Origin: Acidobacteriota bacterium
GTDB lineage: Bacteria; Acidobacteriota; JAAYUB01
DNA: 64,000 bases
Reading direction: 5' to 3'
Assembly: GCA_012517875.1 (NCBI GenBank)
Contig: JAAYUB010000026.1
Coordinates: 65,134 to 129,133 of the forward strand
The position numbers and the translations under genes were made by a program. Within the stretch, counting starts at the first letter, position 1, and each line of letters begins with the position of its first letter. The notes under the pieces are model-generated. The model had not been told where the DNA came from. It searched no databases and saw only the letters and a program-made list of their open reading frames with translations. Below, piece by piece: positions 1 through 64,000 of the stretch.

Positions 1-2187
1 CGCCGACAGGTCGATGGTGCAGAATTGATACACACTGTGGTAGATGATGTGAAAGTCGTAGCGGTCATACGCCTGACCGCAGCGTTCAAGCAACTGGTGG
101 AGCCGCGCCAGCGCCCAACGGTCGATTTCATGGAGGGCCCCATAGTCGCACGTGTCCCGAGCGGGATCAAAGCCCGCCAGATTGCCCAAGAGAAAACGGA
201 GCGTGTTGCGGATCTTGCGGTAAGCCTCGCGGAGCCGCGACAGGATTTCGTCGCTGATGCGCACGTCCTCGCGGTATTCCACCGAACCCACCCAGAGCCG
301 GAGGATCTCGGCGCCCGACTGACTGATCACCGCTTCGGGCTCGATCACGTTGCCCCGGCTCTTGGACATCGCCAGTCCGTCCTTGTCCAGCACCCATCCA
401 TGGGTCAGCACTTCCCGGTATGGTGCGCTGTTGCGGCAGCCCAGCGACGCCAGCAGCGACGAGTGGAACCAACCACGGTATTGGTCGCCCCCTTCAAGGT
501 ACATATCGGACGGCCAGGGCATTTCCGGGCGGTTCCGGCTGATCACCTCATAGCTGACTCCGGAGTCGAACCAGACGTCGAGAATATCGAATTCCTTGTC
601 GAACTCGGTGTGCCGACAGCTGGGGCAGGCCGTGCCCGGCGGCAGCAGTTCGGCGCTGCTGTACCGGTACCAGGCGTCGGCGCCTTCGCGTTCGAAAATC
701 TCGGCCACATGCTCCACCACCGCGGTATCCATCAGCACATCACCGCATTGGCGGCAATAGAAGACGGTGATAGGAACGCCCCAGCTCCGCTGGCGTGAGA
801 TGCACCAGTCGGGCCGGTTGGCCACCATGTTTGTGATGCGGATCTCGCCCCACTCCGGATACCACTTCGCCCGCTTGATTTCCTCCAGCGCCCTGGCGCG
901 CAGGCTGTTCTTGTCCAGCGCAATAAACCACTGCTTAGTGGAGCGAAAGACGATGGGTTTGTGGCAGCGCCAGCAATGGGGATAACTGTGTCTGATCGCC
1001 TTCGCCCGAATCAACGACCCGGTCCGCTGCATGTGTTCGACGATGGGTTCATTGGCCTCGAAGACCACCATCCCATTCCAATTGGGCACCTCGTCGGTAA
1101 ACCGGCCCTCGTTGTCCACCGGGCACAGCACCGGCAGGCTATACCGCTGGCCCGTGACATAGTCTTCCTGCCCATGCCCTGGGGCGGTGTGGACGCAACC
1201 GGTTCCCTGTTCCAGGGTGACATAATCGGCCAGGACCAGCACGGAGTCTCGGTCGATGAAGGGGTGACGGCAGACCTGACCCTCGAGGACCGCACCCTTG
1301 ACCCGGGCCAGCGCCGCACCCTGATCCAGGCCACAGTCCCGCAGGAAGTTGGGGAGGAGGCCTTCGGCCACCAGAAGCACCTCGCCGTTCACTTCCACAG
1401 CCACATAATCGTATTCCGGATGCAGCGCGATCGCCAGATTGGCCGGCAACGTCCACGGGGTTGTGGTCCAGATCACCACGCTCAGCGGCTTGCCGACAAC
1501 CTCCGGGATCGCTCGACCGAAGTCCGACTTGGCGGGAAATTTAACATAAACCGATGGGCTTTCATGATCGCTGTATTCCACCTCGGCCTCGGCCAGGGCC
1601 GTCTGGCAGGAGATGCACCAAAACACCGGTTTGGCGCCCCGGTAGACGTTGCCCATGCCGACAAAGTTGCCAAAGACGCGGGCGATCGTTGACTCATATG
1701 AGTAACTCATTGTCAAGTAGGGGTTGGCCCAGTCGCCGAAAACTCCCAGCCGCTTGAACTGCTCCCGCTGAATGCCCACGTACTTCTCGGCATAGCGGCG
1801 GCAGTGCTGCCGAAACTCCAGGATATCCATCTGCTTGCTGCCGAATCCCAGCTCCGCCTCCATCCGTTTCTCGATGGGCAGGCCATGACAATCCCACCCG
1901 GGGATGTAGGGGCTGAAGAATCCCTTCATGGACTTGTACTTGACGACAAAATCCTTGAGGACTTTGTTCAGCGCGGTGCCCAGGTGAATGTTGCCGTTGG
2001 CGTACGGAGGTCCGTCGTGCAGGATGTAAGCGGGATGCCCCGCGTTTTTCCGCAGAATTTTCTCATACAATCCGATGGACTCCCAAAATTGGAGCATCTT
2101 CGGCTCGTTCTGCACCAGGTTGGCCTGCATCTTGAAATTTGTACGCGGCAGATTGACGGAATCCTTCACACTGAACGGCTTGTCCAC
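1..2187 (-). CDS. ileS: isoleucine--tRNA ligase, N-terminal 729 residues (3' end beyond window)
   Basis: Class I aminoacyl-tRNA synthetase that charges tRNA-Ile in the cytoplasm. Seen: the nucleotide-binding motif as GNIHLGT at residues 65-71 (His68, Gly70; the usual last His is Thr), the CP1 editing-domain motifs TTTPWTLPANLA and HTAPGHGQEDY, and the KMSKS-type loop MSKSRGN near residue 607. The family is usually about 930 residues, so roughly the last 200, including the zinc-binding tail, lie left of the window. The start is GTG at 2187, preceded by AGGAG with a normal spacing; no in-frame ATG lies upstream. A promoter lies just upstream. Function is certain from the motifs; only completeness is unknown. 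Confidence 0.97.
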   Translation of the reverse strand, partial: MDKPFSVKDSVNLPRTNFKMQANLVQNEPKMLQFWESIGLYEKILRKNAGHPAYILHDGPPYANGNIHLGTALNKVLKDFVVKYKSMKGFFSPYIPGWDCHGLPIEKRMEAELGFGSKQMDILEFRQHCRRYAEKYVGIQREQFKRLGVFGDWANPYLTMSYSYESTIARVFGNFVGMGNVYRGAKPVFWCISCQTALAEAEVEYSDHESPSVYVKFPAKSDFGRAIPEVVGKPLSVVIWTTTPWTLPANLAIALHPEYDYVAVEVNGEVLLVAEGLLPNFLRDCGLDQGAALARVKGAVLEGQVCRHPFIDRDSVLVLADYVTLEQGTGCVHTAPGHGQEDYVTGQRYSLPVLCPVDNEGRFTDEVPNWNGMVVFEANEPIVEHMQRTGSLIRAKAIRHSYPHCWRCHKPIVFRSTKQWFIALDKNSLRARALEEIKRAKWYPEWGEIRITNMVANRPDWCISRQRSWGVPITVFYCRQCGDVLMDTAVVEHVAEIFEREGADAWYRYSSAELLPPGTACPSCRHTEFDKEFDILDVWFDSGVSYEVISRNRPEMPWPSDMYLEGGDQYRGWFHSSLLASLGCRNSAPYREVLTHGWVLDKDGLAMSKSRGNVIEPEAVISQSGAEILRLWVGSVEYREDVRISDEILSRLREAYRKIRNTLRFLLGNLAGFDPARDTCDYGALHEIDRWALARLHQLLERCGQAYDRYDFHIIYHSVYQFCTIDLSA

Positions 2188-2223
2188 GGGGACACTCTCC
2201 TGACGGTTTTCGTTAAGCGCGGC

Positions 2224-2252
2224 ATTATAAGCACTTGATCCCGGAAAGTAAA
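2224..2252 (-). promoter_or_regulatory. sigma70-type promoter of ileS
   Basis: On the minus strand TTTACT (-35, 4/6), a 17-bp spacer and a perfect TATAAT (-10). It ends about 37 bp before the ileS GTG start, leaving a short leader without an obvious T-box or other riboswitch. Confidence 0.6.
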
Positions 2253-2285
2253 TGAGGATTTCCGTTCTGTGCTAGACTGGACGGC

Positions 2286-3008
2286 ATGATTCATCCGCTC
2301 CTGGCAATCGCCGATGGCCTGACCACCCGGATTGATGGCCTGCGCTTCGGCCCTCCGGTGAGTTGTGCATACAATCCGCTGGTGTATGCCCGCCCGGCTT
2401 ACGCCGCCTACGTCGGCCGCTACGGGGCCGCCCGCAAGGAATTTCTACTCCTGGGTATGAACCCGGGTCCGTGGGGCATGGTGCAGACCGGAATACCGTT
2501 CGGCGAAGTGTCCGCCGTTCGCAATTGGCTGGGTATCGAAGCTAGTGTGGGACGGCCGGCTATACAGCATCCGAGCCGGCCCGTGCTCGGTTTCGCCTGC
2601 CGGCGCAGCGAAGTGAGCGGCCGCCGTCTCTGGGGATGGATCCAGGGGCGCTGGGGAACCCCGGCGGCATTTTTCCAGCGCGGCTTTGTCGCCAATTATT
2701 GTCCCTTGGCGTTTTTCAGCGCCACGGGGGCCAACCTGACACCCGACAAGCTGCCGGTGCGCGATCGGGCCCCGCTGTTGTCCGCCTGCGACGAGGCTTT
2801 GCGCGCCACTGTCGCCTGGTTGCGCCCGCGATGGGTGATCGGCATCGGGCGATTCGCGGCGCAGCGCTCTGCGACAGCGCTGGTGGGTTTTTCTGTCCGC
2901 ACGGGCTGCCTGCCGCACCCGAGTCCGGCGAGTCCCCTCGCCAACCGGGGGTGGGAAACGGTCGCCGACTCCGCCTGGTCGGCCCTCGGTATCTCCCGCA
3001 CATCATGA
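2286..3008 (+). CDS. SMUG1-type uracil-DNA glycosylase
   Basis: Base-excision repair enzyme that removes uracil (and some oxidised pyrimidines) from DNA. Seen: the SMUG1 motif GMNPGPWGMVQTG at residues 58-70, followed by PFGEVSAVRNWLGI, and the second active-site motif LPHPSPASP near residue 210, followed by the ANRGW that animal SMUG1 also shows. The length of 240 residues is normal for the family. It is divergent from ileS, and a Usp gene follows 152 bp downstream. SMUG1 homologues occur in a limited set of bacteria, so ung-like family 1 is excluded by the motifs rather than by length. Assignment to the SMUG1 family is strong; substrate range is not visible. Confidence 0.93.
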   Translation: MIHPLLAIADGLTTRIDGLRFGPPVSCAYNPLVYARPAYAAYVGRYGAARKEFLLLGMNPGPWGMVQTGIPFGEVSAVRNWLGIEASVGRPAIQHPSRPVLGFACRRSEVSGRRLWGWIQGRWGTPAAFFQRGFVANYCPLAFFSATGANLTPDKLPVRDRAPLLSACDEALRATVAWLRPRWVIGIGRFAAQRSATALVGFSVRTGCLPHPSPASPLANRGWETVADSAWSALGISRTS

Positions 3009-3160
3009 GCCGACGGCGAACGCCGGCTCGTGCGCGTTGCACTGGCGACCATCCGGCGGGCTTCCAGGTAGTGCCGAAGGAAATTGCCCGGACGGCCCCT
3101 TTCTTTCCAGCAAACCCTGCGGGTATAATACTGTCCAAGCCACTTGTCGGAGAGAATACC

Positions 3161-3601
3161 ATGCTGCAGATTCACAGAATCCTGGCGCCGGTAGAATTTG
3201 ACGACTTGATCGACGACGTCGCCCGCACCGCCGTGCAGTTTGCCCACTTGTTCAAGGCGACGGTCTGCTTTCTGCACGTCGACGACCCACTGGCCGGTGC
3301 GCCGAGCCTGGTCGCCGGCTCCCTACACACACCTCGGCACACCAGCGATGAACTCCGCGAGCGGATTCTGGAATTCGTCCCGGCGGAATTTCTCTCATCG
3401 GTTTCGGCCTCATACCACACGGCCGCCGGAGATCCCGTCGAGGAAATCGTGCGCTTCACAAAAAAGCACGGCATTGATTTGATCATCCTGGGCAATTCAG
3501 CCAAGAGCGCGTTCGCCCGCCTGTTTTTCACATCCATCGAGGAAGCCGTGATTCACAAGGCCCCCTGTCACGTCCTGACCGTCGTGCAGAAGAAGCAGTA
3601 G
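3161..3601 (+). CDS. universal stress protein (UspA-like)
   Basis: Single Usp domain of 146 residues beginning MLQIHRILAPVEF and ending in the typical HKAPCHVLTVV strand. The stretch that carries the G-x2-G-x9-G(S/T) ATP-binding glycines in MJ0577-type proteins reads GNSAKSAFARLFFTS here. It keeps only the first glycine, so this is more likely a non-ATP-binding, UspA-like member. The ATG at 3161 was chosen because it begins the Usp fold; the longer open frame from 2636 overlaps the glycosylase gene and is an artefact. A perfect TATAAT at 3124-3129 lies upstream, with a poor -35. Confidence 0.88.
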   Translation: MLQIHRILAPVEFDDLIDDVARTAVQFAHLFKATVCFLHVDDPLAGAPSLVAGSLHTPRHTSDELRERILEFVPAEFLSSVSASYHTAAGDPVEEIVRFTKKHGIDLIILGNSAKSAFARLFFTSIEEAVIHKAPCHVLTVVQKKQ

Positions 3602-3738
3602 ACGCTTTTTATTTGATCCGAGCCGGCGATTGTGCTTAAATAGGGCACCTCGGCTGTTCACCGTATCGTCCAAAACAAACAATCCATGCCAGCCACGTGG
3701 AGTTGGACGAGGGGTTTTTCGGTCTGAAGGGACACCGT

Positions 3739-5064
3739 ATGAATCAGTGGAAGCAGATTCTTCAGAAGGTCAAGGGCGAAGTTTCGTCCGAGTGCTACAA
3801 GACCTGGTTCGAATCCACGGAGGCCGCCCGGGTAACCGCCGACGAGATCCTCGTCCGCGTCCCGAACAAATACTACAAAGAATGGATCACGGAGAACTTT
3901 TCCGACCTGCTCCAGAGCATTCAGCAGTCGCTGGATCTCGACGGCTACCGTATCCGCTTCCTGGTGGACAACGACACGACCACCAACGGATATCTGCGTC
4001 CGGAAAAGACGTTGGCCACGGGCGAACAGGCACAGGCACTACTGGGCCAGGTGCGGTTGAATCCGAAGTACCGCTTCGATTCCTTTGTCGTTGGCTCCAG
4101 CAACCAGTTTGCCCATGCTGCCGCAATGGCTGTGGCGGAACAGCCGTCCACGGCTTACAACCCGTTGTACATCTATGGCGGGGTCGGGTTGGGCAAGACA
4201 CACCTGATGCACGCGATCGGCCACTACATTCTGCTGAAACGACCCCAGGCCAAGCTGGTCTACATGTCTTCCGAACGGTTCATGAACGAGCTGATCAACT
4301 GTATCCGTTACGACAAGATGCTGTTGTTCCGCGAACGGTACCGAAACATCGACGTCTTGCTGGTGGACGATATTCAGTTCCTGTCTGGCAAGGATCGGAC
4401 TCAGGAGGAGTTTTTCCACACCTTCAACGCCCTGTACGACTCCCAGAAGCAAATCGTCATCAGCAGTGATTGTCCGCCCAAAGAGATTCCCAACATCGAA
4501 GAACGTCTGCACTCACGGTTCGAGTGGGGCTTGATTGCCGACATCCAGCCGCCGGAGCTGGAGACCAAAATCGCCATTCTCCGCAAGAAGGCGGAGATCG
4601 AAGGCGTACCTATCCCCGACGATGTGATTTATTACATTGCCTCAAACATCAAATCGAATATCCGCGAGCTGGAAGGTTCGCTGATCCGACTCATCGCTTA
4701 CTCGTCGTTGACCGGTGAGAAATTGGATCTCACCCTGGCCAAGCGGATTTTGACCAACATCAAGTCGCCGGAGCAGCGCATCGTCACCATCAACCGGGTC
4801 CAAAAGGTGGTGGCCGAGTTTTTCAAGATCAAGGTGTCTGACCTGATATCCAAAAACAACTCGCGCGCGATCGCCGAACCCCGTCAGATCGCCATGTACC
4901 TCTGCAAGCGTCACACAGATCACTCTCTTCCCCGAATCGGCAAGGAATTCGGGGGCAAACATCACACGACCGTCCTTTATGCCGTTGAGAAGATCGATCA
5001 GCGAAAAGAAAAAGATCCCGAACTCCGCGCGACCCTGAACCGGCTTCGTGCTCTACTTGACTAA
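3739..5064 (+). CDS. dnaA: chromosomal replication initiator protein DnaA
   Basis: AAA+ ATPase that binds DnaA boxes and opens oriC. Domain I starts MNQWKQILQKVKGEVSSECY. Walker A is GGVGLGKTHL near residues 147-156 and Walker B is LLVDDIQF. The domain IV signature reads CKRHTDHSLPRIGKEFGGKHHTTV. The length of 441 residues is normal. Start chosen at ATG 3739, with AAGGGA upstream; an earlier in-frame ATG at 3697 adds 14 residues unlike the family. It lies upstream of the AT-rich candidate origin and dnaN, in the same orientation. Confidence 0.98.
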   Translation: MNQWKQILQKVKGEVSSECYKTWFESTEAARVTADEILVRVPNKYYKEWITENFSDLLQSIQQSLDLDGYRIRFLVDNDTTTNGYLRPEKTLATGEQAQALLGQVRLNPKYRFDSFVVGSSNQFAHAAAMAVAEQPSTAYNPLYIYGGVGLGKTHLMHAIGHYILLKRPQAKLVYMSSERFMNELINCIRYDKMLLFRERYRNIDVLLVDDIQFLSGKDRTQEEFFHTFNALYDSQKQIVISSDCPPKEIPNIEERLHSRFEWGLIADIQPPELETKIAILRKKAEIEGVPIPDDVIYYIASNIKSNIRELEGSLIRLIAYSSLTGEKLDLTLAKRILTNIKSPEQRIVTINRVQKVVAEFFKIKVSDLISKNNSRAIAEPRQIAMYLCKRHTDHSLPRIGKEFGGKHHTTVLYAVEKIDQRKEKDPELRATLNRLRALLD

Positions 5065-5313
5065 ACGATCCACATTTTCACAACCATTCTGTGGAAAAGT
5101 CTGTGATTTTTCTTTGGAAAATATTTCCGTCTGCTTCTGTTCACTGTTATTCACAGCTCGGCGATCGTTCCTAAACATTTTTTTCAACAAAACAACTGGT
5201 TCATGCTACAATCATTCCGTTGATTATCATCACTTTCCACAGGCACTATTACTACTACTGGTCCATCCGTTATAAATTTTACGATTGATCAGGAAATAGG
5301 ACAGGAGTTGCCG
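5065..5313 (+). other. oriC: candidate oriC between dnaA and dnaN
   Basis: A 249-bp AT-rich spacer in a GC-rich region. DnaA-box-like 9-mers (consensus TTATNCACA): TTATTCACA at 5147-5155 (exact), TTTTCCACA on the minus strand at 5090-5098 (one mismatch), and weaker matches at 5066-5074, 5074-5082 and 5233-5241 (two mismatches each). A T-rich stretch at 5175-5185 and the TATAAATTTTA segment near 5271 could be unwinding elements. TACAAT at 5207-5212, with TCAACA 17 bp upstream, could be the dnaN promoter. The dnaA-dnaN position supports this; it has not been tested by GC skew. Confidence 0.65.
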
Positions 5314-6429
5314 ATGAGATTCAAAGTCAAGCGACAGGACATCCTAACCGAACTGAGCTACATCACGCCCATCGTGGAAAAAAGCTCCAAGATGCCCATC
5401 CTCGCTCATGTCCTGGTGGAACCCCGCGCGGAGGCACAGAGTCTGACACTAGCCGGCAGTGACCTGACCGTGAGCATCAAGTCGACCTGTCCGGCCGCGG
5501 TCGAGGAGGAAGGCGCACTCGCGATGCCGGCTCGGGAACTGACCGACATCATCCGGTTCATGCCGGAGTCGGCTGAGATCGAAATTTATAGCGAGGATTC
5601 GGAACGGGTTATCATCAGCCACGGACGATCCAAGTCGCGGATGGTCTGCTTGCCGGTGGATACTTTTCCCATCATCTCCATGTTCCAAGGGGAGTTTCTC
5701 GACATACCGGGAGACATCCTGCGGCGGATGGTTCAGATGACCATTTTCTCGACAACCCAGGAGCAGTCGCGGTTTGCGCTGAACGGTTTGCTGCTGCTCA
5801 TGAATAATAATTTTTTGAAAATGGTGTCCACCGACGGACACCGGATGGCTTATGTGGAAGCGCCGAAGGTTTTGGAAAACCTGGAAACCGATATCCGCAT
5901 TCTGATTCCCAAGAAAACCGTGTTGGAATTGTCACGGATGTTGTCGAAAGAGCAACTGATTGTGCAGTTTGCTCACAACGAGAACAACCTCTTTTTCCGC
6001 ATTGAGAACAGGCTTCTCGTCTCGCGGCTGCTGGCGGGGCAGTTTCCGAACTATGAAATGGTCATCCCACGCAGCCTGCACCACCGATTTGTCCTGAAAA
6101 CCAACGAATTGCGGGCGGTCATCAACCGGCTCAACGTGCTCGCCGATGAAGTTTCGAAGCGGATCATCTTTCGGATGGAAAATGGACGAATTCTGCTGCG
6201 TTCAGAGGATGTCAACAAAGGCGAAGCCGAAGAGGTGCTCGAGGTGGAATATCAGGGGGATCCGGTGGAATTGGGGTTCAATTCTCAATATCTACTGGAA
6301 TTTCTGAATGTAGTGGAGACGCCGCAGGTCAGTTTTGAATTCACCGATGAAAACATCGCTGGCATGTTCCGGCCGGCGGGAGACCTCGACTACACCTACA
6401 AGTACATTGTCATGCCGATGTCGATTTAA
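5314..6429 (+). CDS. dnaN: DNA polymerase III subunit beta (sliding clamp)
   Basis: Processivity clamp of DNA polymerase III, a ring-shaped homodimer around DNA. The 371 residues span the three clamp domains, from MRFKVKRQDILTELSYI to the C-terminal YTYKYIVMPMSI, which ends in the conserved M-P-M-(S/R) tail. Start chosen at ATG 5314, with AGGAG at 5303-5307 and a 6-nt spacing; the TTG at 5308 is in frame but too close to the ribosome site. Follows the candidate oriC and ends at a strong bidirectional terminator. Confidence 0.98.
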   Translation: MRFKVKRQDILTELSYITPIVEKSSKMPILAHVLVEPRAEAQSLTLAGSDLTVSIKSTCPAAVEEEGALAMPARELTDIIRFMPESAEIEIYSEDSERVIISHGRSKSRMVCLPVDTFPIISMFQGEFLDIPGDILRRMVQMTIFSTTQEQSRFALNGLLLLMNNNFLKMVSTDGHRMAYVEAPKVLENLETDIRILIPKKTVLELSRMLSKEQLIVQFAHNENNLFFRIENRLLVSRLLAGQFPNYEMVIPRSLHHRFVLKTNELRAVINRLNVLADEVSKRIIFRMENGRILLRSEDVNKGEAEEVLEVEYQGDPVELGFNSQYLLEFLNVVETPQVSFEFTDENIAGMFRPAGDLDYTYKYIVMPMSI

Positions 6430-6530
6430 CACCACACGCGAGATGACGTCCGACATCGGGCCGGGCCGGCCGAAGTTCGTTGTTCTGCAACGAGCGGTAA
6501 GCTACCCGCAGGGATCCGTCCAGCAATTCA

Positions 6531-6570
6531 AAAAAAAGGTCAGGCACTTGTGCCTGACCCTGTTTTTTTT
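6531..6570. terminator. bidirectional intrinsic terminator between dnaN and hup
   Basis: Perfect 10-bp stem GGTCAGGCAC/GTGCCTGACC at 6538-6547 and 6550-6559, with TGTTTTTTTT on the right and a run of seven A on the left. It can therefore stop dnaN transcription (plus) and hup transcription (minus), which converge here. Confidence 0.9.
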
Positions 6571-6585
6571 CTGTTCTGGGATGAA

Positions 6586-6855
6586 CTAGAAGCGATCTTT
6601 CAGCGCCTTGCCCGGCGTGAACTTCGGGACCTTGCGGGCCGCGATCTTCAGGGGCGCGCCGGTCTTGGGGTTGCGGCCGATGCGGGCTTTCCGGTGGCTG
6701 ACAGAGAAGGTGCCGAAACCGACGATGGTCACCCGGCGGTTCTTGGACAGTTCCTTGGCAATGCCCTCAATGATCGCGTTGAAGGCCTTGGTTGCCTGGG
6801 TCTGGGTGATGTCTGCGTCGTTCGACATCTTCTTGATCAGATCTGCTTTGTTCAT
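6586..6855 (-). CDS. HU family DNA-binding protein
   Basis: Nucleoid-associated histone-like protein of 89 residues, MNKADLIKKMSN to the C-terminal FTPGKALKDRF. The beta-arm motif GRNPKTGAPLKI, which intercalates in the DNA minor groove, is intact. Good ribosome site (AGGAGG) 4-5 nt before ATG 6855. Only 15 bp separate it from the response regulator upstream on the same strand, so the two are probably co-transcribed. Confidence 0.96.
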   Translation of the reverse strand: MNKADLIKKMSNDADITQTQATKAFNAIIEGIAKELSKNRRVTIVGFGTFSVSHRKARIGRNPKTGAPLKIAARKVPKFTPGKALKDRF

Positions 6856-6870
6856 AGTACCTCCTAAAGG

Positions 6871-7599
6871 TTAGGTTTTGGGTTGATAATCCTCGTTAAA
6901 CTTGTATCCAACACCCCACACGGTGACGACGATCTCCGGGTGTTCGGGATTGGATTCGACTTTAGCGCGCAGACGGTTGATGTGGGAGTCGATCGTCCGG
7001 TGATAACCGCGGTAGTTGTCGCCCCACACCTTCTCCAACAGATCCTCCCGACTGAACGCGCGGCCGGGATTGGACAAGAAGAGCCGCATCAGTTCAAACT
7101 CTTTCGGCGTGAGCTCGATTTTCTTCTTGCCAATCTTTAAAATCCGGTTCTTAAGGTCCATGGTGATATTGCCATGCTGCAGCAGATTGGCGGCAGCGGC
7201 GCTGTCCAGCGCCTTGGCTTGGAGGATCTGCCTGCGGAGGACGGCCTTGATCCTGGCTTCGAGCTCGCGCAGGCTGAACGGCTTGGGGACATAGTCGTCG
7301 GCACCGACCTCAAGGCCGACGATCTTGTCGACGACGTCACCCTTGGACGTCAGCATGATGATGGGGCAATACAGCGGCAGCCGGCGGACGGATCGGCATA
7401 ATTCCACTCCGTCCACTTTTGGCATGATAATGTCCAGAATAATCAGATCCGGTTTGAACTCAAGGAAGGCATCCATGAACTGATCGGGGTCATTCAGGCC
7501 GCGTGGTTCGTAGCCGATCCGCTCGAGATAGGCGGCGATGGATCGAGTGACCTCGGGTTCGTCGTCAACGATCAAGATCTTCAATTGCTTTTCTGTCAT
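6871..7599 (-). CDS. OmpR/PhoB-family response regulator
   Basis: Two-domain transcription regulator of 242 residues. The receiver has the acidic pair DDE at 12-14, the phospho-acceptor Asp56 in LIILDIIMP, the Thr in MLTSKG and the Lys in VPKPFS. The C-terminal winged-helix (trans_reg_C) domain covers about 140-236 and contains LTPKEFELMRLF and the recognition helix of HRTIDSHINRLRAKV. No kinase gene is adjacent, so the partner is unknown. Upstream of hup in a likely two-gene unit. Confidence 0.93.
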   Translation of the reverse strand: MTEKQLKILIVDDEPEVTRSIAAYLERIGYEPRGLNDPDQFMDAFLEFKPDLIILDIIMPKVDGVELCRSVRRLPLYCPIIMLTSKGDVVDKIVGLEVGADDYVPKPFSLRELEARIKAVLRRQILQAKALDSAAAANLLQHGNITMDLKNRILKIGKKKIELTPKEFELMRLFLSNPGRAFSREDLLEKVWGDNYRGYHRTIDSHINRLRAKVESNPEHPEIVVTVWGVGYKFNEDYQPKT

Positions 7600-7639
7600 G
7601 GTGCCCGTCTGATAAGGGTTTGCCCCCTTGACGGATTCA

Positions 7640-7668
7640 TAAATAGATCAAAAACCCTTGCAGTTCAA
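7640..7668 (-). promoter_or_regulatory. possible promoter of the regulator-hup unit
   Basis: TTGAAC (4/6), a 17-bp spacer and TATTTA (3/6) on the minus strand, about 40 bp before the regulator start, in an AT-rich patch. The -10 is weak. The rest of 7669-7873 is AT-rich with T and A runs but shows no gene. Confidence 0.35.
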
Positions 7669-7873
7669 GAAAAAAATGGCAGGGGGAAAAAGATTTTTTT
7701 TATTTTCGTTAACTTTTCTTCATAATGTCGGGATTCGGGAAATCGCCGAATTTCCGATTCCGTTCCCGCACAAGGAGCCTGCCGCGGCTTCTCCTGTGCG
7801 TTCCCTTGCGCACCGCTGCTCAGAAAGAAAGTGGTTGTCACCGTGATATGTTCAAGGAGTGGCGATGGCGAGG

Positions 7874-9388
7874 TTACTTTTTAAACAAGCCGCCGAAAAG
7901 GCCGCCTCGGGATTTGCGCACACCGGTGATCTCATCGATCTCCTGCAGCGCCACCTTGTTCTCCGGGTCCCAGCGCAGTGCTTCCTGGAAGGCGGCCACC
8001 GCCTTGTTGGCCAGATGCGCCTCTTTGTAAAGCCGGCCGAGATGGAGGTAGGTGTTGACGTTCATCGGGTTGATCTCGATCGAACGGAGGAAATGCTTTT
8101 CCGCTTCCTTGCGGAACTGGGGTACCTTCGACATGGCGTATCCCAAGTAGGCATTATACTCGGCGTTGTCTGGCTTGATCTGTACTGAGCGGCGCAGAAA
8201 CGAGATGGCTTCCGCGTACTTCTGCAACTGGATCAGGTTCCGGCCCTGGTGAAAATTGTCGAGCGCGATCTGGTCCATCTCCTGCGGTCGGGGGCCGGCC
8301 TTGGCCATCGAAGCAACGGTCGGCTTCAATTCAGACGTGCTGCACTCGGTGTCGTAATTCTGCTTTCGCTGCGGATCCTTCAGGACATCGTAGGCGGTGT
8401 TGAATAGATTGAGTACGTCTTCCAGAATGCGATTAATGTCTTCAGACCCGTATTTCCGGTATTTATCCGGATGGTATTTTTTGGCGAGAGCGTAGTAGTT
8501 GGTTTTTAATCGTGACGCGGTGAAATCATCACGGGTCATGCTGAAGATTTCGTAGTAATCCTTGTTGTCCAGCTCCTCGCGGTACTCACGAATCTCCTTT
8601 AGGATGGCCGAAATATCGTTTTCGGTGATCATCACCTCGGCCGGCTGAGTGGGCAGCACGGGTGGCGGCGGCACCGCCGGCAAGCGGCTTTCCTCCTCGA
8701 TGAAGCCCAGGGCGCGGAAGACAGCGACCAGTTCAAACACCTGCTCCGGCGGCAGCTGGCCCTCCCGCGCGATCGATTCGGGCGTGAGGCGACCCTTGAT
8801 TCGGCTCAGAATATTGCCTTCTCGGGCATTGAGGGGCAGATGGCGAAGGACGGTCATCTTGCTGGAATCCAGCACAAACAGACGATCTTTTTTTTCCCGG
8901 ATTTCACGGATCTGGTCGTCAGGTGGCGCGAGTCGGAGCAGGTGCAGTTTCAGTTCGGCGAGGGGCAGCGGTTTTTTGCCAGAGGGGCGGCTGCCAGAAT
9001 CGCGGGTGCTGATCTTAAAACTGAGAGTCGGCCATTCGAGCAGCGCATGGATCATTCGGGAGAGCTGCAGTGAAAAAATCTTGCGTACCTGATTGGCGTC
9101 CAGTTTGAGCTCGGCGATGAGCGCGTCATCCATCTGCCAGGGTTTGGCGTCACTCGCCGTAGCCTTCTTGAGGTCAGACGGTGCGATCAGCTTGTTCATC
9201 AGCAGCAGGGCGCCGTACTTCTCGGTGATCTCCGTGCTGTCGAGGTGGAGGATCTCCTCACCGCTGATGTCGATGCTTTTCCAGGAATCACCATGGCTGA
9301 AGATGATCCGAACTTCGGCGGACTTTGCCGTCGCTTTCTGGATGACTTCAAGGATTTTCGCCGCCAGGACAGCCTTGCGGTCTTTCAT
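7874..9388 (-). CDS. J-domain and TPR protein with DUF4388/PATAN-like N-terminus
   Basis: 504 residues. The N-terminal ~200 residues resemble the DUF4388 (PATAN) fold: alpha/beta, with blocks such as GALLLMNKLIAPSDL and a winged-helix-like SRIKGRLTPESIAREGQLPPEQV. A J domain follows at about 275-340, with the HPD motif in KKYHPDKY near 302, so it can stimulate an Hsp70 ATPase. The C-terminal third is TPR repeats (AISFLRRSVQIKPDNAEYNAYLGYA and two more). The tail is GGLFGGLFKK. Start chosen at ATG 9388, with AAGGGG 7 nt upstream; a GTG at 9394 is in frame but too close. The architecture is one I associate with Acidobacteriota and deltaproteobacteria. Client unknown. Confidence 0.8.
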   Translation of the reverse strand: MKDRKAVLAAKILEVIQKATAKSAEVRIIFSHGDSWKSIDISGEEILHLDSTEITEKYGALLLMNKLIAPSDLKKATASDAKPWQMDDALIAELKLDANQVRKIFSLQLSRMIHALLEWPTLSFKISTRDSGSRPSGKKPLPLAELKLHLLRLAPPDDQIREIREKKDRLFVLDSSKMTVLRHLPLNAREGNILSRIKGRLTPESIAREGQLPPEQVFELVAVFRALGFIEEESRLPAVPPPPVLPTQPAEVMITENDISAILKEIREYREELDNKDYYEIFSMTRDDFTASRLKTNYYALAKKYHPDKYRKYGSEDINRILEDVLNLFNTAYDVLKDPQRKQNYDTECSTSELKPTVASMAKAGPRPQEMDQIALDNFHQGRNLIQLQKYAEAISFLRRSVQIKPDNAEYNAYLGYAMSKVPQFRKEAEKHFLRSIEINPMNVNTYLHLGRLYKEAHLANKAVAAFQEALRWDPENKVALQEIDEITGVRKSRGGLFGGLFKK

Positions 9389-9508
9389 CGGCACACCCCT
9401 TCACCGGACCTCAATGTAACACAACCGGCAGGCGAAAGGAAAAATTTTTCTCTAGAGGCGACGGAACGCGCCGTTCACGATACAATAAGGATTCGGTGAC
9501 GGCACGTT

Positions 9509-10948
9509 ATGGTGAAAAGGACACGCGGCATCATGCACCTTCGACCAAACTTCTGGGTTGTTCTGATTGTCGGCGCCTCCCTGATGGCTGGTGCACCCGG
9601 ATTGCGGGCAGCCGACCGACCGATGGCCGACCGGCTGATTGTTGCGGACCATGTCGTGACCATGAACCCGGACATGGCCGTTTGGGAACCCGGAGCGGTT
9701 GCAATCCGCGGCGGCTCCATTGTTGCGGTCGGGGAGCCGGAAACGGTCCGCCGGCAGGTGCGGGCTCGCCGGACGGAGCAAATGGGCAACCGATGGATCA
9801 TGCCCGGGCTGGTCAATCTGCACGCGCATATCGCCATGACTCCCATGCGGGGCGTGGCGGATGACATGGAGCTGATGACATGGCTCCGCCGGTACATCTT
9901 TCCGCTAGAAGCCCGGCTGGTCAACGCACGCTTCGTCTATGAAGCGAGCCTGCTCGGTTGCGCCGAAATGATCAGCCGCGGGACGACGACGGTCGTTGAC
10001 ATGTATTATTTTGAGGATGACGTCGCGCGGGCAGTCCGTGAGGCCGGCCTGCGGGGCTGGTTGGGCCAGACCATCATCGATTTCAAGGCGCCCGACTGCG
10101 ACACGCCGGCCGAGGCGCTCCAGTACACGGAGGCGACAATACGGCGCTGGCAGGCTGATCCGCTGGTCCGGGTGATCCCCGCTCCCCACTCCTGCTACAC
10201 CTGTTCGCCGGAAACGCTCCGCCTGGCCGGCGAACTGGCCGTGCGGTTCAACTCGCTGTTGACCTATCATCTGGCGGAGAGCGCCAACGAAGAGGCCGAC
10301 ATTCGGAAGCGCTACAATGCGCGCCCGGTGGAGCACGCCGCGCGGATGGGTTTGTTGGGAAAAGGCCGGCTGGCCGCCCATTGCGTGCACCTCACCTCGG
10401 CTGACCTGGATCTCATCCAGAGCAGCGGAACGGCGGTGGCGCACAATCCCGACAGTAATTTGAAACTGGCTTCCGGGATCGCTCCAATTCCCGAAATCCG
10501 CCGGCGCGGCATCCCCGTGGGTCTTGGCACCGATGGCGCCGCCAGCAACAACCGGTTGGACCTGTTCGCGGCGATGGATCTGACGGCGAAGATACACAAA
10601 CAGAGGGAAAACGATCCAACGGTCATGCCGGCGCGGGACGTTGTCCGGATGGCGACCATCGAGGGTGCGGCGGCGATCAGCGCGGACAAACAGATCGGAT
10701 CGCTGGAACCCGGCAAGCAGGCGGACCTGATCGTCCTGGATCTGAGCGGACCGCTGTACGAACCGGTACACAATATTTATTCCCACCTGGTTTACGTCGC
10801 CCACGGCGAGGCGGTCACCGGTACCATGGTGGCCGGTCGGTGGCTGATGAAAGACCGCCGACTGCTGACCCTCGAGCCGAAGCGGCTCGCTCGTCTGGCG
10901 GCCGGGCTCCGCAGGGAAATCCGGGGCATCACGGACGGGCAGCCATGA
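9509..10948 (+). CDS. exported amidohydrolase, MTA/SAH deaminase-like
   Basis: Amidohydrolase-superfamily deaminase, closest by motif to 5-methylthioadenosine/S-adenosylhomocysteine deaminase (TrzN/AtzB group). Metal ligands seen: the HxH in NLHAHIAMT, the His in LTYHLAES, the His in AHCVHL and the Asp in GLGTDGAASNNRLDLF. The LRGxADD...WL..YIFPxE block typical of MtaD is present as MRGVADDMELMTWLRRYIFPLE. Unusually, residues 10-35 form a clear Sec signal peptide with a GLRAAD cleavage site, so the enzyme should be periplasmic. The start is uncertain: ATG 9509 or ATG 9533. Its stop overlaps the deoB start by four bases (ATGA), so the two are translationally coupled. The exact substrate could be another purine. 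Confidence 0.82.
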   Translation: MVKRTRGIMHLRPNFWVVLIVGASLMAGAPGLRAADRPMADRLIVADHVVTMNPDMAVWEPGAVAIRGGSIVAVGEPETVRRQVRARRTEQMGNRWIMPGLVNLHAHIAMTPMRGVADDMELMTWLRRYIFPLEARLVNARFVYEASLLGCAEMISRGTTTVVDMYYFEDDVARAVREAGLRGWLGQTIIDFKAPDCDTPAEALQYTEATIRRWQADPLVRVIPAPHSCYTCSPETLRLAGELAVRFNSLLTYHLAESANEEADIRKRYNARPVEHAARMGLLGKGRLAAHCVHLTSADLDLIQSSGTAVAHNPDSNLKLASGIAPIPEIRRRGIPVGLGTDGAASNNRLDLFAAMDLTAKIHKQRENDPTVMPARDVVRMATIEGAAAISADKQIGSLEPGKQADLIVLDLSGPLYEPVHNIYSHLVYVAHGEAVTGTMVAGRWLMKDRRLLTLEPKRLARLAAGLRREIRGITDGQP

Positions 10949-12123
10949 GATTCCGACGCATGATTCTGATCGTGGCCGATTCCGCGGGCATCGGGGCGAT
11001 GCCCGACGCCGACCGATGGGGCGACGCCGGTTCGGACACCATCGGCCACACCCTGGCGGCCACCGGGGTTTACCTGCCGAACCTGCATCGCCTGGGTTTG
11101 GGCAACATCGCGTCGCTGGCGGGCCACCCCCCCTTGAACAACACCACGGCGCTTCACGGCAAGGCGGCTACGGCCTCACAGGGCAAAGACACGACGGTGG
11201 GTCACTGGGAGATGGCGGGCATCATAACCGAACAACCGTTTCCCACTTATCCCGACGGCTTTCCGCCGGAAGTGGTTGTCGCCTTTGAAGAGCGGGTGGG
11301 CCGGCGGGTGTTGGGCAACTATCCGGCATCGGGCACCGAGATCATCCAACAATTGGGAGCCGAACACCTGCGCACCGGCAACCCGATTCTGTACACGTCG
11401 GCCGACAGCGTGTTTCAACTGGCGGCTCATGAGGCCGTCATCCCGCTGGAACAACTGTATGACATGTGCCTTGCAGCCCGGGAATTGCTCCAGGGGCGAC
11501 ACAGGGTTGCACGGGTGATCGCCCGACCGTTCATCGGCGAGTCGGGGGCCTTCACCCGGACCACGAACCGGAAGGATTTCGCGGTTCCTCCGCCTGAACC
11601 CAACCTGCTGAGCGAATTGTCGTCGGCGGGGCGGTCGCTCATTTCCATCGGCAAGATCGCGTCGATTTTCGCCTGGCGTCACACGGGGCAGGAGATCAAA
11701 ACGAAGACCAACGCCGAAGGAATTCGGATCACACGCGAGTTGATCGCCGCAGGCAGCGGGGAGGTGATCCTGACCAACCTGGTGGATTTTGACATGCTGT
11801 ACGGCCACCGGAACGACGCCGCCGGTTATGCCGCCGCCTTGGTGGAGTTGGATCACGCCCTACCGGGTTGGATGGCCGCCATGGGGTCCGGCGATTGTCT
11901 GTTGCTTACGGCGGATCATGGTTGTGACCCGACTACGACGTCCACCGATCACAGCCGGGAGTATGTGCCCCTGCTGGGATGGTCCACCGGTCTGACGCAC
12001 GGCTCGGATATCGGTCTGCGCTCCAGCCTGGCCGATGTGGGCCAGACCATCGCCGAGAATTTCGGCTTCACCCTGCCGGCGGGGCAGAGTTTCTTGAGTG
12101 CATTTGGCTCCGGGCAGGGCTAA
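10945..12123 (+). CDS. deoB: phosphopentomutase
   Basis: Mn-dependent alkaline-phosphatase-fold mutase that interconverts (deoxy)ribose 1-phosphate and 5-phosphate in nucleoside salvage. 392 residues. Metal-site motifs: VADSAGIGAMPDADRWGDAGSDT at the N-terminus, GKDTTVGHWEM, the DFDMLYGHRND block and TADHGCDPTTTSTDHSRE. Start ATG 10945, inside the ATGA overlap with the deaminase gene, which supports a joint role in nucleoside breakdown. Its stop overlaps by four bases the stop of the convergent minus-strand gene. Confidence 0.96.
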   Translation: MRFRRMILIVADSAGIGAMPDADRWGDAGSDTIGHTLAATGVYLPNLHRLGLGNIASLAGHPPLNNTTALHGKAATASQGKDTTVGHWEMAGIITEQPFPTYPDGFPPEVVVAFEERVGRRVLGNYPASGTEIIQQLGAEHLRTGNPILYTSADSVFQLAAHEAVIPLEQLYDMCLAARELLQGRHRVARVIARPFIGESGAFTRTTNRKDFAVPPPEPNLLSELSSAGRSLISIGKIASIFAWRHTGQEIKTKTNAEGIRITRELIAAGSGEVILTNLVDFDMLYGHRNDAAGYAAALVELDHALPGWMAAMGSGDCLLLTADHGCDPTTTSTDHSREYVPLLGWSTGLTHGSDIGLRSSLADVGQTIAENFGFTLPAGQSFLSAFGSGQG

Positions 12124-13931
12124 AACGCGCTCTCGTTCCGGAGCTGTAGGTCCTGGATGCTGCCGTCGACTTTCTGAACCTGGAGCGAGACGCTCTGACC
12201 CGGCAGCATGTTCAGAAACCCGTATACCCGATCGAACACGATCTGCTCGCCGGGGTACCCCATCAGTTGGATGATGATATCTCCGGGTTCGATCCCGACT
12301 TTCGCCGCTGGCAAGCCCGGCACCACCCGCTGCACCACCAGTTTACCGCCCGATCTGACCGGATACAATCCGGCGGCATTGAATGTATCCGCCTCGCGGG
12401 AAGCGGTGGTGGGTTCGAAGTAAGCTGTTTGGCCGGGAATGTCGAGATGGATGGAGAAACGTCGAAGCAGGCCGCTGCCCAGCCAGCCGACCTGGCGGCG
12501 CCCACCGGGGTAGGTGTCGGGAAACTGGACCAGATGGGCGAGCGGCGCTTCGACCGTCTGGCCACCCAGGCTCAGTGCACCGAGGAGCACGACCGTTTCC
12601 GGGAAGCCGAATCCCAGACCAACGGTGAAGGCCTCGGCCGACGGACCCTGACGACGAAGGAGCCCGCGTGCAGTCTCGCTGGCAGCGCTGAAACCGACGG
12701 ATTCGCCGCTGGATGTGGACAGCTCCATGGCTGTTTCCACCCCGTTGAGCGTGGCGATCACGGCCAGCGAGCCGCCGGTGGTGAGAAGCGGCACTCGCGC
12801 CCATTGCTGTTCCGGAGAAAACCCTCGCGTGGATGTAATCCGGAACGATTCGGTGGTCAAGTCCAGGCTGATGGTTTGCTGATGGAAGAAGTCGGCTCCG
12901 AGGATGCCGTGGACGGGCAACTGGATGTTGGTGCTGGCGGGGATCATGTTGGCGGCCAGAAACAGCTTGTTGCGGTACTCGACCTCGCGCAACAACACCG
13001 TGGGTAGGCGCACGAACGCCAGATCACCGAGCGGATACCGGACGGCGGCCGTGCGACGACCCTGCGGGGTAAAACCCAACTGGGTGGCGATGCTACGGTC
13101 GATGACCGAGAACGGCAGGGCGGTGTCGATCAGGAACGTGAGGGCTGGCGAGTTGCCAATCCAGCACTTGATCAGCGGCAGGCCGAAATAGCGCTGAAGA
13201 GGCAGCCGGACCGAGGACCGTTCAGGCAAATTGCTGTCCGGTGGAGCCGGCGCGATGTTGAAGAACGAGCCGTCCACACCCCGGTTGACCTCACACTGGG
13301 TGAATGTGTAAATCGCCGGATTGATCGATTCCTCGCGTAACCGCCCGGGCAGCAGCAGGCCATCCCACTGGCGGTACGATTCGATCTGCATAACCACACC
13401 CAGCCCGTCCGATCCGGTGAAGGCGAAGCTGCGAATAAGAAAGGTGGCGGCGTCGAAGACCACCCGGATCGGAACCCCTTCGGCAGTGAGCAAGGTGGCG
13501 CCCACTTCGCCTTCGACCTCACGGATGTCGGTGGGCTGGGCGACGCCAGGATTCAGGTACTGATAACCGAGGATGAACTGGAGGGCACGCAGGTGGAACA
13601 GGTCGCCCCTGACGGCGGTGCGATGCCAGCCGGTCATCTCGAGCAATTCCACATCCTTGCCGCGCGCAACCCAGCGCTCCGAGAACAGGGAAAATTCGTG
13701 GGCGACGGCGAAGCGGTCGGGAAAGGAGACAAAAACACCGACATCGCCCTGCAGGCCGTATTTCTCGAGCTGCCCCACCATCCGGATGGTGGACAAATTG
13801 AAGAGGAGTTCCTGATTCGTCGACAGCGCCTGCCGATGCCGCTGAACCAGCTCCTGGGGTGTTATTGCCAGGCCGGTCGCGAACAGACCGAGCGACAACA
13901 GGCAAACGAAGAACACTGTTCGTTTCATCAT
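12120..13931 (-). CDS. exported retropepsin-like aspartyl protease with C-terminal PDZ domain
   Basis: 603 residues with a signal peptide (about residues 1-22, ending GLAITP). Residues ~25-245 look like an outer-membrane-lipoprotein-sorting-type beta fold. A retropepsin-like unit follows, with FLIDTALPFSVID near 264-276: the catalytic D-T-G is D-T-A. A second half repeats the fold (VIATLNGVETAMELSTSSGESVGFSA), but the catalytic Asp position is Ser. A PDZ domain at ~510-600 contains PAAKVGIEPGDIIIQLMGYP. Family members need one D per subunit as a dimer or two in a single chain, so activity with one non-canonical site is uncertain. Monocistronic, minus strand. Confidence 0.75.
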   Translation of the reverse strand: MMKRTVFFVCLLSLGLFATGLAITPQELVQRHRQALSTNQELLFNLSTIRMVGQLEKYGLQGDVGVFVSFPDRFAVAHEFSLFSERWVARGKDVELLEMTGWHRTAVRGDLFHLRALQFILGYQYLNPGVAQPTDIREVEGEVGATLLTAEGVPIRVVFDAATFLIRSFAFTGSDGLGVVMQIESYRQWDGLLLPGRLREESINPAIYTFTQCEVNRGVDGSFFNIAPAPPDSNLPERSSVRLPLQRYFGLPLIKCWIGNSPALTFLIDTALPFSVIDRSIATQLGFTPQGRRTAAVRYPLGDLAFVRLPTVLLREVEYRNKLFLAANMIPASTNIQLPVHGILGADFFHQQTISLDLTTESFRITSTRGFSPEQQWARVPLLTTGGSLAVIATLNGVETAMELSTSSGESVGFSAASETARGLLRRQGPSAEAFTVGLGFGFPETVVLLGALSLGGQTVEAPLAHLVQFPDTYPGGRRQVGWLGSGLLRRFSIHLDIPGQTAYFEPTTASREADTFNAAGLYPVRSGGKLVVQRVVPGLPAAKVGIEPGDIIIQLMGYPGEQIVFDRVYGFLNMLPGQSVSLQVQKVDGSIQDLQLRNESAF

Positions 13932-14164
13932 CGACTCCTTATTGGACGCCTCGCGGGTCAGGCGTTTGATGTTCAGATGGCTGGATCGGACGGCAGAGAC
14001 CGCATGGTCTCCCGAGATCCTCGATTGGGAGATTGGATTTCCGTTCTGGCGAAAAGGTGCATCCGCATGTTGTTTTTTTTATATCAGAACGGCCCGGGAG
14101 ATAGCAAGGCTTCTTTCCGTTACGCGGCTGCGCCAAGCGGTGGGAAGCGGGTGGGGCCGGATGG

Positions 14165-14902
14165 TCAGGGTGCGGGCGGGGCGGTAATTTCCATCTGAAG
14201 CTGTTCCGTTCCTCCCAGTATCTCGTCCAGGCGGAACGTGATCCCGGCGAATGAGTCCATTTCCCACGGCAGGTAAAAATACAACAGTCCAGTGGCGGTC
14301 TGGCCCGGTTTCAGATAAGAGGCACTGAATTCTTTTCCAAACAACGCCAGAATGAATTTCTGCAGGCTGATCGGAGAGGTTTTGTCCTTGGTTCCGCCTA
14401 GATCCACCATCACACCCGATGAGTGGGTCGGATTCACCACCACCTGGCCGTCTCGGTACACCGGACCAGGGGTGGCCGTATGGACTCGCGAATTCCGGCC
14501 GGGGTCAGAATCGGAGAAAATCTGCTGGGGAGAAATGTAAACCTGAGGGGCGAGTTCTTCCGCGTGCACGCGTCTGACCCGCTGGTCTTCCCCTTGCAGA
14601 TGCAGCCAAACCTCGTCAAGGTAAAGACTTTGCGGTAGAGTACCGGTGTTGGTCACTGTCAGGTCAACCACCAGAATCCGCTTCTCCAGAGCGGGAAACG
14701 GCTGCAGGGTTTCGTGCCAGGTTTTACCCAGGTGGAAATCGGCTTTGATGGCCAACGTCGATAGACTGGCTTTGCGCGTCACCGCTGGGATCAGTTCGTG
14801 CGTCTCGCCCTGGGCCGATACGGGGGCAAGCCAAAGCCACACCGGCAGCAGGCTGATGACGGTGGAGCGTAAAATGCGTGTCAGTGCGATCATGAAATTC
14901 AC
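14165..14902 (-). CDS. exported protein of unknown function
   Basis: 245 residues with a signal peptide (SLLPVWLWLAPVSAQGE). The body is beta-rich and contains the phrase ILVVDLTVTNTGTLPQSLYLDEVWL followed by GQTATGLLYFYLP. These are typical of DUF4352-like immunoglobulin-fold extracellular domains, in which an N-terminal strand carries V-x-L-x-V-x-N and a late strand carries PG-x-x-x-x-G. I assign no function. The start is GTG 14902 or the in-frame ATG 14893; no clear ribosome site decides. Ends about 230 bp before the protease gene on the same strand. The gap 13932-14164 holds no gene I can support. Confidence 0.6.
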   Translation of the reverse strand: MNFMIALTRILRSTVISLLPVWLWLAPVSAQGETHELIPAVTRKASLSTLAIKADFHLGKTWHETLQPFPALEKRILVVDLTVTNTGTLPQSLYLDEVWLHLQGEDQRVRRVHAEELAPQVYISPQQIFSDSDPGRNSRVHTATPGPVYRDGQVVVNPTHSSGVMVDLGGTKDKTSPISLQKFILALFGKEFSASYLKPGQTATGLLYFYLPWEMDSFAGITFRLDEILGGTEQLQMEITAPPAP

Positions 14903-14935
14903 AAGCTATTAGACGGTAGCAGCGGGTGAAAAGTT

Positions 14936-15769
14936 TTACGGAATCGTTCCGAGGTTCGGCTCCCAGGCGGGCGAGAATCCGGAAATCAATCGGCGGCTAA
15001 GCTGGATGGCGTTCACGACCGCCTTGCCCCGATAGTGATTGTTTGTCACGATATAGACGTGGTCCGCCTCGCTCCCCAAAGCTTCTGCTGTTGCCGCCAA
15101 CGCGGCAACTTCGGCTTCGCTGTACAGATAGTTATAGCGCTGAGCAACACCGGCGTCAGGGCAGAACCAGTCCGCCTGGTTCCGGCCGTGCAGGCGCAGG
15201 TAGGCGCTCGAGGCCGTGACTCGGGCGGTCAGTCCAAGCGAGTCGCCGATGACTGGCTGGTCAATGTTGCAGAACATGACTGCCCGGGAGCGCAGATATT
15301 CAAAAAAAGCATCCTGATCCCAGCTTCCATGACGGACCTCCACCGCCAGCGGAAATCCTTCAAAGGCGTCCAGGACTCGACGGAGAAAGATTTTTTCCAG
15401 ACGCCCGCAGCGAAAAGACCAGGGGAATTGGAGGAGCAATCCGCCCAAGCGGCCTTCGCTGTGCAACGGCGCCATGGCATTGCGGCAGTCAGCTACGACG
15501 TCCGGATCCAGCCGCCGTGCATGGGTGATGCCCTGGAACACTTTCGCGGTGAAACGGAATGCCGGGCGGTCACTTACAGCGCGCAGCCAGCGCGCCGTCA
15601 TCGCCGGTGACGGGATGCGGTAAAAACTGGTGTTGATTTCCACCAAATCGAATTGACGGGCGAGCCAGGGTAACTGCTGCCGGCGCCGGACAATATCCGG
15701 CGGGTATACGGTTCCGGCCCAATCGGCATAACTCCAACCGGCCGGACCGATGAAAAAGCGGGCCGCCAT
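14936..15769 (-). CDS. DUF72 family protein (YecE-like TIM barrel)
   Basis: 277 residues that match DUF72 along their length. The start reads FFIGPAGWSYADWAGTVYP, then VEINTSFYRIPSPAMTARW, FRFTAKVFQGITHARRLD, LLLQFPWSF, AVEVRHGSW and the C-terminal HVYIVTNNHYRGKAVVNA. The fold is a TIM barrel; no enzymatic activity is established for the family. Start ATG 15769. The upstream gene on the plus strand is divergent, with a strong promoter in between. Confidence 0.92.
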   Translation of the reverse strand: MAARFFIGPAGWSYADWAGTVYPPDIVRRRQQLPWLARQFDLVEINTSFYRIPSPAMTARWLRAVSDRPAFRFTAKVFQGITHARRLDPDVVADCRNAMAPLHSEGRLGGLLLQFPWSFRCGRLEKIFLRRVLDAFEGFPLAVEVRHGSWDQDAFFEYLRSRAVMFCNIDQPVIGDSLGLTARVTASSAYLRLHGRNQADWFCPDAGVAQRYNYLYSEAEVAALAATAEALGSEADHVYIVTNNHYRGKAVVNAIQLSRRLISGFSPAWEPNLGTIP

Positions 15770-15801
15770 GCAACCATTCTAACACGGGGTTCGGGACAAA
15801 C

Positions 15802-15829
15802 TTGCAATTGGGAGGGTCGATGATATAAT
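15802..15829 (+). promoter_or_regulatory. promoter of the YitT-family gene
   Basis: TTGCAA (4/6), a 16-bp spacer and a perfect TATAAT, 30 bp before the ATG at 15860. Confidence 0.65.
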
Positions 15830-15859
15830 CCGGCCCTCATTTCAGCGGGGGATGCATTC

Positions 15860-16762
15860 ATGGTAGCGAAGACACTGATCAAAATGGGCCGGATGCAGCC
15901 GGTCGTGGATTATGCGGCGATCATCTTCGGCTGTTTTTTGGTGGCCTTGGGCCTGGACCTGTTTCTGATTCCGAACCGGATCACCGCTGGAGGCGTCAGC
16001 GGGATCTCCACGATTCTTTTTCATTTGTTGGGTGTTCCGGTGGGCTTGTCCATGCTGGGATTTAACAGCTTGTTGTTCCTGATCGCCTTGATGACCCTGG
16101 GACGGGAGTTCGGGCTGCGCTCGGCCGTCGCTACCGTGGCGCTGTCGTTCATGGTGGACGGGATCTATTTTGTAGCGCCCTTGCTGGGTACGGCACCTGA
16201 TCTGGCCGAGCGGGGCATCACTCAAAACGTCCTGCTGGCCACAATCTTCGGCGACATCTTGACCGGTGCGGGGATGGCGCTGGTCTTCCTGAAAAATTCC
16301 TCCACCGGCGGAACCGATATCCTGGCTCGCATCCTCAACAAATACACCGAAATTACAATCGGGCGCAGCCTCATGATGATCGATGCCCTGGTCACGGTGG
16401 GGGCGGGATTCGTATTCGGAGCGGAGATGGCCATGTTCGCCATCATTGCCATATTTGTCAACTCGAAGACCATCGACTTCCTGATCCAAGGCATGAACCA
16501 GGGGAAGAAGTTCCTCATCATCAGCCGGAAGTACCGTGAGATAGCCGATGATATTATCCGGGTGATGGGACGGGGCGCCACCCTGCTCAACGGCGTCGGG
16601 GCGTTTTCCGGCGAAGACCGGCCCATCATTCTCGTCGTGATCCGGCCACGCGAGCTACCCCGCCTGAAGAGTATCGTCCGTGATCACGACCCCGATGCGT
16701 TCGTGATGGTGAGCGAGGTGTACGAAATTATGGGTGAAGGATTCCGGCGGGCCTCACTCTAA
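15860..16762 (+). CDS. YitT family integral membrane protein (DUF161 + DUF2179)
   Basis: 300 residues. Five to six membrane segments in residues 15-205, with the family's loops FLIPNRITAGGVSGIST and FLKNSSTGGTDILARIL. A cytoplasmic DUF2179 domain follows (about 215-295), with RGATLLNGVGAFSGEDRPIILVVI and the conserved D-P-D-A-F at D(H)DPDAFVMV. Substrate unknown; the family is annotated as permease-like without proof. Monocistronic, or followed by the small gene at 16827, which has its own promoter. Confidence 0.92.
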   Translation: MVAKTLIKMGRMQPVVDYAAIIFGCFLVALGLDLFLIPNRITAGGVSGISTILFHLLGVPVGLSMLGFNSLLFLIALMTLGREFGLRSAVATVALSFMVDGIYFVAPLLGTAPDLAERGITQNVLLATIFGDILTGAGMALVFLKNSSTGGTDILARILNKYTEITIGRSLMMIDALVTVGAGFVFGAEMAMFAIIAIFVNSKTIDFLIQGMNQGKKFLIISRKYREIADDIIRVMGRGATLLNGVGAFSGEDRPIILVVIRPRELPRLKSIVRDHDPDAFVMVSEVYEIMGEGFRRASL

Positions 16763-16767
16763 AGTGC

Positions 16768-16796
16768 TTGGCGGGTCATCCACCCTCCATTACAAT
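16768..16796 (+). promoter_or_regulatory. promoter of the 105-residue gene at 16827
   Basis: TTGGCG (4/6), a 17-bp spacer and TACAAT (5/6), ending 30 bp before the ATG. Confidence 0.5.
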
Positions 16797-16826
16797 AAGC
16801 ACAAACGGTCCCAAGGAGGGCGCAAC

Positions 16827-17144
16827 ATGGACATCCTCACGCTCCAACAGCTTGTCGGCGGCTTTGTCTATATTGGGTTTACGGAAAGTCTGGTGATCGC
16901 CGGTTATGAACCACCCGGCCCGACTCGTCTGATCTTCGTCAAACTAACCGGCGTCGATGATCACGGTATCTTTTTCGAGCACGACAAGTTTCCGCTGACC
17001 AACAAGCGGACGGGCGAGGTGGAGTTGTCCAAGACCCAGGTGTTCGTCCCGTTCACCAAAATCTCTCATCTGAGCGCGTTCCCGGACATTCCGGATTTCA
17101 GCGCCTACGAACCCACCACTGAGCCGGTCACGTTCCTAACTTAA
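16827..17144 (+). CDS. small cytoplasmic protein of unknown function
   Basis: 105 residues, start ATG 16827 after a strong AAGGAGG site. Beta-rich; recognisable phrases are FVYIGFTESLVIAGYEPPGPTRLIFVKLTGVDDHGIFFEHDKFP and TQVFVPFTKISHLSAFPDIPDFSAYEP. No signal peptide or membrane segment. The alternation of hydrophobic strands with a central turn could be an Sm-like or SH3-like barrel, but I do not recognise the family. Its 3' end overlaps the convergent histidine kinase gene by nine bases. Confidence 0.72.
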   Translation: MDILTLQQLVGGFVYIGFTESLVIAGYEPPGPTRLIFVKLTGVDDHGIFFEHDKFPLTNKRTGEVELSKTQVFVPFTKISHLSAFPDIPDFSAYEPTTEPVTFLT

Positions 17145-18218
17145 TGGAATTTCGAGAAAAAATGCCATTCCGCGCGGCGCCTTCTGCTCGATGCGCAGAT
17201 TCCCGTGGTGGCTTTTGACTAGGTTGTGCACCGTGGTGAGGCCAAGCGCATGGATGGCATCAAGTTCGCTGGGATGTCCGGGGGATAAAAAAATGTTGTT
17301 CAGCTGGTGGGGCAGGCTGATGAACTCCTCACTGGAAAACACAGCTTGCAGGTACGGCTGATCGCCGGGAGGGAGAACTTCGATCCGGATCGTACCGCCG
17401 GGTCGAATGGAGTCGGCAATATAGTGCAGCAAGTTGAAAACGATCTTAGCCAGGACGCCGGGACTCATGCTCGGGTTGGGCCAGCGGTCCGGCAGATCCC
17501 AGGCGATGTGAATATCCTTGATGCGGAAAAACTCCTGAAAATACCCGGCGGCCCGGTTGAAAATAGTGGCCGCGTCGGCGGCGCTGCTATCTTCGGATTC
17601 CTCGGCGGACAGGGCGCGGATACGGTTGACGAACTCCCGGATCCGATTACACGCCCTGACCATTGTCCGAAAGTCCTGCCGGCGCTCCTCATCCATATCG
17701 TTCAACTGTGAATATTCCTGCAGCATCCCGCTGACAACAGTCAGCGGATTGTTGATTTCGTGGGCGAATCCGCCCGCCAGATGCAGCAGATACTGGCGGT
17801 TGGCATCTTGATAACGTTGCTCGTCACGCTGTTTCCATTGCGTGATGTCCTGCTGCACCACCAGATATCCGGCGTTCTCCCCCGATTGATCCCGGCGGGC
17901 CGAGATTGTCACATGAAAGACGGCTTCCCGATCGTCGGCATGCTCGTGATACTGCTGGCAGGCGCCTGGGCCCCCGGACACCGGCGGGCAACTGAGGACG
18001 CAATGACCATCCCTGGAACGGAGCATCCGGTAACAGTAGATGCCTTCCGCGTGGGGAACGTGCTGGAGGGGACACTCGTCCTCGGAATTCTTCCAAATCA
18101 CACGAAAGTTTTTATCCAGTATAAATATGGAAATACCTGCCGACCGGTGCAGAAGGCCGCAGAGCAAGTCAGTGCTCATGGGAAACGCTGCTTGTGACAT
18201 ACGAGGACCGGAGGCCAT
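17136..18218 (-). CDS. soluble PAS sensor histidine kinase
   Basis: 360 residues with no membrane segment. A PAS-like domain covers about 15-130 (ISIFILDKNFRVIWKNSE ... GYLVVQQDITQWKQRDE) and has a Cys-rich insert (CYRMLRSRDGHCVLSCPP). The H box GGFAHEINNPLTV lies near 155-167. The ATPase domain is degenerate: the N box reads KIVFNLLHYIADSI, lacking the second Asn, and the G boxes are reduced to ALGLTTVHNLVKSHHG. The kinase may be weak or may act as a phosphatase or sensor only. It lies 119 bp downstream of the REC-XRE regulator on the same strand, so the two probably form a two-component pair. Start uncertain (ATG 18218, 18200 or 18179). Confidence 0.85.
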   Translation of the reverse strand: MASGPRMSQAAFPMSTDLLCGLLHRSAGISIFILDKNFRVIWKNSEDECPLQHVPHAEGIYCYRMLRSRDGHCVLSCPPVSGGPGACQQYHEHADDREAVFHVTISARRDQSGENAGYLVVQQDITQWKQRDEQRYQDANRQYLLHLAGGFAHEINNPLTVVSGMLQEYSQLNDMDEERRQDFRTMVRACNRIREFVNRIRALSAEESEDSSAADAATIFNRAAGYFQEFFRIKDIHIAWDLPDRWPNPSMSPGVLAKIVFNLLHYIADSIRPGGTIRIEVLPPGDQPYLQAVFSSEEFISLPHQLNNIFLSPGHPSELDAIHALGLTTVHNLVKSHHGNLRIEQKAPRGMAFFLEIPLS

Positions 18219-18337
18219 TGTATGCGGATTGTAAAAAGTTTACAACGAATTTTTAATCGAGGGATTGTTGGGCAGGGAACCCGTCCGTCACACGGAACGG
18301 CCGGAAGCTGAATCTGCGGGCATCGCCTGAGAGGGGA

Positions 18338-18937
18338 TCAGATATCGCTGAAAAAGTACCCGATCTTGATCCCCAAGGCCGAAGCGATTTTATACAGAGT
18401 GGATACGGATGCCGAGGTCTTGGCCAGCTCAATCTGGGAGATCAGGCTGACGGACAATCCGGTACGATTCGCCAACTTCTTAAGCGTCAGGTTCTTCTTT
18501 TTGCGCAGTGTCCTGATTTTATTGCCGATTTCCTGGTTCAGTCGCGCTTCCGGGGTGATAATCAAACCGCGTTCTTCAATGGCCTTGCGAATCACCGCGC
18601 GAAAATCATCGATGTTGAACGGCTTTTTGATATAGTCAAACACCTGCTGTTTCATGGTGTCGACAGCGGAATCCACCGTGGGGTAACCGGTATAAATGAT
18701 GATGCAAATGTCTGAGTCAATGGCGCGAATGCGGCGTAGCAGTTCTTCGCCGGACATGCCGGGCATCTTCAGATCGAGAATGATGATCTGATACGGTTTG
18801 TTTTTCAGTTCGTCCAAAACCTGAGTGGGATTGGCGACTGCGGTGACGTCATAGCCGTCTTTGGAAAGAAATTTTTGGAGATACTCACAAACATCCGGGT
18901 CGTCATCCACAATCAAAATACGCACTTTCTTCAACAT
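18338..18937 (-). CDS. response regulator with C-terminal XRE (Cro/CI) helix-turn-helix
   Basis: 199 residues. The receiver at 1-120 has the acidic pair DDD at 11-13, Asp55 in IIILDLKMPG, Thr in IIYTGYP and Lys in IKKPFN. The C-terminal XRE domain (about 135-195) has IRTLRKKKNLTLKKLANRTGLSVSLISQIELAKTSASVSTLYKIASALG, a textbook Cro/CI HTH. Receiver plus XRE is an uncommon output pairing compared with winged-helix, NarL or NtrC types. The gene has its own strong promoter and lies upstream of the PAS kinase. Targets unknown. Confidence 0.93.
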   Translation of the reverse strand: MLKKVRILIVDDDPDVCEYLQKFLSKDGYDVTAVANPTQVLDELKNKPYQIIILDLKMPGMSGEELLRRIRAIDSDICIIIYTGYPTVDSAVDTMKQQVFDYIKKPFNIDDFRAVIRKAIEERGLIITPEARLNQEIGNKIRTLRKKKNLTLKKLANRTGLSVSLISQIELAKTSASVSTLYKIASALGIKIGYFFSDI

Positions 18938-18987
18938 AAGACATCCTCGAAAGTTGAATAGCGTTTGCGGGATTATGATCTTGCAGT

Positions 18988-19016
18988 ATTTTAATTTCTT
19001 TTAAGGTATATGGCAA
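18988..19016 (-). promoter_or_regulatory. promoter of the REC-XRE regulator
   Basis: TTGCCA (5/6), a 17-bp spacer and TAAAAT (5/6) on the minus strand, 51 bp before the ATG at 18937. The rest of the spacer to 19178 shows no gene. Confidence 0.65.
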
Positions 19017-19178
19017 ATGCTTTTTTATATATGCTTCAATTCCGGTGTCCAAAACACATAACTGAATCAGAACAAGTTCAACAGTCGGAAGTCGCAGTTG
19101 GTTCACTCAGATGGAGCGGTCCGGACAACTCTGCTATGATAAGTGACCTCGACCCCAGGCTGGGAGGCGTCTGCACAG

Positions 19179-19856
19179 GTGGAGACTCTTAGAATATTTG
19201 CAGCCAGCGATATCCACGAGCGATTGGATCACCTAGGCCCGCTGAGCAAAACCATCGAGGCCGCACATTGGGTGCTCTTGCTGGGAGACCTGACGCAGTT
19301 CGGTCATGCCGCCCAGGCGGCGCGCGTGTTGGATGCGTTTCGGCGGATCAATCCGCAAGTTCTCGCCGTCCCTGGAAACGTGGACCATCCGGACGTGCTG
19401 GATCTGCTGGTGAGCGAGGGAGTCTCTCTGCACGGGAGCCACCGGATACTTGAGGATCAGGTGGGCGTCGCAGGCGTGGGCGCGTCGACGCCCACACCCT
19501 TCGGGACTCCAATGGAGCTTAGTGAAGAGGAAATTTACCGCCGATTGGAAGTTCCGCTCCGGGCCATCGGCTCATGCGATGTCCGGCTGGTGATCAGCCA
19601 CACACCGCCGCGGGACACTCGCGTCGACCGCATCCGGTCGGGACTGCATGCCGGCAGCCGCTCGGTCCGCCGACTGATCGAGGAGCACAGCCCAGACCTG
19701 TTGCTGAGCGGTCATATCCATGAGGCAGTGGGCGAAGACACGGTGGGACGCACCCGGATCCTGAATCCAGGTCCATTCGGACGGGGTGGTTTCGTGTGGG
19801 TGGAGGTATCGGCGGACGGCGTGTCCGCCGCGTGCCGTTGCGTCTCCGCCCGTTGA
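19179..19856 (+). CDS. calcineurin-like metallophosphoesterase
   Basis: 225 residues from the GTG at 19179. Motifs: ASDIHERLDHL (D-x-H), LLGDLTQFG (GD), VPGNVDHPD (GN-D), SHTPPRD and LSGHIHEAVG (GH-x-H), so all five blocks of the calcineurin-like fold are present. The start is GTG, with GGGAGG 11 nt upstream; an earlier in-frame GTG at 19143 adds 12 unlikely residues. Size and motifs resemble YfcE/MJ0936-type phosphodiesterases. Substrate unknown. Convergent with hisD. Confidence 0.9.
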   Translation: METLRIFAASDIHERLDHLGPLSKTIEAAHWVLLLGDLTQFGHAAQAARVLDAFRRINPQVLAVPGNVDHPDVLDLLVSEGVSLHGSHRILEDQVGVAGVGASTPTPFGTPMELSEEEIYRRLEVPLRAIGSCDVRLVISHTPPRDTRVDRIRSGLHAGSRSVRRLIEEHSPDLLLSGHIHEAVGEDTVGRTRILNPGPFGRGGFVWVEVSADGVSAACRCVSAR

Positions 19857-19907
19857 CAAGTCACAGGACCGCCGGCGTGAATTTGACTCGCGGGCGGCCT
19901 GCGAGGA

Positions 19908-21185
19908 TCAGTGAATCAGGCCGTGGCCGTTGGCTCGCCGTTCCGTGCGCAGCCGGGCGGAAGACGCATGAGCCGGTAGTCTTTCGGCTTGGGCGAGACC
20001 TTCCGCCAGATGCACCAGCGCCGGCAGGCCGTCGGTGCGGACGCGCTGGCGAGTCAGTATCCGCAGGAAGGTTCCGACCCAAACCCCGCCGGTGAATCGC
20101 GCGGCGCCGCTGGTGGGCAGGATGTGATTGGTGCCCGAACCGTAATCGCCGAACACTTCGGCTGAAAGGGAGCCGATGAACAGACTGCCGTAATTGGTCA
20201 ACTGGTCAGCTAGTGCCTCAGCTTCGGGTCCAGCGAGTTCCAAATGCTCCGGTGCCATCCGGTCAGCCAACTCCACCGCTTCCGTCCAGTCGGAAACCCG
20301 CACCAGCATGCCGTTGGACACACTGACCCGTGAGGGCGATGCGGCAGGCAGCGTCTCAAGCTGGACGACCAGCTCCTGCTGCACGCGCTCCAATAGGTTT
20401 CCATCCGGACTGGCCAGGACGGGCAGTGCGTCCGGATCATGCTCCGCCTGGGCCAGAAGGTCGGCCGCTAGGAGCACGGGGTCTGCAGTGCGATCGGCCA
20501 GGATGAGCAGCTCCGACGGTCCGGCTGGGAATTCAATGCCCACCTGGCCGTAGAGCGCCTGTTTGGCGGCCGTAACGAACCGGTTTCCGGGTCCGACAAT
20601 CAGATCCACCCGAGGCAGGCCGGCCAAACCCCAGGCGGCGGCGGCCACACCCTGCACGCCGCCGATGTTGAACACCCGATCGGCGCCGGCGATCGCCGCG
20701 GCCGCCAGCGTCACAGGATGAATGCGCGGACTGAGCACGACAATCTCCTTCACTCCGGCTTCACGCGCCGGGATCACGCCCATGAGCACGGATGAGGGCA
20801 ATGGATATCTCCCCCCCGGCGCGTAACACGCCACGCGCGTCACGGGCATCACTCGGTGGCCAAGGACCACACCGTCCAGTTCAAGCGAAAGGTCCGTGAA
20901 CAGCTCTCGCTGGCATGCGGCGACGGTCCGAATCCTTCGGGCTGCGTCTTCCAACAGGGCGCGGGTTTCCCGGTCCAAGCCGTCGAGCGCGGCCTGCAAC
21001 GATTTTCGTGACACTTCAAAGTCGTCACCGGGGTGGCCGTCGAGGCGGCGGGCCCAGCGGCGCACCGCATCATCGCCGACACTCCGAATATCATCCAGGA
21101 TCTGCGCCACCTCCGGCGGCGGGACCGGCAGGCGGGGCTGCCGGGCCCACTCCAAAGCTTCGTATATGTCTACCATTCTTATCAT
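19908..21185 (-). CDS. hisD: histidinol dehydrogenase
   Basis: NAD- and zinc-dependent last enzyme of histidine synthesis (histidinol to histidine). 425 residues. Seen: YAPGGRYPLPSSVLMG, the zinc-ligand block LLAQAEHDPDA (Gln and His), the catalytic pair in APEHLEL, and YGSGTNHILPTSGAARF. The C-terminal PAHASSARLR carries the last His ligand region. Last gene of the his operon. Its AGGAGG site overlaps the stop of hisA-IE and the gap is four bases, which suggests coupled translation. No clear terminator is seen in the 51 bp to the convergent gene. Confidence 0.97.
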   Translation of the reverse strand: MIRMVDIYEALEWARQPRLPVPPPEVAQILDDIRSVGDDAVRRWARRLDGHPGDDFEVSRKSLQAALDGLDRETRALLEDAARRIRTVAACQRELFTDLSLELDGVVLGHRVMPVTRVACYAPGGRYPLPSSVLMGVIPAREAGVKEIVVLSPRIHPVTLAAAAIAGADRVFNIGGVQGVAAAAWGLAGLPRVDLIVGPGNRFVTAAKQALYGQVGIEFPAGPSELLILADRTADPVLLAADLLAQAEHDPDALPVLASPDGNLLERVQQELVVQLETLPAASPSRVSVSNGMLVRVSDWTEAVELADRMAPEHLELAGPEAEALADQLTNYGSLFIGSLSAEVFGDYGSGTNHILPTSGAARFTGGVWVGTFLRILTRQRVRTDGLPALVHLAEGLAQAERLPAHASSARLRTERRANGHGLIH

Positions 21186-21189
21186 GCGA

Positions 21190-22416
21190 TTACCTCCTGC
21201 GTCGTTCCAGTTCGCTCATTACCTGGTCGAAGCTGATGCCCGAGGCCATCATCTGAACCATTAAAAAATAGAGCACATCAGCGCACTCCCAAATCAAGTC
21301 GTCCATCCGGCCGGTGGCCTCGATCACCTCATCCATTTCTTCGCGCAATTTGGCCGTCAGCAGATCCCGATCTCGCAGCAAACGGCAAGTGTAGCTGTTG
21401 TCGGACGGGCATCGGGCGCGCTGGCGCAACACCGCTTCCAGGTCTGCCGGCGCGAACCCCAGCAGACCAAAGCAACTGGCGGATCCGGTATGGCAGGCCG
21501 GACCCTCTTGCTCCACCGTGAACAGCACGGTGTCTCGATCACAATCAGGCACCACCCGGACCAGCCGCTGGATGTGACCGCTGGTTTCACCCTTTGTCCA
21601 CAATTTTTGGCGACGCCGCGAAAAATACACGCCGCGCCCGGTACGAAATGCCTCACGCAGGCTCTCCGGAGTCTGCCAGGCGACCATGCGCACCCGGCCG
21701 GCGTCGTCTTGGACCACGCACGGCAGACGTCCGCCTTCTTTGCTGAAATCCAGACAGGCAAGGAACGCCTCGGTGGGGTCCAGCCGGCCGGTGTAAAGGG
21801 CCATGCCCACCTGGGCGTCGACACCCATCCGATCAAGTACCGCCACCTCGGCGGCTGCCGTCACGCCGCCGGCGTAAGTCACGGGTTGACCGACAGTTTC
21901 ACGCAACTCCCGGATCTCATCCATGGCGAAGCCTTCCATCCGACCTTCATGGTGAATTCCCGTCACCAGGAAACCGCCGCAGAAAGGGGCCAACCGGCGG
22001 ATGCGTGCGGCGGGTGACTCGCCGGTATCCTGACGCCAACCGTGACTCATCACGTGGCCGCGGTCATGGTCTACGGCCACCAGGACGCGGTCGCGAGGCA
22101 ACCGGGTCAGGAGCGCTTCATCCGCAGCCGTACCGATGATCAGCCGGGCCGCTCCGGCACGGAGCAACTCGGCGGCGCGCCGCTCGTCCCGAATGCCGCC
22201 GCCGACACGGCAGCGGGCGATGCAGCACAGCCGCCGTACCAGCGCGCTGTTGTCGCCGCGGCCCAGCGACGCATCCAGGTCGATCACGGCGATCTCGCCG
22301 TACATGCCGAATCGGCGGGCCAGCTCCTCGACATCGTCCCGTTCCAACACCTTCTCTCTTCCCCCGACGAGTTGAACAGCCCGGCCGCCCATTAAGTCGA
22401 TGCTCGGAATCAGCAT
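21190..22416 (-). CDS. hisA: trifunctional HisA-HisI-HisE fusion
   Basis: One 408-residue chain. Residues 1-~222 are HisA, the ProFAR isomerase TIM barrel: PSIDLMGGRAVQL with the catalytic Asp7, VGGGIRD, VAVDHDRG, VTYAGGV. Residues ~224-320 are HisI, phosphoribosyl-AMP cyclohydrolase: VVQDDAGRVRMVAWQTPESL, FSRRRQKLWTKGETSG, the metal-binding DCDRD at 291-295 and the cysteines 308 and 315 in GPACHTG and SCF. Residues ~325-408 are HisE, phosphoribosyl-ATP pyrophosphohydrolase: KLREEMDEVIEA and WECADVLYFLMV. No stop or frameshift interrupts it. It would carry out steps 2, 3 and 4 of the pathway. Start ATG 22416 after GGAGG, overlapping the hisF end by seven bases. Confidence 0.93.
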   Translation of the reverse strand: MLIPSIDLMGGRAVQLVGGREKVLERDDVEELARRFGMYGEIAVIDLDASLGRGDNSALVRRLCCIARCRVGGGIRDERRAAELLRAGAARLIIGTAADEALLTRLPRDRVLVAVDHDRGHVMSHGWRQDTGESPAARIRRLAPFCGGFLVTGIHHEGRMEGFAMDEIRELRETVGQPVTYAGGVTAAAEVAVLDRMGVDAQVGMALYTGRLDPTEAFLACLDFSKEGGRLPCVVQDDAGRVRMVAWQTPESLREAFRTGRGVYFSRRRQKLWTKGETSGHIQRLVRVVPDCDRDTVLFTVEQEGPACHTGSASCFGLLGFAPADLEAVLRQRARCPSDNSYTCRLLRDRDLLTAKLREEMDEVIEATGRMDDLIWECADVLYFLMVQMMASGISFDQVMSELERRRR

Positions 22417-23165
22417 GGGCGTACCTCCACGCCGCAGCGGCTCAATTCGGCCTTCAGGGAACGGACTGTGTACCGGCCGTAATGGAATACTGACGCGGCC
22501 AGGAGCGCATCCGCGCCGGCGGACAACGCATCGACCATGTGTGTGGCGGTACCCATGCCGCCCGAGGCGATGACGGGCACCCGACAAACGGAGCCAGCCA
22601 GCCGAAGCCCCGCCAGGTCATACCCTTCCTGCCGACCGTCTGTGTTGATGACGGTAAGCAGTATTTCGCCGACGCCCAATGCCTGGCCCCGGCGCAGCCA
22701 GTCGGACAGTTCAAGCCCGGTGACTGTCCGGCCGGCATCCACCACCACCCAGTATCCGGTCTCCGTCCGCAGGGCGTCCACGGCCAGAACCACACATTGA
22801 CGACCGAAACGGTCCGCCAATTCCGACAGGAGCTGCGGCCGTCGCACAGCCGCCGTGTTAACCGCCACTTTGTCGCAGCCGGAGCGCAGCAGTCGCCAGG
22901 CATCATCCACACAGCAAATACCCCCGCCCACCGTGAGGGGCACGAACACCGTCCGGGCTGTCCGCTCCACCAAATCCCGCATGGTTTTCCTGCCCTCGAG
23001 GCCGGCGGTGATATCAAGAAACACCAACTCGTCGGCACCGTCGGCGTAATATCGCTGGGCCAGCTCCACGGGATCGCCGCCGTCTCGGAGACCCTGAAAC
23101 TGGATGCCTTTCACCACCCGGCCGTCCATGACATCCAGGCAGGGGATGATCCGTCTCATCACCAT
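22410..23165 (-). CDS. hisF: imidazole glycerol phosphate synthase, cyclase subunit
   Basis: Cyclase half of IGP synthase, pairing with HisH. It turns PRFAR plus ammonia into IGP and AICAR. 251 residues: RIIPCLDVMDGRVVKGIQF (catalytic Asp in CLDV), TAGLEG, PLTVGGGI, DKVAVNTAAV, VLAVDALR (second catalytic Asp), TVINTDGRQEGYD and PVIASGGMGT. Start ATG 23165 with AAGGAGG; it overlaps the hisH end by seven bases. A longer open frame to 24029 on this strand is chance. Confidence 0.96.
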   Translation of the reverse strand: MVMRRIIPCLDVMDGRVVKGIQFQGLRDGGDPVELAQRYYADGADELVFLDITAGLEGRKTMRDLVERTARTVFVPLTVGGGICCVDDAWRLLRSGCDKVAVNTAAVRRPQLLSELADRFGRQCVVLAVDALRTETGYWVVVDAGRTVTGLELSDWLRRGQALGVGEILLTVINTDGRQEGYDLAGLRLAGSVCRVPVIASGGMGTATHMVDALSAGADALLAASVFHYGRYTVRSLKAELSRCGVEVRPC

Positions 23166-23749
23166 GACAACACCTCCTTCAGGAAAGCCAGTCCTCGCGG
23201 TCCGCTTTTTTCCGGATGAAACTGGCAGCCGGTCAGCGGGCCGGATTGTCCGGCGGCCAAAAACTCGACGCCGTAGCGCGCCAGACCCCGCCAATTCCAG
23301 TGTGCGGGACCGGCGGCGGTGGGAATGAAATAGGAATGCACAAAATAGGCCACCGGTATTTCCGGCCCGGCTGTCATGTGCACAGGGCTCCACCCCATGT
23401 GGGGGACTTTCAGAAAGCGGGAGTCGAAGGACAGACACCGCCCCGGCCATACGCCCAGACCGGCGGCACCCGGGGCTTCGTCGGATGCCTCGAACAGGAG
23501 TTGCAGGCCCAAACATATCCCCAGCAACGGGCGGTTGGAGCTGACCCAGGCTCGCAAGGCGGTGGCCAGACCGCTTGACCGCAACATGGCTGCTGCGGCG
23601 CCGAAGTGTCCCACTCCCGGCAGCACCAGCCGGGAACATCGCCGAAGCTCGTCGGGTCGCGATACCCGCCGCGACGGCCGGCCCAGTGCAGCCAGCGCGT
23701 TCTCCAGACTCCGCAGGTTTCCGGCGCCGAAATCCACGATGCCGATCAT
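23159..23749 (-). CDS. hisH: imidazole glycerol phosphate synthase, glutaminase subunit
   Basis: Class I glutamine amidotransferase that feeds ammonia to HisF. 196 residues: IVDFGAGNLRSLENAL, LPGVGHFG, the nucleophile Cys in LGICLGLQLL, PHMGWSPV, FVHSYFI and the catalytic His-Glu in CQFHPEKSG. Overlaps hisB upstream by four bases (ATGA type) and hisF downstream by seven. Confidence 0.96.
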   Translation of the reverse strand: MIGIVDFGAGNLRSLENALAALGRPSRRVSRPDELRRCSRLVLPGVGHFGAAAAMLRSSGLATALRAWVSSNRPLLGICLGLQLLFEASDEAPGAAGLGVWPGRCLSFDSRFLKVPHMGWSPVHMTAGPEIPVAYFVHSYFIPTAAGPAHWNWRGLARYGVEFLAAGQSGPLTGCQFHPEKSGPRGLAFLKEVLSW

Positions 23750-24327
23750 CGGAGGCCTCCCTTGGTGCTTCGGGCCAAACCGACCCAGGGTTGCCGTGCT
23801 TCCTCAAGAGCCAAGCCGGTGGCTTTGAAGAGCGCCTCGACCATGTGGTGGACGTTTTGACCACTGACCTGCAGGTGCAACGTGAAGCGGGCGGTGTGGG
23901 CCAACGATCGGAAGAAATGCAGGATGTTCTCCACCGCCAGCCCCCCGACCGCTTCACGCCGGAAGCGCCCGCGAAACCAGAATCCGGGGCGGCCACCGAT
24001 GTCCAGGGCAGCCAGCGCCAGGGCGTCATCCATGGGCAGCCAGTACTGCCCGAAACGTTGGCACCCGGTTCGGTCGCCGAACCAAGTGTTCAAGGCGTCA
24101 CCAATGGCCAGGGCGGTGTCTTCCACCACATGATGGTCGTCGGCCGGCACCAGATCGCGCGCGTCCAGCTCGAGGCCAAGTCCGGCGTAGAACACCAGTT
24201 GATCCAGAAAATGGGAGAACACCGGGATCGGGGTGACGATCCGGCGGACCGTAGGCTCCCCGGTCAGGAATCCGGAGATCGATGTTTCCCGGGTCTGGCG
24301 ATTGATGAGAATGCGGTCTGATTTCAT
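23746..24327 (-). CDS. hisB: imidazoleglycerol-phosphate dehydratase (monofunctional)
   Basis: Mn-dependent dehydratase of IGP to imidazole acetol phosphate. 193 residues: FSHFLDQLVFYAG, the metal-binding DDHHVVEDTALAIG, LPMDDALALAALDIGGRP and the second metal motif VHHMVEALFKA. It has no HAD phosphatase domain, so a separate histidinol-phosphatase must lie outside this operon. Start ATG 24327 with GGAGG; the longer frame to 24378 adds an unlikely N-terminus. The start overlaps the hisC stop by four bases. Confidence 0.95.
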   Translation of the reverse strand: MKSDRILINRQTRETSISGFLTGEPTVRRIVTPIPVFSHFLDQLVFYAGLGLELDARDLVPADDHHVVEDTALAIGDALNTWFGDRTGCQRFGQYWLPMDDALALAALDIGGRPGFWFRGRFRREAVGGLAVENILHFFRSLAHTARFTLHLQVSGQNVHHMVEALFKATGLALEEARQPWVGLARSTKGGLR

Positions 24328-25415
24328 GACAACCTCCAGGCAGCGGGAATGGGTTCCGGACGACGTTGAGTCAGCCACGGGGTGAACGCGGACAGAAAGA
24401 CCGCGGTGTCTTCTGGTCCGGTAACACTGACCCGGATGAATCCCGACAGGTCGTCGCCCAGCAATCGGACGAGGATGCCCTGCTCGGCCAGAGCGGACGC
24501 TGCTGAACCGGCGGCGTCGCCCAGATAGAACACGCAGAAGTGGGTGACTGACGACCAGACCGGAACGCCCAGCCGTGCCAGCTCCCGCTGCAGTGTGGCC
24601 CGGGCAGTGGTGGCCGCGGCGAGCCGTTCCCGAAAATCTGTGTCGCCCGCCAGGAAAGCGGAACCGACCCAGGCCGCTGTGGCGGTCAGGTTGTAGGGTG
24701 AGCGGAGGGTATCCAGTGACGAGATCACCGCAGGGTGGCCGACGACGAAACCGCAGCGCAACCCTGGCAGGCCGCGTGCCTTGCTCAGCGTGCGCAAGAT
24801 GATCAGATTGGAGAAGCGTTCAATCCAGGGAATGAAATTCTGGCCGCAGAATTCGGCATAGGTCTCATCTAGGAGGATCGGGCGCTCCGGTGCCAGTTGG
24901 AGCAAACGGGCCAGATCGCCGGGGCGGATGGGGCGGGCGGTGGGATTGTTCGGTGACGCCAGCACGACCAGCGCCGCCCCTCCGGCCGCCTCCAGTACCG
25001 CATTCAGGTCCAATTCGAAATCGGGGGCGAGCGTCACGGCGGTGACCGCGGCGCCGGCTAGTTGTGCGTAAAATGTGTACATGCTGAACGTGGGGCGCAC
25101 TGTGACCATCCGGTCGCCGGGGCCGGCGAACGCCCCGATCACCAGCCGGAGACCTTCATCGGCGCCGCAGACCGGCATGATACCGCCCGCGGGAGCGCCG
25201 TAATGAACAGCGGCCAGCCGCCGCAGTTCGGTGTACTCGGGGTAGTAAGACAGCCGGGATGCCGCCTCAACCAACAACTCGCGCAACAGGCCGGGCGCGG
25301 GCGGGGGCCCTTCGTTGGCGTCGAGGCGGCGATACCGGTCGCGTCCGGTGGGAGTCGCATAGGGTGTGATGCCGCGCAGGGCCGGCCGGACAAGGGGGAG
25401 CACCTGGCCGACCAT
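24324..25415 (-). CDS. hisC: histidinol-phosphate aminotransferase
   Basis: PLP-dependent class I/II aminotransferase. 363 residues: RLDANEGPPP, YPEYTELRRLAA, ASPNNPTARP, LDETYAEF, the PLP lysine in LRTLSKARGLPGLRCGF and the terminal FIRVSVTGPEDT. Start ATG 25415, sharing a base with the hisG stop (TGATG). The order hisG-hisC-hisB is that of the pathway operon in several phyla. Confidence 0.95.
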   Translation of the reverse strand: MVGQVLPLVRPALRGITPYATPTGRDRYRRLDANEGPPPAPGLLRELLVEAASRLSYYPEYTELRRLAAVHYGAPAGGIMPVCGADEGLRLVIGAFAGPGDRMVTVRPTFSMYTFYAQLAGAAVTAVTLAPDFELDLNAVLEAAGGAALVVLASPNNPTARPIRPGDLARLLQLAPERPILLDETYAEFCGQNFIPWIERFSNLIILRTLSKARGLPGLRCGFVVGHPAVISSLDTLRSPYNLTATAAWVGSAFLAGDTDFRERLAAATTARATLQRELARLGVPVWSSVTHFCVFYLGDAAGSAASALAEQGILVRLLGDDLSGFIRVSVTGPEDTAVFLSAFTPWLTQRRPEPIPAAWRLS

Positions 25416-26278
25416 CACAGCACCACCTTGGAGAATGGGTACTCGAGAATATCGGTGGCCCCGGCTGCCTTCAGCTCCGGAATCAGCCGGACGACCTGAA
25501 CCTTGGGCACCGCCGCCTTGACGGCAAAGCCGGTCCCATCTGACAGGCTGGACATGGTGGGCTTGCGCATGCAGGGGAGCACAGCCAAAACCGCGGGTAA
25601 ACGGTCTCCGGCCACGTTCATTTCCAGCATGACCCGGCTTCGAGCGTCTAGGACGGCTTGTACCAGCATGGCCAGCTCCGCGATGGTTCGCCCCTTGGGG
25701 CCGTCCATGGCGATCGGGTTGGCGATGAGCCGGGTGGACGAACGCAGCAGGGTGTCGACAACGGTTAAGCCGTTCTCGCGCAGCGTCCGGCCGGAGGCGG
25801 TGTTATCCACGATCAGGTCGGCGTCTTCGGGCGGAAACACTTCGGTGGCGCCATAGCTGCGGACAAAGAGATAATCCGCGCCGCGGCCATCCAGGTAGCG
25901 TCGGGTGATGGATTCATACTCCGAGGCCACCAGCAGCCGGCGGCGGAAAAACGCCGGATCCTTGGCCATCTCCTGTGGCGCCGCAGCCACCAGGCAAACC
26001 GGATCGAGCGCGGTGTCCAGCAATTCCTGGACAGCCGCATCCAGCTCCACAACCCAGTCATAGCCGGCAAAAGCAACGTCGTGGGAACCGAGTTCCACCA
26101 TGCGCACGATATTTTGGGGTTTCAGAATCTTCAGTTCAAACCGGTTATCGATACAGACCGGGCGGTAGTTGCGGCCGTTGCCCTGCACGGCCAGGCCGGC
26201 ATCCCCCAGTAGGTGTTCCACCGCTGCGTACATATGCCCCTTGGGCAGCGCCAGTTGAATTCGGTCATCGTTGATCAT
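25415..26278 (-). CDS. hisG: ATP phosphoribosyltransferase (long form)
   Basis: First, committed step of histidine synthesis (ATP plus PRPP). 287 residues: QLALPKGHMYAAV, FAGYDWVVE, VASEYESITRRYL, the PRPP loop at LIVDNTASGRTLRENGL, and a C-terminal ACT-like domain of about 75 residues. The C-terminal domain marks the HisZ-independent long form, which in this family is feedback-inhibited by histidine. Start ATG 26278 after AGGAG, 13 bp beyond the U-tract of the second leader terminator, so both attenuation and feedback inhibition control flux. A longer in-frame reading to 26347 crosses the terminator and is not real. Confidence 0.96.
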   Translation of the reverse strand: MINDDRIQLALPKGHMYAAVEHLLGDAGLAVQGNGRNYRPVCIDNRFELKILKPQNIVRMVELGSHDVAFAGYDWVVELDAAVQELLDTALDPVCLVAAAPQEMAKDPAFFRRRLLVASEYESITRRYLDGRGADYLFVRSYGATEVFPPEDADLIVDNTASGRTLRENGLTVVDTLLRSSTRLIANPIAMDGPKGRTIAELAMLVQAVLDARSRVMLEMNVAGDRLPAVLAVLPCMRKPTMSSLSDGTGFAVKAAVPKVQVVRLIPELKAAGATDILEYPFSKVVL

Positions 26279-26290
26279 GATAGCTCCTGA

Positions 26291-26319
26291 AATAAAAACC
26301 CGGGCACGGGAGCCCGGGT
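26291..26319 (-). terminator. attenuator terminator 2, just upstream of hisG
   Basis: On the minus strand a perfect 8-bp stem ACCCGGGC/GCCCGGGT (26312-26319 and 26298-26305) with a 6-nt loop, followed by TTTTATT. A rival pairing exists: TCACCCGG (26314-26321, the 5' arm) is exactly complementary to CCGGGTGA at 26354-26361, which contains the stop codon of leader peptide 2. When a ribosome is held upstream at the His codons, that antiterminator can form. When it reaches the stop codon it covers CCGGGTGA and the terminator forms. Confidence 0.85.
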
Positions 26320-26353
26320 GAGGGAAACGTTGGACGATGTGCTGCATGCACCT

Positions 26354-26485
26354 TCACCCGGAAGGGAGGTGGAAATGGTGATGGTGATGGGCATGAAACG
26401 GTGCAATGAACAGTCCAAGACCAGACGCCAGGCGGCGGAATGCTGATCGTTGAGTGCTGATCGATTTTGTCTTGCTTAGTTTCAT
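26354..26485 (-). CDS. his leader peptide 2 (43 residues, seven His)
   Basis: ATG 26485, with GGTGGA 7 nt upstream, stop TGA at 26354. The peptide starts MKLSKTKSIS, has a hydrophobic stretch SGLGLFIAPF at 21-30 and then HAHHHHHFH at 31-39 (His at 31, 33-37 and 39), ending LPSG. All seven His codons sit within nine codons, as in the enterobacterial hisL leader. TGCACC before the His run (26400-26405) can pair with GGTGCA after it (26347-26352), the protector stem of an attenuator. An in-frame ATG at 26512 would lengthen it to 52 residues. It is too long for a minimal leader and looks partly like a signal sequence, so an exported His-rich peptide is an alternative. The position before a terminator and hisG favours a leader. 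Confidence 0.8.
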   Translation of the reverse strand: MKLSKTKSISTQRSAFRRLASGLGLFIAPFHAHHHHHFHLPSG

Positions 26486-26537
26486 GTATTCATCCACCGA
26501 CAAAGTGAACATTTTCTGCAAAGCGGCACAACAAACT

Positions 26538-26564
26538 AAAAACCCCCGGCCTTGGCCGGGGGTT
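26538..26564 (-). terminator. attenuator terminator 1
   Basis: On the minus strand an 11-bp stem AACCCCCGGCC/GGCCGGGGGTT (26554-26564 and 26541-26551), with 2 unpaired central bases, running straight into TTTTT. Its 5' arm can instead pair with the region after the His codons of leader 1: CCCGGCC (26554-26560) with GGCCGGG (26616-26622), continued after a 3x3 internal loop by CACCA (26564-26568) with TGGTG (26608-26612). Confidence 0.85.
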
Positions 26565-26593
26565 GGTGTGATCTGTGCTGTGAAAGTAGATGA

Positions 26594-26674
26594 TTAAACA
26601 GCGTGCGCACCAGTGCCCGGCCCGATAATCGGGTGATGGTGGTGATGAAGCCGGGAAAGCGTTGCTGTAACCAT
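26594..26674 (-). CDS. his leader peptide 1 (26 residues, HHHHH)
   Basis: ATG 26674 with GAGG 6 nt upstream, stop TAA at 26594. The peptide is MVTATLSRL, then five consecutive His codons (residues 10-14, CAT CAC CAC CAT CAC), then PIIGPGTGAHAV. CCCGGC just before the His run (26650-26655) can pair with GCCGGG just after it (26616-26621), and CCCGA/TCGGG forms a small hairpin at 26621-26633. These are the 1:2 elements of a classic attenuator; the 2:3 and 3:4 elements are given with terminator 1. Promoter and start of transcription lie just upstream. Confidence 0.85.
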   Translation of the reverse strand: MVTATLSRLHHHHHPIIGPGTGAHAV

Positions 26675-26691
26675 TTGTTGCCTCGCCGCAC

Positions 26692-26720
26692 AAGATATAC
26701 AGCCGCTGAGGCTGTGTCAA
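26692..26720 (-). promoter_or_regulatory. promoter of the his operon
   Basis: On the minus strand a perfect TTGACA (26715-26720), a 17-bp spacer and TATCTT (26692-26697, 4/6); TATATC two bases earlier is an alternative. Transcription would start about 10 nt before the leader 1 ribosome site, as expected for an attenuation leader. It reads away from the divergent membrane-protein gene at 26904. I see no second promoter of similar quality between the two terminators. Confidence 0.75.
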
Positions 26721-26903
26721 GCACATTTTGTCGGATCAGGTGCTGGCGGTACACGGCGCGGGCCGCGGACCGGATCGGAGGCGCAGCAACCGCAGAGCGC
26801 AAATCCGATGTTCCGAACTGAATTTGAGAATCGGCACGGGACACCGCGCATCTCAGAAAGCGTTTTCATGCTTACCGAGAACAACGACAGCCCGGAGTCG
26901 AGG

Positions 26904-27869
26904 ATGGCAAAAGGTGATTTGTGTGTCGGAAGCCGCCCGCAGATTCGCCGGTGTGCGCTGGCGATCACACTGGTGCTGACCATGATCGCCGGGGTGGCCG
27001 GACAGGGACAGCCAAGAGGCGGGCCGTCGGTCCGGACGGCGGACCAGTGGTCGATGTTCGCCGAAGGAGCATTTCTGCATCAGTTCAACAGTGGGATCGA
27101 TTCCGGCGGCTCGTTCGGCACCGGCCGGATGCTGTTTGAAGGAGGATTGACCTATGCGCCGGATTTCAGGCGGAGTGTCTCCATTGCGGTCGGATACGAT
27201 CGGACCACCTACAATTTTGAGGGACAGCCCGGCATTGCGGCGGAGGCACTTTGGGGGACGATCCACACCATTAGCATCGGGGCCTTCATCCGCTACGGCA
27301 TCAACCGGGAGTGGACGCTCTTCATGATTCCCACACTCCGCACGACGGCCGAGAGCGGCGCCGATTTCGGCGACGCAATCACCGGCGGGAGCCTGGCCGG
27401 TTTTTCCTATCGCTTCGGTGACCGTCTGACCCTGGGACCCGGCATCGGCGTCATCACCCAGCTGGAAGACGATCCGAGTGTCTTCCCGGTGCTGTTCGTC
27501 AACTGGCGGATCACCGAGCACCTGAGCATGGAAACCGGGGGCGGCCTCGGCGCCACCCGGGGACCCGGCCTGGTTTTGAACTGGGACTCCACGGGCAAAT
27601 GGCGGTTGTTTGTGGGCGGCCGTTATGAAAAATCTGACTTCAGACTCCGCAGTGACGGCGTCGAGCTGGCCGGAATCGGAAGCAACCGGGAGTTCCCGCT
27701 GTACAGCGGAGTTGTTTGGCGGATTCGTCCTGACCTTCAGGTCAATCTGATCGGGGGCGTGGAACTGGGCGGACGAATGGCTCGTGCGTATTCCAGCGGG
27801 GACGTCGGTGAGGAGAGCAACTATCAAGCGGCTGGATTTGTGGGTGTCGGTTTCCGTTTCCGTTATTAA
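26904..27869 (+). CDS. outer-membrane beta-barrel-like protein
   Basis: 321 residues from ATG 26904 (GGAG upstream). A signal peptide ends near GVAGQG (residues 15-34). The rest is alternating amphipathic strands with aromatic girdles and ends in FVGVGFRFRY, a C-terminal aromatic residue preceded by alternating hydrophobics that is typical of proteins inserted by BamA. No Cys of a lipobox. I cannot name the family (DUF6268-like barrels are similar). Longer readings from 26808 or 26868 are possible but put the signal peptide in the middle. Divergent from the his promoter. Confidence 0.7.
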   Translation: MAKGDLCVGSRPQIRRCALAITLVLTMIAGVAGQGQPRGGPSVRTADQWSMFAEGAFLHQFNSGIDSGGSFGTGRMLFEGGLTYAPDFRRSVSIAVGYDRTTYNFEGQPGIAAEALWGTIHTISIGAFIRYGINREWTLFMIPTLRTTAESGADFGDAITGGSLAGFSYRFGDRLTLGPGIGVITQLEDDPSVFPVLFVNWRITEHLSMETGGGLGATRGPGLVLNWDSTGKWRLFVGGRYEKSDFRLRSDGVELAGIGSNREFPLYSGVVWRIRPDLQVNLIGGVELGGRMARAYSSGDVGEESNYQAAGFVGVGFRFRY

Positions 27870-28063
27870 TACGGATCTTGGTGTCATTCGGGAGCCATCA
27901 CGGGGAAGGTCGTTGTTGCGGATTGTTTGTTTTAGGGTGATGTGTTGTCACAATTCACCGCGAGATCGCCCTCATCTTAGACCAGGTGCCAGAATATAAC
28001 AGGTTGGCGGCCCGGCAAATCGCATTGTACTGGCAAGTGCTGCGACAGCCCATCGCCGATCTC

Positions 28064-29188
28064 TCAAGCCGATGAACCTGGCTCGAGCTCTTGCGCGACA
28101 ATAGATAGGACCTCCGGTAAATTGCGGCGGCCCAAACCCACCCGGAAATACCCGCCCGGCCAGTCGAATAGCCGGCCGGGGACGGCCAGCACGCTCCGAC
28201 GACGGAGCAGGCGTTCGCAGAATTCATCCACTTGCAACGGCGGCCGCAGGCGGGGGAACGCCGTGGAGCCGCCGTCTGGTTCCAGCCAGTCCACCCGAGA
28301 GGCCTGCTCCTGACAGAAAGTCCGGCAGGCTTCGAGATTCACGCCGATGATGCGCCGGTTCGCTGCAATGATCTCGTTTTTGCGGCGCAGGGCCATAATC
28401 GCCAGGACCTCCGCCGGCGCCGCGCTGCAGATGGTGGTGTAGTCCTTGAATGCGGCGCAGCGGTCCAGCAATCGGCGGTCACGGGTAGCCAGCCAACCGA
28501 CGCGCAGACCCGGCAGGCCGAACGCTTTGGAGAGCCCGCCCAGGGCAACCACCCGCTCGTGGGCGCCAAGCAGGGAATTCGATCGGCACTCCGGGCGGTG
28601 CTCCAGGAACCGGTACATCTCGTCGGAAAATACGTAGAGGCCCCGTGATCCGGTCAGCTCCACCAGGCGGGCGATCACATCGGCGCTCGGAGTGTAACCC
28701 GTGGGATTGTGAGGAAAATTGACGATCACCAGTCGGGTTTGGGGCGTCAACGCCGCCACCAGATCGTCCGGGTCCAAGGTCCAACGGTTCCCCTCGGTAC
28801 GGACCGCCCACCGGTCCACGGCACAGCCCAGCATCGTTGGCAGCTCGGCCAGCGATTGATAACACGGGGCCGTCACCACCACCCGGTCTCCGGGCTGGAG
28901 CAGGACATGCATCGCAATGAAAATGCCTTCCTCCGGCGCGCACACCAGAATGTCGTCGGAACTCGCCCCCGGGTACAACCGGGCGATCTCCGCGCGAAGG
29001 ATGGGGTGGCCGGCTGTCTGGGTGTAACCGAGTTGCAACTGCCGCCATTGCTCTAGGCTGTCCGCATCCGCAAGCGCCAGCAGCTCCTCCAGCGACATGC
29101 TCTCGCAGTCTGACGGGCTGAGCAAACAGCGCGCTGTAAATTCGTGAGCGGCGAAAAACCGCTCCAGTTGAAAATCACGGATGCCCAT
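28064..29188 (-). CDS. PLP-dependent aminotransferase class I/II
   Basis: 374 residues from ATG 29188 (GAGG upstream). Motifs: LQLGYTQTAGHPILRAEIA, VCAPEEGIFIAMHVLL, VNFPHNPTGYTPS, VFSDEMYRFLEH, the PLP lysine in LGGLSKAFGLPGLRVGW and the C-terminal YFRVGLGRRN. It differs from hisC 2.6 kb away and is not adjacent to any pathway genes. The substrate could be an aromatic or beta-substituted amino acid; the sequence does not decide. The 194-bp gap downstream (27870-28063) shows no gene. Confidence 0.88.
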   Translation of the reverse strand: MGIRDFQLERFFAAHEFTARCLLSPSDCESMSLEELLALADADSLEQWRQLQLGYTQTAGHPILRAEIARLYPGASSDDILVCAPEEGIFIAMHVLLQPGDRVVVTAPCYQSLAELPTMLGCAVDRWAVRTEGNRWTLDPDDLVAALTPQTRLVIVNFPHNPTGYTPSADVIARLVELTGSRGLYVFSDEMYRFLEHRPECRSNSLLGAHERVVALGGLSKAFGLPGLRVGWLATRDRRLLDRCAAFKDYTTICSAAPAEVLAIMALRRKNEIIAANRRIIGVNLEACRTFCQEQASRVDWLEPDGGSTAFPRLRPPLQVDEFCERLLRRRSVLAVPGRLFDWPGGYFRVGLGRRNLPEVLSIVAQELEPGSSA

Positions 29189-29430
29189 TGCGGCAACCTC
29201 ATGGAACAAGGGATGACCGTCAGCACGGACATGGGCCAAACCCGGCAGCGGGGGCATAGCCTGATCCCGGATTCCACGATGATACCTCCGTCGCCGGTTG
29301 GGCGCAATCCGCCCGCCGCCCACGCCGCGTTAAGAGTGGAATCACCAGTATCACCGAGTGAATCACAGCCTGTCGGATGTCAAACTGTCGGAAGGTGCAC
29401 CCGGTTGAATCGCACTGTCTGGAGGACAAC

Positions 29431-30047
29431 AAGAAACCGCTCGCCAGCTGTCTCTGTGGCGGCGTTCTGATTCTGCTGGCACTAGGCTGGCCTGCCTGGG
29501 CCCAGGAGCCGGCCGCGGCCAAGGACGATCCGATGCAGGCCATGATGGCCGCCTACGCCCGCTACGGAGAGATTGGTAAAGAGCATCGGCTGCTCCGTCA
29601 GCGGGCCGGCACCCGGGACGTCACCGTTCGAATGGGGGCGGCTCCCGGCTCCCCAGCGGAGGAATTGAAGAGGACCAGTGACTGCCGCCAGATTGTGGGT
29701 GGCCGCTTGATCCTAGAGAAATTTGAAAGCATGCTCATGGGCCAGCCGTTCAGCGGACTCGAGTTGATCGGTTTCGATAACATCAAGAAGAAGTATATCG
29801 TCATCTGAAGTGACAGGATGAGCACGGGCATCATGACCTCCGAGGGTGCACCGGCTGCGGATGGGAAGTTCATCGAGTATGTCGGCGATCTTTCGGTCCC
29901 GATTGTCAACAAGTACCGCCAGCAACGGGCGGTCGAACACGAGGAAGACGCGGATCACCGCCGGAAGAAAGCCTTCGATGTTGGTCCCGATGGCAAGCCG
30001 TTCCGGTCGATGGGATGGTGTTTATCCGGCGAAAGTGAGACGAGCTG
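29431..30047 (+). pseudogene. decayed exported DUF1579-family protein
   Basis: The frame reads a signal peptide KKPLASCLCGGVLILLALGWPAWAQ, then DUF1579-like blocks (RAGTRDVTVRMGAAPGSPAEE, SDCRQIVGGRLILEKFESMLMGQPFSGLELIGFDNIKKKYIVI). It hits TGA at 29806-29808 where the family has Trp (IVIW), and continues in the same frame with MSTGIMTSEGAPAADGKFIEYVGD and VGPDGKPFRSMG to the stop at 30045-30047. The putative start codon also looks lost: GGAGG at 29421 is followed 5 nt later by AAG AAA CCG, where ATG would be expected. The block between EYVGD and RAVEHEEDADH also looks altered. A sequencing error could explain one defect, not both. Confidence 0.7.
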
Positions 30048-30125
30048 ACGACCATGGGTTGATTAGGTTATGTCCGTCGGGCCGGATGCTTCTAATTGCC
30101 TCCTACCTGTGGTAGATTGGGGCGC

Positions 30126-32318
30126 ATGAAATCCATCGGCAAATACGAGGTAGTGGGCACGATCGGGGCCGGTGCCATGGGCACGGTCTACAAGGGTTAC
30201 GACCGCCGGCTGGCCCGTTTTGTCGCCATCAAGGCGCTCTTTCCCCAATACATCGACGACGCGGAGAAGGCAGCCCGTTTTCTGAAGGAAGCCCGGGCGC
30301 TGGCCCAAATCCCGCATCCCAACATCGTCCAGGTTCACGATCTCTATGAGGAAAACGGGATACCTTACATCGTCATGGAGTATCTGGACGGCCGGAACCT
30401 GAAGCAGCTCCGGGATGACGGGGTGCGATTCTCCCTGGCCCAAACGCTGAACATCCTGTCCCAGGTGGCGCACGGGCTGGATTATGCCCACCAGAACAGT
30501 GTGATCCACCGGGATGTCAAGCCGGCCAATCTGATTATCACCCGGAGCGGCGCGGTGAAGATCGTCGACTTCGGCATCGCCCGACTGGCCGAATCCACCA
30601 TCCACACCCGCGAAGGTATTACCGTAGGCACGTTGGCTTACATGAGCCCCGAACAGGCGCGGGGCGAACCGGTAGATGCCCGGGCAGACCAATATTCCCT
30701 CGGGGTCATTGCCTACGAGCTGCTGCAAGGCGATAATCCCTTCCAGGCTGAAAACGCCACCGGCGTACTGTACAGAATCCTCACCCATAATCCACCGCTG
30801 CTGGGCAGCACGCTGCCCGGATGTCCGCAGGTGCTGAGTGAGGCCGTGGCGCGCATGCTCAACAAGGAGCGCGGCAACCGTTTGGTCAATCTTTCGGATT
30901 TCGCCGCATTATGCGAAGAGATCCGACAGCAGGAGGGTCTGACCGACGGCGGTCTGGAGACGCTTTTCGATTCCATCACCCCCGCTGAGGATGCCGAGTC
31001 CACGCGGCTCGCGCAACCGGATGACACCACGAGGCGCCACGCCGCCGGCGACACCTTCACCCTGGACGAGGAGACCACGGGCCGGGTGCGCGCCGCCGGC
31101 TATGGGCCGCAGGCGCGGGCTGCTTGGTGGCAGGTGTTGACACGGCGGCCGCTCTATGCGGCACTGGGGCTGGTGATGCTGGTGCTGGTTGCCCTGACCG
31201 TGTATCCCGGTTGGGCCGCCATCGGATCCAGGCTGGGTCTGGCGCCGGCAGCGCCCCGGCATGTGGCCCCGCCGGGCGTCTACGGCGGCATCGAGGTGGG
31301 CGCATCCGGGATTCGGGCGGTCATCGCTCGGTTCAGCGAAGACGAGGCGGGCTTGGGTGACTATCAGGAATTGGATCGCCGCCATATCACCTCGTCGATG
31401 ATTACCTACAGTACAGACGCCGTGACTGAATCCGTTCGGGACATCGCGGAGCTCTATCGCTGGGTCAGGGACGGACACCATTTGCCGGGGGACCGGATTG
31501 TCGTCGCCGTCAGCAGCGGAGTGGTGAACGCCGCGGAACTCAAGGGGCCCTGGGCCGTGGCCCGTCTCGAGACGCTCAGGCGGGAGGTCCTGCAGACCAC
31601 CGGTTGTTCCATGCAACTCATCACCGCCGAACAGGAAGCCGAGCTTGGCGCACTGGGTATTCTCCCGCCGCGGGCGATTTACACCGCCCTAGCCCTGGAT
31701 CTGGGCAGTGGGAACACGAAAGGCGGATATCTGGAGAAGAGCGTGGGTGGTGACCGATTCGTGCCCATGGACATTCCGGTGGGTTCCAAGTCACTGTCGC
31801 TGGAAATCGACCGGGAATGCGGTTCCGTGGATCACGCCCCGGCCTGCATCGATCGCACCATCCGACTGCACATTCTGCCGATCCTCGAGGAAAAGATCGA
31901 GCGCAAGCCCGGTTTGCTCAACCGACGGCAAGTCTATCTCAGCGGCGGAATCGTGTGGGCGCTGGTGACGTTAACCTATCCCGAGCGACGGGATCCCACC
32001 GTGATGTTCACCGCCGAGGATATCCGCGGTTTTTACAACCGAATCGTCAAGGATCCTGCCGCAGTGGTCGGCCCGGATCTTTCCAAGATCCAAGACGAGG
32101 CGGTGCAGCAGGAAGCCCTGCAGGAAATTCTCAACATCCGCGACATCTTTCATGTCAAACAACTCGTCGCCGGAGGCGCCCTGATGGTCCTGTTGGCCGA
32201 CCGGCTCGAATTCGACCGGAAGCAGCTCTACTTCATCCGGTACGCCAACCAAGGCTGGTTCAAGGGATACCTGACTCGGTACGCCTCGCGGCAGCATGCG
32301 CGGGCTGCGTCCCGCTGA
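30126..32318 (+). CDS. Ser/Thr protein kinase fused to a Ppx/GppA-like ASKHA domain
   Basis: 730 residues. An active-looking Hanks-type kinase fills 7-270: G-loop GTIGAGAMGTVYKG, Lys36 in AIKAL, HRDVKPAN with Asp130, DFG at 148-150, and GTLAYMSPEQARG. A linker, then one membrane segment at about 342-362 (PLYAALGLVMLVLVALTVYPG). The C-terminal ~340 residues are a Ppx/GppA-type phosphatase fold: first phosphate loop GGIEVGASGIRAVIARF, VAVSSGVVNAAE, LITAEQEAELGALGI and the second phosphate loop ALDLGSGNTKGGYLE. By topology the C-terminal domain should be outside the cytoplasm, which is odd for a phosphatase of polyphosphate or pppGpp. Start ATG 30126. Confidence 0.85.
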   Translation: MKSIGKYEVVGTIGAGAMGTVYKGYDRRLARFVAIKALFPQYIDDAEKAARFLKEARALAQIPHPNIVQVHDLYEENGIPYIVMEYLDGRNLKQLRDDGVRFSLAQTLNILSQVAHGLDYAHQNSVIHRDVKPANLIITRSGAVKIVDFGIARLAESTIHTREGITVGTLAYMSPEQARGEPVDARADQYSLGVIAYELLQGDNPFQAENATGVLYRILTHNPPLLGSTLPGCPQVLSEAVARMLNKERGNRLVNLSDFAALCEEIRQQEGLTDGGLETLFDSITPAEDAESTRLAQPDDTTRRHAAGDTFTLDEETTGRVRAAGYGPQARAAWWQVLTRRPLYAALGLVMLVLVALTVYPGWAAIGSRLGLAPAAPRHVAPPGVYGGIEVGASGIRAVIARFSEDEAGLGDYQELDRRHITSSMITYSTDAVTESVRDIAELYRWVRDGHHLPGDRIVVAVSSGVVNAAELKGPWAVARLETLRREVLQTTGCSMQLITAEQEAELGALGILPPRAIYTALALDLGSGNTKGGYLEKSVGGDRFVPMDIPVGSKSLSLEIDRECGSVDHAPACIDRTIRLHILPILEEKIERKPGLLNRRQVYLSGGIVWALVTLTYPERRDPTVMFTAEDIRGFYNRIVKDPAAVVGPDLSKIQDEAVQQEALQEILNIRDIFHVKQLVAGGALMVLLADRLEFDRKQLYFIRYANQGWFKGYLTRYASRQHARAASR

Positions 32319-32344
32319 CGGCAATCCGCCTTTGAGTAGGCCGC

Positions 32345-33079
32345 GTGATTACAACCGCCGGTCACTGGTTCAAGATCCAGCACCTGCATCCGCATTTGAT
32401 GTGGATCACCGAACCGTTCTACTGGCAGTGGAATCGGGCGAACATATGGCTCATCCGCGGCCGGGATCGAGACGTGCTTCTGGATGCGGGCACGGGTGTC
32501 GCCGATTTGCGGGCGGCGCTGGCGGATCAGCTGGGCAAGCCGCTGTTGGCCGTGGCCTCCCATATTCATTTTGATCATGCCGGGGGCTTGGCGGTGTTTG
32601 ACAACGTGGCGGTTCACGCGGCGGAAGCGGCGGCGCTGGCATGCGCCGATCCGACGCTGACCCTGAGCGATCCGGCCATGGGTTGGATTCTGGACGATCA
32701 TTTCACCCGTCTGCCGGTGCCGGGATTCCGGGCTGCCGATTACCGCTTTCGGGCCGTGCCCCCCGTCCGCCTGTTAGCAGACGGGGATTATGTGGAATTG
32801 GGTGACCGGACACTGGAAGTGATCCACCTGCCAGGACACTCACCAGGAAGCATCGCCCTGTATGAACCCGTCAGCCAGGAACTCTATGCCGGTGATGTCG
32901 TGTACGACGGTGCACTCTTGGACACGCTGCCCGGTAGCGACCGCGAGGCATACGCCGCTTCCGCCCACCGCCTGTTGCACCTGCCCGTCCGAATCGTCTA
33001 TCCCGGCCATCACAAGCCGTTCGATGGCGACTACCTGCGCGAGCTCCTCGCCGGCTATCTTTCCCGCCGCGTTCAATGA
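32345..33079 (+). CDS. metallo-beta-lactamase-fold hydrolase
   Basis: 244 residues. Metal motif SHIHFDHAGG (H-x-H-x-D-H), VIHLPGHSPGSIALY with the third His, YAGDVVYDG with the bridging Asp, and YPGHHKPF with the last His: a complete MBL/glyoxalase-II-like set. Start GTG 32345; the gap to the kinase gene is 26 bp, so they may be co-transcribed. Substrate unknown. The 142-bp gap after it contains no convincing gene. Confidence 0.9.
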   Translation: MITTAGHWFKIQHLHPHLMWITEPFYWQWNRANIWLIRGRDRDVLLDAGTGVADLRAALADQLGKPLLAVASHIHFDHAGGLAVFDNVAVHAAEAAALACADPTLTLSDPAMGWILDDHFTRLPVPGFRAADYRFRAVPPVRLLADGDYVELGDRTLEVIHLPGHSPGSIALYEPVSQELYAGDVVYDGALLDTLPGSDREAYAASAHRLLHLPVRIVYPGHHKPFDGDYLRELLAGYLSRRVQ

Positions 33080-33221
33080 CAGACCGCGATCGGCGAACCC
33101 GGCGCGTCGACCCGCCGCGGCGCCTGGCGTACCACCACAGACGTCAATTCAGCGGCCAGAGAATCCAGCAAGTCGAAGCACCGGCGCCGTGCCGGAAAGT
33201 CGAAGATTCGATGCGATCGGT

Positions 33222-34523
33222 TCAGAGATCGTCACCGGTGGACGTGGCCGGCGATTGGCCCCGGAAAAACTGCTCCAGGCGGACAGCCAGCTCTTCCTGC
33301 TGGCGCCAATGCCCACAAAGCCGTCCAGTGCCGGCCAGCTCGAGGGCCAGCTGGCGAGTTTCTAAATCCACCCGTCCCGGCTTGGCGCGATTGAGCGGCG
33401 TACCCGGCAGAGGTAAAAATGTGTGGCCGTGGACGATCGCACCCAGATCCGAAACACAGCGCATCAGCGAGCGGGTCAACCTCCGATCATCTTCCCGCTC
33501 ACCGGGCAGAGCGAAGATAAAATCAACGTACACGCGGAAGCCGACCGCACGCAGGATCTCCACGGCCCGAACTACCTGGGCCACATTGTGACCGCGGCGC
33601 AGGCGCTCCAGCATGCGGTCGCTGCCGGATTGGGCGCCGATCACGACATTATCGTTGCCAGCCAGCCGGCGGACCATTACAGCAAGCTCGGGTGTGACGG
33701 AATCGGGTCGGACCTCGGAGGGAAAAGAACCGAAGTAGATGCGGCCTTTGTCAAAAATGCCACCCAGCGCCTTCAACAGAGCTTCGATACCCGCCGGATT
33801 GGGGGTGTGTCCGTCGGCTGAACCCCAAGCGAACGCATTGGTCGATACAAAACGCAGGTCGGTTAGACCGTGGCGGCGCATGACCTCGGCATGATGGACT
33901 ATTTTATCGAGACTGCGGTGACGCATCCGCCGGCCGAGCAGCGCAGGCGTCTGACAGTATCCGCAGTGACAAGGACAACCGCGGCTGATTTCAATGGGCG
34001 CGAACAAGCCGTGACGGGCGGCAAACGGGGGATAATGATCCAGGTTGACGGGGCGCGGGCGGCGGTTCTGACGGTACTCGCCATTGTCCACCCAGGCTAG
34101 CCCCGGAGTACCCCGCAGTTCGCCGCCGGCGGCGTGCGCCGCCAGAAAGTGCGGCAAACCGGCCTCCGCCTCGCCGCGCAGCACGTAGTCGAAGCCCAGC
34201 CGCAACGTCCCGGCCGGATCGCCTGAAGGGTGTGCGCCGCCGGCGAGTCCGAGCAACGGCCAGCGGTTCGCCGCCGCCTGTTGACGAATGTCTCGGAAGG
34301 CCGGCGCTACCGATAGGACATCGGGTGTGTGGAATGACCAGGCCAGAACCACCCGGCGATGAATGGCGGCCGCTTGGCTCAGGCGTTCGATCACCTGACG
34401 CGGCCGGGCGAACCAGACCGTCAATCCGAGGCGATCTTCGACCGACTCCAGTGCGCCGGCCAGAGCAGCTACGCTGTGCTTGTTGTTCCGTTGCTGCAGA
34501 AACACCACCGCAAGTGGCTTCAT
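33222..34523 (-). CDS. B12-binding-type radical SAM protein (MJ_1487-like, TIGR04013)
   Basis: 433 residues. The N-terminal ~150 residues form a Rossmann-like, B12-binding-type domain (MKPLAVVFLQQRNNKHSV ... GLAGGAHPSGDP), then the radical SAM cluster motif SRGCPCHCGYCQTP (C-x3-C-x2-C). FGSFPSEVRPDSV, GAQSGSDRMLERLRRGH and FIFALPGEREDD follow. Overall order and motifs fit TIGR04013, a family of unknown reaction. Start ATG 34523, inside a four-base overlap with the stop of the upstream minus-strand frame. Confidence 0.85.
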   Translation of the reverse strand: MKPLAVVFLQQRNNKHSVAALAGALESVEDRLGLTVWFARPRQVIERLSQAAAIHRRVVLAWSFHTPDVLSVAPAFRDIRQQAAANRWPLLGLAGGAHPSGDPAGTLRLGFDYVLRGEAEAGLPHFLAAHAAGGELRGTPGLAWVDNGEYRQNRRPRPVNLDHYPPFAARHGLFAPIEISRGCPCHCGYCQTPALLGRRMRHRSLDKIVHHAEVMRRHGLTDLRFVSTNAFAWGSADGHTPNPAGIEALLKALGGIFDKGRIYFGSFPSEVRPDSVTPELAVMVRRLAGNDNVVIGAQSGSDRMLERLRRGHNVAQVVRAVEILRAVGFRVYVDFIFALPGEREDDRRLTRSLMRCVSDLGAIVHGHTFLPLPGTPLNRAKPGRVDLETRQLALELAGTGRLCGHWRQQEELAVRLEQFFRGQSPATSTGDDL

Positions 34524-35491
34524 GAGGCGGCTCCAGCCGCGCGGGGGAAATCGATACCCAGTCGAGGATGAAAATAGATGCGAAATGGGAGATAAACAGA
34601 CGGCGCAGACAGCTGAGTATTTGCCAACCAACGATCAGCCTGGGAAAAGTCCCCATTCGTCAGCACCAGCAGGGCCATCGTATTGAAGCCCCACTCATCA
34701 AACGGACTCTTTCCCTGATTAGCCGCGACGATGGCCCAGATGTCGTGGGTAGCGCTCTTGAGCATGCAGAATATCGCGTTGACCGCATCCGGATCGTCGA
34801 GATGTCGATGCAGATATGGCACCAGATTCAAGGTGTATGTGTTTGCGGGAATCGCATCGATGGCGGTCTGGCGGGGAAACTGTTTCAAGGCTGCCTGCCG
34901 GGAAGGTTCAGGCAAGCAATGCCGAATCATCTCGCGGTGGTTGAAATCTTCCGCTGACGCGGGACTGTTCCTGAAGACGACAGAGAGAGAAAAATCTGGC
35001 CGGATGTCGGTGTCGCGGGAGGCCAGCCGTTTGGATCGGTCGTCGGTGAATGGGGGCGCCGCGCCGATCCAATCGCGCAGGCGGGTGCCGTCGGTGATGA
35101 AAGCGGCCCCCAATTGAGCGGGACCGTACAAGAGGAGAGCATCGAGTTTGGCTTTCATGACCGGATCCGCCCACAGTCTGTCGATGGCTTTTGTGGGGGT
35201 TGTGCGAAGCGGCGGTTTGATTCCGACCAGCATCCAGTCGAGACCGGCGCCGGTCCACAACGAGGCTTCGGGGAAGGCGTCCAAAAAGCCGGCCGAAATG
35301 GCCCGAGCTTTCAGAGCGGCGGCATTCCCGACGCCAAGGCCGTCCACGAAACCGGCCAGCACCAAGGCGGAGGCCCAGACACTGTTGCCGAAGGCCAGAC
35401 TGGCCTGAACAAACCACAGCGTTTCGAACAGCAGGGCGGCGATACTGGACAGGAAGAAAAGTAAACAGATGGCGCCCACCATGGCGCTCAT
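34520..35491 (-). pseudogene. internally deleted remnant of a spermidine-synthase-like membrane protein
   Basis: Open frame of 323 residues from ATG 35491. The start (AICLLFFLSSIAALLFETLWFVQASLAFGNSVWASALVLAGFVDGLGVGNA) matches the first two membrane segments of the large membrane-bound spermidine-synthase-like family. It then joins directly to what looks like the family's C-terminal region (GFLDAFPEASLWTGAGLDWMLVG ... GTRLRDWIGAAPPFTDDRSKRLA). The remaining membrane segments and the SAM-dependent aminopropyltransferase core are missing. The frame is intact, so a short product could be made. It is followed by the radical SAM gene with an ATGA overlap. A naturally short family is the alternative. 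Confidence 0.5.
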
Positions 35492-35587
35492 TTTAGCAGA
35501 GTGGTTTCGGTGATGATTTACTTTATCTGTCAAATACCGTCTAATAGGGGACAATGATGCCCATATCAAAGCGGGCGGAGGCCAGCG

Positions 35588-36325
35588 ATGGGGGACAGCC
35601 GGTTGATCCAATTCACCCAAGGCCAGGTGAAACCGTGGGCCTGCCTGATCGAAGGTTGGGGGCTGGTCAGGGGGCGTTATTGGTTGTTTGTGGGCATCAC
35701 TGCCTGCGGTATGCTCCTGGGTACAGTGGTACCCGTCATCTTGTTCGGCGCCATGATGTGTGGCATCTATTTGTGTTACTTGGAGCAGCTGAGAGGGGAT
35801 CGGGTTGAATTCCGCCGCCTGTTCGATGGATTTCAATATTTCCATTCCAGCCTTGTGGCAACCGCGCTGCTGATGGCGGTCAGTCTGCTGGTTGCCTTGC
35901 CCGCGTCATTGTCGCTCAGCGGAGCCGTGATCATGCTACCGCTGTTCATCGACCGTGGCAGGTTGACGCTGGCCTTCGGACTCTATCTGGCCACGATCGG
36001 GGTGTTTGTCCTGATCATCATGATGGTGGTGATCATCTTGGGCGCATTTTTCTTGTACACGTTTCCGCTGATCGCCGAACACGGATTATCGGGTTCGGAG
36101 GCGGTCCGTTTGGGAGCCAGGGCCGCCCGGGCGAATCTGTGGGGTACGGTTGGTGTGATGGCGATCCAGGTGCTGCTCGGCATGGTGGGTGTCTGCTTGT
36201 GTTATGTAGGTGCGTTTTTGGTTTTGCCCGTTACCATGGGCGCGGTCGTGGCCGCTTACCGAAAAGTGTTCCCGGTGCAGGCGGCGTCCGGCGACGCCAG
36301 CCAACCATTACCCATGCGGTTTTGA
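35588..36325 (+). CDS. integral membrane protein of unknown function
   Basis: 245 residues with about five or six membrane segments (for example YWLFVGITACGMLLGTVV, LVATALLMAVSLLVAL, GVFVLIIMMVVIILGAFFLY, VGVMAIQVLLGMVGVCL). The order of conserved features, with Gly/Ala-rich helices and RAARANLWGT before the last pair, resembles the DUF975/GlpQ-membrane-domain type of six-helix proteins, but I do not assign a family. Start ATG 35588 with GGAGG upstream at 35577. Ends 19 bp before the cysteine desulfurase. Confidence 0.7.
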   Translation: MGDSRLIQFTQGQVKPWACLIEGWGLVRGRYWLFVGITACGMLLGTVVPVILFGAMMCGIYLCYLEQLRGDRVEFRRLFDGFQYFHSSLVATALLMAVSLLVALPASLSLSGAVIMLPLFIDRGRLTLAFGLYLATIGVFVLIIMMVVIILGAFFLYTFPLIAEHGLSGSEAVRLGARAARANLWGTVGVMAIQVLLGMVGVCLCYVGAFLVLPVTMGAVVAAYRKVFPVQAASGDASQPLPMRF

Positions 36326-36344
36326 GAAGGATGGAAACTTGGAG

Positions 36345-37499
36345 ATGGCACGAGAGGCAAGAATCGCACAACCCATTTACTTGGATTACAACGCCACGAC
36401 TCCTATCGCGCCGGAAGTGCGATCGGCCCTGCGGCCATATATGGAGGAATATTTCGGCAATCCCTCCTCAGCCCACCGCTTCGGTCAACTGGCGCGTGCT
36501 GGAGTTGAGACCGCCCGTGCACAGGTGGCCGGATTGCTGGGTGCAAAATCCACCGAAATCATCTTTACCGGAAGCGGCACGGAATCGGATAATCTGGCTA
36601 TTTTTGGCATCATCCGAGGGTCGCGAAAAACAGCGGGCCACATGATCACCTCGTCGGTGGAACACCCGGCGGTCGACGTTGTGTGCCACCAGCTGGCCGC
36701 CGAAGGCTGGTCCATCACCCGGCTGCCGGTGGACGGGAACGGGCGCGTGGATCCCGACGACGTGCGGCGGGCTGTGCGTTCGGATACCGTCCTGGTTTCC
36801 ATCATGCACGCCAACAACGAGGTGGGGTCGATCCAGCCGCTGCAGGCGATTTCGGTCATCCTCCGCGAGCGGGACATCCCTTTCCATACCGACGCCGCGC
36901 AGAGTGCAGGCAAGATTCCCTGCCGAGTGGATGAACTGGGCGTTGACCTGCTCACCATCGCCGGCCATAAACTGTACGCCCCGAAAGGAGTCGGGGCGCT
37001 ATATGTTCGGGCGGGTGTCTCACTTGCTCCATTCATGCGAGGCGCCGGACAGGAAGGTGGCCGTCGGCCGGGGACAGAGAATGTCTCCGGGATAGTCGGA
37101 TTGGGAGCCGCCTGTGAATTGGCGGCAGCCGAAGGAGAACAACGCACAGCTCATCTAGGTCGGACCCGTGATCTGCTCGGGGCGCTGCTGAATGCAGGCT
37201 TGGACGACATCCGCCGAAACGGGGACCAAGACTGGGTATTGCCCAACACGTTGAGTGTTGGGTTCGGCGGTATCTTGGTGGCTGATCTCGTAGACGCGCT
37301 GGACGGCGTGGCCGCTTCCGCCGGCGCCGCCTGCCACGGTAAGGGAGGTGGACTCTCGGCCACGCTCAAAGCCATGGCTGTTCCGGAGCGCTATGCATTG
37401 GGCACGCTGCGCCTGTCCACCGGCCGTCCCACCACCGAAGAAGACATTCGCACGGCGGCTGACCGGATCATCACGGCGGTGAAAAAACTGCGGCGTTGA
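36345..37499 (+). CDS. cysteine desulfurase (NifS/IscS-like)
   Basis: PLP enzyme that releases sulfur from cysteine as persulfide. 384 residues: YLDYNATTPIAPEVRSAL, NPSSAHRFGQ, TGSGTESDNLAI, SVEHPAVDVVCH, NNEVGSIQPL, HTDAAQSAGKIP, the PLP lysine in TIAGHKLYAPKG, RRPGTENVSGIVG and the catalytic Cys in SAGAACHGKG. The loop after the Cys (HGKGGGLSATLKAM) is short as in group II-like or archaeal NifS, not the SSGSACTS of IscS. No iscU, iscR or mnmA is adjacent. Start ATG 36345, the first in-frame ATG consistent with the family. Confidence 0.92.
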   Translation: MAREARIAQPIYLDYNATTPIAPEVRSALRPYMEEYFGNPSSAHRFGQLARAGVETARAQVAGLLGAKSTEIIFTGSGTESDNLAIFGIIRGSRKTAGHMITSSVEHPAVDVVCHQLAAEGWSITRLPVDGNGRVDPDDVRRAVRSDTVLVSIMHANNEVGSIQPLQAISVILRERDIPFHTDAAQSAGKIPCRVDELGVDLLTIAGHKLYAPKGVGALYVRAGVSLAPFMRGAGQEGGRRPGTENVSGIVGLGAACELAAAEGEQRTAHLGRTRDLLGALLNAGLDDIRRNGDQDWVLPNTLSVGFGGILVADLVDALDGVAASAGAACHGKGGGLSATLKAMAVPERYALGTLRLSTGRPTTEEDIRTAADRIITAVKKLRR

Positions 37500-37629
37500 G
37501 CGGACCCGGCGCCATCGATTCGCTGGTGGGATCCGTGAGCGGTGGTTCGTCGGGTTGATCCGGATCTGAGACTTGAGCCGTTGTCGTTCCCGTTTTTCCA
37601 AAGGGAGCACAGTTGTCGCCCGGTGGTAT

Positions 37630-37658
37630 TTGAATCCGCGGACCCGGTCTGATAGTAT
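37630..37658 (+). promoter_or_regulatory. possible promoter of the Bat operon
   Basis: TTGAAT (4/6), a 17-bp spacer and TAGTAT (4/6), ending 32 bp before the ATG at 37691. Position suits; strength is moderate. Confidence 0.4.
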
Positions 37659-37690
37659 GAGCCCTTCGATCCGGCCCGGGTGGTCTGGCG

Positions 37691-38662
37691 ATGCGGCGCG
37701 GATGTCTATTAATCCTGGTGTGTTGGCTAACGGCGGCTGCTGCGCTCGCCGCCGGCGCAGTATTCCGGTTCGACGTGACTGCACAGCAAACCGAAGCTGA
37801 TACGACGCCGGCTGTCGGCGATCCCGTTGTGCTGGAGCTGACATTCCGATACCCGTCCGGCGCCAGCCGGCCGGAACTGGTCCGCGATCTTCCCCCTGAT
37901 GTGGCGGTGTTGGGCGAGGATCGGCTGAGTCAAAGACAGTCGGACGGATACGTTCATGAACGGCGCCGGTTACGCCTGGCGTTTTTTGATCTAGGCTCCC
38001 GGCGTTTAACGGCTCTTCGGTATACCAGCCGGATCGGGAAGCAGACGCTGGAAGCCCGGACAGGTCCGGTAACCGTGACCATCCGTGCACTGAGATCCGA
38101 AACAGACGAAGAGTGGGACAAACCAGAACCGCCCTGGATCATTCCGTTTCCGATTTGGCGTCTGGCCGTGGTCATCGGCGCGGTTCTGGTGATGTTGTCC
38201 GTGGTGGGCTGGCTGGTTTGGTGGTGGCGGCGACGCCGCGAGAAGCGGCAGGTACCGGCGATTCCGCCCGAGCTGGAGGCGCGTGATCGGCTGCACGACC
38301 TGGCTGGCCAGGATCTGCCTCGTCGGGGGCAGACACGGGAGTTCTTCTTTCGGGTCTCGGAGATCGTCAAAGACTACTTGGGGAAGGAACTGGACGTGGT
38401 GATGCTGGAGCGCACAACCGCTGAAATTGTGACGCAGCTACCAGGCGACATGCGATTGACGTCCGAAGTGGTGACACGCATCACGCAGTTTTTCCAGATG
38501 GCTGATCGGGTCAAGTTCGCCCGCTTTCCAACGACACCCAAGGACAGTGAGGCGGCATTGCGAGAAGCGTTCGAGATCATTCGCCTGGTGCATGACCAGG
38601 TGATCGCTGCGCCGGAGGCGGTTGCAACCGACGCTGCGAACGAGACAGGGGCGGCGTCATGA
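37691..38662 (+). CDS. membrane protein at the head of the Bat operon (DUF4381-like)
   Basis: 323 residues. Signal peptide (MRRGCLLILVCWLTAAAALAAG), a periplasmic beta domain, one membrane helix at about 152-176 (LAVVIGAVLVMLSVVGWLVWWW) and a cytoplasmic helical tail with the phrase REFFFRVSEIVKDYLGKEL. That phrase also ends BatD-type proteins and DUF4381. It sits where BatI-like proteins sit, just before batA, with a four-base overlap (ATGA at 38659). No MoxR ATPase or DUF58 gene precedes it, unlike most Bat loci. Confidence 0.75.
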   Translation: MRRGCLLILVCWLTAAAALAAGAVFRFDVTAQQTEADTTPAVGDPVVLELTFRYPSGASRPELVRDLPPDVAVLGEDRLSQRQSDGYVHERRRLRLAFFDLGSRRLTALRYTSRIGKQTLEARTGPVTVTIRALRSETDEEWDKPEPPWIIPFPIWRLAVVIGAVLVMLSVVGWLVWWWRRRREKRQVPAIPPELEARDRLHDLAGQDLPRRGQTREFFFRVSEIVKDYLGKELDVVMLERTTAEIVTQLPGDMRLTSEVVTRITQFFQMADRVKFARFPTTPKDSEAALREAFEIIRLVHDQVIAAPEAVATDAANETGAAS

Positions 38663-39642
38663 GCATGTTCCGCAACCCCGAGGCGCTATGGTTGCTTGCG
38701 GCGCTGCCGCTCTTGGTCTGGCGACACTGGCGGAACCTCCGGGCAGACGGTGCGGCCATCGGTCATCCGGCTGGTTTTGCCCTGCGGTCCGGCGGGGAGA
38801 TCTGGCTGCACCTGCATTTCCTGCTCAAAATCGCCGCCATTGGGGTGTTGGTGGTTGCCTTGGCCCGGCCGCAGAAAGTCATCGCGGGAGAGGAGACTTC
38901 CACCGATGGCGTGGACATCATGATCGCCCTCGACACCTCAGGCAGCATGGATGCCCGCGATTTCAAACCGCGCAATCGGCTGACCGTGGCCAAACAAGTG
39001 GTGCGCGATTTCATCACTGGACGCATTTCCGATCGAATCGGTTTGGTGGTGTTTGCCGCGCGGGCGGTGACCCGTTGTCCGCTCACCGTCGACTACGACG
39101 TGCTGCTGCAGCTGGTGGACGCCACGGAGTTGGGCCAGTTGCCCGATGGCACGGCGATCGGCAATGCGTTGGCTACGGCGATCAGTCGACTGAAAGCGTC
39201 CAAAGCCCGGTCGCGCGTGATCATCCTAGTCACCGACGGCGTCAACAACACGGGCGAGATCGACCCGCACACCGCTGCCGAGATGGCCAGGATGCTGGAG
39301 CACAAAGTGTACACCGTGGGCGTGGGGCGGGAGGGAACGGCGCCGTTTCCGGTAACCAATCCGTACACAGGTCACAAAGAGCTTGTGGAGATGGACGTGC
39401 GGATTGATGAAGACGTGCTCACCGATGTGGCGCGGCGGACCGGCGGCCGTTATTTCCGCGCGATGGATCCGGCGGCATTGAAATCGATCTTTCAGCAGAT
39501 CGACGCCCTTGAGCGGAGTAAAATACGTGTCCACCGCTGGTCGGACTATGTGGAACTGTACCCGCCCTATGTGGTGACAGGTTTGGTTTTGTTGAGCCTA
39601 TGGACGGTGTTGGGCGGCACGATCTTCCGACGATTGCCTTGA
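38659..39642 (+). CDS. batA: BatA: von Willebrand A membrane protein
   Basis: 327 residues. Two N-terminal membrane helices around 8-22 and 50-68, then a vWA domain with the metal-ion-dependent adhesion site DTSGSMDAR near 92-100, TDGVNNTGEI, and one helix at the C-terminus (PPYVVTGLVLLSLWTVLGGTIF). Member of the Bacteroides aerotolerance (Bat) family; its role in this phylum is unproven. Order X-A-B-C-D-E is preserved. Confidence 0.9.
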   Translation: MSMFRNPEALWLLAALPLLVWRHWRNLRADGAAIGHPAGFALRSGGEIWLHLHFLLKIAAIGVLVVALARPQKVIAGEETSTDGVDIMIALDTSGSMDARDFKPRNRLTVAKQVVRDFITGRISDRIGLVVFAARAVTRCPLTVDYDVLLQLVDATELGQLPDGTAIGNALATAISRLKASKARSRVIILVTDGVNNTGEIDPHTAAEMARMLEHKVYTVGVGREGTAPFPVTNPYTGHKELVEMDVRIDEDVLTDVARRTGGRYFRAMDPAALKSIFQQIDALERSKIRVHRWSDYVELYPPYVVTGLVLLSLWTVLGGTIFRRLP

Positions 39643-39676
39643 CCGGCGGCAGATAACGATCCGAGGAGCCTGACGC

Positions 39677-40762
39677 GTGCGTTTTGCTGATCCTTGGTGG
39701 CTCGATTGGTTGTGGGGCCTGATACCCCTGGCACTGGCATACGGCCTGCTCGGGGGCTGGCATCGGCGGCAACTGGCAAGCATCAGCCGCTCGCCCGAGA
39801 TTCGGCGTCGGTTGCTCGCGGGAGTGAGTTATCCAAAAAAGATTGCGGCCGCCTGTTTGCTGCTGGCGGCGTATGCCGGCTGCCTGTTGGCGTTGGCCCG
39901 GCCGCAATGGGGCACCCGGATGGAGAGCATGATCCGCCGGGGTGTCGATGTGCTGATCGCGGTGGACACGTCCCTGAGCATGAACACTCCGGATGCACCG
40001 CCCAATCGGATCGGCAAAGCGAAACGGGAGTTGCAGGCGTTGCTGGAGGAAATGGGCGACGCGCGCGTGGGGATCATCTCGTTCGCCGGCAGTGCGTTTT
40101 TGCAGTGTCCGCTGACCGTGGATCGGTCGGCGGCGGCCTTGTTCCTTGAGCTCATGGAGACCGGACTGATTCCCGATCCAGGCACCGACATCGGATCGGC
40201 CATCCGTTTGGCACGGGACACCTTCCAGCGCCACCAGCAGAAGTACAAGGTGCTTGTCCTTTTGACTGACGGGGAGAACCTGACCGGCGACCCCGAGGCC
40301 GAAGCTCAACGGGCGGCTGAAGAAGGGGTTGTCATATTCACGGTTGGAGTGGGGACGCCGGACGGGCAACCGATTCCCATTTTCAACGAGCGGAACGAGG
40401 TAGTGGATTATAAGCGGGAGACGAATGGCACACCGGTCGTCAGTCGCTTGGACGAATCGACGCTGGCGGCCATAGCTCGCGCAGGCAACGGCCAATATTT
40501 CCGCGCGTCGGTGCTGGAAGACGAAGTGGATGTGCTGGTCGAGCGGATTGATGGCATGGAGAAGAAGGATCTTCAGTCCCGGATGACCCGCCGGTTTGTG
40601 GATCGTTTCCAGCTTCCACTTCTGTCGGCGGTTCTGTCTCTTCTCGTTATGGGGCTGATCTCCGACGGCCGACAGAGCATGCGTCGGCTGGCGGCCGATG
40701 CCGCCCGGTGGTGGGCGTACATCTGGCATCGCACAGGCGTCGGCCGGAGCACGAAGTTCTGA
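39677..40762 (+). CDS. batB: BatB: von Willebrand A membrane protein
   Basis: 361 residues, start GTG 39677 with GAGGAG upstream. Helices near 12-25 and 58-74, vWA with DTSLSMNTPD and TDGENLTGDP, and the C-terminal helix LPLLSAVLSLLVMGLISDG. A paralogue of BatA, as in other Bat operons. The gap to batA is 34 bp. Confidence 0.9.
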   Translation: MRFADPWWLDWLWGLIPLALAYGLLGGWHRRQLASISRSPEIRRRLLAGVSYPKKIAAACLLLAAYAGCLLALARPQWGTRMESMIRRGVDVLIAVDTSLSMNTPDAPPNRIGKAKRELQALLEEMGDARVGIISFAGSAFLQCPLTVDRSAAALFLELMETGLIPDPGTDIGSAIRLARDTFQRHQQKYKVLVLLTDGENLTGDPEAEAQRAAEEGVVIFTVGVGTPDGQPIPIFNERNEVVDYKRETNGTPVVSRLDESTLAAIARAGNGQYFRASVLEDEVDVLVERIDGMEKKDLQSRMTRRFVDRFQLPLLSAVLSLLVMGLISDGRQSMRRLAADAARWWAYIWHRTGVGRSTKF

Positions 40763-40824
40763 TCGTGGTCGGTCGGGGCGCCGGGCGTGACGAGATCGGG
40801 AGTGACAGCAGGAGGAGCAAAACG

Positions 40825-41676
40825 ATGCAGGGGCGCGGGCACGTCTGTTTCATGGTCATGCTGGCGATGTCCACAACCGGCGGGGTTCTGCGTGATCCGT
40901 TGCACGAGGCCACCCGGCAAGGGAAAGAATACTATGATCGCGCCCAATATCCCCAGGCACTGGAGGCGTTCGGTCGCGGCCGGGCCGAAAATCCAAATCA
41001 TCCTGTGTTGGCGTTCAACATCGGCGATGTCCTGTTGGCCATGGGAAAATCAAAGGAGGCCCAGGCTGAATACCACAGAGCGATGATCACCTCGGACCGC
41101 AAGTTGAAAGCCCGCACGATTTACAATTTGGGCAACGCGCATGCCATCGAGAACGATTGGCCGGCGGCCGCGGCGGCGTATCGGGAAAGTCTGATTCTTG
41201 ATCCCGCCCAGAAGGATGCCAAGCGAAATCTGGAGCTGGCGATCCGAAAATTGAAGGAACAGGAAAAGTCGCAACGTCAACAGCAGGGAAAGCGGCAAGA
41301 CCAGGCAGGTAAACAATCTGCCGGGGAATCAGGTGCGAGCGGGCAAAATCGACAGGACAGTCAAAACGAGCGACAGCCGTCCAAACAATCCGAACGACAG
41401 ATGGACGGATCACGCGACCCAGGAAAAGACGCAGTCCAAAACCGCCAATTTGCCGATTCACCGCCTGCAGGTTCTCTGTCCGGAGAAGACAAACATCAAC
41501 AGCCACCCGACGGCCGATCGGCAGGAGGCAAAGACAAGAAGGATGCTGTGCCCATCATGAATCCAGCACAGGCGCTGCTATTGTTGCAGGCTTTGGAAAA
41601 GCAGGAGAAGACAGAACTGCTACGGATGCAGCAGGGACAAGCGCGCCAGCGCCCTAAATCGGGGCGCGACTGGTGA
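40825..41676 (+). CDS. batC: BatC-like TPR protein with low-complexity tail
   Basis: 283 residues from ATG 40825 (GGAGGAG upstream; an earlier in-frame ATG at 40708 lies in batB). An N-terminal segment looks like a weak signal peptide. Two or three TPRs follow (GKEYYDRAQYPQALEAFGRG, TIYNLGNAHAIENDWPAAAAAYRESL). Residues ~145-255 are a highly polar low-complexity region of K, Q, E, S and D, typical of BatC. A short helical end (PAQALLLLQALEKQEKTELLRMQQ) matches the BatC C-terminal motif. Confidence 0.82.
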   Translation: MQGRGHVCFMVMLAMSTTGGVLRDPLHEATRQGKEYYDRAQYPQALEAFGRGRAENPNHPVLAFNIGDVLLAMGKSKEAQAEYHRAMITSDRKLKARTIYNLGNAHAIENDWPAAAAAYRESLILDPAQKDAKRNLELAIRKLKEQEKSQRQQQGKRQDQAGKQSAGESGASGQNRQDSQNERQPSKQSERQMDGSRDPGKDAVQNRQFADSPPAGSLSGEDKHQQPPDGRSAGGKDKKDAVPIMNPAQALLLLQALEKQEKTELLRMQQGQARQRPKSGRDW

Positions 41677-41742
41677 TCCTGGTCAGACGCAACGCGCGCG
41701 GAGCAAACTGGCGGCATACATTCAGAGGGTGAGGCGCAATCG

Positions 41743-43611
41743 GTGACCATTGAGAATCTGCATCGTCGGTACTCGGTTGGCTTAGCTGGCCTGCTGACGG
41801 GCTTGGTCGTTTTGAACGCGATGGGCGGGCTGGCGCGGGGCGAAGGAGGGAAAGTCCGGGCTGCGGCGAGTGCCGACCGGATCGGTCTGGAGAATACGGT
41901 CACACTGGAGATTACCATCGACGGCTCGGACGCTGCCGGGGCGGAGATCGTGGAGAAGCCGTCTGCGCGGGATTTCCGGCTGATTGGCGGACCGAATGTC
42001 TCCACGCAATTCCGCTTCGTCAACGGCAGTGCGTCTTTCACCAAAGTGATCGCTTTCACGTTCATGCCACTCAAGACTGGCGGCCTGGAATTGCCGTCCG
42101 TGAAGATCCGGCTGGACGGGCAGGTGACCAGGACCGATCCGATACCCGTGGAAGTAGTGGCCGGCAGCGTGTTGCCATCCAGTCCGGGCACACGATCGCC
42201 TTTTGGCACGCTGGATCCATTCGACTCGGATGCCGAAGCCGGTGCACCGGTTGATCCGGGAGATGACCTGTTGCTCCGTTTGGAAAGCCCGGTCCGCACC
42301 GTCTGCGTCGGTCAGCCTGTTCCGCTGGATTTGGTGTTGTATTACCGGGTCCGAATCGGCGGCGCCGATCTGGAAAAAGAGGGCAAATTCGAGGGGTTTT
42401 GGGTGGAGACCGTTGAGCTTGACCCCCGAGATCCAAACCGCGTGGGCCGAAGGGAACACGACAGCCGGGTGTACAACACGCAGGTGCTCCGCCGCTGGGT
42501 GCTGTTTCCTTTGCGGCCGGGGCGGTTTGACGCGGACCCGTGGATCCTCAGAATTCTGGTGGAAACGCCGACGCAGTCATTTTTCGGAATGACCCGACGC
42601 CAGGTCGTACTCCGCCGCACGAACTCCATCACGATTGACGTGAGCGACTTTCCCCGGGCCGGCCGGCCGGCCACTTTTCACGGATTGTGTGGCCGGTACG
42701 AGATTCAGGCCGACTTGGACAAATCAGCGGTTGCAACGGGAGAGGCGGCCACCGTACGACTGACCGTGCAGGGGGAGGGCAACCTGCGCAACATCCCCGA
42801 GCAACGGTTGACGGAAACGCCGGGATGCAAAATCTATGCACCCAAAGTTCAAGACAACATCCGCCTGGAAGGCGGCACACTGCGTGGAAGCCGAACCTGG
42901 GAATTTGTGGTGATTCCTCTTGAATCCGGCGTCTTCGAGCTGTCTGTCCCTGCGCTGTCCTTCTTCGATCCGGAATCACGAACCTACCGGTCCGTGACCC
43001 CTCCAGCCATGCGGTTAAACGCCACAGGCGAACGAGTGACCGGGACTGGTGCGGGCAATACCGGTGGATTCACCATGCCAATTCAGATGAAGGGCCGGGA
43101 TATCCGACATATTCATACAGGACCCGCACTCGAGCAAACCCCGCCGGGGCGGCTGTATCGCCGCCCTTGGTTTCTGGCGATATTCGGTGTTCTTACGATC
43201 GTGACACTGGGGGCTGTCGTCATCGATGAACGGCGCCGATATCTCAGTCGCGACCGGCGCAGCTGGGCGCGTTCCCGAGCAGCGGTACAGGCACGCCGGG
43301 ATCTCCGCGCCTGTTCCGCACTTGGTCGGAAAGGGCTCTCCGCGGAGTTGTTTACCGGGGTCTATCGACTGCTCCAGAACTATCTTCAGGCCCGGTTCGG
43401 TGTCAACAGTCTTGAGTTGACGGGCGCCCGGCTTCGGCAGGTGCTGTCGGCACACCAGGTCAGTGAAGCCACCACCGCCGATCTGTTGGACATACTCCAA
43501 CAGTGTGAATGCTATCGCTACGCTCCGGCAGTGGCAGAAACGTTCCGGCCCAAGGAACTCCTGGCGCGGCTCGAACGGCTGATACGGATTATGGAAGGAG
43601 GTCAGCCATGA
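41743..43611 (+). CDS. batD: BatD-like protein
   Basis: 622 residues, start GTG 41743 with GAGG upstream. Signal peptide (VGLAGLLTGLVVLNAMGGLARG), then repeated immunoglobulin-like beta domains as in BatD (AAASADRIGLENTVTLEITIDG; RLTVQGEGNLRNIPEQRLTETPGCKIYAPK). A membrane helix at about 478-496 (PWFLAIFGVLTIVTLGAVVI) and a C-terminal cytoplasmic helical domain follow. Its stop overlaps the batE start (ATGA, 43608-43611). Confidence 0.88.
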   Translation: MTIENLHRRYSVGLAGLLTGLVVLNAMGGLARGEGGKVRAAASADRIGLENTVTLEITIDGSDAAGAEIVEKPSARDFRLIGGPNVSTQFRFVNGSASFTKVIAFTFMPLKTGGLELPSVKIRLDGQVTRTDPIPVEVVAGSVLPSSPGTRSPFGTLDPFDSDAEAGAPVDPGDDLLLRLESPVRTVCVGQPVPLDLVLYYRVRIGGADLEKEGKFEGFWVETVELDPRDPNRVGRREHDSRVYNTQVLRRWVLFPLRPGRFDADPWILRILVETPTQSFFGMTRRQVVLRRTNSITIDVSDFPRAGRPATFHGLCGRYEIQADLDKSAVATGEAATVRLTVQGEGNLRNIPEQRLTETPGCKIYAPKVQDNIRLEGGTLRGSRTWEFVVIPLESGVFELSVPALSFFDPESRTYRSVTPPAMRLNATGERVTGTGAGNTGGFTMPIQMKGRDIRHIHTGPALEQTPPGRLYRRPWFLAIFGVLTIVTLGAVVIDERRRYLSRDRRSWARSRAAVQARRDLRACSALGRKGLSAELFTGVYRLLQNYLQARFGVNSLELTGARLRQVLSAHQVSEATTADLLDILQQCECYRYAPAVAETFRPKELLARLERLIRIMEGGQP

Positions 43612-44417
43612 AGCCGATTGTGGCGTTTGCGTGGCTGATCGTGGGGCTGCTGGTCGGATGGGTGGCGGCGACTGTGCCATCCGAAACACCCGCCAGCATG
43701 GGTGTTCATCTCTATGGCAGCGGTCAGTATGATGCCGCGGATCGTGCCTGGCGCCAGGCGGCGCACGCAACGCCGGGAAACGCTGAATTGTATTACAATC
43801 TTGGTTGCGCCGCTTTCCGACGACACCGCCTGGGTGAAGCCGTGTTGTATTTTCAACGGACCTTGTGGTTGAATCCCGGCCACGCCGACGCAAGCCATAA
43901 TATCAGCTATATCAATAGTTTAACCATTGACAAGGTGCCGCAAAATCCGCCCGGGGTGCCCCAAATTATTCGTGACGTCCTGGTCTCGTGGTTGGGGGTT
44001 AACGGGGTAAGCGGTTTGATGTTGGGTGCGTTCGTTGCCATTTGCCTTGCGGGATGGTACGCACTTCGGGTACGCGATCTGCCGCATCGCCGTACCGCGT
44101 GCTGGATATTCGCCGCTTCGCTATTGCTCGGCATCGCATCGGCAATCCTCCTCTGGGGAGTTGTGGTGCGCGATTCGTCCGTTTCGGAGGGGGTGATTCT
44201 GGCCCGGCAACAAGACGTCCGGAGTGGTCCGTCGCAGGACAATCCGGTGCTTTTTACCGTTCACGAAGGATTGGTTGTTGAACTGGTCGCTCGGACAGAA
44301 GGCTGGTGGCAGGTGGTCTTGCCCAACGGCTGGAATGGTTGGGTGCCCGAAAATCGGTTGGGTGTAGTGCAGTCTAGTGACCTGCCGATTTCGGCGTCGC
44401 CATCGGGCACAGAGTGA
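43608..44417 (+). CDS. batE: BatE-like TPR protein with SH3b domain
   Basis: 269 residues from ATG 43608, strong AAGGAGG site. Signal anchor (IVAFAWLIVGLLVGWVAAT), TPRs (GVHLYGSGQYDAADRAWRQAAH; LYYNLGCAAFRRHRLGEAVLYFQRTL), two membrane helices (SGLMLGAFVAICLAGWYAL; CWIFAASLLLGIASAILLW) and a bacterial SH3 domain (DVRSGPSQDNPVLFTVHEG ... WWQVVLPNGWNGWVPENRLG). SH3b at the end is the BatE layout. Last of the Bat genes; a regulator follows after 123 bp. Confidence 0.88.
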   Translation: MKPIVAFAWLIVGLLVGWVAATVPSETPASMGVHLYGSGQYDAADRAWRQAAHATPGNAELYYNLGCAAFRRHRLGEAVLYFQRTLWLNPGHADASHNISYINSLTIDKVPQNPPGVPQIIRDVLVSWLGVNGVSGLMLGAFVAICLAGWYALRVRDLPHRRTACWIFAASLLLGIASAILLWGVVVRDSSVSEGVILARQQDVRSGPSQDNPVLFTVHEGLVVELVARTEGWWQVVLPNGWNGWVPENRLGVVQSSDLPISASPSGTE

Positions 44418-44540
44418 GTTCCGGCAGGCACGTTGCCGTCGAGACGGAGGAATCAGCATGCACGCCACCGGTCAATGGAAATTGACAAATGCCTGTCGGG
44501 CTATTACATTATAAAACTACAACCAATAGCCGCGATACAG

Positions 44541-45221
44541 ATGGCCACAATCCTAATTGTTGAAGACGAATTGGAAATGGCCCGCGGGCTCAAAGACCTG
44601 CTGGAATTTGAGAGTCATCGGGTCATCCTCGCCGAGGATGGAGCATCCGGACTGCGACTCATCAAGTCGCTGGAACCCAATCTGATCGTACTGGATCTCA
44701 TGTTGCCCGACATGGACGGGTATGAAGTGTGCCGACAAGTCAGATCAGAGAACAGCCGTGTGCCAATCCTCATGCTCACAGCCCGCGGCCAGGAACATGA
44801 TGTCATCCGGGGATTCGAAGCAGGTGTGGACGACTATGTAACCAAGCCCTTTTCGGTGGCACAATTGCTGGCGCGCGTCAAAGCGCTGCTCCGCCGCAGC
44901 CAGGCTCCGGAGACCGACACCCAGAAATTTCAAATCGGTTCCTATTGGGTGGACTGTAACACCTTCGATCTGCGATCCGGCCAGGAGCACATCCCGCTCA
45001 CCTATTACGAAGTGGAAATACTCAAGCTCCTCCATCAACACCAAAACCAGCCGGTCTCCCGAGATGCGATTTTTCAGAAGGTCTGGGGTATGGCGGCCGA
45101 TCCCACCAACCGGGCTGTCGATAATTTCATCGCCAAGCTTCGAAAAAAGATTGAAACAGATCAGAAAAATCCTCAACATTTGATCACCGTATACGGGACG
45201 GGTTACAAACTGATTCCTTAA
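44541..45221 (+). CDS. OmpR/PhoB-family response regulator
   Basis: 226 residues from ATG 44541. The receiver has EDE near 8-10, Asp52 in LIVLDLMLPD, Thr in MLTARG and Lys in VTKPFS. The winged-helix output has LTYYEVEILKLLHQH and NRAVDNFIAKLRKKIE, ending VYGTGYKLIP. No kinase is adjacent. It sits between the Bat operon and the CHAT gene, six bp before the latter, so it could be co-transcribed with it. The ribosome site is weak; an upstream in-frame start adds 20 or more residues unlike the family. Confidence 0.93.
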   Translation: MATILIVEDELEMARGLKDLLEFESHRVILAEDGASGLRLIKSLEPNLIVLDLMLPDMDGYEVCRQVRSENSRVPILMLTARGQEHDVIRGFEAGVDDYVTKPFSVAQLLARVKALLRRSQAPETDTQKFQIGSYWVDCNTFDLRSGQEHIPLTYYEVEILKLLHQHQNQPVSRDAIFQKVWGMAADPTNRAVDNFIAKLRKKIETDQKNPQHLITVYGTGYKLIP

Positions 45222-45227
45222 GCCGGG

Positions 45228-48200
45228 ATGCTTTGTGGGGAGGGTGTCTTGCGGCGCAACCCGATGCTGTCCAGCGGGCTGCGGCGGGCTGTCTGCGTGG
45301 TTCTCGTGTTCGGTGCGGGGTTTGCAGCGGGGCATCAGGTTTCACGTGAAACCTCGGGCCTCCGGATAGCTGAAGCCGCCGCGCTTGAGCATGCGCTTTG
45401 CGGTGAACACGCTGAGGCGATCCGCCTTCTGTCCACATGGATCCGCCATCCTGAAACGGCTCATCGGGCTAGTCGTCTGATGGCTGAATTGGAAGCCAGA
45501 TCGGAAAAGGACCTGCGGGGAGAACTGAGTCCGGCAGACGCGACACTCGTTGGGTTGCACCGCGGACTGCTCTGTGCCGCTCCACGATCACCCGAAAGAC
45601 TGGTGGCGTTTGCGACAACGACTCCGGAATTTTTCTACTGGGATTATGAGCTGGTCCGGCAGCTCACGCCGCCGGCATCGGAACAGGTGCGATTGCTCCT
45701 GCGGCATCTTGGGCCGACAGCGAATCCGTACGCCAGCCTGGCCCGCGACTATTTTGATGGCACGGCTGCGATGTCTCGTCTGCCGGCGATCACCCGACCG
45801 ATATCAATCCGGCAGCTGGACGCGCTCGCAGCGCGTGCGGAGATCTTGCTCCAAAATGAGCGTTTAGGCGCGGCCCGACGCGCCGCTTGGCGGACGGTTG
45901 AGGTGGCGACAGCAATCGGCGACCAGTGGCGCGCGGCGGAAGGCAGGATCCTGTTGGCGCAGATTGCGCTGTCTGACGGTGATGATGAAGCAGCAGAGCA
46001 CCAATTGGATGCGGCATCACGGAGTCTGGAGAAATTTCCCTTGCCGTCCGTACGCCGTCGACGGGACTGTGTGCGGGCCATGCTGCGGGTACGGCAAGGG
46101 CGTGTGGTGGAAGCGGCATCATTGTTCGGAGCGGCCCTCGCATCGGAACGGGACCTCCAAGATCGCATCCACGCCGCAGCCATGGTGAACCAGGGGTTCG
46201 TGCTGGACGAACTCGGCCGCTCCACTGAAGCGTTGCAATGTTATGAATCAGGCTTGGAGTACTACGAGTCGCGGCACGATCAGACATCCGCCGCTCTGGT
46301 GCGCTTGAATCGAGGTGCCTTGCGGGAGCGTTTGAACATTCTGGAAGGGGCCAGAGAGGATTATGAAACGGTTTTAAGGACAGAGACTAGCGGTTCGGCG
46401 CCGGCGCTGGTTGCTTTGGCACAAGGCAATTTGGGCAATATTTTCGCCCGAAAAAGACAGTGGGAGAAGGCGGAACAGTGCTACCGGCATGCCATCGCTG
46501 CAGCCAAAGAAGCGGGCGAATGGGCGCGGGCGGGGCAGATCGCCGGCAATCTGGCCATCGCCCAGCTGGCCAAACAGCACGTCGAGGCAGCGCGAATCTC
46601 CGTGCGGAATGCCCGCCGCTGGGAAGCCCGACAACCATCCCCGCTCGGGAATTATATGATCCGGGGAGTCACGGCCCATCTACTGTATGCCGAAGGCCGG
46701 CTGGCTGAAGCGGAGAACGCGTTCGGTTCTCTGGCTGCGGAGCTTCAGGACGCAGGCTACCGCGCCATGGCCTGGGAGATGTGTTTTTTTCAGGGTAAGG
46801 CACTGGCTGGACAAGGGCGGCACGAGGCGGCGCTGGAGTGCTTTCGACGCACCATGATCGAATTTGACCGCCTGGAGCAGAACTGTGGGGGTGCCGAGGT
46901 TCAGCTTCATTATCTGGAAAATTGTGACGAAGTCGTTGAGGCGTCTTTGGCGAGCCTGCTCGAGTTGATGCAGCGGACATCCCCGCCAGGCCGGAACGAA
47001 GCGGAGGTGTTCCGCCTGCTCGAGTCATACCGGGCTCGGGTGCTGTTTCGTGAGATGGTCGATCGGCATCCGACCCATACGCAATCAGCGTCAGGAATTT
47101 CACTGGCGACTGTCCAGACCTGGTTGAGAAAGCGATCGGCGCTGGCGCTGGTGATCTTTCAAGGGGTGGAGGCTGTCTACCGGCTGCAGCTCAACGGCCG
47201 CGATGCCCGTTTGGAGAAGATGGCACCAGCGGGCCGATTTCAAGAAATAGTGAAAGCCGCCGAAGGAGATCAACCTGAAGCCGAAGCGGCTCGCCGTTCA
47301 TTGGCCGAGCTACTGTTTGTGCGGGATACTGTTCCCGAACTCCAGCGCTACCGAGAATTATTCATCTTGCCGGACGGTTGCCTGTACCGCCTACCGGTTG
47401 AATTATTGCCAGTCATCTTGCAGGACGGGCGCCGACTTCGAGTTGGGGAACAATGGCCGGTCACCTACCTGCCGGCGTGGCGTTTTCTGGCTGTAGGCGG
47501 CAGCACCGAAATTGATTGTTCTCCGGGCGGCGGTTTTCTAGGTATTCATGGATTTTCATCAGGAGCCGCTGGCCGACCGGGATTGCCTTGGGCAGAGCGG
47601 GAAGTACGCGACGCGGCACGAACGCTGCGATGGCCCCACTTCAGGTTGATTGCGGGGAGAGAATTCGCTCGCGGAATCGGCCAGAACAATCAGGCCGGAC
47701 AGCCTTGGGACATCATTCATGTGGCAACCCACATCAAAACCGATGAAACGGTTCCGTGGGAAAGTCGCATCTATTTTTATGCTCAGGGGGAACAGACAGT
47801 CAGCATCTCCTTGTCGGAATTACAGGCGGCGCGATGGCAGGCCAATTTGGTGGTACTGTCGGGGTGCTCGTCCGGGCGAGGTCGGGTGTTTCCCGGGGAT
47901 GGCAACGTCAGTCTGGGGCGGGCGCTGCTGGCGTCAGGAAGCCGGGCAGTTCTCCTGACTCTGTGGCCCGTGCACGACAGATCCGCGGCAGCCTTCATGG
48001 AGCGGTTTTATCTGGAACTGCCCCAACATTCAGGTCAGGTGGCCATCGCCCTTTGCGAAGCTCGCCGATGGATGCGTCGGGATCCCGTGTTCCAAAATCC
48101 CCGCCATTGGGGGGCTTATGTGTTGTTTGGTTTTCCCCGTCCGATCCGGGTAGCCGCGGTTGAGTCGGCGGGGCAGGATCTCGTCTGTTTGTTGTGTCTG

Positions 48201-48257
48201 GTGATTCTGATCTGCATCTTGGTCGTCCGGATGGTCTTGTCATCGATTGTGCGCTGA
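45228..48257 (+). CDS. membrane-anchored TPR-CHAT protease-like protein
   Basis: 1009 residues. One N-terminal helix at 18-35 (LRRAVCVVLVFGAGFAAGH), about 500 residues of TPR-like helical repeats (GNLGNIFARKRQWEKAEQCYRHAIAAAKE and others), then a CHAT caspase-like domain at ~640-985 and a C-terminal helix (DLVCLLCLVILICILVVRMVL). The CHAT catalytic pair is intact: His835 in HVATHIKTD and Cys880 in VLSGCSSGRG, so peptidase activity is plausible. CHAT-TPR proteins act as proteases in several signalling or defence settings; here the neighbours are the Bat genes and a response regulator. Start ATG 45228, or TTG 45249, which has the better GGGGAGGG site. A parS palindrome lies inside the 5' end. 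Confidence 0.88.
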   Translation: MLCGEGVLRRNPMLSSGLRRAVCVVLVFGAGFAAGHQVSRETSGLRIAEAAALEHALCGEHAEAIRLLSTWIRHPETAHRASRLMAELEARSEKDLRGELSPADATLVGLHRGLLCAAPRSPERLVAFATTTPEFFYWDYELVRQLTPPASEQVRLLLRHLGPTANPYASLARDYFDGTAAMSRLPAITRPISIRQLDALAARAEILLQNERLGAARRAAWRTVEVATAIGDQWRAAEGRILLAQIALSDGDDEAAEHQLDAASRSLEKFPLPSVRRRRDCVRAMLRVRQGRVVEAASLFGAALASERDLQDRIHAAAMVNQGFVLDELGRSTEALQCYESGLEYYESRHDQTSAALVRLNRGALRERLNILEGAREDYETVLRTETSGSAPALVALAQGNLGNIFARKRQWEKAEQCYRHAIAAAKEAGEWARAGQIAGNLAIAQLAKQHVEAARISVRNARRWEARQPSPLGNYMIRGVTAHLLYAEGRLAEAENAFGSLAAELQDAGYRAMAWEMCFFQGKALAGQGRHEAALECFRRTMIEFDRLEQNCGGAEVQLHYLENCDEVVEASLASLLELMQRTSPPGRNEAEVFRLLESYRARVLFREMVDRHPTHTQSASGISLATVQTWLRKRSALALVIFQGVEAVYRLQLNGRDARLEKMAPAGRFQEIVKAAEGDQPEAEAARRSLAELLFVRDTVPELQRYRELFILPDGCLYRLPVELLPVILQDGRRLRVGEQWPVTYLPAWRFLAVGGSTEIDCSPGGGFLGIHGFSSGAAGRPGLPWAEREVRDAARTLRWPHFRLIAGREFARGIGQNNQAGQPWDIIHVATHIKTDETVPWESRIYFYAQGEQTVSISLSELQAARWQANLVVLSGCSSGRGRVFPGDGNVSLGRALLASGSRAVLLTLWPVHDRSAAAFMERFYLELPQHSGQVAIALCEARRWMRRDPVFQNPRHWGAYVLFGFPRPIRVAAVESAGQDLVCLLCLVILICILVVRMVLSSIVR
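45338..45353. other. parS: parS centromere-like site inside the CHAT gene
   Basis: GGTTTCACGTGAAACC, a perfect 16-bp palindrome that contains the core GTTTCACGTGAAAC of the universal ParB site (TGTTTCACGTGAAACA). It is read as V-S-R-E-T within the coding sequence. It lies 8.6 kb from parB. Confidence 0.85.
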
Positions 48258-48341
48258 TCACCATTCCCCAGCAAGATTGTATATGCGCACTCATTGATGA
48301 TACACTGAACAGCTAGAGAACTCTGAGCATTGGAGACAGCG

Positions 48342-48761
48342 ATGATGGATAATAAAGGGAAACCTGACGATTTCCAAGTTGTGGACAGACGCAAAGTCAC
48401 CGAAGAGGGAGGCATCCGTGATGAGGCCGCGAGGAGGGACGGGGGGATCGATCCGTCCTCGGGCACCGCAGCAAAAGAAGATACGACATCCAGCAACCGA
48501 CCGGCTGCGGATTTCAATTTTATCCTGAACAACCTGGCCATGCCGGCCCTCGCCTTTCTGGGTGACGTGCCGGATCCTTCCACCGGCCAGACACAACTCA
48601 ACTTGCCGGTAGCCAAACTGTTTATCGACTCACTCGCTGTTCTGCGGGAGAAGACCCGCGGTAATCTGACCGCCGAGGAAGAACACCTGCTCAGCGGACT
48701 CCTTGCCGATTTGCAACTCCGTTTCGTCGAAAAAAGCGACAGCGGAACCAAGCGTTCATGA
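48342..48761 (+). CDS. DUF1844 domain protein
   Basis: 139 residues from ATG 48342 (GGAG upstream). The N-terminal half is polar and disordered. The DUF1844 part is NFILNNLAMPALAFLGDVPDPSTGQTQLNLPVAKLFIDSLAVLREKTRGNLTAEEEHLLSGLLADLQLRFVE. Function unknown in the family. Its stop overlaps the ribF start (ATGA). Confidence 0.9.
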   Translation: MMDNKGKPDDFQVVDRRKVTEEGGIRDEAARRDGGIDPSSGTAAKEDTTSSNRPAADFNFILNNLAMPALAFLGDVPDPSTGQTQLNLPVAKLFIDSLAVLREKTRGNLTAEEEHLLSGLLADLQLRFVEKSDSGTKRS

Positions 48762-49714
48762 GGATCATCCGGGAAATCCACCAGATGACCGGGGCGTTTC
48801 GCCGCCCGGTTGTGACCATTGGAAACTTCGATGGGGTGCACGCGGGGCACCTGAACCTGCTTCGACTGATGCGCCAGGAGGCTGACCGCAGAAAGGTGGA
48901 GGCGGTTTTGGTGACCTTTCATCCGCACCCGCTGGCCGTACTGGCACCGGATCGTTGTCCGGCACTCATTCAGACACTGGAACAAAAACTGGAGGTATTT
49001 GCGACCGCCTGTTTGGACGGAGTCGTAGTCTATCCATTCAACCGCGAGCTGTCTGGTTTATCCGCTGAAGAATTCGTCAGGGATATCCTGGTCCGTCAAT
49101 TAAGCATGTCCGCGGTGGTAATCGGCGCCCAATTCAGCTTTGGCCGCGACCGTCGGGGCAACACGAAGCTTCTTCGTAAGATGGGTGCTGACTTCGGTTT
49201 CGACGTGATCCCTGCGGTAGAAACGGAAGTGGCGGGTGAAGTGGTCTCCAGTACCCGGATCCGCAACTTGCTGATGGCCGGTGAGTTGGAGACAGCCAAC
49301 CAGCTATTGGGACGCCCTTATGCCGTAGACGGCCAGGTGGTCTGTGGCTTACAAATCGGCAAAAAGATCGGCTTTCCGACCGCCAACGTGGAATCGCTGA
49401 TCAATCTGCTTTTGCCGAGCGGGGTTTTCGCAACCACGTTGCTGACGGGCGGCAAGAAATGGGAAGGCGCGGCCAACCTGGGTATACGGCCCACCATTCA
49501 GACCGGCGCACCGTTGTCTTGTCGAAAGCGCGTCCTGGAGATCCACTTGTTTGATTATACGGACAATCTATACGGCTGCGCGGTCCGGGTGAATTTTCAC
49601 CGAATGATCAGATTCGAAAGCAGCTTTCCGACGCTGACAGAGCTCATCACCCAAATCCGATGCGATGTCGACGCTTGCCGCTCCTACTTTCGCCAACAGT
49701 CGAACAACGGCTAG
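48758..49714 (+). CDS. ribF: bifunctional riboflavin kinase/FAD synthetase
   Basis: Makes FMN from riboflavin and FAD from FMN. 318 residues. The FAD synthetase (nucleotidyltransferase) half has VTIGNFDGVHAGHLNL, VTFHPHPLAVL, VIGAQFSFGRDRRGN and VSSTRIRNLL. The riboflavin kinase half has RPYAVDGQVVCGLQIGKKIGFPTANV, YGCAVRVNFHRMIRFESSFPTLTELITQI. Start ATG 48758, coupled to DUF1844 by a four-base overlap. Confidence 0.97.
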   Translation: MRIIREIHQMTGAFRRPVVTIGNFDGVHAGHLNLLRLMRQEADRRKVEAVLVTFHPHPLAVLAPDRCPALIQTLEQKLEVFATACLDGVVVYPFNRELSGLSAEEFVRDILVRQLSMSAVVIGAQFSFGRDRRGNTKLLRKMGADFGFDVIPAVETEVAGEVVSSTRIRNLLMAGELETANQLLGRPYAVDGQVVCGLQIGKKIGFPTANVESLINLLLPSGVFATTLLTGGKKWEGAANLGIRPTIQTGAPLSCRKRVLEIHLFDYTDNLYGCAVRVNFHRMIRFESSFPTLTELITQIRCDVDACRSYFRQQSNNG

Positions 49715-49803
49715 CGCTCGATCGTTCGTGATATATTGTCAGACATTGAAACGATCCGGGCATAATACGAATCCCTGATTGTGAGCATGATGAGGAGTGT
49801 GCG

Positions 49804-50571
49804 ATGCCAAACAAAGCGTGGCTGTTCCTGTTGATGATTTTGATGTCGTCCGGAGTCTGGGGCCGGGTCGCCGATGATAACCGCGCGCAGGGAATGATTC
49901 AGCGAACCATTCAGGCGCTCGGTGGCGAAAAATTTCTGACCTGGAAAGATATGTATGGTCACGGGCGAATTTTCATCATAAAGCGTGACGGTCAATCGTG
50001 GACGAAATTTTGGGAATATTATCGCTGGGAAGGCAAATCCCGCACCGAGCTGGAAAAGCAGCACGAAGCTTTGGCGGACATCTTCAACCTGGAACTCGGT
50101 AAGGGCTGGACTTACGAATACGGACGAGTCAAACCCAAAACTGAAGAAGAAATGAGACGGTTCCGGCAGTCGGAAAAAAGGAACATCTATAACATTTTTC
50201 GACGCCGCTGGCAGGAAGACGGGATGAAGGTGCTGTACTACAGTTCCTCCGAAATTGAAACAGTCAAACCCATGGAAGCATTGGAATTCATCGACGCGGA
50301 GAATTACACGGTCACGGTTTTTTTTGAGGAAGGTGCCCCGCTACCGGTCAAAGTAGAATATCAGGACCGCAATGAGGATGGAATTGTCCTTCCCAAGTCG
50401 GAGATGTTCTTCCGCTGGTTCCGCTCCAGCGGGGTGATGGCACCCCATCGAGTCGAATTTTTTACCCGGGAAAGCAACACCGGACTGGTGGAGTACTCCG
50501 AGGTCAATTTCAACGTCGGCCTGGCCGAGGCGCTGTTTCAAGAACCGATTCCGCCAGTGAAAAAGAAGTAA
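49804..50571 (+). CDS. exported LolA/outer-membrane-lipoprotein-sorting-like protein
   Basis: 255 residues with a signal peptide (KAWLFLLMILMSSGVWGRV). The body begins AQGMIQRTIQALGGEKFLTWKDMYGHGRIFIIKRDG, a pattern seen in periplasmic proteins of the LolA-like half-barrel group common in Acidobacteriota. It ends with FTRESNTGLVEYSEVNFNVGL and the proline-rich FQEPIPPVKKK. No lipobox. The role is inferred from fold likeness only. It is upstream of mnmG with a 13-bp gap. TTGTCA and CATAAT 19 bp apart at 49736-49766 could be its promoter. Confidence 0.65.
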   Translation: MPNKAWLFLLMILMSSGVWGRVADDNRAQGMIQRTIQALGGEKFLTWKDMYGHGRIFIIKRDGQSWTKFWEYYRWEGKSRTELEKQHEALADIFNLELGKGWTYEYGRVKPKTEEEMRRFRQSEKRNIYNIFRRRWQEDGMKVLYYSSSEIETVKPMEALEFIDAENYTVTVFFEEGAPLPVKVEYQDRNEDGIVLPKSEMFFRWFRSSGVMAPHRVEFFTRESNTGLVEYSEVNFNVGLAEALFQEPIPPVKKK

Positions 50572-50584
50572 ACGGCGGTATCCC

Positions 50585-52486
50585 GTGGCGGTCGAGGCGG
50601 GCGTTTTCGATGTCATCGTGATCGGGGCGGGCCACGCCGGCTGTGAAGCGGCCCACGCGGCAGCACGTCTAGGCGCCCGAACCGCTTTGATTACGCCCAA
50701 CCTCAACCTGATGGCGTCAATGTCCTGCAATCCGGCAATCGGGGGGGTTGCCAAGGGGCACCTGGTCCGTGAGATTGATGCATTGGGCGGATTACAGGGC
50801 ATAATCGCCGACCGAACTGGCATCCAGTTTCGCCTGTTGAACCGGCGGCGGGGACCGGCAGTTCAGAGTCCCCGGACTCAATCGGACCGGGACGGCTATC
50901 GGCAGGAGATGAAACGTGCACTGGAGAGCGTGCCCGATCTTCACCTGATTCAGGGGGAAGTCGTCGAGATCACGGTTCGGGGCGACTGTGCCACGGGGGT
51001 TGTGCTCCATGACGAGCGGTGGTATCGGGCCAGGGCCGTGGTTCTCACAACCGGGACTTTTCTCAATGGTATCATTCACATCGGCCCGCGCCAGATCCCT
51101 GCAGGCCGGGCGGGCGAGCCGCCTTCGATAGCCCTTGCGGGCAGTCTGCGCCGGTTGGGCTATTCATGCGAACGGCTCAAGACCGGGACCCCTCCGCGCA
51201 TTGATGGACGGACTGTTGATTACAGCCGGCTGACGATTCAGAGGGGGGATGAAACGCCGACCTTTCTGTCGTTTCAAACCTCATCCGTCATCTTGCCACA
51301 AACGTGTTGTCACATCGTCTATACCGATGACCGCGTCCACCGAATCATCCGTGAACAGATTCACCGCTCGCCGCTTTACTCCGGTCAGATCACGGGGATT
51401 GGTCCGCGCTACTGCCCGTCGATCGAAGACAAAGTGGTGAAATTCCCCGACAAGGACCGGCATCAGCTTTTCGTTGAACCGGAGGGTTTGAATACTCATG
51501 AGATATACCTGAACGGCTTTTCCTCCAGTATGCCGTTGGATGTCCAGATCAGCATGTTGCATGCTTTGCCAGGATTTGAACGGGCCGAAATCATCCGGCC
51601 AGCGTATGCCATAGAGTACGACTTTATCCAACCCACCGAGCTGTGGCCTTCACTGGAAAGCCGGAGGATCGGGGGGCTCTTTCATGCCGGCCAAATCAAC
51701 GGCACGAGCGGGTATGAAGAAGCCGCGGCTCAGGGGCTTGTTGCCGGCATCAACGCCGCGCGGATGATCGATGGGAGCGAACCGTTTGTGGTCGAGCGGT
51801 CTTTGGGCTACCTAGGGATATTGATCCGGGATCTCACCGATCACGGGGTGGACGAGCCGTATCGCATGTTCACATCGCGGGCGGAGTTGCGCCTCCTGTT
51901 CCGCATCGATAACGCCGATGCGCGTCTCACCCCATTGGGCCGCCGTCTCGGTCTGGTGGACGATGTCCGCTGGGAGGCCTTTACCCGCAAGTACGCCACG
52001 CTCGAGTCGGTGGTGGATTATGTGCGGACCAAACACATCTCGCGCGCCAAGGATCCAGTGGAAGACCTACCCGAGCACACACAAAAAGCCATCGGGGCCG
52101 GCCGGGCGCTTGCCCAAATCATCAAGATGCCAGAAATCCGGTTCCGCGAACTGGCACCGCTGCTTGCGCACGACGGAATCGACGCGACGTTTGAGATCCT
52201 GGACCAGGCCGAACACGATTTCAAGTATGCCGGATACATTGATTTGCAGCGGAACGATTTGAAACGGCTCGAGAAAAAGCTGGGGCGGCGCATCCCGGCG
52301 GATTTCGATTACGACCGCGTTCCTTCGCTTTCGCGGGAAATGCGCGAACGGTTGAAACGGATGCGGCCCGACTCACTGCTCGCCGCCGAACACATGCGAG
52401 GGATTACGCCGGCCGCCTTGTCAGCGCTGAGCGTTTTCATGGACATGGAGACTCACGCAGCAGATCAGGATACTACTGGTGAATAA
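50585..52486 (+). CDS. mnmG: tRNA uridine-5-carboxymethylaminomethyl modification enzyme
   Basis: FAD enzyme that with MnmE modifies U34 of certain tRNAs. 633 residues: FDVIVIGAGHAGCEAA (dinucleotide motif), ITPNLNLMASMSCNPAIGGVAKGHLVREIDALGG, LTTGTFLNGIIHIG, GERAG-like GRAGEPP, LKTGTPPRI, YCPSIEDKVVKF and the C-terminal DYDRVPSLSREMRERL. Start GTG 50585. Its stop overlaps the rsmG start by eight bases. mnmG-rsmG-parA-parB is the classic origin-proximal order. Confidence 0.97.
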   Translation: MAVEAGVFDVIVIGAGHAGCEAAHAAARLGARTALITPNLNLMASMSCNPAIGGVAKGHLVREIDALGGLQGIIADRTGIQFRLLNRRRGPAVQSPRTQSDRDGYRQEMKRALESVPDLHLIQGEVVEITVRGDCATGVVLHDERWYRARAVVLTTGTFLNGIIHIGPRQIPAGRAGEPPSIALAGSLRRLGYSCERLKTGTPPRIDGRTVDYSRLTIQRGDETPTFLSFQTSSVILPQTCCHIVYTDDRVHRIIREQIHRSPLYSGQITGIGPRYCPSIEDKVVKFPDKDRHQLFVEPEGLNTHEIYLNGFSSSMPLDVQISMLHALPGFERAEIIRPAYAIEYDFIQPTELWPSLESRRIGGLFHAGQINGTSGYEEAAAQGLVAGINAARMIDGSEPFVVERSLGYLGILIRDLTDHGVDEPYRMFTSRAELRLLFRIDNADARLTPLGRRLGLVDDVRWEAFTRKYATLESVVDYVRTKHISRAKDPVEDLPEHTQKAIGAGRALAQIIKMPEIRFRELAPLLAHDGIDATFEILDQAEHDFKYAGYIDLQRNDLKRLEKKLGRRIPADFDYDRVPSLSREMRERLKRMRPDSLLAAEHMRGITPAALSALSVFMDMETHAADQDTTGE

Positions 52487-53066
52487 CCCGGAACCCCAAC
52501 CCCGGCCGCTGGACAAGTATGTGTCGCTGCTCTATCACTGGAACCGGCGCATCCGGCTGGTTGGCGAGAAAGATCCTGAGACTTTCCGACGCAAGCACCT
52601 GGGTGAGGTGGTTGCCGCCTTCGATGTCTTGGCGCCTGTCGACTGGCAGCTGGCGATCGACATCGGATCCGGCAATGGGTTGGTGGCCGTGCCGCTGGCG
52701 CTGGTCAACCCGACGCGTTGGGTTGTCGCCATGGAACCCCGGCAGAAGAAATGCGCGTTTTTAAGAATGGTCAAGCATGAGCTTGGCTTGACCAATCTCG
52801 AGGTGACGGCGACGCGGCTCGAGACGTTCGTTGCCCCGGCGGAAGCACGAATATTATGGATGGCCAGGGCGCTCGAGATCACCCCCGCGCTCCTGGTCTC
52901 GATTTTACGCCGGCACCCCGGCGCCCATCTGCTGCTGTTTTCTGGGGAGGCATCCCCGGCGACTCAGGTTCTCACCGCCGGCCGGGAGATCCTGTCGGTA
53001 GTCGATCGGCAGACATCGGCCGTAGATCCGCGACGGACGGTCACGCTAGCCCGGATTCTCGGCTGA
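52479..53066 (+). CDS. rsmG: 16S rRNA (guanine527-N7)-methyltransferase
   Basis: SAM-dependent methylation of G527 in 16S rRNA. 195 residues: YVSLLYHWNRRIRLVGEKDPETFRRKHLGE, AIDIGSGNGLVAVPLALV (motif I), MEPRQKKCAFLRMVKHELGLTNLEV and ILWMARALEITPALL. It lacks the usual SRA motif near the end but has ARAL at that place. Start GTG 52479 within the mnmG stop overlap. Shorter than the family average by 10-20 residues. Confidence 0.92.
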   Translation: MNNPEPQPRPLDKYVSLLYHWNRRIRLVGEKDPETFRRKHLGEVVAAFDVLAPVDWQLAIDIGSGNGLVAVPLALVNPTRWVVAMEPRQKKCAFLRMVKHELGLTNLEVTATRLETFVAPAEARILWMARALEITPALLVSILRRHPGAHLLLFSGEASPATQVLTAGREILSVVDRQTSAVDPRRTVTLARILG

Positions 53067-53082
53067 TGTTTCACGTGAAACG
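53067..53082. other. parS: parS site between rsmG and parA
   Basis: TGTTTCACGTGAAACG matches 15 of 16 positions of TGTTTCACGTGAAACA. It starts right after the rsmG stop codon and lies 70 bp before parA, the usual location of a parS site. Confidence 0.92.
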
Positions 53083-53151
53083 CGGGCTGGAGTTTTCGCT
53101 TTCCCTCGGTGGGGGGGGTGTGCTAAATTTGTGCATTCTGCGGACCGAATT

Positions 53152-53928
53152 ATGGGCAAGATCATCGCAATCGCCAACCAAAAGGGCGGGGTCGGCAAAA
53201 CGACCACAGCCATCAACCTGTCTGCATGCTTTTCCTTGGCGGGTTTGAAAGTGCTGGTGGTTGACTGTGATTCCCAAGCCAACTGCAGCAGCGGGCTCGG
53301 GTCCGCGCGACGCAATGGTCGCAAGAGCATGTACCATGTCTTGGTCATGGGAGAACCGGTCGAGAACATTGTCCAGGCCACAGAGCTGGACAATCTCTTC
53401 TTGGCTCCGGCTGACAAGAACCTGGCAGGGGCTCCTGTCGAACTCATTGACATGGACGAGCGGGAGTATCTGTTACGACGCCAGTTGGATCGCATCCGTG
53501 ACCAGTACGATTACATCCTCATCGACTCACCGCCGGCGATCAACCTGTTGACCATTAACGGACTGGTGGCAGCGGACTCGGTATTGATACCCATTCAGTG
53601 TGAATATTTTGCCCTTGAAGGGGTGACGGAATTGTGGGACACGCTGATCCGAGTCCGGCGGAATTTCAATCCGAATCTGGCCATCGAAGGCATGTTGTTG
53701 ACGATGTTTGATGAACGGACCAATCTGTCCACCCAAGTCCGTAACGATCTGCTCAATTTTTTCAGGGACCAGGTCTTCCGGACCATCATTCCGCGGAATG
53801 TCCGTCTCGCCGAAGCACCCAGTTTTGGCAAACCGATCATTTTATACGATGCCCGCTCACGCGGAGCCAACGCTTATATCTCTCTGGCAAAGGAAATACT
53901 GGAAAATGAAAAGACGCGTGCTCGGTAA
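53152..53928 (+). CDS. parA: chromosome partitioning ATPase ParA (Soj)
   Basis: 258 residues: deviant Walker A KGGVGKTTTAINL at 11-23, VLVVDCDSQANCSSGLG, DYILIDSPPAINLLTINGL, ALEGVTEL and LNFFRDQVFRTIIPRNVRLAEAPSFGKPI. Start ATG 53152; GTG 53131 is in frame but lacks support. Overlaps parB by 23 bases. Confidence 0.97.
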   Translation: MGKIIAIANQKGGVGKTTTAINLSACFSLAGLKVLVVDCDSQANCSSGLGSARRNGRKSMYHVLVMGEPVENIVQATELDNLFLAPADKNLAGAPVELIDMDEREYLLRRQLDRIRDQYDYILIDSPPAINLLTINGLVAADSVLIPIQCEYFALEGVTELWDTLIRVRRNFNPNLAIEGMLLTMFDERTNLSTQVRNDLLNFFRDQVFRTIIPRNVRLAEAPSFGKPIILYDARSRGANAYISLAKEILENEKTRAR

Positions 53929-54748
53929 GGGCATGGACGCCCTGCTCCCATCGGTGGAGTTGGATGGAGCGCCTTTGACCGTCGACATCGATCTTCTCTA
54001 TCCTAACCCGAAACAGCCTCGCCTGAGCTTCGGCCAGGATTCCCTGGACGAGTTGGCGGCCTCCATCCGCGAAAACGGGATTGTCCAGCCCATCATTGCC
54101 CGCCGCCGGGGAGACCGGTATGAGATCATCGCGGGGGAGCGGCGGTGGCGTGCGGCCCAAACGGCCGCTTTGACCAAAGTTCCGGTTGTCGTCCGGGAAG
54201 TTCCCGACGATAAGATGTTGGAACTGGCGCTCTTGGAGAACATTCAGCGTGAGGATCTGAATCCCATCGAGGAGGCGCGGGCGTATCACCTGTTGATTCA
54301 AGACCAAAAACTCAAACAGGACGAGCTGGCTCGCCGATTGGGTAAGGCCAGGCCAACGATCACCAACGCCTTGCGGTTGCTGCAGCTTCCTCAGGGGGTT
54401 CAGGACATGTTGGAACACGGCCAACTGACCGCGGGTCAGGCGCGCCCCCTTCTCTCTCTGCCGGGAAATAAGCTGCAGGTGGAAATCGCTCGCGTGATCA
54501 CCGAGAGGGATCTTTCCGCCAGAGAAGCGGAACGGTTGGTCAGCCGACTTCTCAAAACGCAGAAAGGGAGCCGGGTGAAAACAGCGGCGGACCCGCATGT
54601 TCTCGCCGCTGAAGAAAAACTCTGCCAGCGGTTGGGAACCCGGGTGCGCATCCATGCGGGCGGGAGAGGCGGTCAAATCGTGATCCATTACGGCTCGTCT
54701 GCTGAATTGGAACGATTATATACGGTCTTGAGCCGGGTTCAGGACTGA
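53906..54748 (+). CDS. parB: chromosome partitioning protein ParB (Spo0J)
   Basis: CTP-hydrolysing DNA clamp that loads at parS. 280 residues: the short N-terminal MKRRVLGKGMDALLPS (the ParA-stimulating region), the CTP-binding motifs IIAGERRWRAAQ and LENIQREDLNPIEEARAY, the HTH DELARRLGKARPTITNALRLLQLP and a C-terminal dimerisation domain (KLCQRLGTRVRIHAGGRGGQIVIHYGSSAELERLYTVL). Start ATG 53906. Confidence 0.97.
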   Translation: MKRRVLGKGMDALLPSVELDGAPLTVDIDLLYPNPKQPRLSFGQDSLDELAASIRENGIVQPIIARRRGDRYEIIAGERRWRAAQTAALTKVPVVVREVPDDKMLELALLENIQREDLNPIEEARAYHLLIQDQKLKQDELARRLGKARPTITNALRLLQLPQGVQDMLEHGQLTAGQARPLLSLPGNKLQVEIARVITERDLSAREAERLVSRLLKTQKGSRVKTAADPHVLAAEEKLCQRLGTRVRIHAGGRGGQIVIHYGSSAELERLYTVLSRVQD

Positions 54749-54758
54749 AGGTGCGAAC

Positions 54759-55133
54759 ATGAAAAACAAGAGCGAGCTGGACGGATACCTCGGCCCGAAT
54801 GTCCACATCAAGGGTGACCTGCTCTCGGAGAACACGCTTCGTTTTGACGGTGTTCTAGAAGGCACGCTGGTAGCCAAGGACGAATTGATCATGGGCACGG
54901 AAGGCAAGGTTCGCGGTCAGGTGGTGGGCAGGAAACTGTCGCTTGCCGGCCATGTCGAGGGCGATGTCTATGCATCCGGCTCCCTCGAATTGCTCAATGG
55001 TGCTTCAGTCACCGGCCAGGTGTGCGGAGCGTCGGTTCATGTGCGCGAGGGGGCGGTGGTGGATGGTCGCTGCCTGATGGGAAAATGCGCCGAGACCGCT
55101 ATGGGGCCCGTCCGCCAAAAATACAATCTCTGA
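54759..55133 (+). CDS. bactofilin family cytoskeletal protein
   Basis: 124 residues: a short basic tail, then the right-handed beta-helix core with GDLLSENTLRFDGVLEGTL, GKVRGQVVGRKLSLAGHVEGDVYASGSLELLNGASVTGQV. No membrane segment. Ten bp after parB and probably in the same transcript. In Myxococcus, bactofilins position ParABS, and the adjacency to parB agrees with that. Confidence 0.93.
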   Translation: MKNKSELDGYLGPNVHIKGDLLSENTLRFDGVLEGTLVAKDELIMGTEGKVRGQVVGRKLSLAGHVEGDVYASGSLELLNGASVTGQVCGASVHVREGAVVDGRCLMGKCAETAMGPVRQKYNL

Positions 55134-55217
55134 TGGTCAGAATGCGTTGACAAGGGGTATCGATCAGGCTAGCACTGCGTTTGCGCGCTTCGCAGCCGTC
55201 TGGTACGAATGTGAATC

Positions 55218-56777
55218 ATGAGCGAAGAGCCCCGATCACCAAGCTTGTCGGAAGTCCAGACCAACCTCAGTCCATTCGAAATGCGTTTCGAGCGATACCG
55301 CCGCACGGCGGGACTTCTCCTCGGGCCGCTAGGCTTCATCCTCTTGGAAGTGTTTAGCCCCGCAGGTCTAAGCGTCGCATGCGCGCATCTGACTGCAGTT
55401 TTGGTCTGGGTGCTGATCTGGTGGATCTGTGAAGCGGTGCCGTTGCCGGTGACTGCGCTGCTCGGGCCCGTACTGGTGGTCCTGTTGGGTGTTGCATCTG
55501 TCCGCGAAGCCATGGCCCCATTTGCTGATCCGGTGATCTTTCTGTTCCTGGGCGGTTTTGTGATTGCGGAGGGGATGAGTGTCCACGGGCTGGACAGGCG
55601 GATCGCAAGATGGGTGCTCGGCAGCCGATGGACGGGGGCCGGACCACTGCGGGTGACCGCCGCGTTCGCCGTGATCGCAGCCGGTCTGTCCATGTGGCTT
55701 TCCAACAGCGTGACGACCGCGATGCTTTATCCAATGGCTATCGGAGTACTTGGAGCGATCAATCATAGAGGTCTAGGGACCGATCTTTTGGCAGTTAAAC
55801 ACCGCACACCCAAGTTGGCCAATGGCTTGTTGCTGAGTTGCGCCTATGCCGCGTCCATCGGAGGGGTCTGCACGCCGATCGGGACGCCGCCCAACCTCAT
55901 CGCCATTGGCTATCTTGATAATCTTGCGAACAGGCGGATCGACTTCTTTTCCTGGATGGCCATCTGCCTGCCGATCACGCTGTTGATGCTCGTCGGCATG
56001 TTACTGATTATAAAGATTTTACATTCTCCAGGGTTGGCCGAGTCACCCTCGGTGGATGTGCATGTGACCGATGGCAGCTGTGGAGCAGGGCCTTGGAGCA
56101 AAGGTGAACGCAATGTGACCGTTGCGTTTGGACTAGCGGTTACCCTCTGGCTTCTGCCGGGCATCTGCGCGTTGTTCGTCGGTACCAGCCACCCGACCTA
56201 CATCTGTCTTCAAAGCATGCTGCCCGAAGGGGGCGTTGCGATTGTCGCAGCCACCTTGCTGTTTGTCCTGCCGGTTGAATGGAGTCAGCGCACATTCACG
56301 TTGACTTGGGCTCAGGTGGCCCGTATAGATTGGGGAACCCTGATCCTGTTTGGAGGTGGATTGTCTCTGGGTGGAATGATGTTTAAAACCGGCTTGGCTG
56401 AAAAGATCGGCTTGGCCCTGGTGCAAGGCAGCGGTGCCACTTCTCTGGTGGCCCTGACCATCGTGTTCACGTCATTTGCTGTGTTTTTCACCGAGGTTGT
56501 TTCCAACACGGCAACCGCCACCATGCTGGTGCCGCTGGCCATCAGTGCTGCTCAAACCGCTGGTGTCAGCCCCGTGGAACCAGCCCTCGGCTGTGCGCTC
56601 GGATGCAGTATGGCGTTCATGTTTCCTGTGGCAACCCCACCCAACGCGATCATTTATGGATCAGGTGCTGTCCGGATCACCACGATGATCAAGACCGGGT
56701 GGTGGCTGAATCTATGGGCGTGTATCGTGATCTCGCTGTCAGTGCTGGTGATAGTACCGTTGGTGCTGGGGCGGTGA
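55218..56777 (+). CDS. DASS/SLC13 family anion transporter
   Basis: 519 residues with about 11-12 membrane segments. The two substrate/sodium motifs of the DASS family are present: LSMWLSNSVTTAMLYP (SNS) and FTEVVSNTATATMLVP (SNT), with TPIGTPPNLIA and FPVATPPNAIIYGSG as the two Pro-Pro-Asn hairpins. It moves sodium with a dicarboxylate, sulfate or phosphate; the sequence does not say which. Start ATG 55218; monocistronic. Confidence 0.93.
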   Translation: MSEEPRSPSLSEVQTNLSPFEMRFERYRRTAGLLLGPLGFILLEVFSPAGLSVACAHLTAVLVWVLIWWICEAVPLPVTALLGPVLVVLLGVASVREAMAPFADPVIFLFLGGFVIAEGMSVHGLDRRIARWVLGSRWTGAGPLRVTAAFAVIAAGLSMWLSNSVTTAMLYPMAIGVLGAINHRGLGTDLLAVKHRTPKLANGLLLSCAYAASIGGVCTPIGTPPNLIAIGYLDNLANRRIDFFSWMAICLPITLLMLVGMLLIIKILHSPGLAESPSVDVHVTDGSCGAGPWSKGERNVTVAFGLAVTLWLLPGICALFVGTSHPTYICLQSMLPEGGVAIVAATLLFVLPVEWSQRTFTLTWAQVARIDWGTLILFGGGLSLGGMMFKTGLAEKIGLALVQGSGATSLVALTIVFTSFAVFFTEVVSNTATATMLVPLAISAAQTAGVSPVEPALGCALGCSMAFMFPVATPPNAIIYGSGAVRITTMIKTGWWLNLWACIVISLSVLVIVPLVLGR

Positions 56778-56864
56778 ATCACAACGTCACGAGATAGATT
56801 TAAAACTCCACCATATTGTAATTATTCTGAAAATGCAAAGCCCGTTTCTGAAGGCTGCGGGGGA

Positions 56865-57137
56865 TCAGTCGTCTACTGCGATCTTTATTGATTTGAGAAA
56901 AAGGTAGTCATCTTTTGACAAATTCAACGTGGATTTATCGTCGAGAGCGGCATCGGCATTGTCGGTGCGGGCTACGGCACCGGCCTCACCGCCCGTGCCG
57001 GAGTTGAATGAAATCTGAACGTTATAACCTTGAGCGTGAATGCTCCGGATGATCTCCTTGAGCTCCTTGTTTTCGCGGATGACCTGGTTGAGAATCTCGT
57101 TCAGCTCATGTACCAGTTTCTCAATGTTCTTGTTCAT
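56865..57137 (-). CDS. small coiled-coil protein of unknown function
   Basis: 90 residues from ATG 57137, with GAGGTGG upstream (an earlier frame from 57167 adds ten unlikely residues). Residues 1-38 are a strongly heptad-like helix (IEKLVHELNEILNQVIRENKELKEIIRSI). It is followed by GYNVQISFNSGTGG and an acidic tail with LNLSKDDYLFLKSIKI. No known family. Convergent with the DASS transporter. Confidence 0.7.
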   Translation of the reverse strand: MNKNIEKLVHELNEILNQVIRENKELKEIIRSIHAQGYNVQISFNSGTGGEAGAVARTDNADAALDDKSTLNLSKDDYLFLKSIKIAVDD

Positions 57138-57314
57138 GGCCCACCTCAAGGCTTCCGACTCTATCATAGAAAATCAGCAGGGAACCTGTCAATACCAGCG
57201 GGAAAACATCGATCAGCAAATTCGTGTTCCCACCAGTTAAGATGAGCCCGACCGGCAAAGTTCTCAAATTTCATTCAGGCGGGCGCGGCATAACAGTCAT
57301 GCGGTGCGACAAGC

Positions 57315-58793
57315 TCAGCTTCGCGTGGGCTGTTTCTTTAGAAAAGAGGCCAGCGACTGGAGCAGGCTCTTGATGAAGAACCTGAGCTCAGCTCTTGTCT
57401 TGCGGGTCTTCTCCATGCGGAAACGCATGGAAAAGCCGTACCACGCCATGAACAAGAGGGCATAAAACGGACCCAGCGGGAGTCGAATAAGAACCGGCAG
57501 CACTGGGCGTAACCAGGGGAACGATACGACGATTCCAAACAGTTTGTGCAGGCGCTCCACGTGTCGTTTTTCCCGAGGATCGGGGAAATTCAAAGCACTG
57601 TAACTGTTGGTACGCTCCGGAAGCCCGGTGGGCGAGTCGCCGATGAAACCTGCTGCCTCGGTGTACCGGGCGAGTTCAGTTCCTGGCAAAGGATAGAACA
57701 GATGCGCGACGGCGTACTGGGGCCGACAGGCGATGTTTAAATCCAGGGTCTGAAGATCCACCGCCAACGGATGAGGAACAGGCAGTGCCAAGATATTCTG
57801 TGTCATAAACCGAATCTTGTTGCGATGCAGAAGCCGGCTGAGCGTTAATAACTGCTCAGGTTTGATGTGGCGTTTCAGCAGGTCGCCGGCGACTCCAGAG
57901 TCGCCACACTCGATACCGAAGCAGATCACCGTACACCCTGCGTCTCGGAGCTGTTCGATCTGGTGCTCGTTGATATAATTGGCGTGAGTGTTCACCATGA
58001 ACGGCACACCCACGCGGCGGGGATACTCGGTGGTAAATTCCGCCAACCACTCCGGGCTGCAGAAAGTGAAAATGTCATCGTCGATATATGCAAAGCGCAT
58101 CCCGAATTCAGCCTTGACCGCTTCCATTTCGCGCAGTAAATGATCAACGCTCCGCCGACGGAACAGCTTGCCGCACGACCGGAACATGTGGTTGTAGGTG
58201 TGATTGAAACAGTAGGTGCAGGCGTTCGGGCAACCGCGACTGGCCATGAAAATGTGGGTGGGATTCGAGGCGAGAAGCGGATTCCCCTTGGCCATGATGC
58301 GACGATCAGCAAACGGCAGCGAATCAAGATCCTCGACCAGTGGCGCCGGGGCGTTGCGGATCGCCTGGCCCTTGGCGCGGAAGTGCATTCCGGCAGTCCT
58401 GGTATAGTCTTCGCCCCGTGAGAAACGGTCCAGGAAAGCGGGAAAACTGATGTCTCCCTCACCGAACGCTACGGCTTGGATGAACGGTTCTTCGATGATG
58501 TCCGGAAAAAAGGTGGCGTGCGGCCCGCCCACCAGGATGTACACGCCGGTGTCTGCATAGAGGCGTCGCGCAAGCTCCCGCATCTGCGGGTACTCAGGAC
58601 TCATCACGCTCAGCGCCAGAACCGACGGGTTCATCCGTCTGACCGCGTTCAGTAATCGCTGATAATCCAAGCCGTCGGCGATTATCAGGTCAGTCTGCCA
58701 CCCCTGAGTGAGCGCCAGGGCGGAAAGCTGCATGACGCCCAGTCGTTCCATGGTGTATAGATTTTTTACTAGAAAAACAACTTGCTGCGACAT
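57315..58793 (-). CDS. radical SAM protein with B12-binding-type N-terminal domain
   Basis: 492 residues from ATG 58793. N-terminal Rossmann-like domain (VVFLVKNLYTMERLGVMQLSALALTQGW ... VLALSVMSPEYPQMRELARRL ... LVGGPHATFFPD). It lacks the D-x-H-x-x-G that binds cobalamin base-off, so a cobalamin cofactor is doubtful. The radical SAM motif is ASRGCPNACTYCFNH (C-x3-C-x2-C), then IECGDSGVAGDLLKRHI and ILALPVPHPLAVDLQTL. The family resembles BchE/P-methylase-type proteins with an extended C-terminus. Reaction unknown. Confidence 0.85.
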   Translation of the reverse strand: MSQQVVFLVKNLYTMERLGVMQLSALALTQGWQTDLIIADGLDYQRLLNAVRRMNPSVLALSVMSPEYPQMRELARRLYADTGVYILVGGPHATFFPDIIEEPFIQAVAFGEGDISFPAFLDRFSRGEDYTRTAGMHFRAKGQAIRNAPAPLVEDLDSLPFADRRIMAKGNPLLASNPTHIFMASRGCPNACTYCFNHTYNHMFRSCGKLFRRRSVDHLLREMEAVKAEFGMRFAYIDDDIFTFCSPEWLAEFTTEYPRRVGVPFMVNTHANYINEHQIEQLRDAGCTVICFGIECGDSGVAGDLLKRHIKPEQLLTLSRLLHRNKIRFMTQNILALPVPHPLAVDLQTLDLNIACRPQYAVAHLFYPLPGTELARYTEAAGFIGDSPTGLPERTNSYSALNFPDPREKRHVERLHKLFGIVVSFPWLRPVLPVLIRLPLGPFYALLFMAWYGFSMRFRMEKTRKTRAELRFFIKSLLQSLASFLKKQPTRS

Positions 58794-58941
58794 GATGCGG
58801 TTCCCGAAGGTGATGGTAACACTCCCGGCACGGCGTGTCAAAAAACGCCTATGAGAGACTCCATGGTCCACCGCGGGATTGATTTTTTCTGTTTTTGTGA
58901 TAAAGTAAAATCAAAAGCGAGATAGTGTGCAGGAGGTGGGC

Positions 58942-59212
58942 ATGAACCGCAAATTTCCTCAGCGTGGGGGTGCTCGCTAATCTGGCTGTTCCGGAAGCCA
59001 GGGGCCGAACCCGACCGGGTTGCCCGCACGCGAAAAGCGCAACACGGGAGCAGCCAGCCGGAAGAGCACCCTGAAAAGCGGCCGGATTTTCTTGGAGGAG
59101 TTCATCAGACAGCGAAAACTGAATAAGTGGTTTCACAGCAACGAATCCAAGTGATTCGAAAAATTCCGTAGGGAATGACGTAACGGCAGCGCGGGCTGCC
59201 GTTACCCTTTTA
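58942..59212 (+). ncRNA. candidate structured RNA or regulatory leader upstream of the UPF0173 gene
   Basis: In the 441-bp gap 58794-59234. A short ORF with a strong AGGAGG site (ATG 58942, 12 codons, three Arg) is followed by a nested long hairpin: GGGTGCTC (58968-58975) pairs GAGCACCC (59064-59071), a 6x6 internal loop, then CTGGCTG (58982-58988) pairs CAGCCAG (59051-59057). The CTGGCT can instead pair locally with AGCCAG (58996-59001), so two folds compete. Further hairpins: CGAATC/GATTCG (59142-59158), ATTCC/GGAAT (59163-59176) and TAACGGCAGC/GCTGCCGTTA (59181-59204) followed by CCCTTTT. No known family is recognised. A frameshifted small protein gene is the alternative reading. Confidence 0.45.
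59181..59209 (+). terminator. intrinsic-terminator-like hairpin
   Basis: 10-bp perfect stem TAACGGCAGC/GCTGCCGTTA with a 4-nt loop followed by CCCTTTTAG. The T-run is short. It lies 26 bp before the UPF0173 start, so it could end the small RNA or act as a regulatory terminator for the gene. Confidence 0.5.
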
Positions 59213-59234
59213 GTCCCCAACTTAAGGAATCAAT

Positions 59235-59888
59235 ATGAAGATCCATTACTTCGGTCATGCCGCTTTCTTACTGGAGGGGTCGCGTCGTGTTCTGATCGAT
59301 CCATTTCTGAGCGCCAATCCGCTGTGCGATGTCACCGAAGACAACTTGCCGCATGCGGATGTGGTGATCGTGACTCACGACCATCCTGACCATCTTGGCG
59401 ACGCATTCAGCATCTGCCGGGAGCACGGCGCCGTGTTGTTCAGTTTGCACGAAATCGCCGTGATGGCCGGCCAGCTCGGGATCCAGGCTGAAGGGATGAA
59501 CGTTGGCGGGAAGGTCAGCGTCAATGGTCTGGTCATCCATCTGGTTCCAGCCTTCCACACGTCGCCCTCCGGCGGCGTGTGTGGTGCGGTCATCGAGAGC
59601 GATGGTCTGACCGTCTACCATGCGGGCGACACCGGCCTGTTCGGTGACATGCGGCTGATCGGCGAGATCTTCCGGCCCGATGTAATGCTGGTTCCCATCG
59701 GGGACCGCTATACGATGGGACCCGAAATGGCGGCCAGAGCGGTGGAGATGGTTCGACCGAAGCGCGTCGTGCCCATGCACTATGGCACCTGGCCGGTCAT
59801 CGCAGCGGATCCGATGGTTTTCCAATCACTGGCCAAGGTGTACGCGTCGGTGGATATTTTGCCTCCTGGTTCCAGCATCGACTGTTGA
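59235..59888 (+). CDS. UPF0173 family metal-dependent hydrolase
   Basis: 217 residues, an MBL-fold protein of the UPF0173 family: MKIHYFGHAAFLLEG, LIDPFLSANPLC, VTHDHPDHLGDA (H-x-H-x-D-H), HAGDTGLFGDM, IGDRYTMGPEMAARAVEMVRPKRVVPMHYGTWP. Activity unproven in the family. Start ATG 59235 with AAGGAAT upstream. Confidence 0.93.
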   Translation: MKIHYFGHAAFLLEGSRRVLIDPFLSANPLCDVTEDNLPHADVVIVTHDHPDHLGDAFSICREHGAVLFSLHEIAVMAGQLGIQAEGMNVGGKVSVNGLVIHLVPAFHTSPSGGVCGAVIESDGLTVYHAGDTGLFGDMRLIGEIFRPDVMLVPIGDRYTMGPEMAARAVEMVRPKRVVPMHYGTWPVIAADPMVFQSLAKVYASVDILPPGSSIDC

Positions 59889-60031
59889 GTCATCCGCTCT
59901 GAGGGAGAAACACAGACGGGGAACGTGTTCCCCGAACGCGGTACGATTGTGACCGCCAGTCTCACGTGGACCGGTACACTCAGGCGGGCTGTTCTTGGAT
60001 CATCCCAACGGGTGTGCTAAGATCGGGCGCC

Positions 60032-61195
60032 ATGAGCCGGTCCCATGACCGTCCCGCGCGGGCGGTATCCGCATCACTGAGCCTGTCGCCCCTGGTCGCG
60101 GCCTATCTGGTCACACTCAACGGTCTGGCTGAGGCGGGCGGATGGGCCGGACTGTTTGGCCGGGCAGCTCCGCTGGAACTGGAGATCGGATTCGGCTGGG
60201 ATACGTTCTTGCTGGAACAGGCGAAAATCCGGACGACGACAGACTTTGTCGGCATCGAATATGATCGCCAACGGGTCCTGGCACTGGCCCGCAAGGCGGC
60301 GGCGGCCGGCGTCAACAACCTCCGGCTGGTTTGGGGAGACGCACTGTATCACCTGCCGCGGCTGTTCCCACCGGCGAGTCTCCGACGGGTGTATATCCGG
60401 TTTCCCGATCCATGGCCGAAAAAACGCCACCACAAACACCGCTTGCTGGGGCCGGAATTCCTGCGCAGCCTGTTTTGGCACATCGCGGAAGGTGGCGAAC
60501 TCTTGGTGGCGACCGACGATGCGGAATACCGTGATTTCATTCACGACAGCCTGGGCGCGGTGGTTGGCTTGCACAACACGGCGGCCCCTCGACCGTGGTT
60601 GGATTCTGCCCCGGATCTTCCCATGTCGAAGTTTGAAATCCTCTTTCGGACACAGGGTAAAAACGTGTTTTTCTTCCGTTACGCAAGAGGCGCCGGTTTC
60701 GCATCGGCTCACGTGGTGGCTGCAACCGAGAAGCTGTCCCGAATCCCTCGGAGGGTGAGCGAAATGCCCCATGTCGTGTTTTCAAACGCCTTGGAACTGG
60801 ATGCGCTCAACCGGGCATTCAAGCCGTTTTGTTGGCGCGAGGACGAAGTGTTGTTTAAGGTCAACGAGCTGTGGATGGCTTCCCGGGCGAGTGCCGTGCT
60901 GCTGGAATGCGTCATCGTGCACGACGGACATGACGAATGTTTCTATGTGGAAGTGGCCAACAAACAGGCAGGTGCTGTCATCCGAGTATCACCGATAAAG
61001 GAGGCGGAGCGGACCGAACTTGTCTTCCGTTGCCTTGCTGGCATAGCCCGCCGGTTCCTGTCCTCGTTTCCGGACCTCCGGGTGGCGCGCCACAACCTCG
61101 GCGCCTGGGCGCCGGTCGGTATCGACGGTCAGCATCGGCCTGATGTTTTCTGGATTGAGCGGAACCATGGATCCGAACCCACTTCCGTGGAATGA
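60032..61195 (+). CDS. trmB: tRNA (guanine46-N7)-methyltransferase with C-terminal extension
   Basis: 387 residues from ATG 60032. Residues ~48-220 are TrmB: LELEIGFGWDTFLLEQA (SAM motif), FVGIEYDRQRVLALARK, and the family signature VYIRFPDPWPKKRHHKHRLLGPEFL. The family is usually 200-240 residues. Here about 165 further residues follow in frame (from RRVSEMPHVVFSNALELDALN to the end), with the phrases REDEVLFKVNELWMASRASAVLLECVIVHDGHDECFYVE and LVFRCLAGIARRFLSSFPDL. I do not recognise that part, but long-form TrmB proteins with such a tail are seen elsewhere. The next gene starts inside its 3' end. Confidence 0.88.
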   Translation: MSRSHDRPARAVSASLSLSPLVAAYLVTLNGLAEAGGWAGLFGRAAPLELEIGFGWDTFLLEQAKIRTTTDFVGIEYDRQRVLALARKAAAAGVNNLRLVWGDALYHLPRLFPPASLRRVYIRFPDPWPKKRHHKHRLLGPEFLRSLFWHIAEGGELLVATDDAEYRDFIHDSLGAVVGLHNTAAPRPWLDSAPDLPMSKFEILFRTQGKNVFFFRYARGAGFASAHVVAATEKLSRIPRRVSEMPHVVFSNALELDALNRAFKPFCWREDEVLFKVNELWMASRASAVLLECVIVHDGHDECFYVEVANKQAGAVIRVSPIKEAERTELVFRCLAGIARRFLSSFPDLRVARHNLGAWAPVGIDGQHRPDVFWIERNHGSEPTSVE

Positions 61196-62102
61196 TGTCG
61201 GTGGTTTTCTCCGCAGACGGTTCGGCGGTCGGGTGAGCAAAGTGCTCGTCAACACCGATCGGCCATGCCCGCATCGCGCGGTGGCGGGCGGTTGTGTGTT
61301 CTGTGACGAGGAGAGCGTTCTGCCGTCCTATCTGCACAGCTCGCTGCCGGTAGCCGAGCAGGTGCGTCAGGGGATGGAGGTCCGGAGGCGCCGGGGAGCG
61401 ATCACGGGCTGCATTGTGTATTTTCAGCGCGGCACCTACACCGCTGCACCGGTCGATGTGCTGCGGCGGGAATTCGAGGAAGCCCTTGCCGTGGATGGTG
61501 TGGTGGCCTTGGCGGTGGGCACGCGGCCGGACTGTCTGCCGGTGCCCGTGATCGAACTGCTCGCCGGTCTGGCAATCCGTCGGCCGCTGTTTGTAGACGT
61601 GGGACTCCAGTCGGTGCATCCGGAGACCCTGAACCGTATCCGGCGGGGACACGATGCAGCCGAATTTGAATGGGCCATCAAGCGGCTGGCGGTGCTGCCG
61701 GGTGTGCTGCCCATCGCCCACATGATTTTGGGTTTGCCTGGCGAGGACGCTCCGATGATGCGGGCCAGTTTCCGCTGGCTCGCCCGCCTTCCGCTCCACG
61801 GTGTCAAGATTCACCACCTCCAAGTGGTGCGGGACACGCCGTTGGAGGCCGAATATCGAGCCGGTCGGATTCAGCCCATCGCTCAAGAGGATTATGTGCC
61901 GCTGCTGGCAGACGTGTTGGAGGAGCTGCCAGCGGAGTTCGTGATCCATCGCCTGGTGGGTGATCAGCCGGCGCCTGTTCTGCTGGCGCCCCGGTGGACG
62001 TGGTCCAAACATCAGGTGCGCCTTGCGCTGATGAACGAATTCAAACGCCGCGGCACCCGCCAGGGCGCACGGGCAGACGGCTGCCGCACGTCCGCTTCGT
62101 GA
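61167..62102 (+). CDS. TIGR01212-type radical SAM protein (YtqA/YhcC-like)
   Basis: 311 residues from ATG 61167, which overlaps trmB by 29 bases. Motifs: FLRRRFGGRVSKVLVNTD, the cluster cysteines in CPHRAVAGGCVFCDEES (C-x8-C-x2-C), VYFQRGTYTAAP, VGTRPDCLP, VDVGLQSVHPETLNRIRRGHD and HMILGLPGED. Family of unknown function; the sequence is near full length. Confidence 0.92.
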   Translation: MDPNPLPWNDVGGFLRRRFGGRVSKVLVNTDRPCPHRAVAGGCVFCDEESVLPSYLHSSLPVAEQVRQGMEVRRRRGAITGCIVYFQRGTYTAAPVDVLRREFEEALAVDGVVALAVGTRPDCLPVPVIELLAGLAIRRPLFVDVGLQSVHPETLNRIRRGHDAAEFEWAIKRLAVLPGVLPIAHMILGLPGEDAPMMRASFRWLARLPLHGVKIHHLQVVRDTPLEAEYRAGRIQPIAQEDYVPLLADVLEELPAEFVIHRLVGDQPAPVLLAPRWTWSKHQVRLALMNEFKRRGTRQGARADGCRTSAS

Positions 62103-62126
62103 GCGGATCGGGACAATGAAGCGAAA

Positions 62127-62591
62127 ATGAGCGACCTCCTGCTGCATATCGTACTGGTCCAGCCACTGATACCACCCAACACGGGGAATGTGGCGCGATT
62201 GTGTGCCGCCACCGGCTGTGCGCTCCACTTGGTGGAGCCGTTGGGATTCAGTCTGGAGGACCGCCAGCTGAAACGGGCAGGTCTGGATTACTGGGAGCAC
62301 GTGACCGTGAGTGTCTGGCCGGATTTTCGGCACCTGCAACTCGCCATGGGTCCACGCCCGTTCCACCTGTTCAGCTCCCGGGTGAAACGTCCCTACACTC
62401 AGGCGCCATATGGCCCCGGAGACATGCTTGTATTCGGGAACGAGGAAAACGGTTTGCCCGATGACCTGTTGCTGGCTCATGCCGAGTGCACCTACACCAT
62501 ACCCATGTGGGGGGCGGTGCGCAGCCTCAACCTGTCCACCAGCGTGGGCATCGTCACGTATGAAGCGCTGCGGGTGATCCATGGCTTTTAA
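62127..62591 (+). CDS. trmL: tRNA (cytidine/uridine34-2'-O)-methyltransferase
   Basis: SPOUT (trefoil-knot) methyltransferase of position 34 in tRNA-Leu. 154 residues, minimal length: IVLVQPLIPPNTGNVARLCAATGCALHLVEPLGF, RAGLDYWEHV, LVFGNEENGLPDDLL and LNLSTSVGIVTYEALR. Start ATG 62127, 24 bp after the radical SAM gene; trmB, the radical SAM gene and trmL probably share a transcript. Confidence 0.95.
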   Translation: MSDLLLHIVLVQPLIPPNTGNVARLCAATGCALHLVEPLGFSLEDRQLKRAGLDYWEHVTVSVWPDFRHLQLAMGPRPFHLFSSRVKRPYTQAPYGPGDMLVFGNEENGLPDDLLLAHAECTYTIPMWGAVRSLNLSTSVGIVTYEALRVIHGF

Positions 62592-62615
62592 CCGCTGACC
62601 ATGGACCGTTCAGTG

Positions 62616-62643
62616 AAAAACGCCCTTTCGTGTTGAAAGGGCG
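62616..62643 (-). terminator. intrinsic terminator on the minus strand
   Basis: 9-bp stem CGCCCTTTC/GAAAGGGCG with a 5-nt loop; on the minus strand it is followed by TTTTTCACTG. The plus strand has no T-run, so it does not end trmL. It lies just downstream of the short minus-strand open frame at 62681. Confidence 0.7.
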
Positions 62644-62680
62644 GCAGAGAAGGGTTGCTGTTGTCTTGGGTTGCGTTCAC

Positions 62681-62821
62681 TTATACGCAGCAGTCGGGCG
62701 ATGGTTCCCGGTAAAAACGATCAGCGAACGCGGTCTTCACCGGAATGCTGACCGGTTGGGTCAGCTCGTAAGGGGAATTCTTTTGTGACGGATCGGTCTT
62801 TGTGGTGAAATAGTCCCGCGA
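62681..62821 (-). other. possible short minus-strand gene or gene remnant
   Basis: A frame of 46 codons on the minus strand with no ATG, ending PVKTAFADRFYREPSPDCCV and a TAA, 38 bp before a good minus-strand terminator. The composition (KNSPYELTQPVSIPVKTAFADRF) looks coding rather than random. It is bounded upstream by TGA at 62822-62824; the only common start inside is GTG, giving 19 residues. It may be the 3' end of a decayed gene or a peptide precursor with an unusual start. The remainder of 62592-62849 shows nothing else. Confidence 0.3.
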
Positions 62822-62849
62822 TCACCGGTGGAACGGTCTGGAGAACGGG

Positions 62850-63779
62850 ATGAAGCCGCGGCTCAGCATTATCATCGTCAACTGGAATTCAGGCCCGCGT
62901 CTGCGCGCGAACGTGGAGAGCCTGCGGCGGGAAAACGATCCAACCGGTCTTGAGGTCATGATTGTGGACAACGCATCGACCGACGGCAGCGCCGACATGA
63001 TCGCCGGTGACGCAACAGCCTGCCTGATCCGACTTCTTTCCAACCGCGGTTTCGCTGCCGCCGCCAACACGGCCGCCCGGGAGGCCCGCGGGAATTGGCT
63101 GCTGTTTTTAAATCCCGATATCATCCACACGCCGAACAACATCGGCCGTCTTCTCGCAGGTGTGACCGGCCGCACGGAGGCTGTCGGTGGCTGCGGATGC
63201 TTGGTGGACACGGAAGGGCGTCCCCAGCGGCATTTTCAACTCCGGCAATTGCCATCGCCGGCCTGGGCGCTGGCCGAACTACTCTTGCCGCAACAGGTAA
63301 GGATCAACGGATGGGGGCTGAGACGTCACTTTTACGCCCACTATCCGTGGGACCGCCCCTTCCGGGTGCAGCAACCGGCGGCCGCCTGTCTGTTGTTGCG
63401 GACGGACGCGTTTCGCGAACTGGGGGGGTTCGACGAGGCATTCAGTCCCGCCTGGTTTGAGGACGTGGATTTATGCCGGCGTTTGAGAGACCGCCGACTG
63501 GATCTCTGGTTTGTTCCAGACGCGCGGTTCATCCATGAAGGGGGATACAGTGCGTCGGCATTGTCTCCGGCGGAATTTCTATCCATCTATTGGGGAAACG
63601 CGTGCCGATATTACACGAAACACCATCCGGCGTTCGCGGTGCTTTACCGCCGCCTGGTACCGGTGGGGCTGTACATGCGGGCGGCGGTTGCGGCATCCGC
63701 CGACCGCCGCCAGGCTTTATGCGAAGCCGGACGCCGGTTGATGGATCGCATCCGCACAACCGGCACGGACAGGAGCTGA
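62850..63779 (+). CDS. family 2 glycosyltransferase (WbbL/rhamnosyltransferase-like)
   Basis: 309 residues. GT-A fold motifs: LSIIIVNWNSGPRLRANVESL, VMIVDNASTDGSADMI, LSNRGFAAAANTAAREA, LLFLNPDI (DxD-like NPD), GGFDEAFSPAWFEDVDLCRRLRDRR (the ED base motif) and FIHEGG. Likely transfers rhamnose or another deoxysugar to a surface glycan; donor and acceptor are not visible. Start ATG 62850, with GGAG upstream. A second GT2 follows directly. Confidence 0.92.
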   Translation: MKPRLSIIIVNWNSGPRLRANVESLRRENDPTGLEVMIVDNASTDGSADMIAGDATACLIRLLSNRGFAAAANTAAREARGNWLLFLNPDIIHTPNNIGRLLAGVTGRTEAVGGCGCLVDTEGRPQRHFQLRQLPSPAWALAELLLPQQVRINGWGLRRHFYAHYPWDRPFRVQQPAAACLLLRTDAFRELGGFDEAFSPAWFEDVDLCRRLRDRRLDLWFVPDARFIHEGGYSASALSPAEFLSIYWGNACRYYTKHHPAFAVLYRRLVPVGLYMRAAVAASADRRQALCEAGRRLMDRIRTTGTDRS

Positions 63780-63782
63780 ACC

Positions 63783-64000
63783 GTGGCCGCCAAACTTGCC
63801 GTGCAGCTGGTCACATTCAACTCGCGGGAGGATCTTCCCGGCTGCCTGACCAGTTTGGCGGCGCAGACGTTCCGGGATTTCGAGATTCATGTGCTGGACA
63901 ACGCATCAGCCGACGGCACCCGCGCTTTTCTGAAAGAGCATCGGGCCGAGCTAACCGTGCTGGAATACGCGCCGTGCAATCTGGGCTTCGCCGCGGCGCA
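63783..64000 (+). CDS. family 2 glycosyltransferase, N-terminal part (runs off right edge)
   Basis: Start GTG 63783, four bp after the preceding stop, with AGGAG at 63770-63774. The 72 visible residues read LAVQLVTFNSREDLPGCLTSLAAQTFRDFEIHVLDNASADGTRAFL ... NLGFAAA, the N-terminus of a GT-A family 2 enzyme like its neighbour. The remainder is outside the window. The pair suggests the start of a surface-polysaccharide cluster. Confidence 0.85.
   Translation, partial: MAAKLAVQLVTFNSREDLPGCLTSLAAQTFRDFEIHVLDNASADGTRAFLKEHRAELTVLEYAPCNLGFAAA

Follow-up and report, generated by a model that had tools for sequence, protein, structure and literature searches.

In other bacteria the his operon is known with one ribosome-mediated attenuator. 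The enterobacterial system (hisL, RF00514) has a leader ORF with His codons, alternative hairpins and an intrinsic terminator before hisG, and single His attenuators are known in Firmicutes and Proteobacteria (PMC9413887, PMC2965389). Attenuation models show how a single leader trades basal leak against sensitivity; the leak of the trp leader is set by ribosome release at the stop codon, and an extra hairpin suppresses leak in the his leader (PMC1183508). Comparative attenuator surveys of 2004 and 2010 are cited in PMC9413887 and PMC4833913. The closest known tandem is Salmonella mgtCBR, in which two leader ORFs (mgtM and mgtP) in one leader mRNA each act through translation; this pair senses ATP and proline additively, without intrinsic terminators, and has been called a singular example (PMC3641672).

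Here we describe a locus upstream of hisG at which two His leaders appear to follow each other. It shares the hisL parts listed above, and E. coli hisL was picked up by the scan and passed the fold test used here, but hisL is a single unit from another phylum. It likewise shares with the Firmicutes attenuators a His-run leader ORF and a terminator before his genes, outside Proteobacteria, although those too are single units and come from an unrelated phylum. In contrast to the two different signals of mgtCBR, both leaders here carry His runs, and each has its own intrinsic terminator. Two sensors and two intrinsic terminators in series also occur in the metE tandem riboswitches of Bacillus clausii (as described in PMC3641672), but these bind metabolites directly, recognize two different ligands and lack a leader peptide. 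The initial annotation of this DNA had held that a tandem pair outside Enterobacteria was not known to have been described, and our literature search, which had most subscription papers outside it, found no report of a pair of leader-peptide attenuators arranged in series and reading one and the same amino acid. A natural same-signal cascade of two attenuators, if true, would allow a direct test of the trade-off between leak and sensitivity, and would represent a means of reducing leak other than the extra hairpin seen in enterobacterial his leaders.

Organization of the region upstream of hisG

The locus lies in the window (the whole 64-kb stretch of DNA that was analysed). On the minus strand, one promoter is followed by two short ORFs with His runs, each with an intrinsic terminator, and finally by hisG, the first gene of the operon:

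26692..26720, minus strand, sigma70-type promoter TTGACA-17-TATCTT, consensus match 10/12
26594..26674, minus strand, leader ORF 1, 26 aa, MVTATLSRLHHHHHPIIGPGTGAHAV then stop, carrying an unbroken run of five His codons (26647-26633)
26650..26655, minus strand, leader 1 segment 1 (CCCGGC)
26616..26622, minus strand, leader 1 segment 2 (GGCCGGG)
26538..26564, minus strand, intrinsic terminator 1 (T1), stem of 10 pairs and T run
26354..26485, minus strand, leader ORF 2, 43 aa, MKLSKTKSISTQRSAFRRLASGLGLFIAPFHAHHHHHFHLPSG then stop, in which seven of the nine codons 26395-26369 are His
26400..26405, minus strand, leader 2 segment 1 (TGCACC), partner GGTGCA at 26352-26347
26354..26361, minus strand, leader 2 segment 2 (CCGGGTGA), stop codon inside
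26293..26319, minus strand, intrinsic terminator 2 (T2), stem of 8 pairs and T run
25415..26278, minus strand, hisG (PF01634 and PF08029)
24324..25418, minus strand, hisC, class I/II aminotransferase (PF00155)
23746..24378, minus strand, hisB, IGP dehydratase (PF00475)
23159..23749, minus strand, hisH, glutamine amidotransferase (PF00117)
22410..23159, minus strand, hisF, 5' end approximate (PF00977)
21190..22422, minus strand, hisA-hisI-hisE fusion in one ORF (PF00977, PF01502, PF01503)

Every part named in the initial annotation (the promoter, two His-run ORFs, two terminators, hisG and the complementary segments) was thus present as it had described. We read the region as two ribosome-mediated attenuators, both reading charged tRNA-His, placed in series between one promoter and hisG-C-B-H-F-AIE; judged from sequence, we give this reading a probability of about 0.84. 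The earlier reading as two His-leader attenuators in series is supported by conservation in four genomes and by pairing in the window that exceeds shuffled sequences (see below).

When both strands of the 64-kb window were scanned for a His-rich short ORF with a terminator, there were exactly two matches, leaders 1 and 2; tetra-His runs, of which there are 96 genome-wide, are uninformative when taken alone. As in known ribosome-mediated his attenuators, a His-run leader ORF precedes the his operon with intrinsic terminators (here two) in between, and antiterminator pairing that depends on ribosome position is clear in leader 2; in leader 1 it runs via a 1:2 protector and is weak when judged by footprint only. 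Against the whole RF00514 His_leader model, leader 1 scored 25.3 bits (E = 0.061), below the gathering threshold of 49 bits, and leader 2 had no match to RF00514 among those listed. Rfam scans at gathering thresholds returned no match in the window, nor in 20 related loci. A T-box riboswitch was rejected, as no T-box covariance model matched even at E ≤ 5.

In the congener G001 (L032 7674-9071) an ORF judged by eye to be of like hisA-hisI-hisE make-up is followed by a hisD-like ORF.

Conservation of the tandem leaders in two genera

The family sample comprised four MAGs of uncultured Acidobacteriota: that of the window (G000), G001 and G002, which are three congeners, and G003, from a second genus of the same GTDB family. 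A scan of named genomes placed the two congeners of the window's genome, and one genome of its family, in Acidobacteriota. HisG identity was 93-95% among the congeners and 68% for G003; the congeners are closely related and so do not count as independent samples. The tandem was present in 4/4 genomes, with both leaders and both terminators in the same order. Both His runs, whose conservation in relatives had been named as a check, persist in all four genomes, and the outcome that would have counted against the initial annotation, close relatives devoid of both His codons and pairing, was not observed. An artefact of a single assembly is ruled out by the four separate MAGs.

In G003 the sequences of leader 1, T1 and leader 2 have diverged from the other genus while the layout is kept. 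The leader 1 counterpart is MTIVQVHHHPHHPSA then stop, T1 is a CCTTCCGG/CCGGAAGG hairpin and T2 is an ACCCGGG hairpin, as in the genus. Leader 2 of G003 is 44 aa long, contains HHHHQH and ends in PPG with its stop within CCCGGGTGA, a sequence shared at the leader 2 stop by G001, G002 and G003. The initial annotation had argued from the unlike peptides that the pair is no recent duplication; such a duplication is ruled out, as the two leaders are dissimilar and each resembles its own counterpart in the other genus (leader 1 short, leader 2 of 43-44 aa with CCCGGGTGA at the stop).

Among the three congeners, the terminators showed the highest non-coding conservation (invariant columns 26/28, 93%, for T1 and 24/26, 92%, for T2). 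Invariance was 86% in leader 1, 75-80% in leader 2, 57% in the gap between T1 and leader 2 and 55% in the upstream region, compared with 23/29 columns for the promoter. TTGACA is also present ahead of leader 1 in G003, and the promoter at 26720-26692 was the only promoter-like site in 26150-26900 (0.3 expected).

These data bear on whether leader 2 might instead be transcribed from a promoter of its own in the gap at 26537-26486, giving two promoters and parallel attenuators. The gap of the genus is 52 nt long and poorly conserved, but it holds no promoter-like site, and in G003 just 15 nt separate T1 from the leader 2 ATG. That distance leaves no space for a second promoter in G003, where read-through of T1 is thus the sole route to leader 2. 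We therefore regard parallel promoters as quite improbable, and the G003 spacing as the strongest single argument for the series arrangement.

Among the congeners, neither leader ORF contains indels and leader 1 keeps its five His codons unchanged in all three genomes, and the His codons of leader 2 differ between G000 and G001 by synonymous changes only. Beyond His the leader peptides are unconserved, with nonsynonymous changes equal to or exceeding synonymous ones, unlike hisG. His-rich peptides can bind metals, and the leaders could in principle encode functional peptides of this kind with the terminators being incidental. We consider this highly improbable: it is the terminators and the pairing that are conserved, whereas the non-His residues are not, and the stop codon of leader 2 sits in the antiterminator arm.

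In G002, two His codons of leader 2 (L033 1189-1239) have been replaced, by Arg and Tyr, and the 2:3 duplex of this leader is weaker (p = 0.133); the second switch is possibly relaxed in this one species. Leader 2 ends in Pro-Ser-Gly-stop in the window (26362-26354) and in Pro-Pro-Gly-stop in L032, L033 and L034. The Pro-Pro-Gly motif might slow the ribosome at the leader 2 stop, holding segment 2 covered, or it may merely reflect the requirement for CCCGGG pairing.

Folding and pairing of the leader transcripts

The initial annotation had proposed folding each leader. In equilibrium folds of the whole leaders the terminators formed in nearly every case, whatever the ribosome position, suggesting that the switch has to be kinetic. 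Transcripts were therefore cut before the terminator 3' arm and folded with a ribosome footprint on the His codons (stall) or on the stop codon (stop). On these a stall/stop switch appeared, most clearly for leader 2, where the sequestered fraction of the 5' arm (stall/stop) was 0.86/0.34 in the window and 0.89/0.34, 0.79/0.27 and 0.64/0.44 in the other three genomes. The difference exceeded that of shuffled sequences in each congener (p = 0.005). As a method control, E. coli hisL ranked 0.99 among its own shuffles. Footprint folding thus supports leader 2 as a textbook ribosome-position switch.

With footprint masking alone, leader 1 gave 0.72/0.53 in G000 and about no difference in G001 and G002, so that leader 1 of the genus did not pass the footprint-only test. 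This failure arises because segment 2 sits just beyond the footprint of a ribosome at the stop. Complementary segments had been put forward for both leaders. In the window the leader 1 duplexes exceeded shuffles (1:2, -25.5 kcal/mol, p = 0.002; 2:3, -17.4 kcal/mol, p = 0.010), as did 2:3 of leader 2 (-16.9 kcal/mol, p = 0.009), but 1:2 of leader 2 was weak (-20.6 kcal/mol, p = 0.081). The values for G003 were suggestive only (p = 0.035-0.13). These energies support a leader 1 switch that depends on the 1:2 protector hairpin forming first. The two stages may then differ in design, leader 1 using a separate 1:2 protector hairpin and leader 2 a stop codon inside the antiterminator arm.

The weak footprint-only result for leader 1, together with the two His codons missing from leader 2 of G002, would suit a locus in which one leader alone is a working His switch, its partner being a relic or acting as a constitutive partial terminator. 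We think this unlikely, since the His runs, ORFs and terminators of both units are retained in two genera, no other non-coding stretch is as conserved as T1 and T2, and pairing is above chance in both leaders of G000.

Proposed mechanism of the two attenuators in series

With two His attenuators in series, a ribosome supplied with plentiful His-tRNA would translate the His run without stalling. The CCCGGC/GCCGGG (1:2) hairpin of leader 1 would then form, and in leader 2 segment 2 would be covered by the ribosome standing at the stop codon that this segment contains; in either leader the terminator 5' arm would be left free and RNA polymerase would stop. When His-tRNA is short, the ribosome would stall at the His run, segment 2 would base-pair with the 5' arm of the terminator, letting polymerase continue. 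Both gates would have to open, so overall read-through would be the product of the two. With its stop in segment 2, leader 2 would be expected to leak, which the preceding leader 1 would counteract.

A crude stochastic simulation, illustrative only, in which rules and rates were assumed and the rates came from the literature (50 nt/s, 15 codons/s, release 1/s; PMC1183508), gave basal read-through of 0.07 for leader 1, 0.29 for leader 2 and 0.02 for both, and full read-through at slow His decoding (45 nt lead). These numbers depend on the assumptions, whereas in the model the direction (lower leak, same maximum) does not. Lower basal read-through is thus the likely benefit of the tandem. The initial annotation had expected a steeper response to charged tRNA-His, which may also hold, but the simulation shows mainly the lower basal read-through. 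The sequence itself shows the parts, their conservation, pairing beyond chance and the link to hisG; from these we infer leader translation, termination in vivo, a response to histidine and a benefit in the form of lower leak and larger range. On balance it is likely that this is the first same-amino-acid pair of leader-peptide attenuators acting one after the other on a single transcript and fixed in an acidobacterial family, with stages possibly of different design and a low-leak, larger-range histidine response that operates without a repressor.

Distribution of His leaders across phyla

We surveyed hisG loci with a scan that accepts a leader when four or more of nine codons are His and a strong terminator precedes hisG; the counts are therefore lower bounds. 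Among 138 acidobacterial loci, two His leaders were found at 4, one at 33 and none were detected at 101; among 88 other loci (Myxococcota, Planctomycetota and others), one His leader was found at 8 and two at 0. The tandem was therefore seen in 4/4 genomes of the family against 0/134 other acidobacterial and 0/88 other loci and, as far as these genomes show, appears to be a property of one family. When residues were compared by the scan for residue-rich short ORFs with a terminator over 146 loci, His was far ahead (36), followed by Arg (12), with most residues at 0-6.

The survey points to ribosome-mediated His attenuation by single leaders as common in Acidobacteriota and present also in Planctomycetota. 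Taken together, the acidobacterial single His leaders pass the stall/stop fold test, though none of those compared with Rfam reached a gathering threshold, and 41/42 single leaders (hisL included) lie above their shuffle median (Wilcoxon 1.5e-8). The single His leader, cited in the initial annotation as known from Enterobacteria, is thus not confined there, being found in Firmicutes (PMC9413887), at 33/138 acidobacterial loci and in Planctomycetota.

Single His leaders stand ahead of hisG at the acidobacterial loci L009, L011, L017, L035, L039, L123, L126 and 26 more. A single His leader with a terminator before hisG was also seen in Planctomycetota (L047, L244, L246, L247, L249 and L250), in L043 (a MAG labelled Armatimonadetes) and in L266 (a Myxococcales phylum genome).
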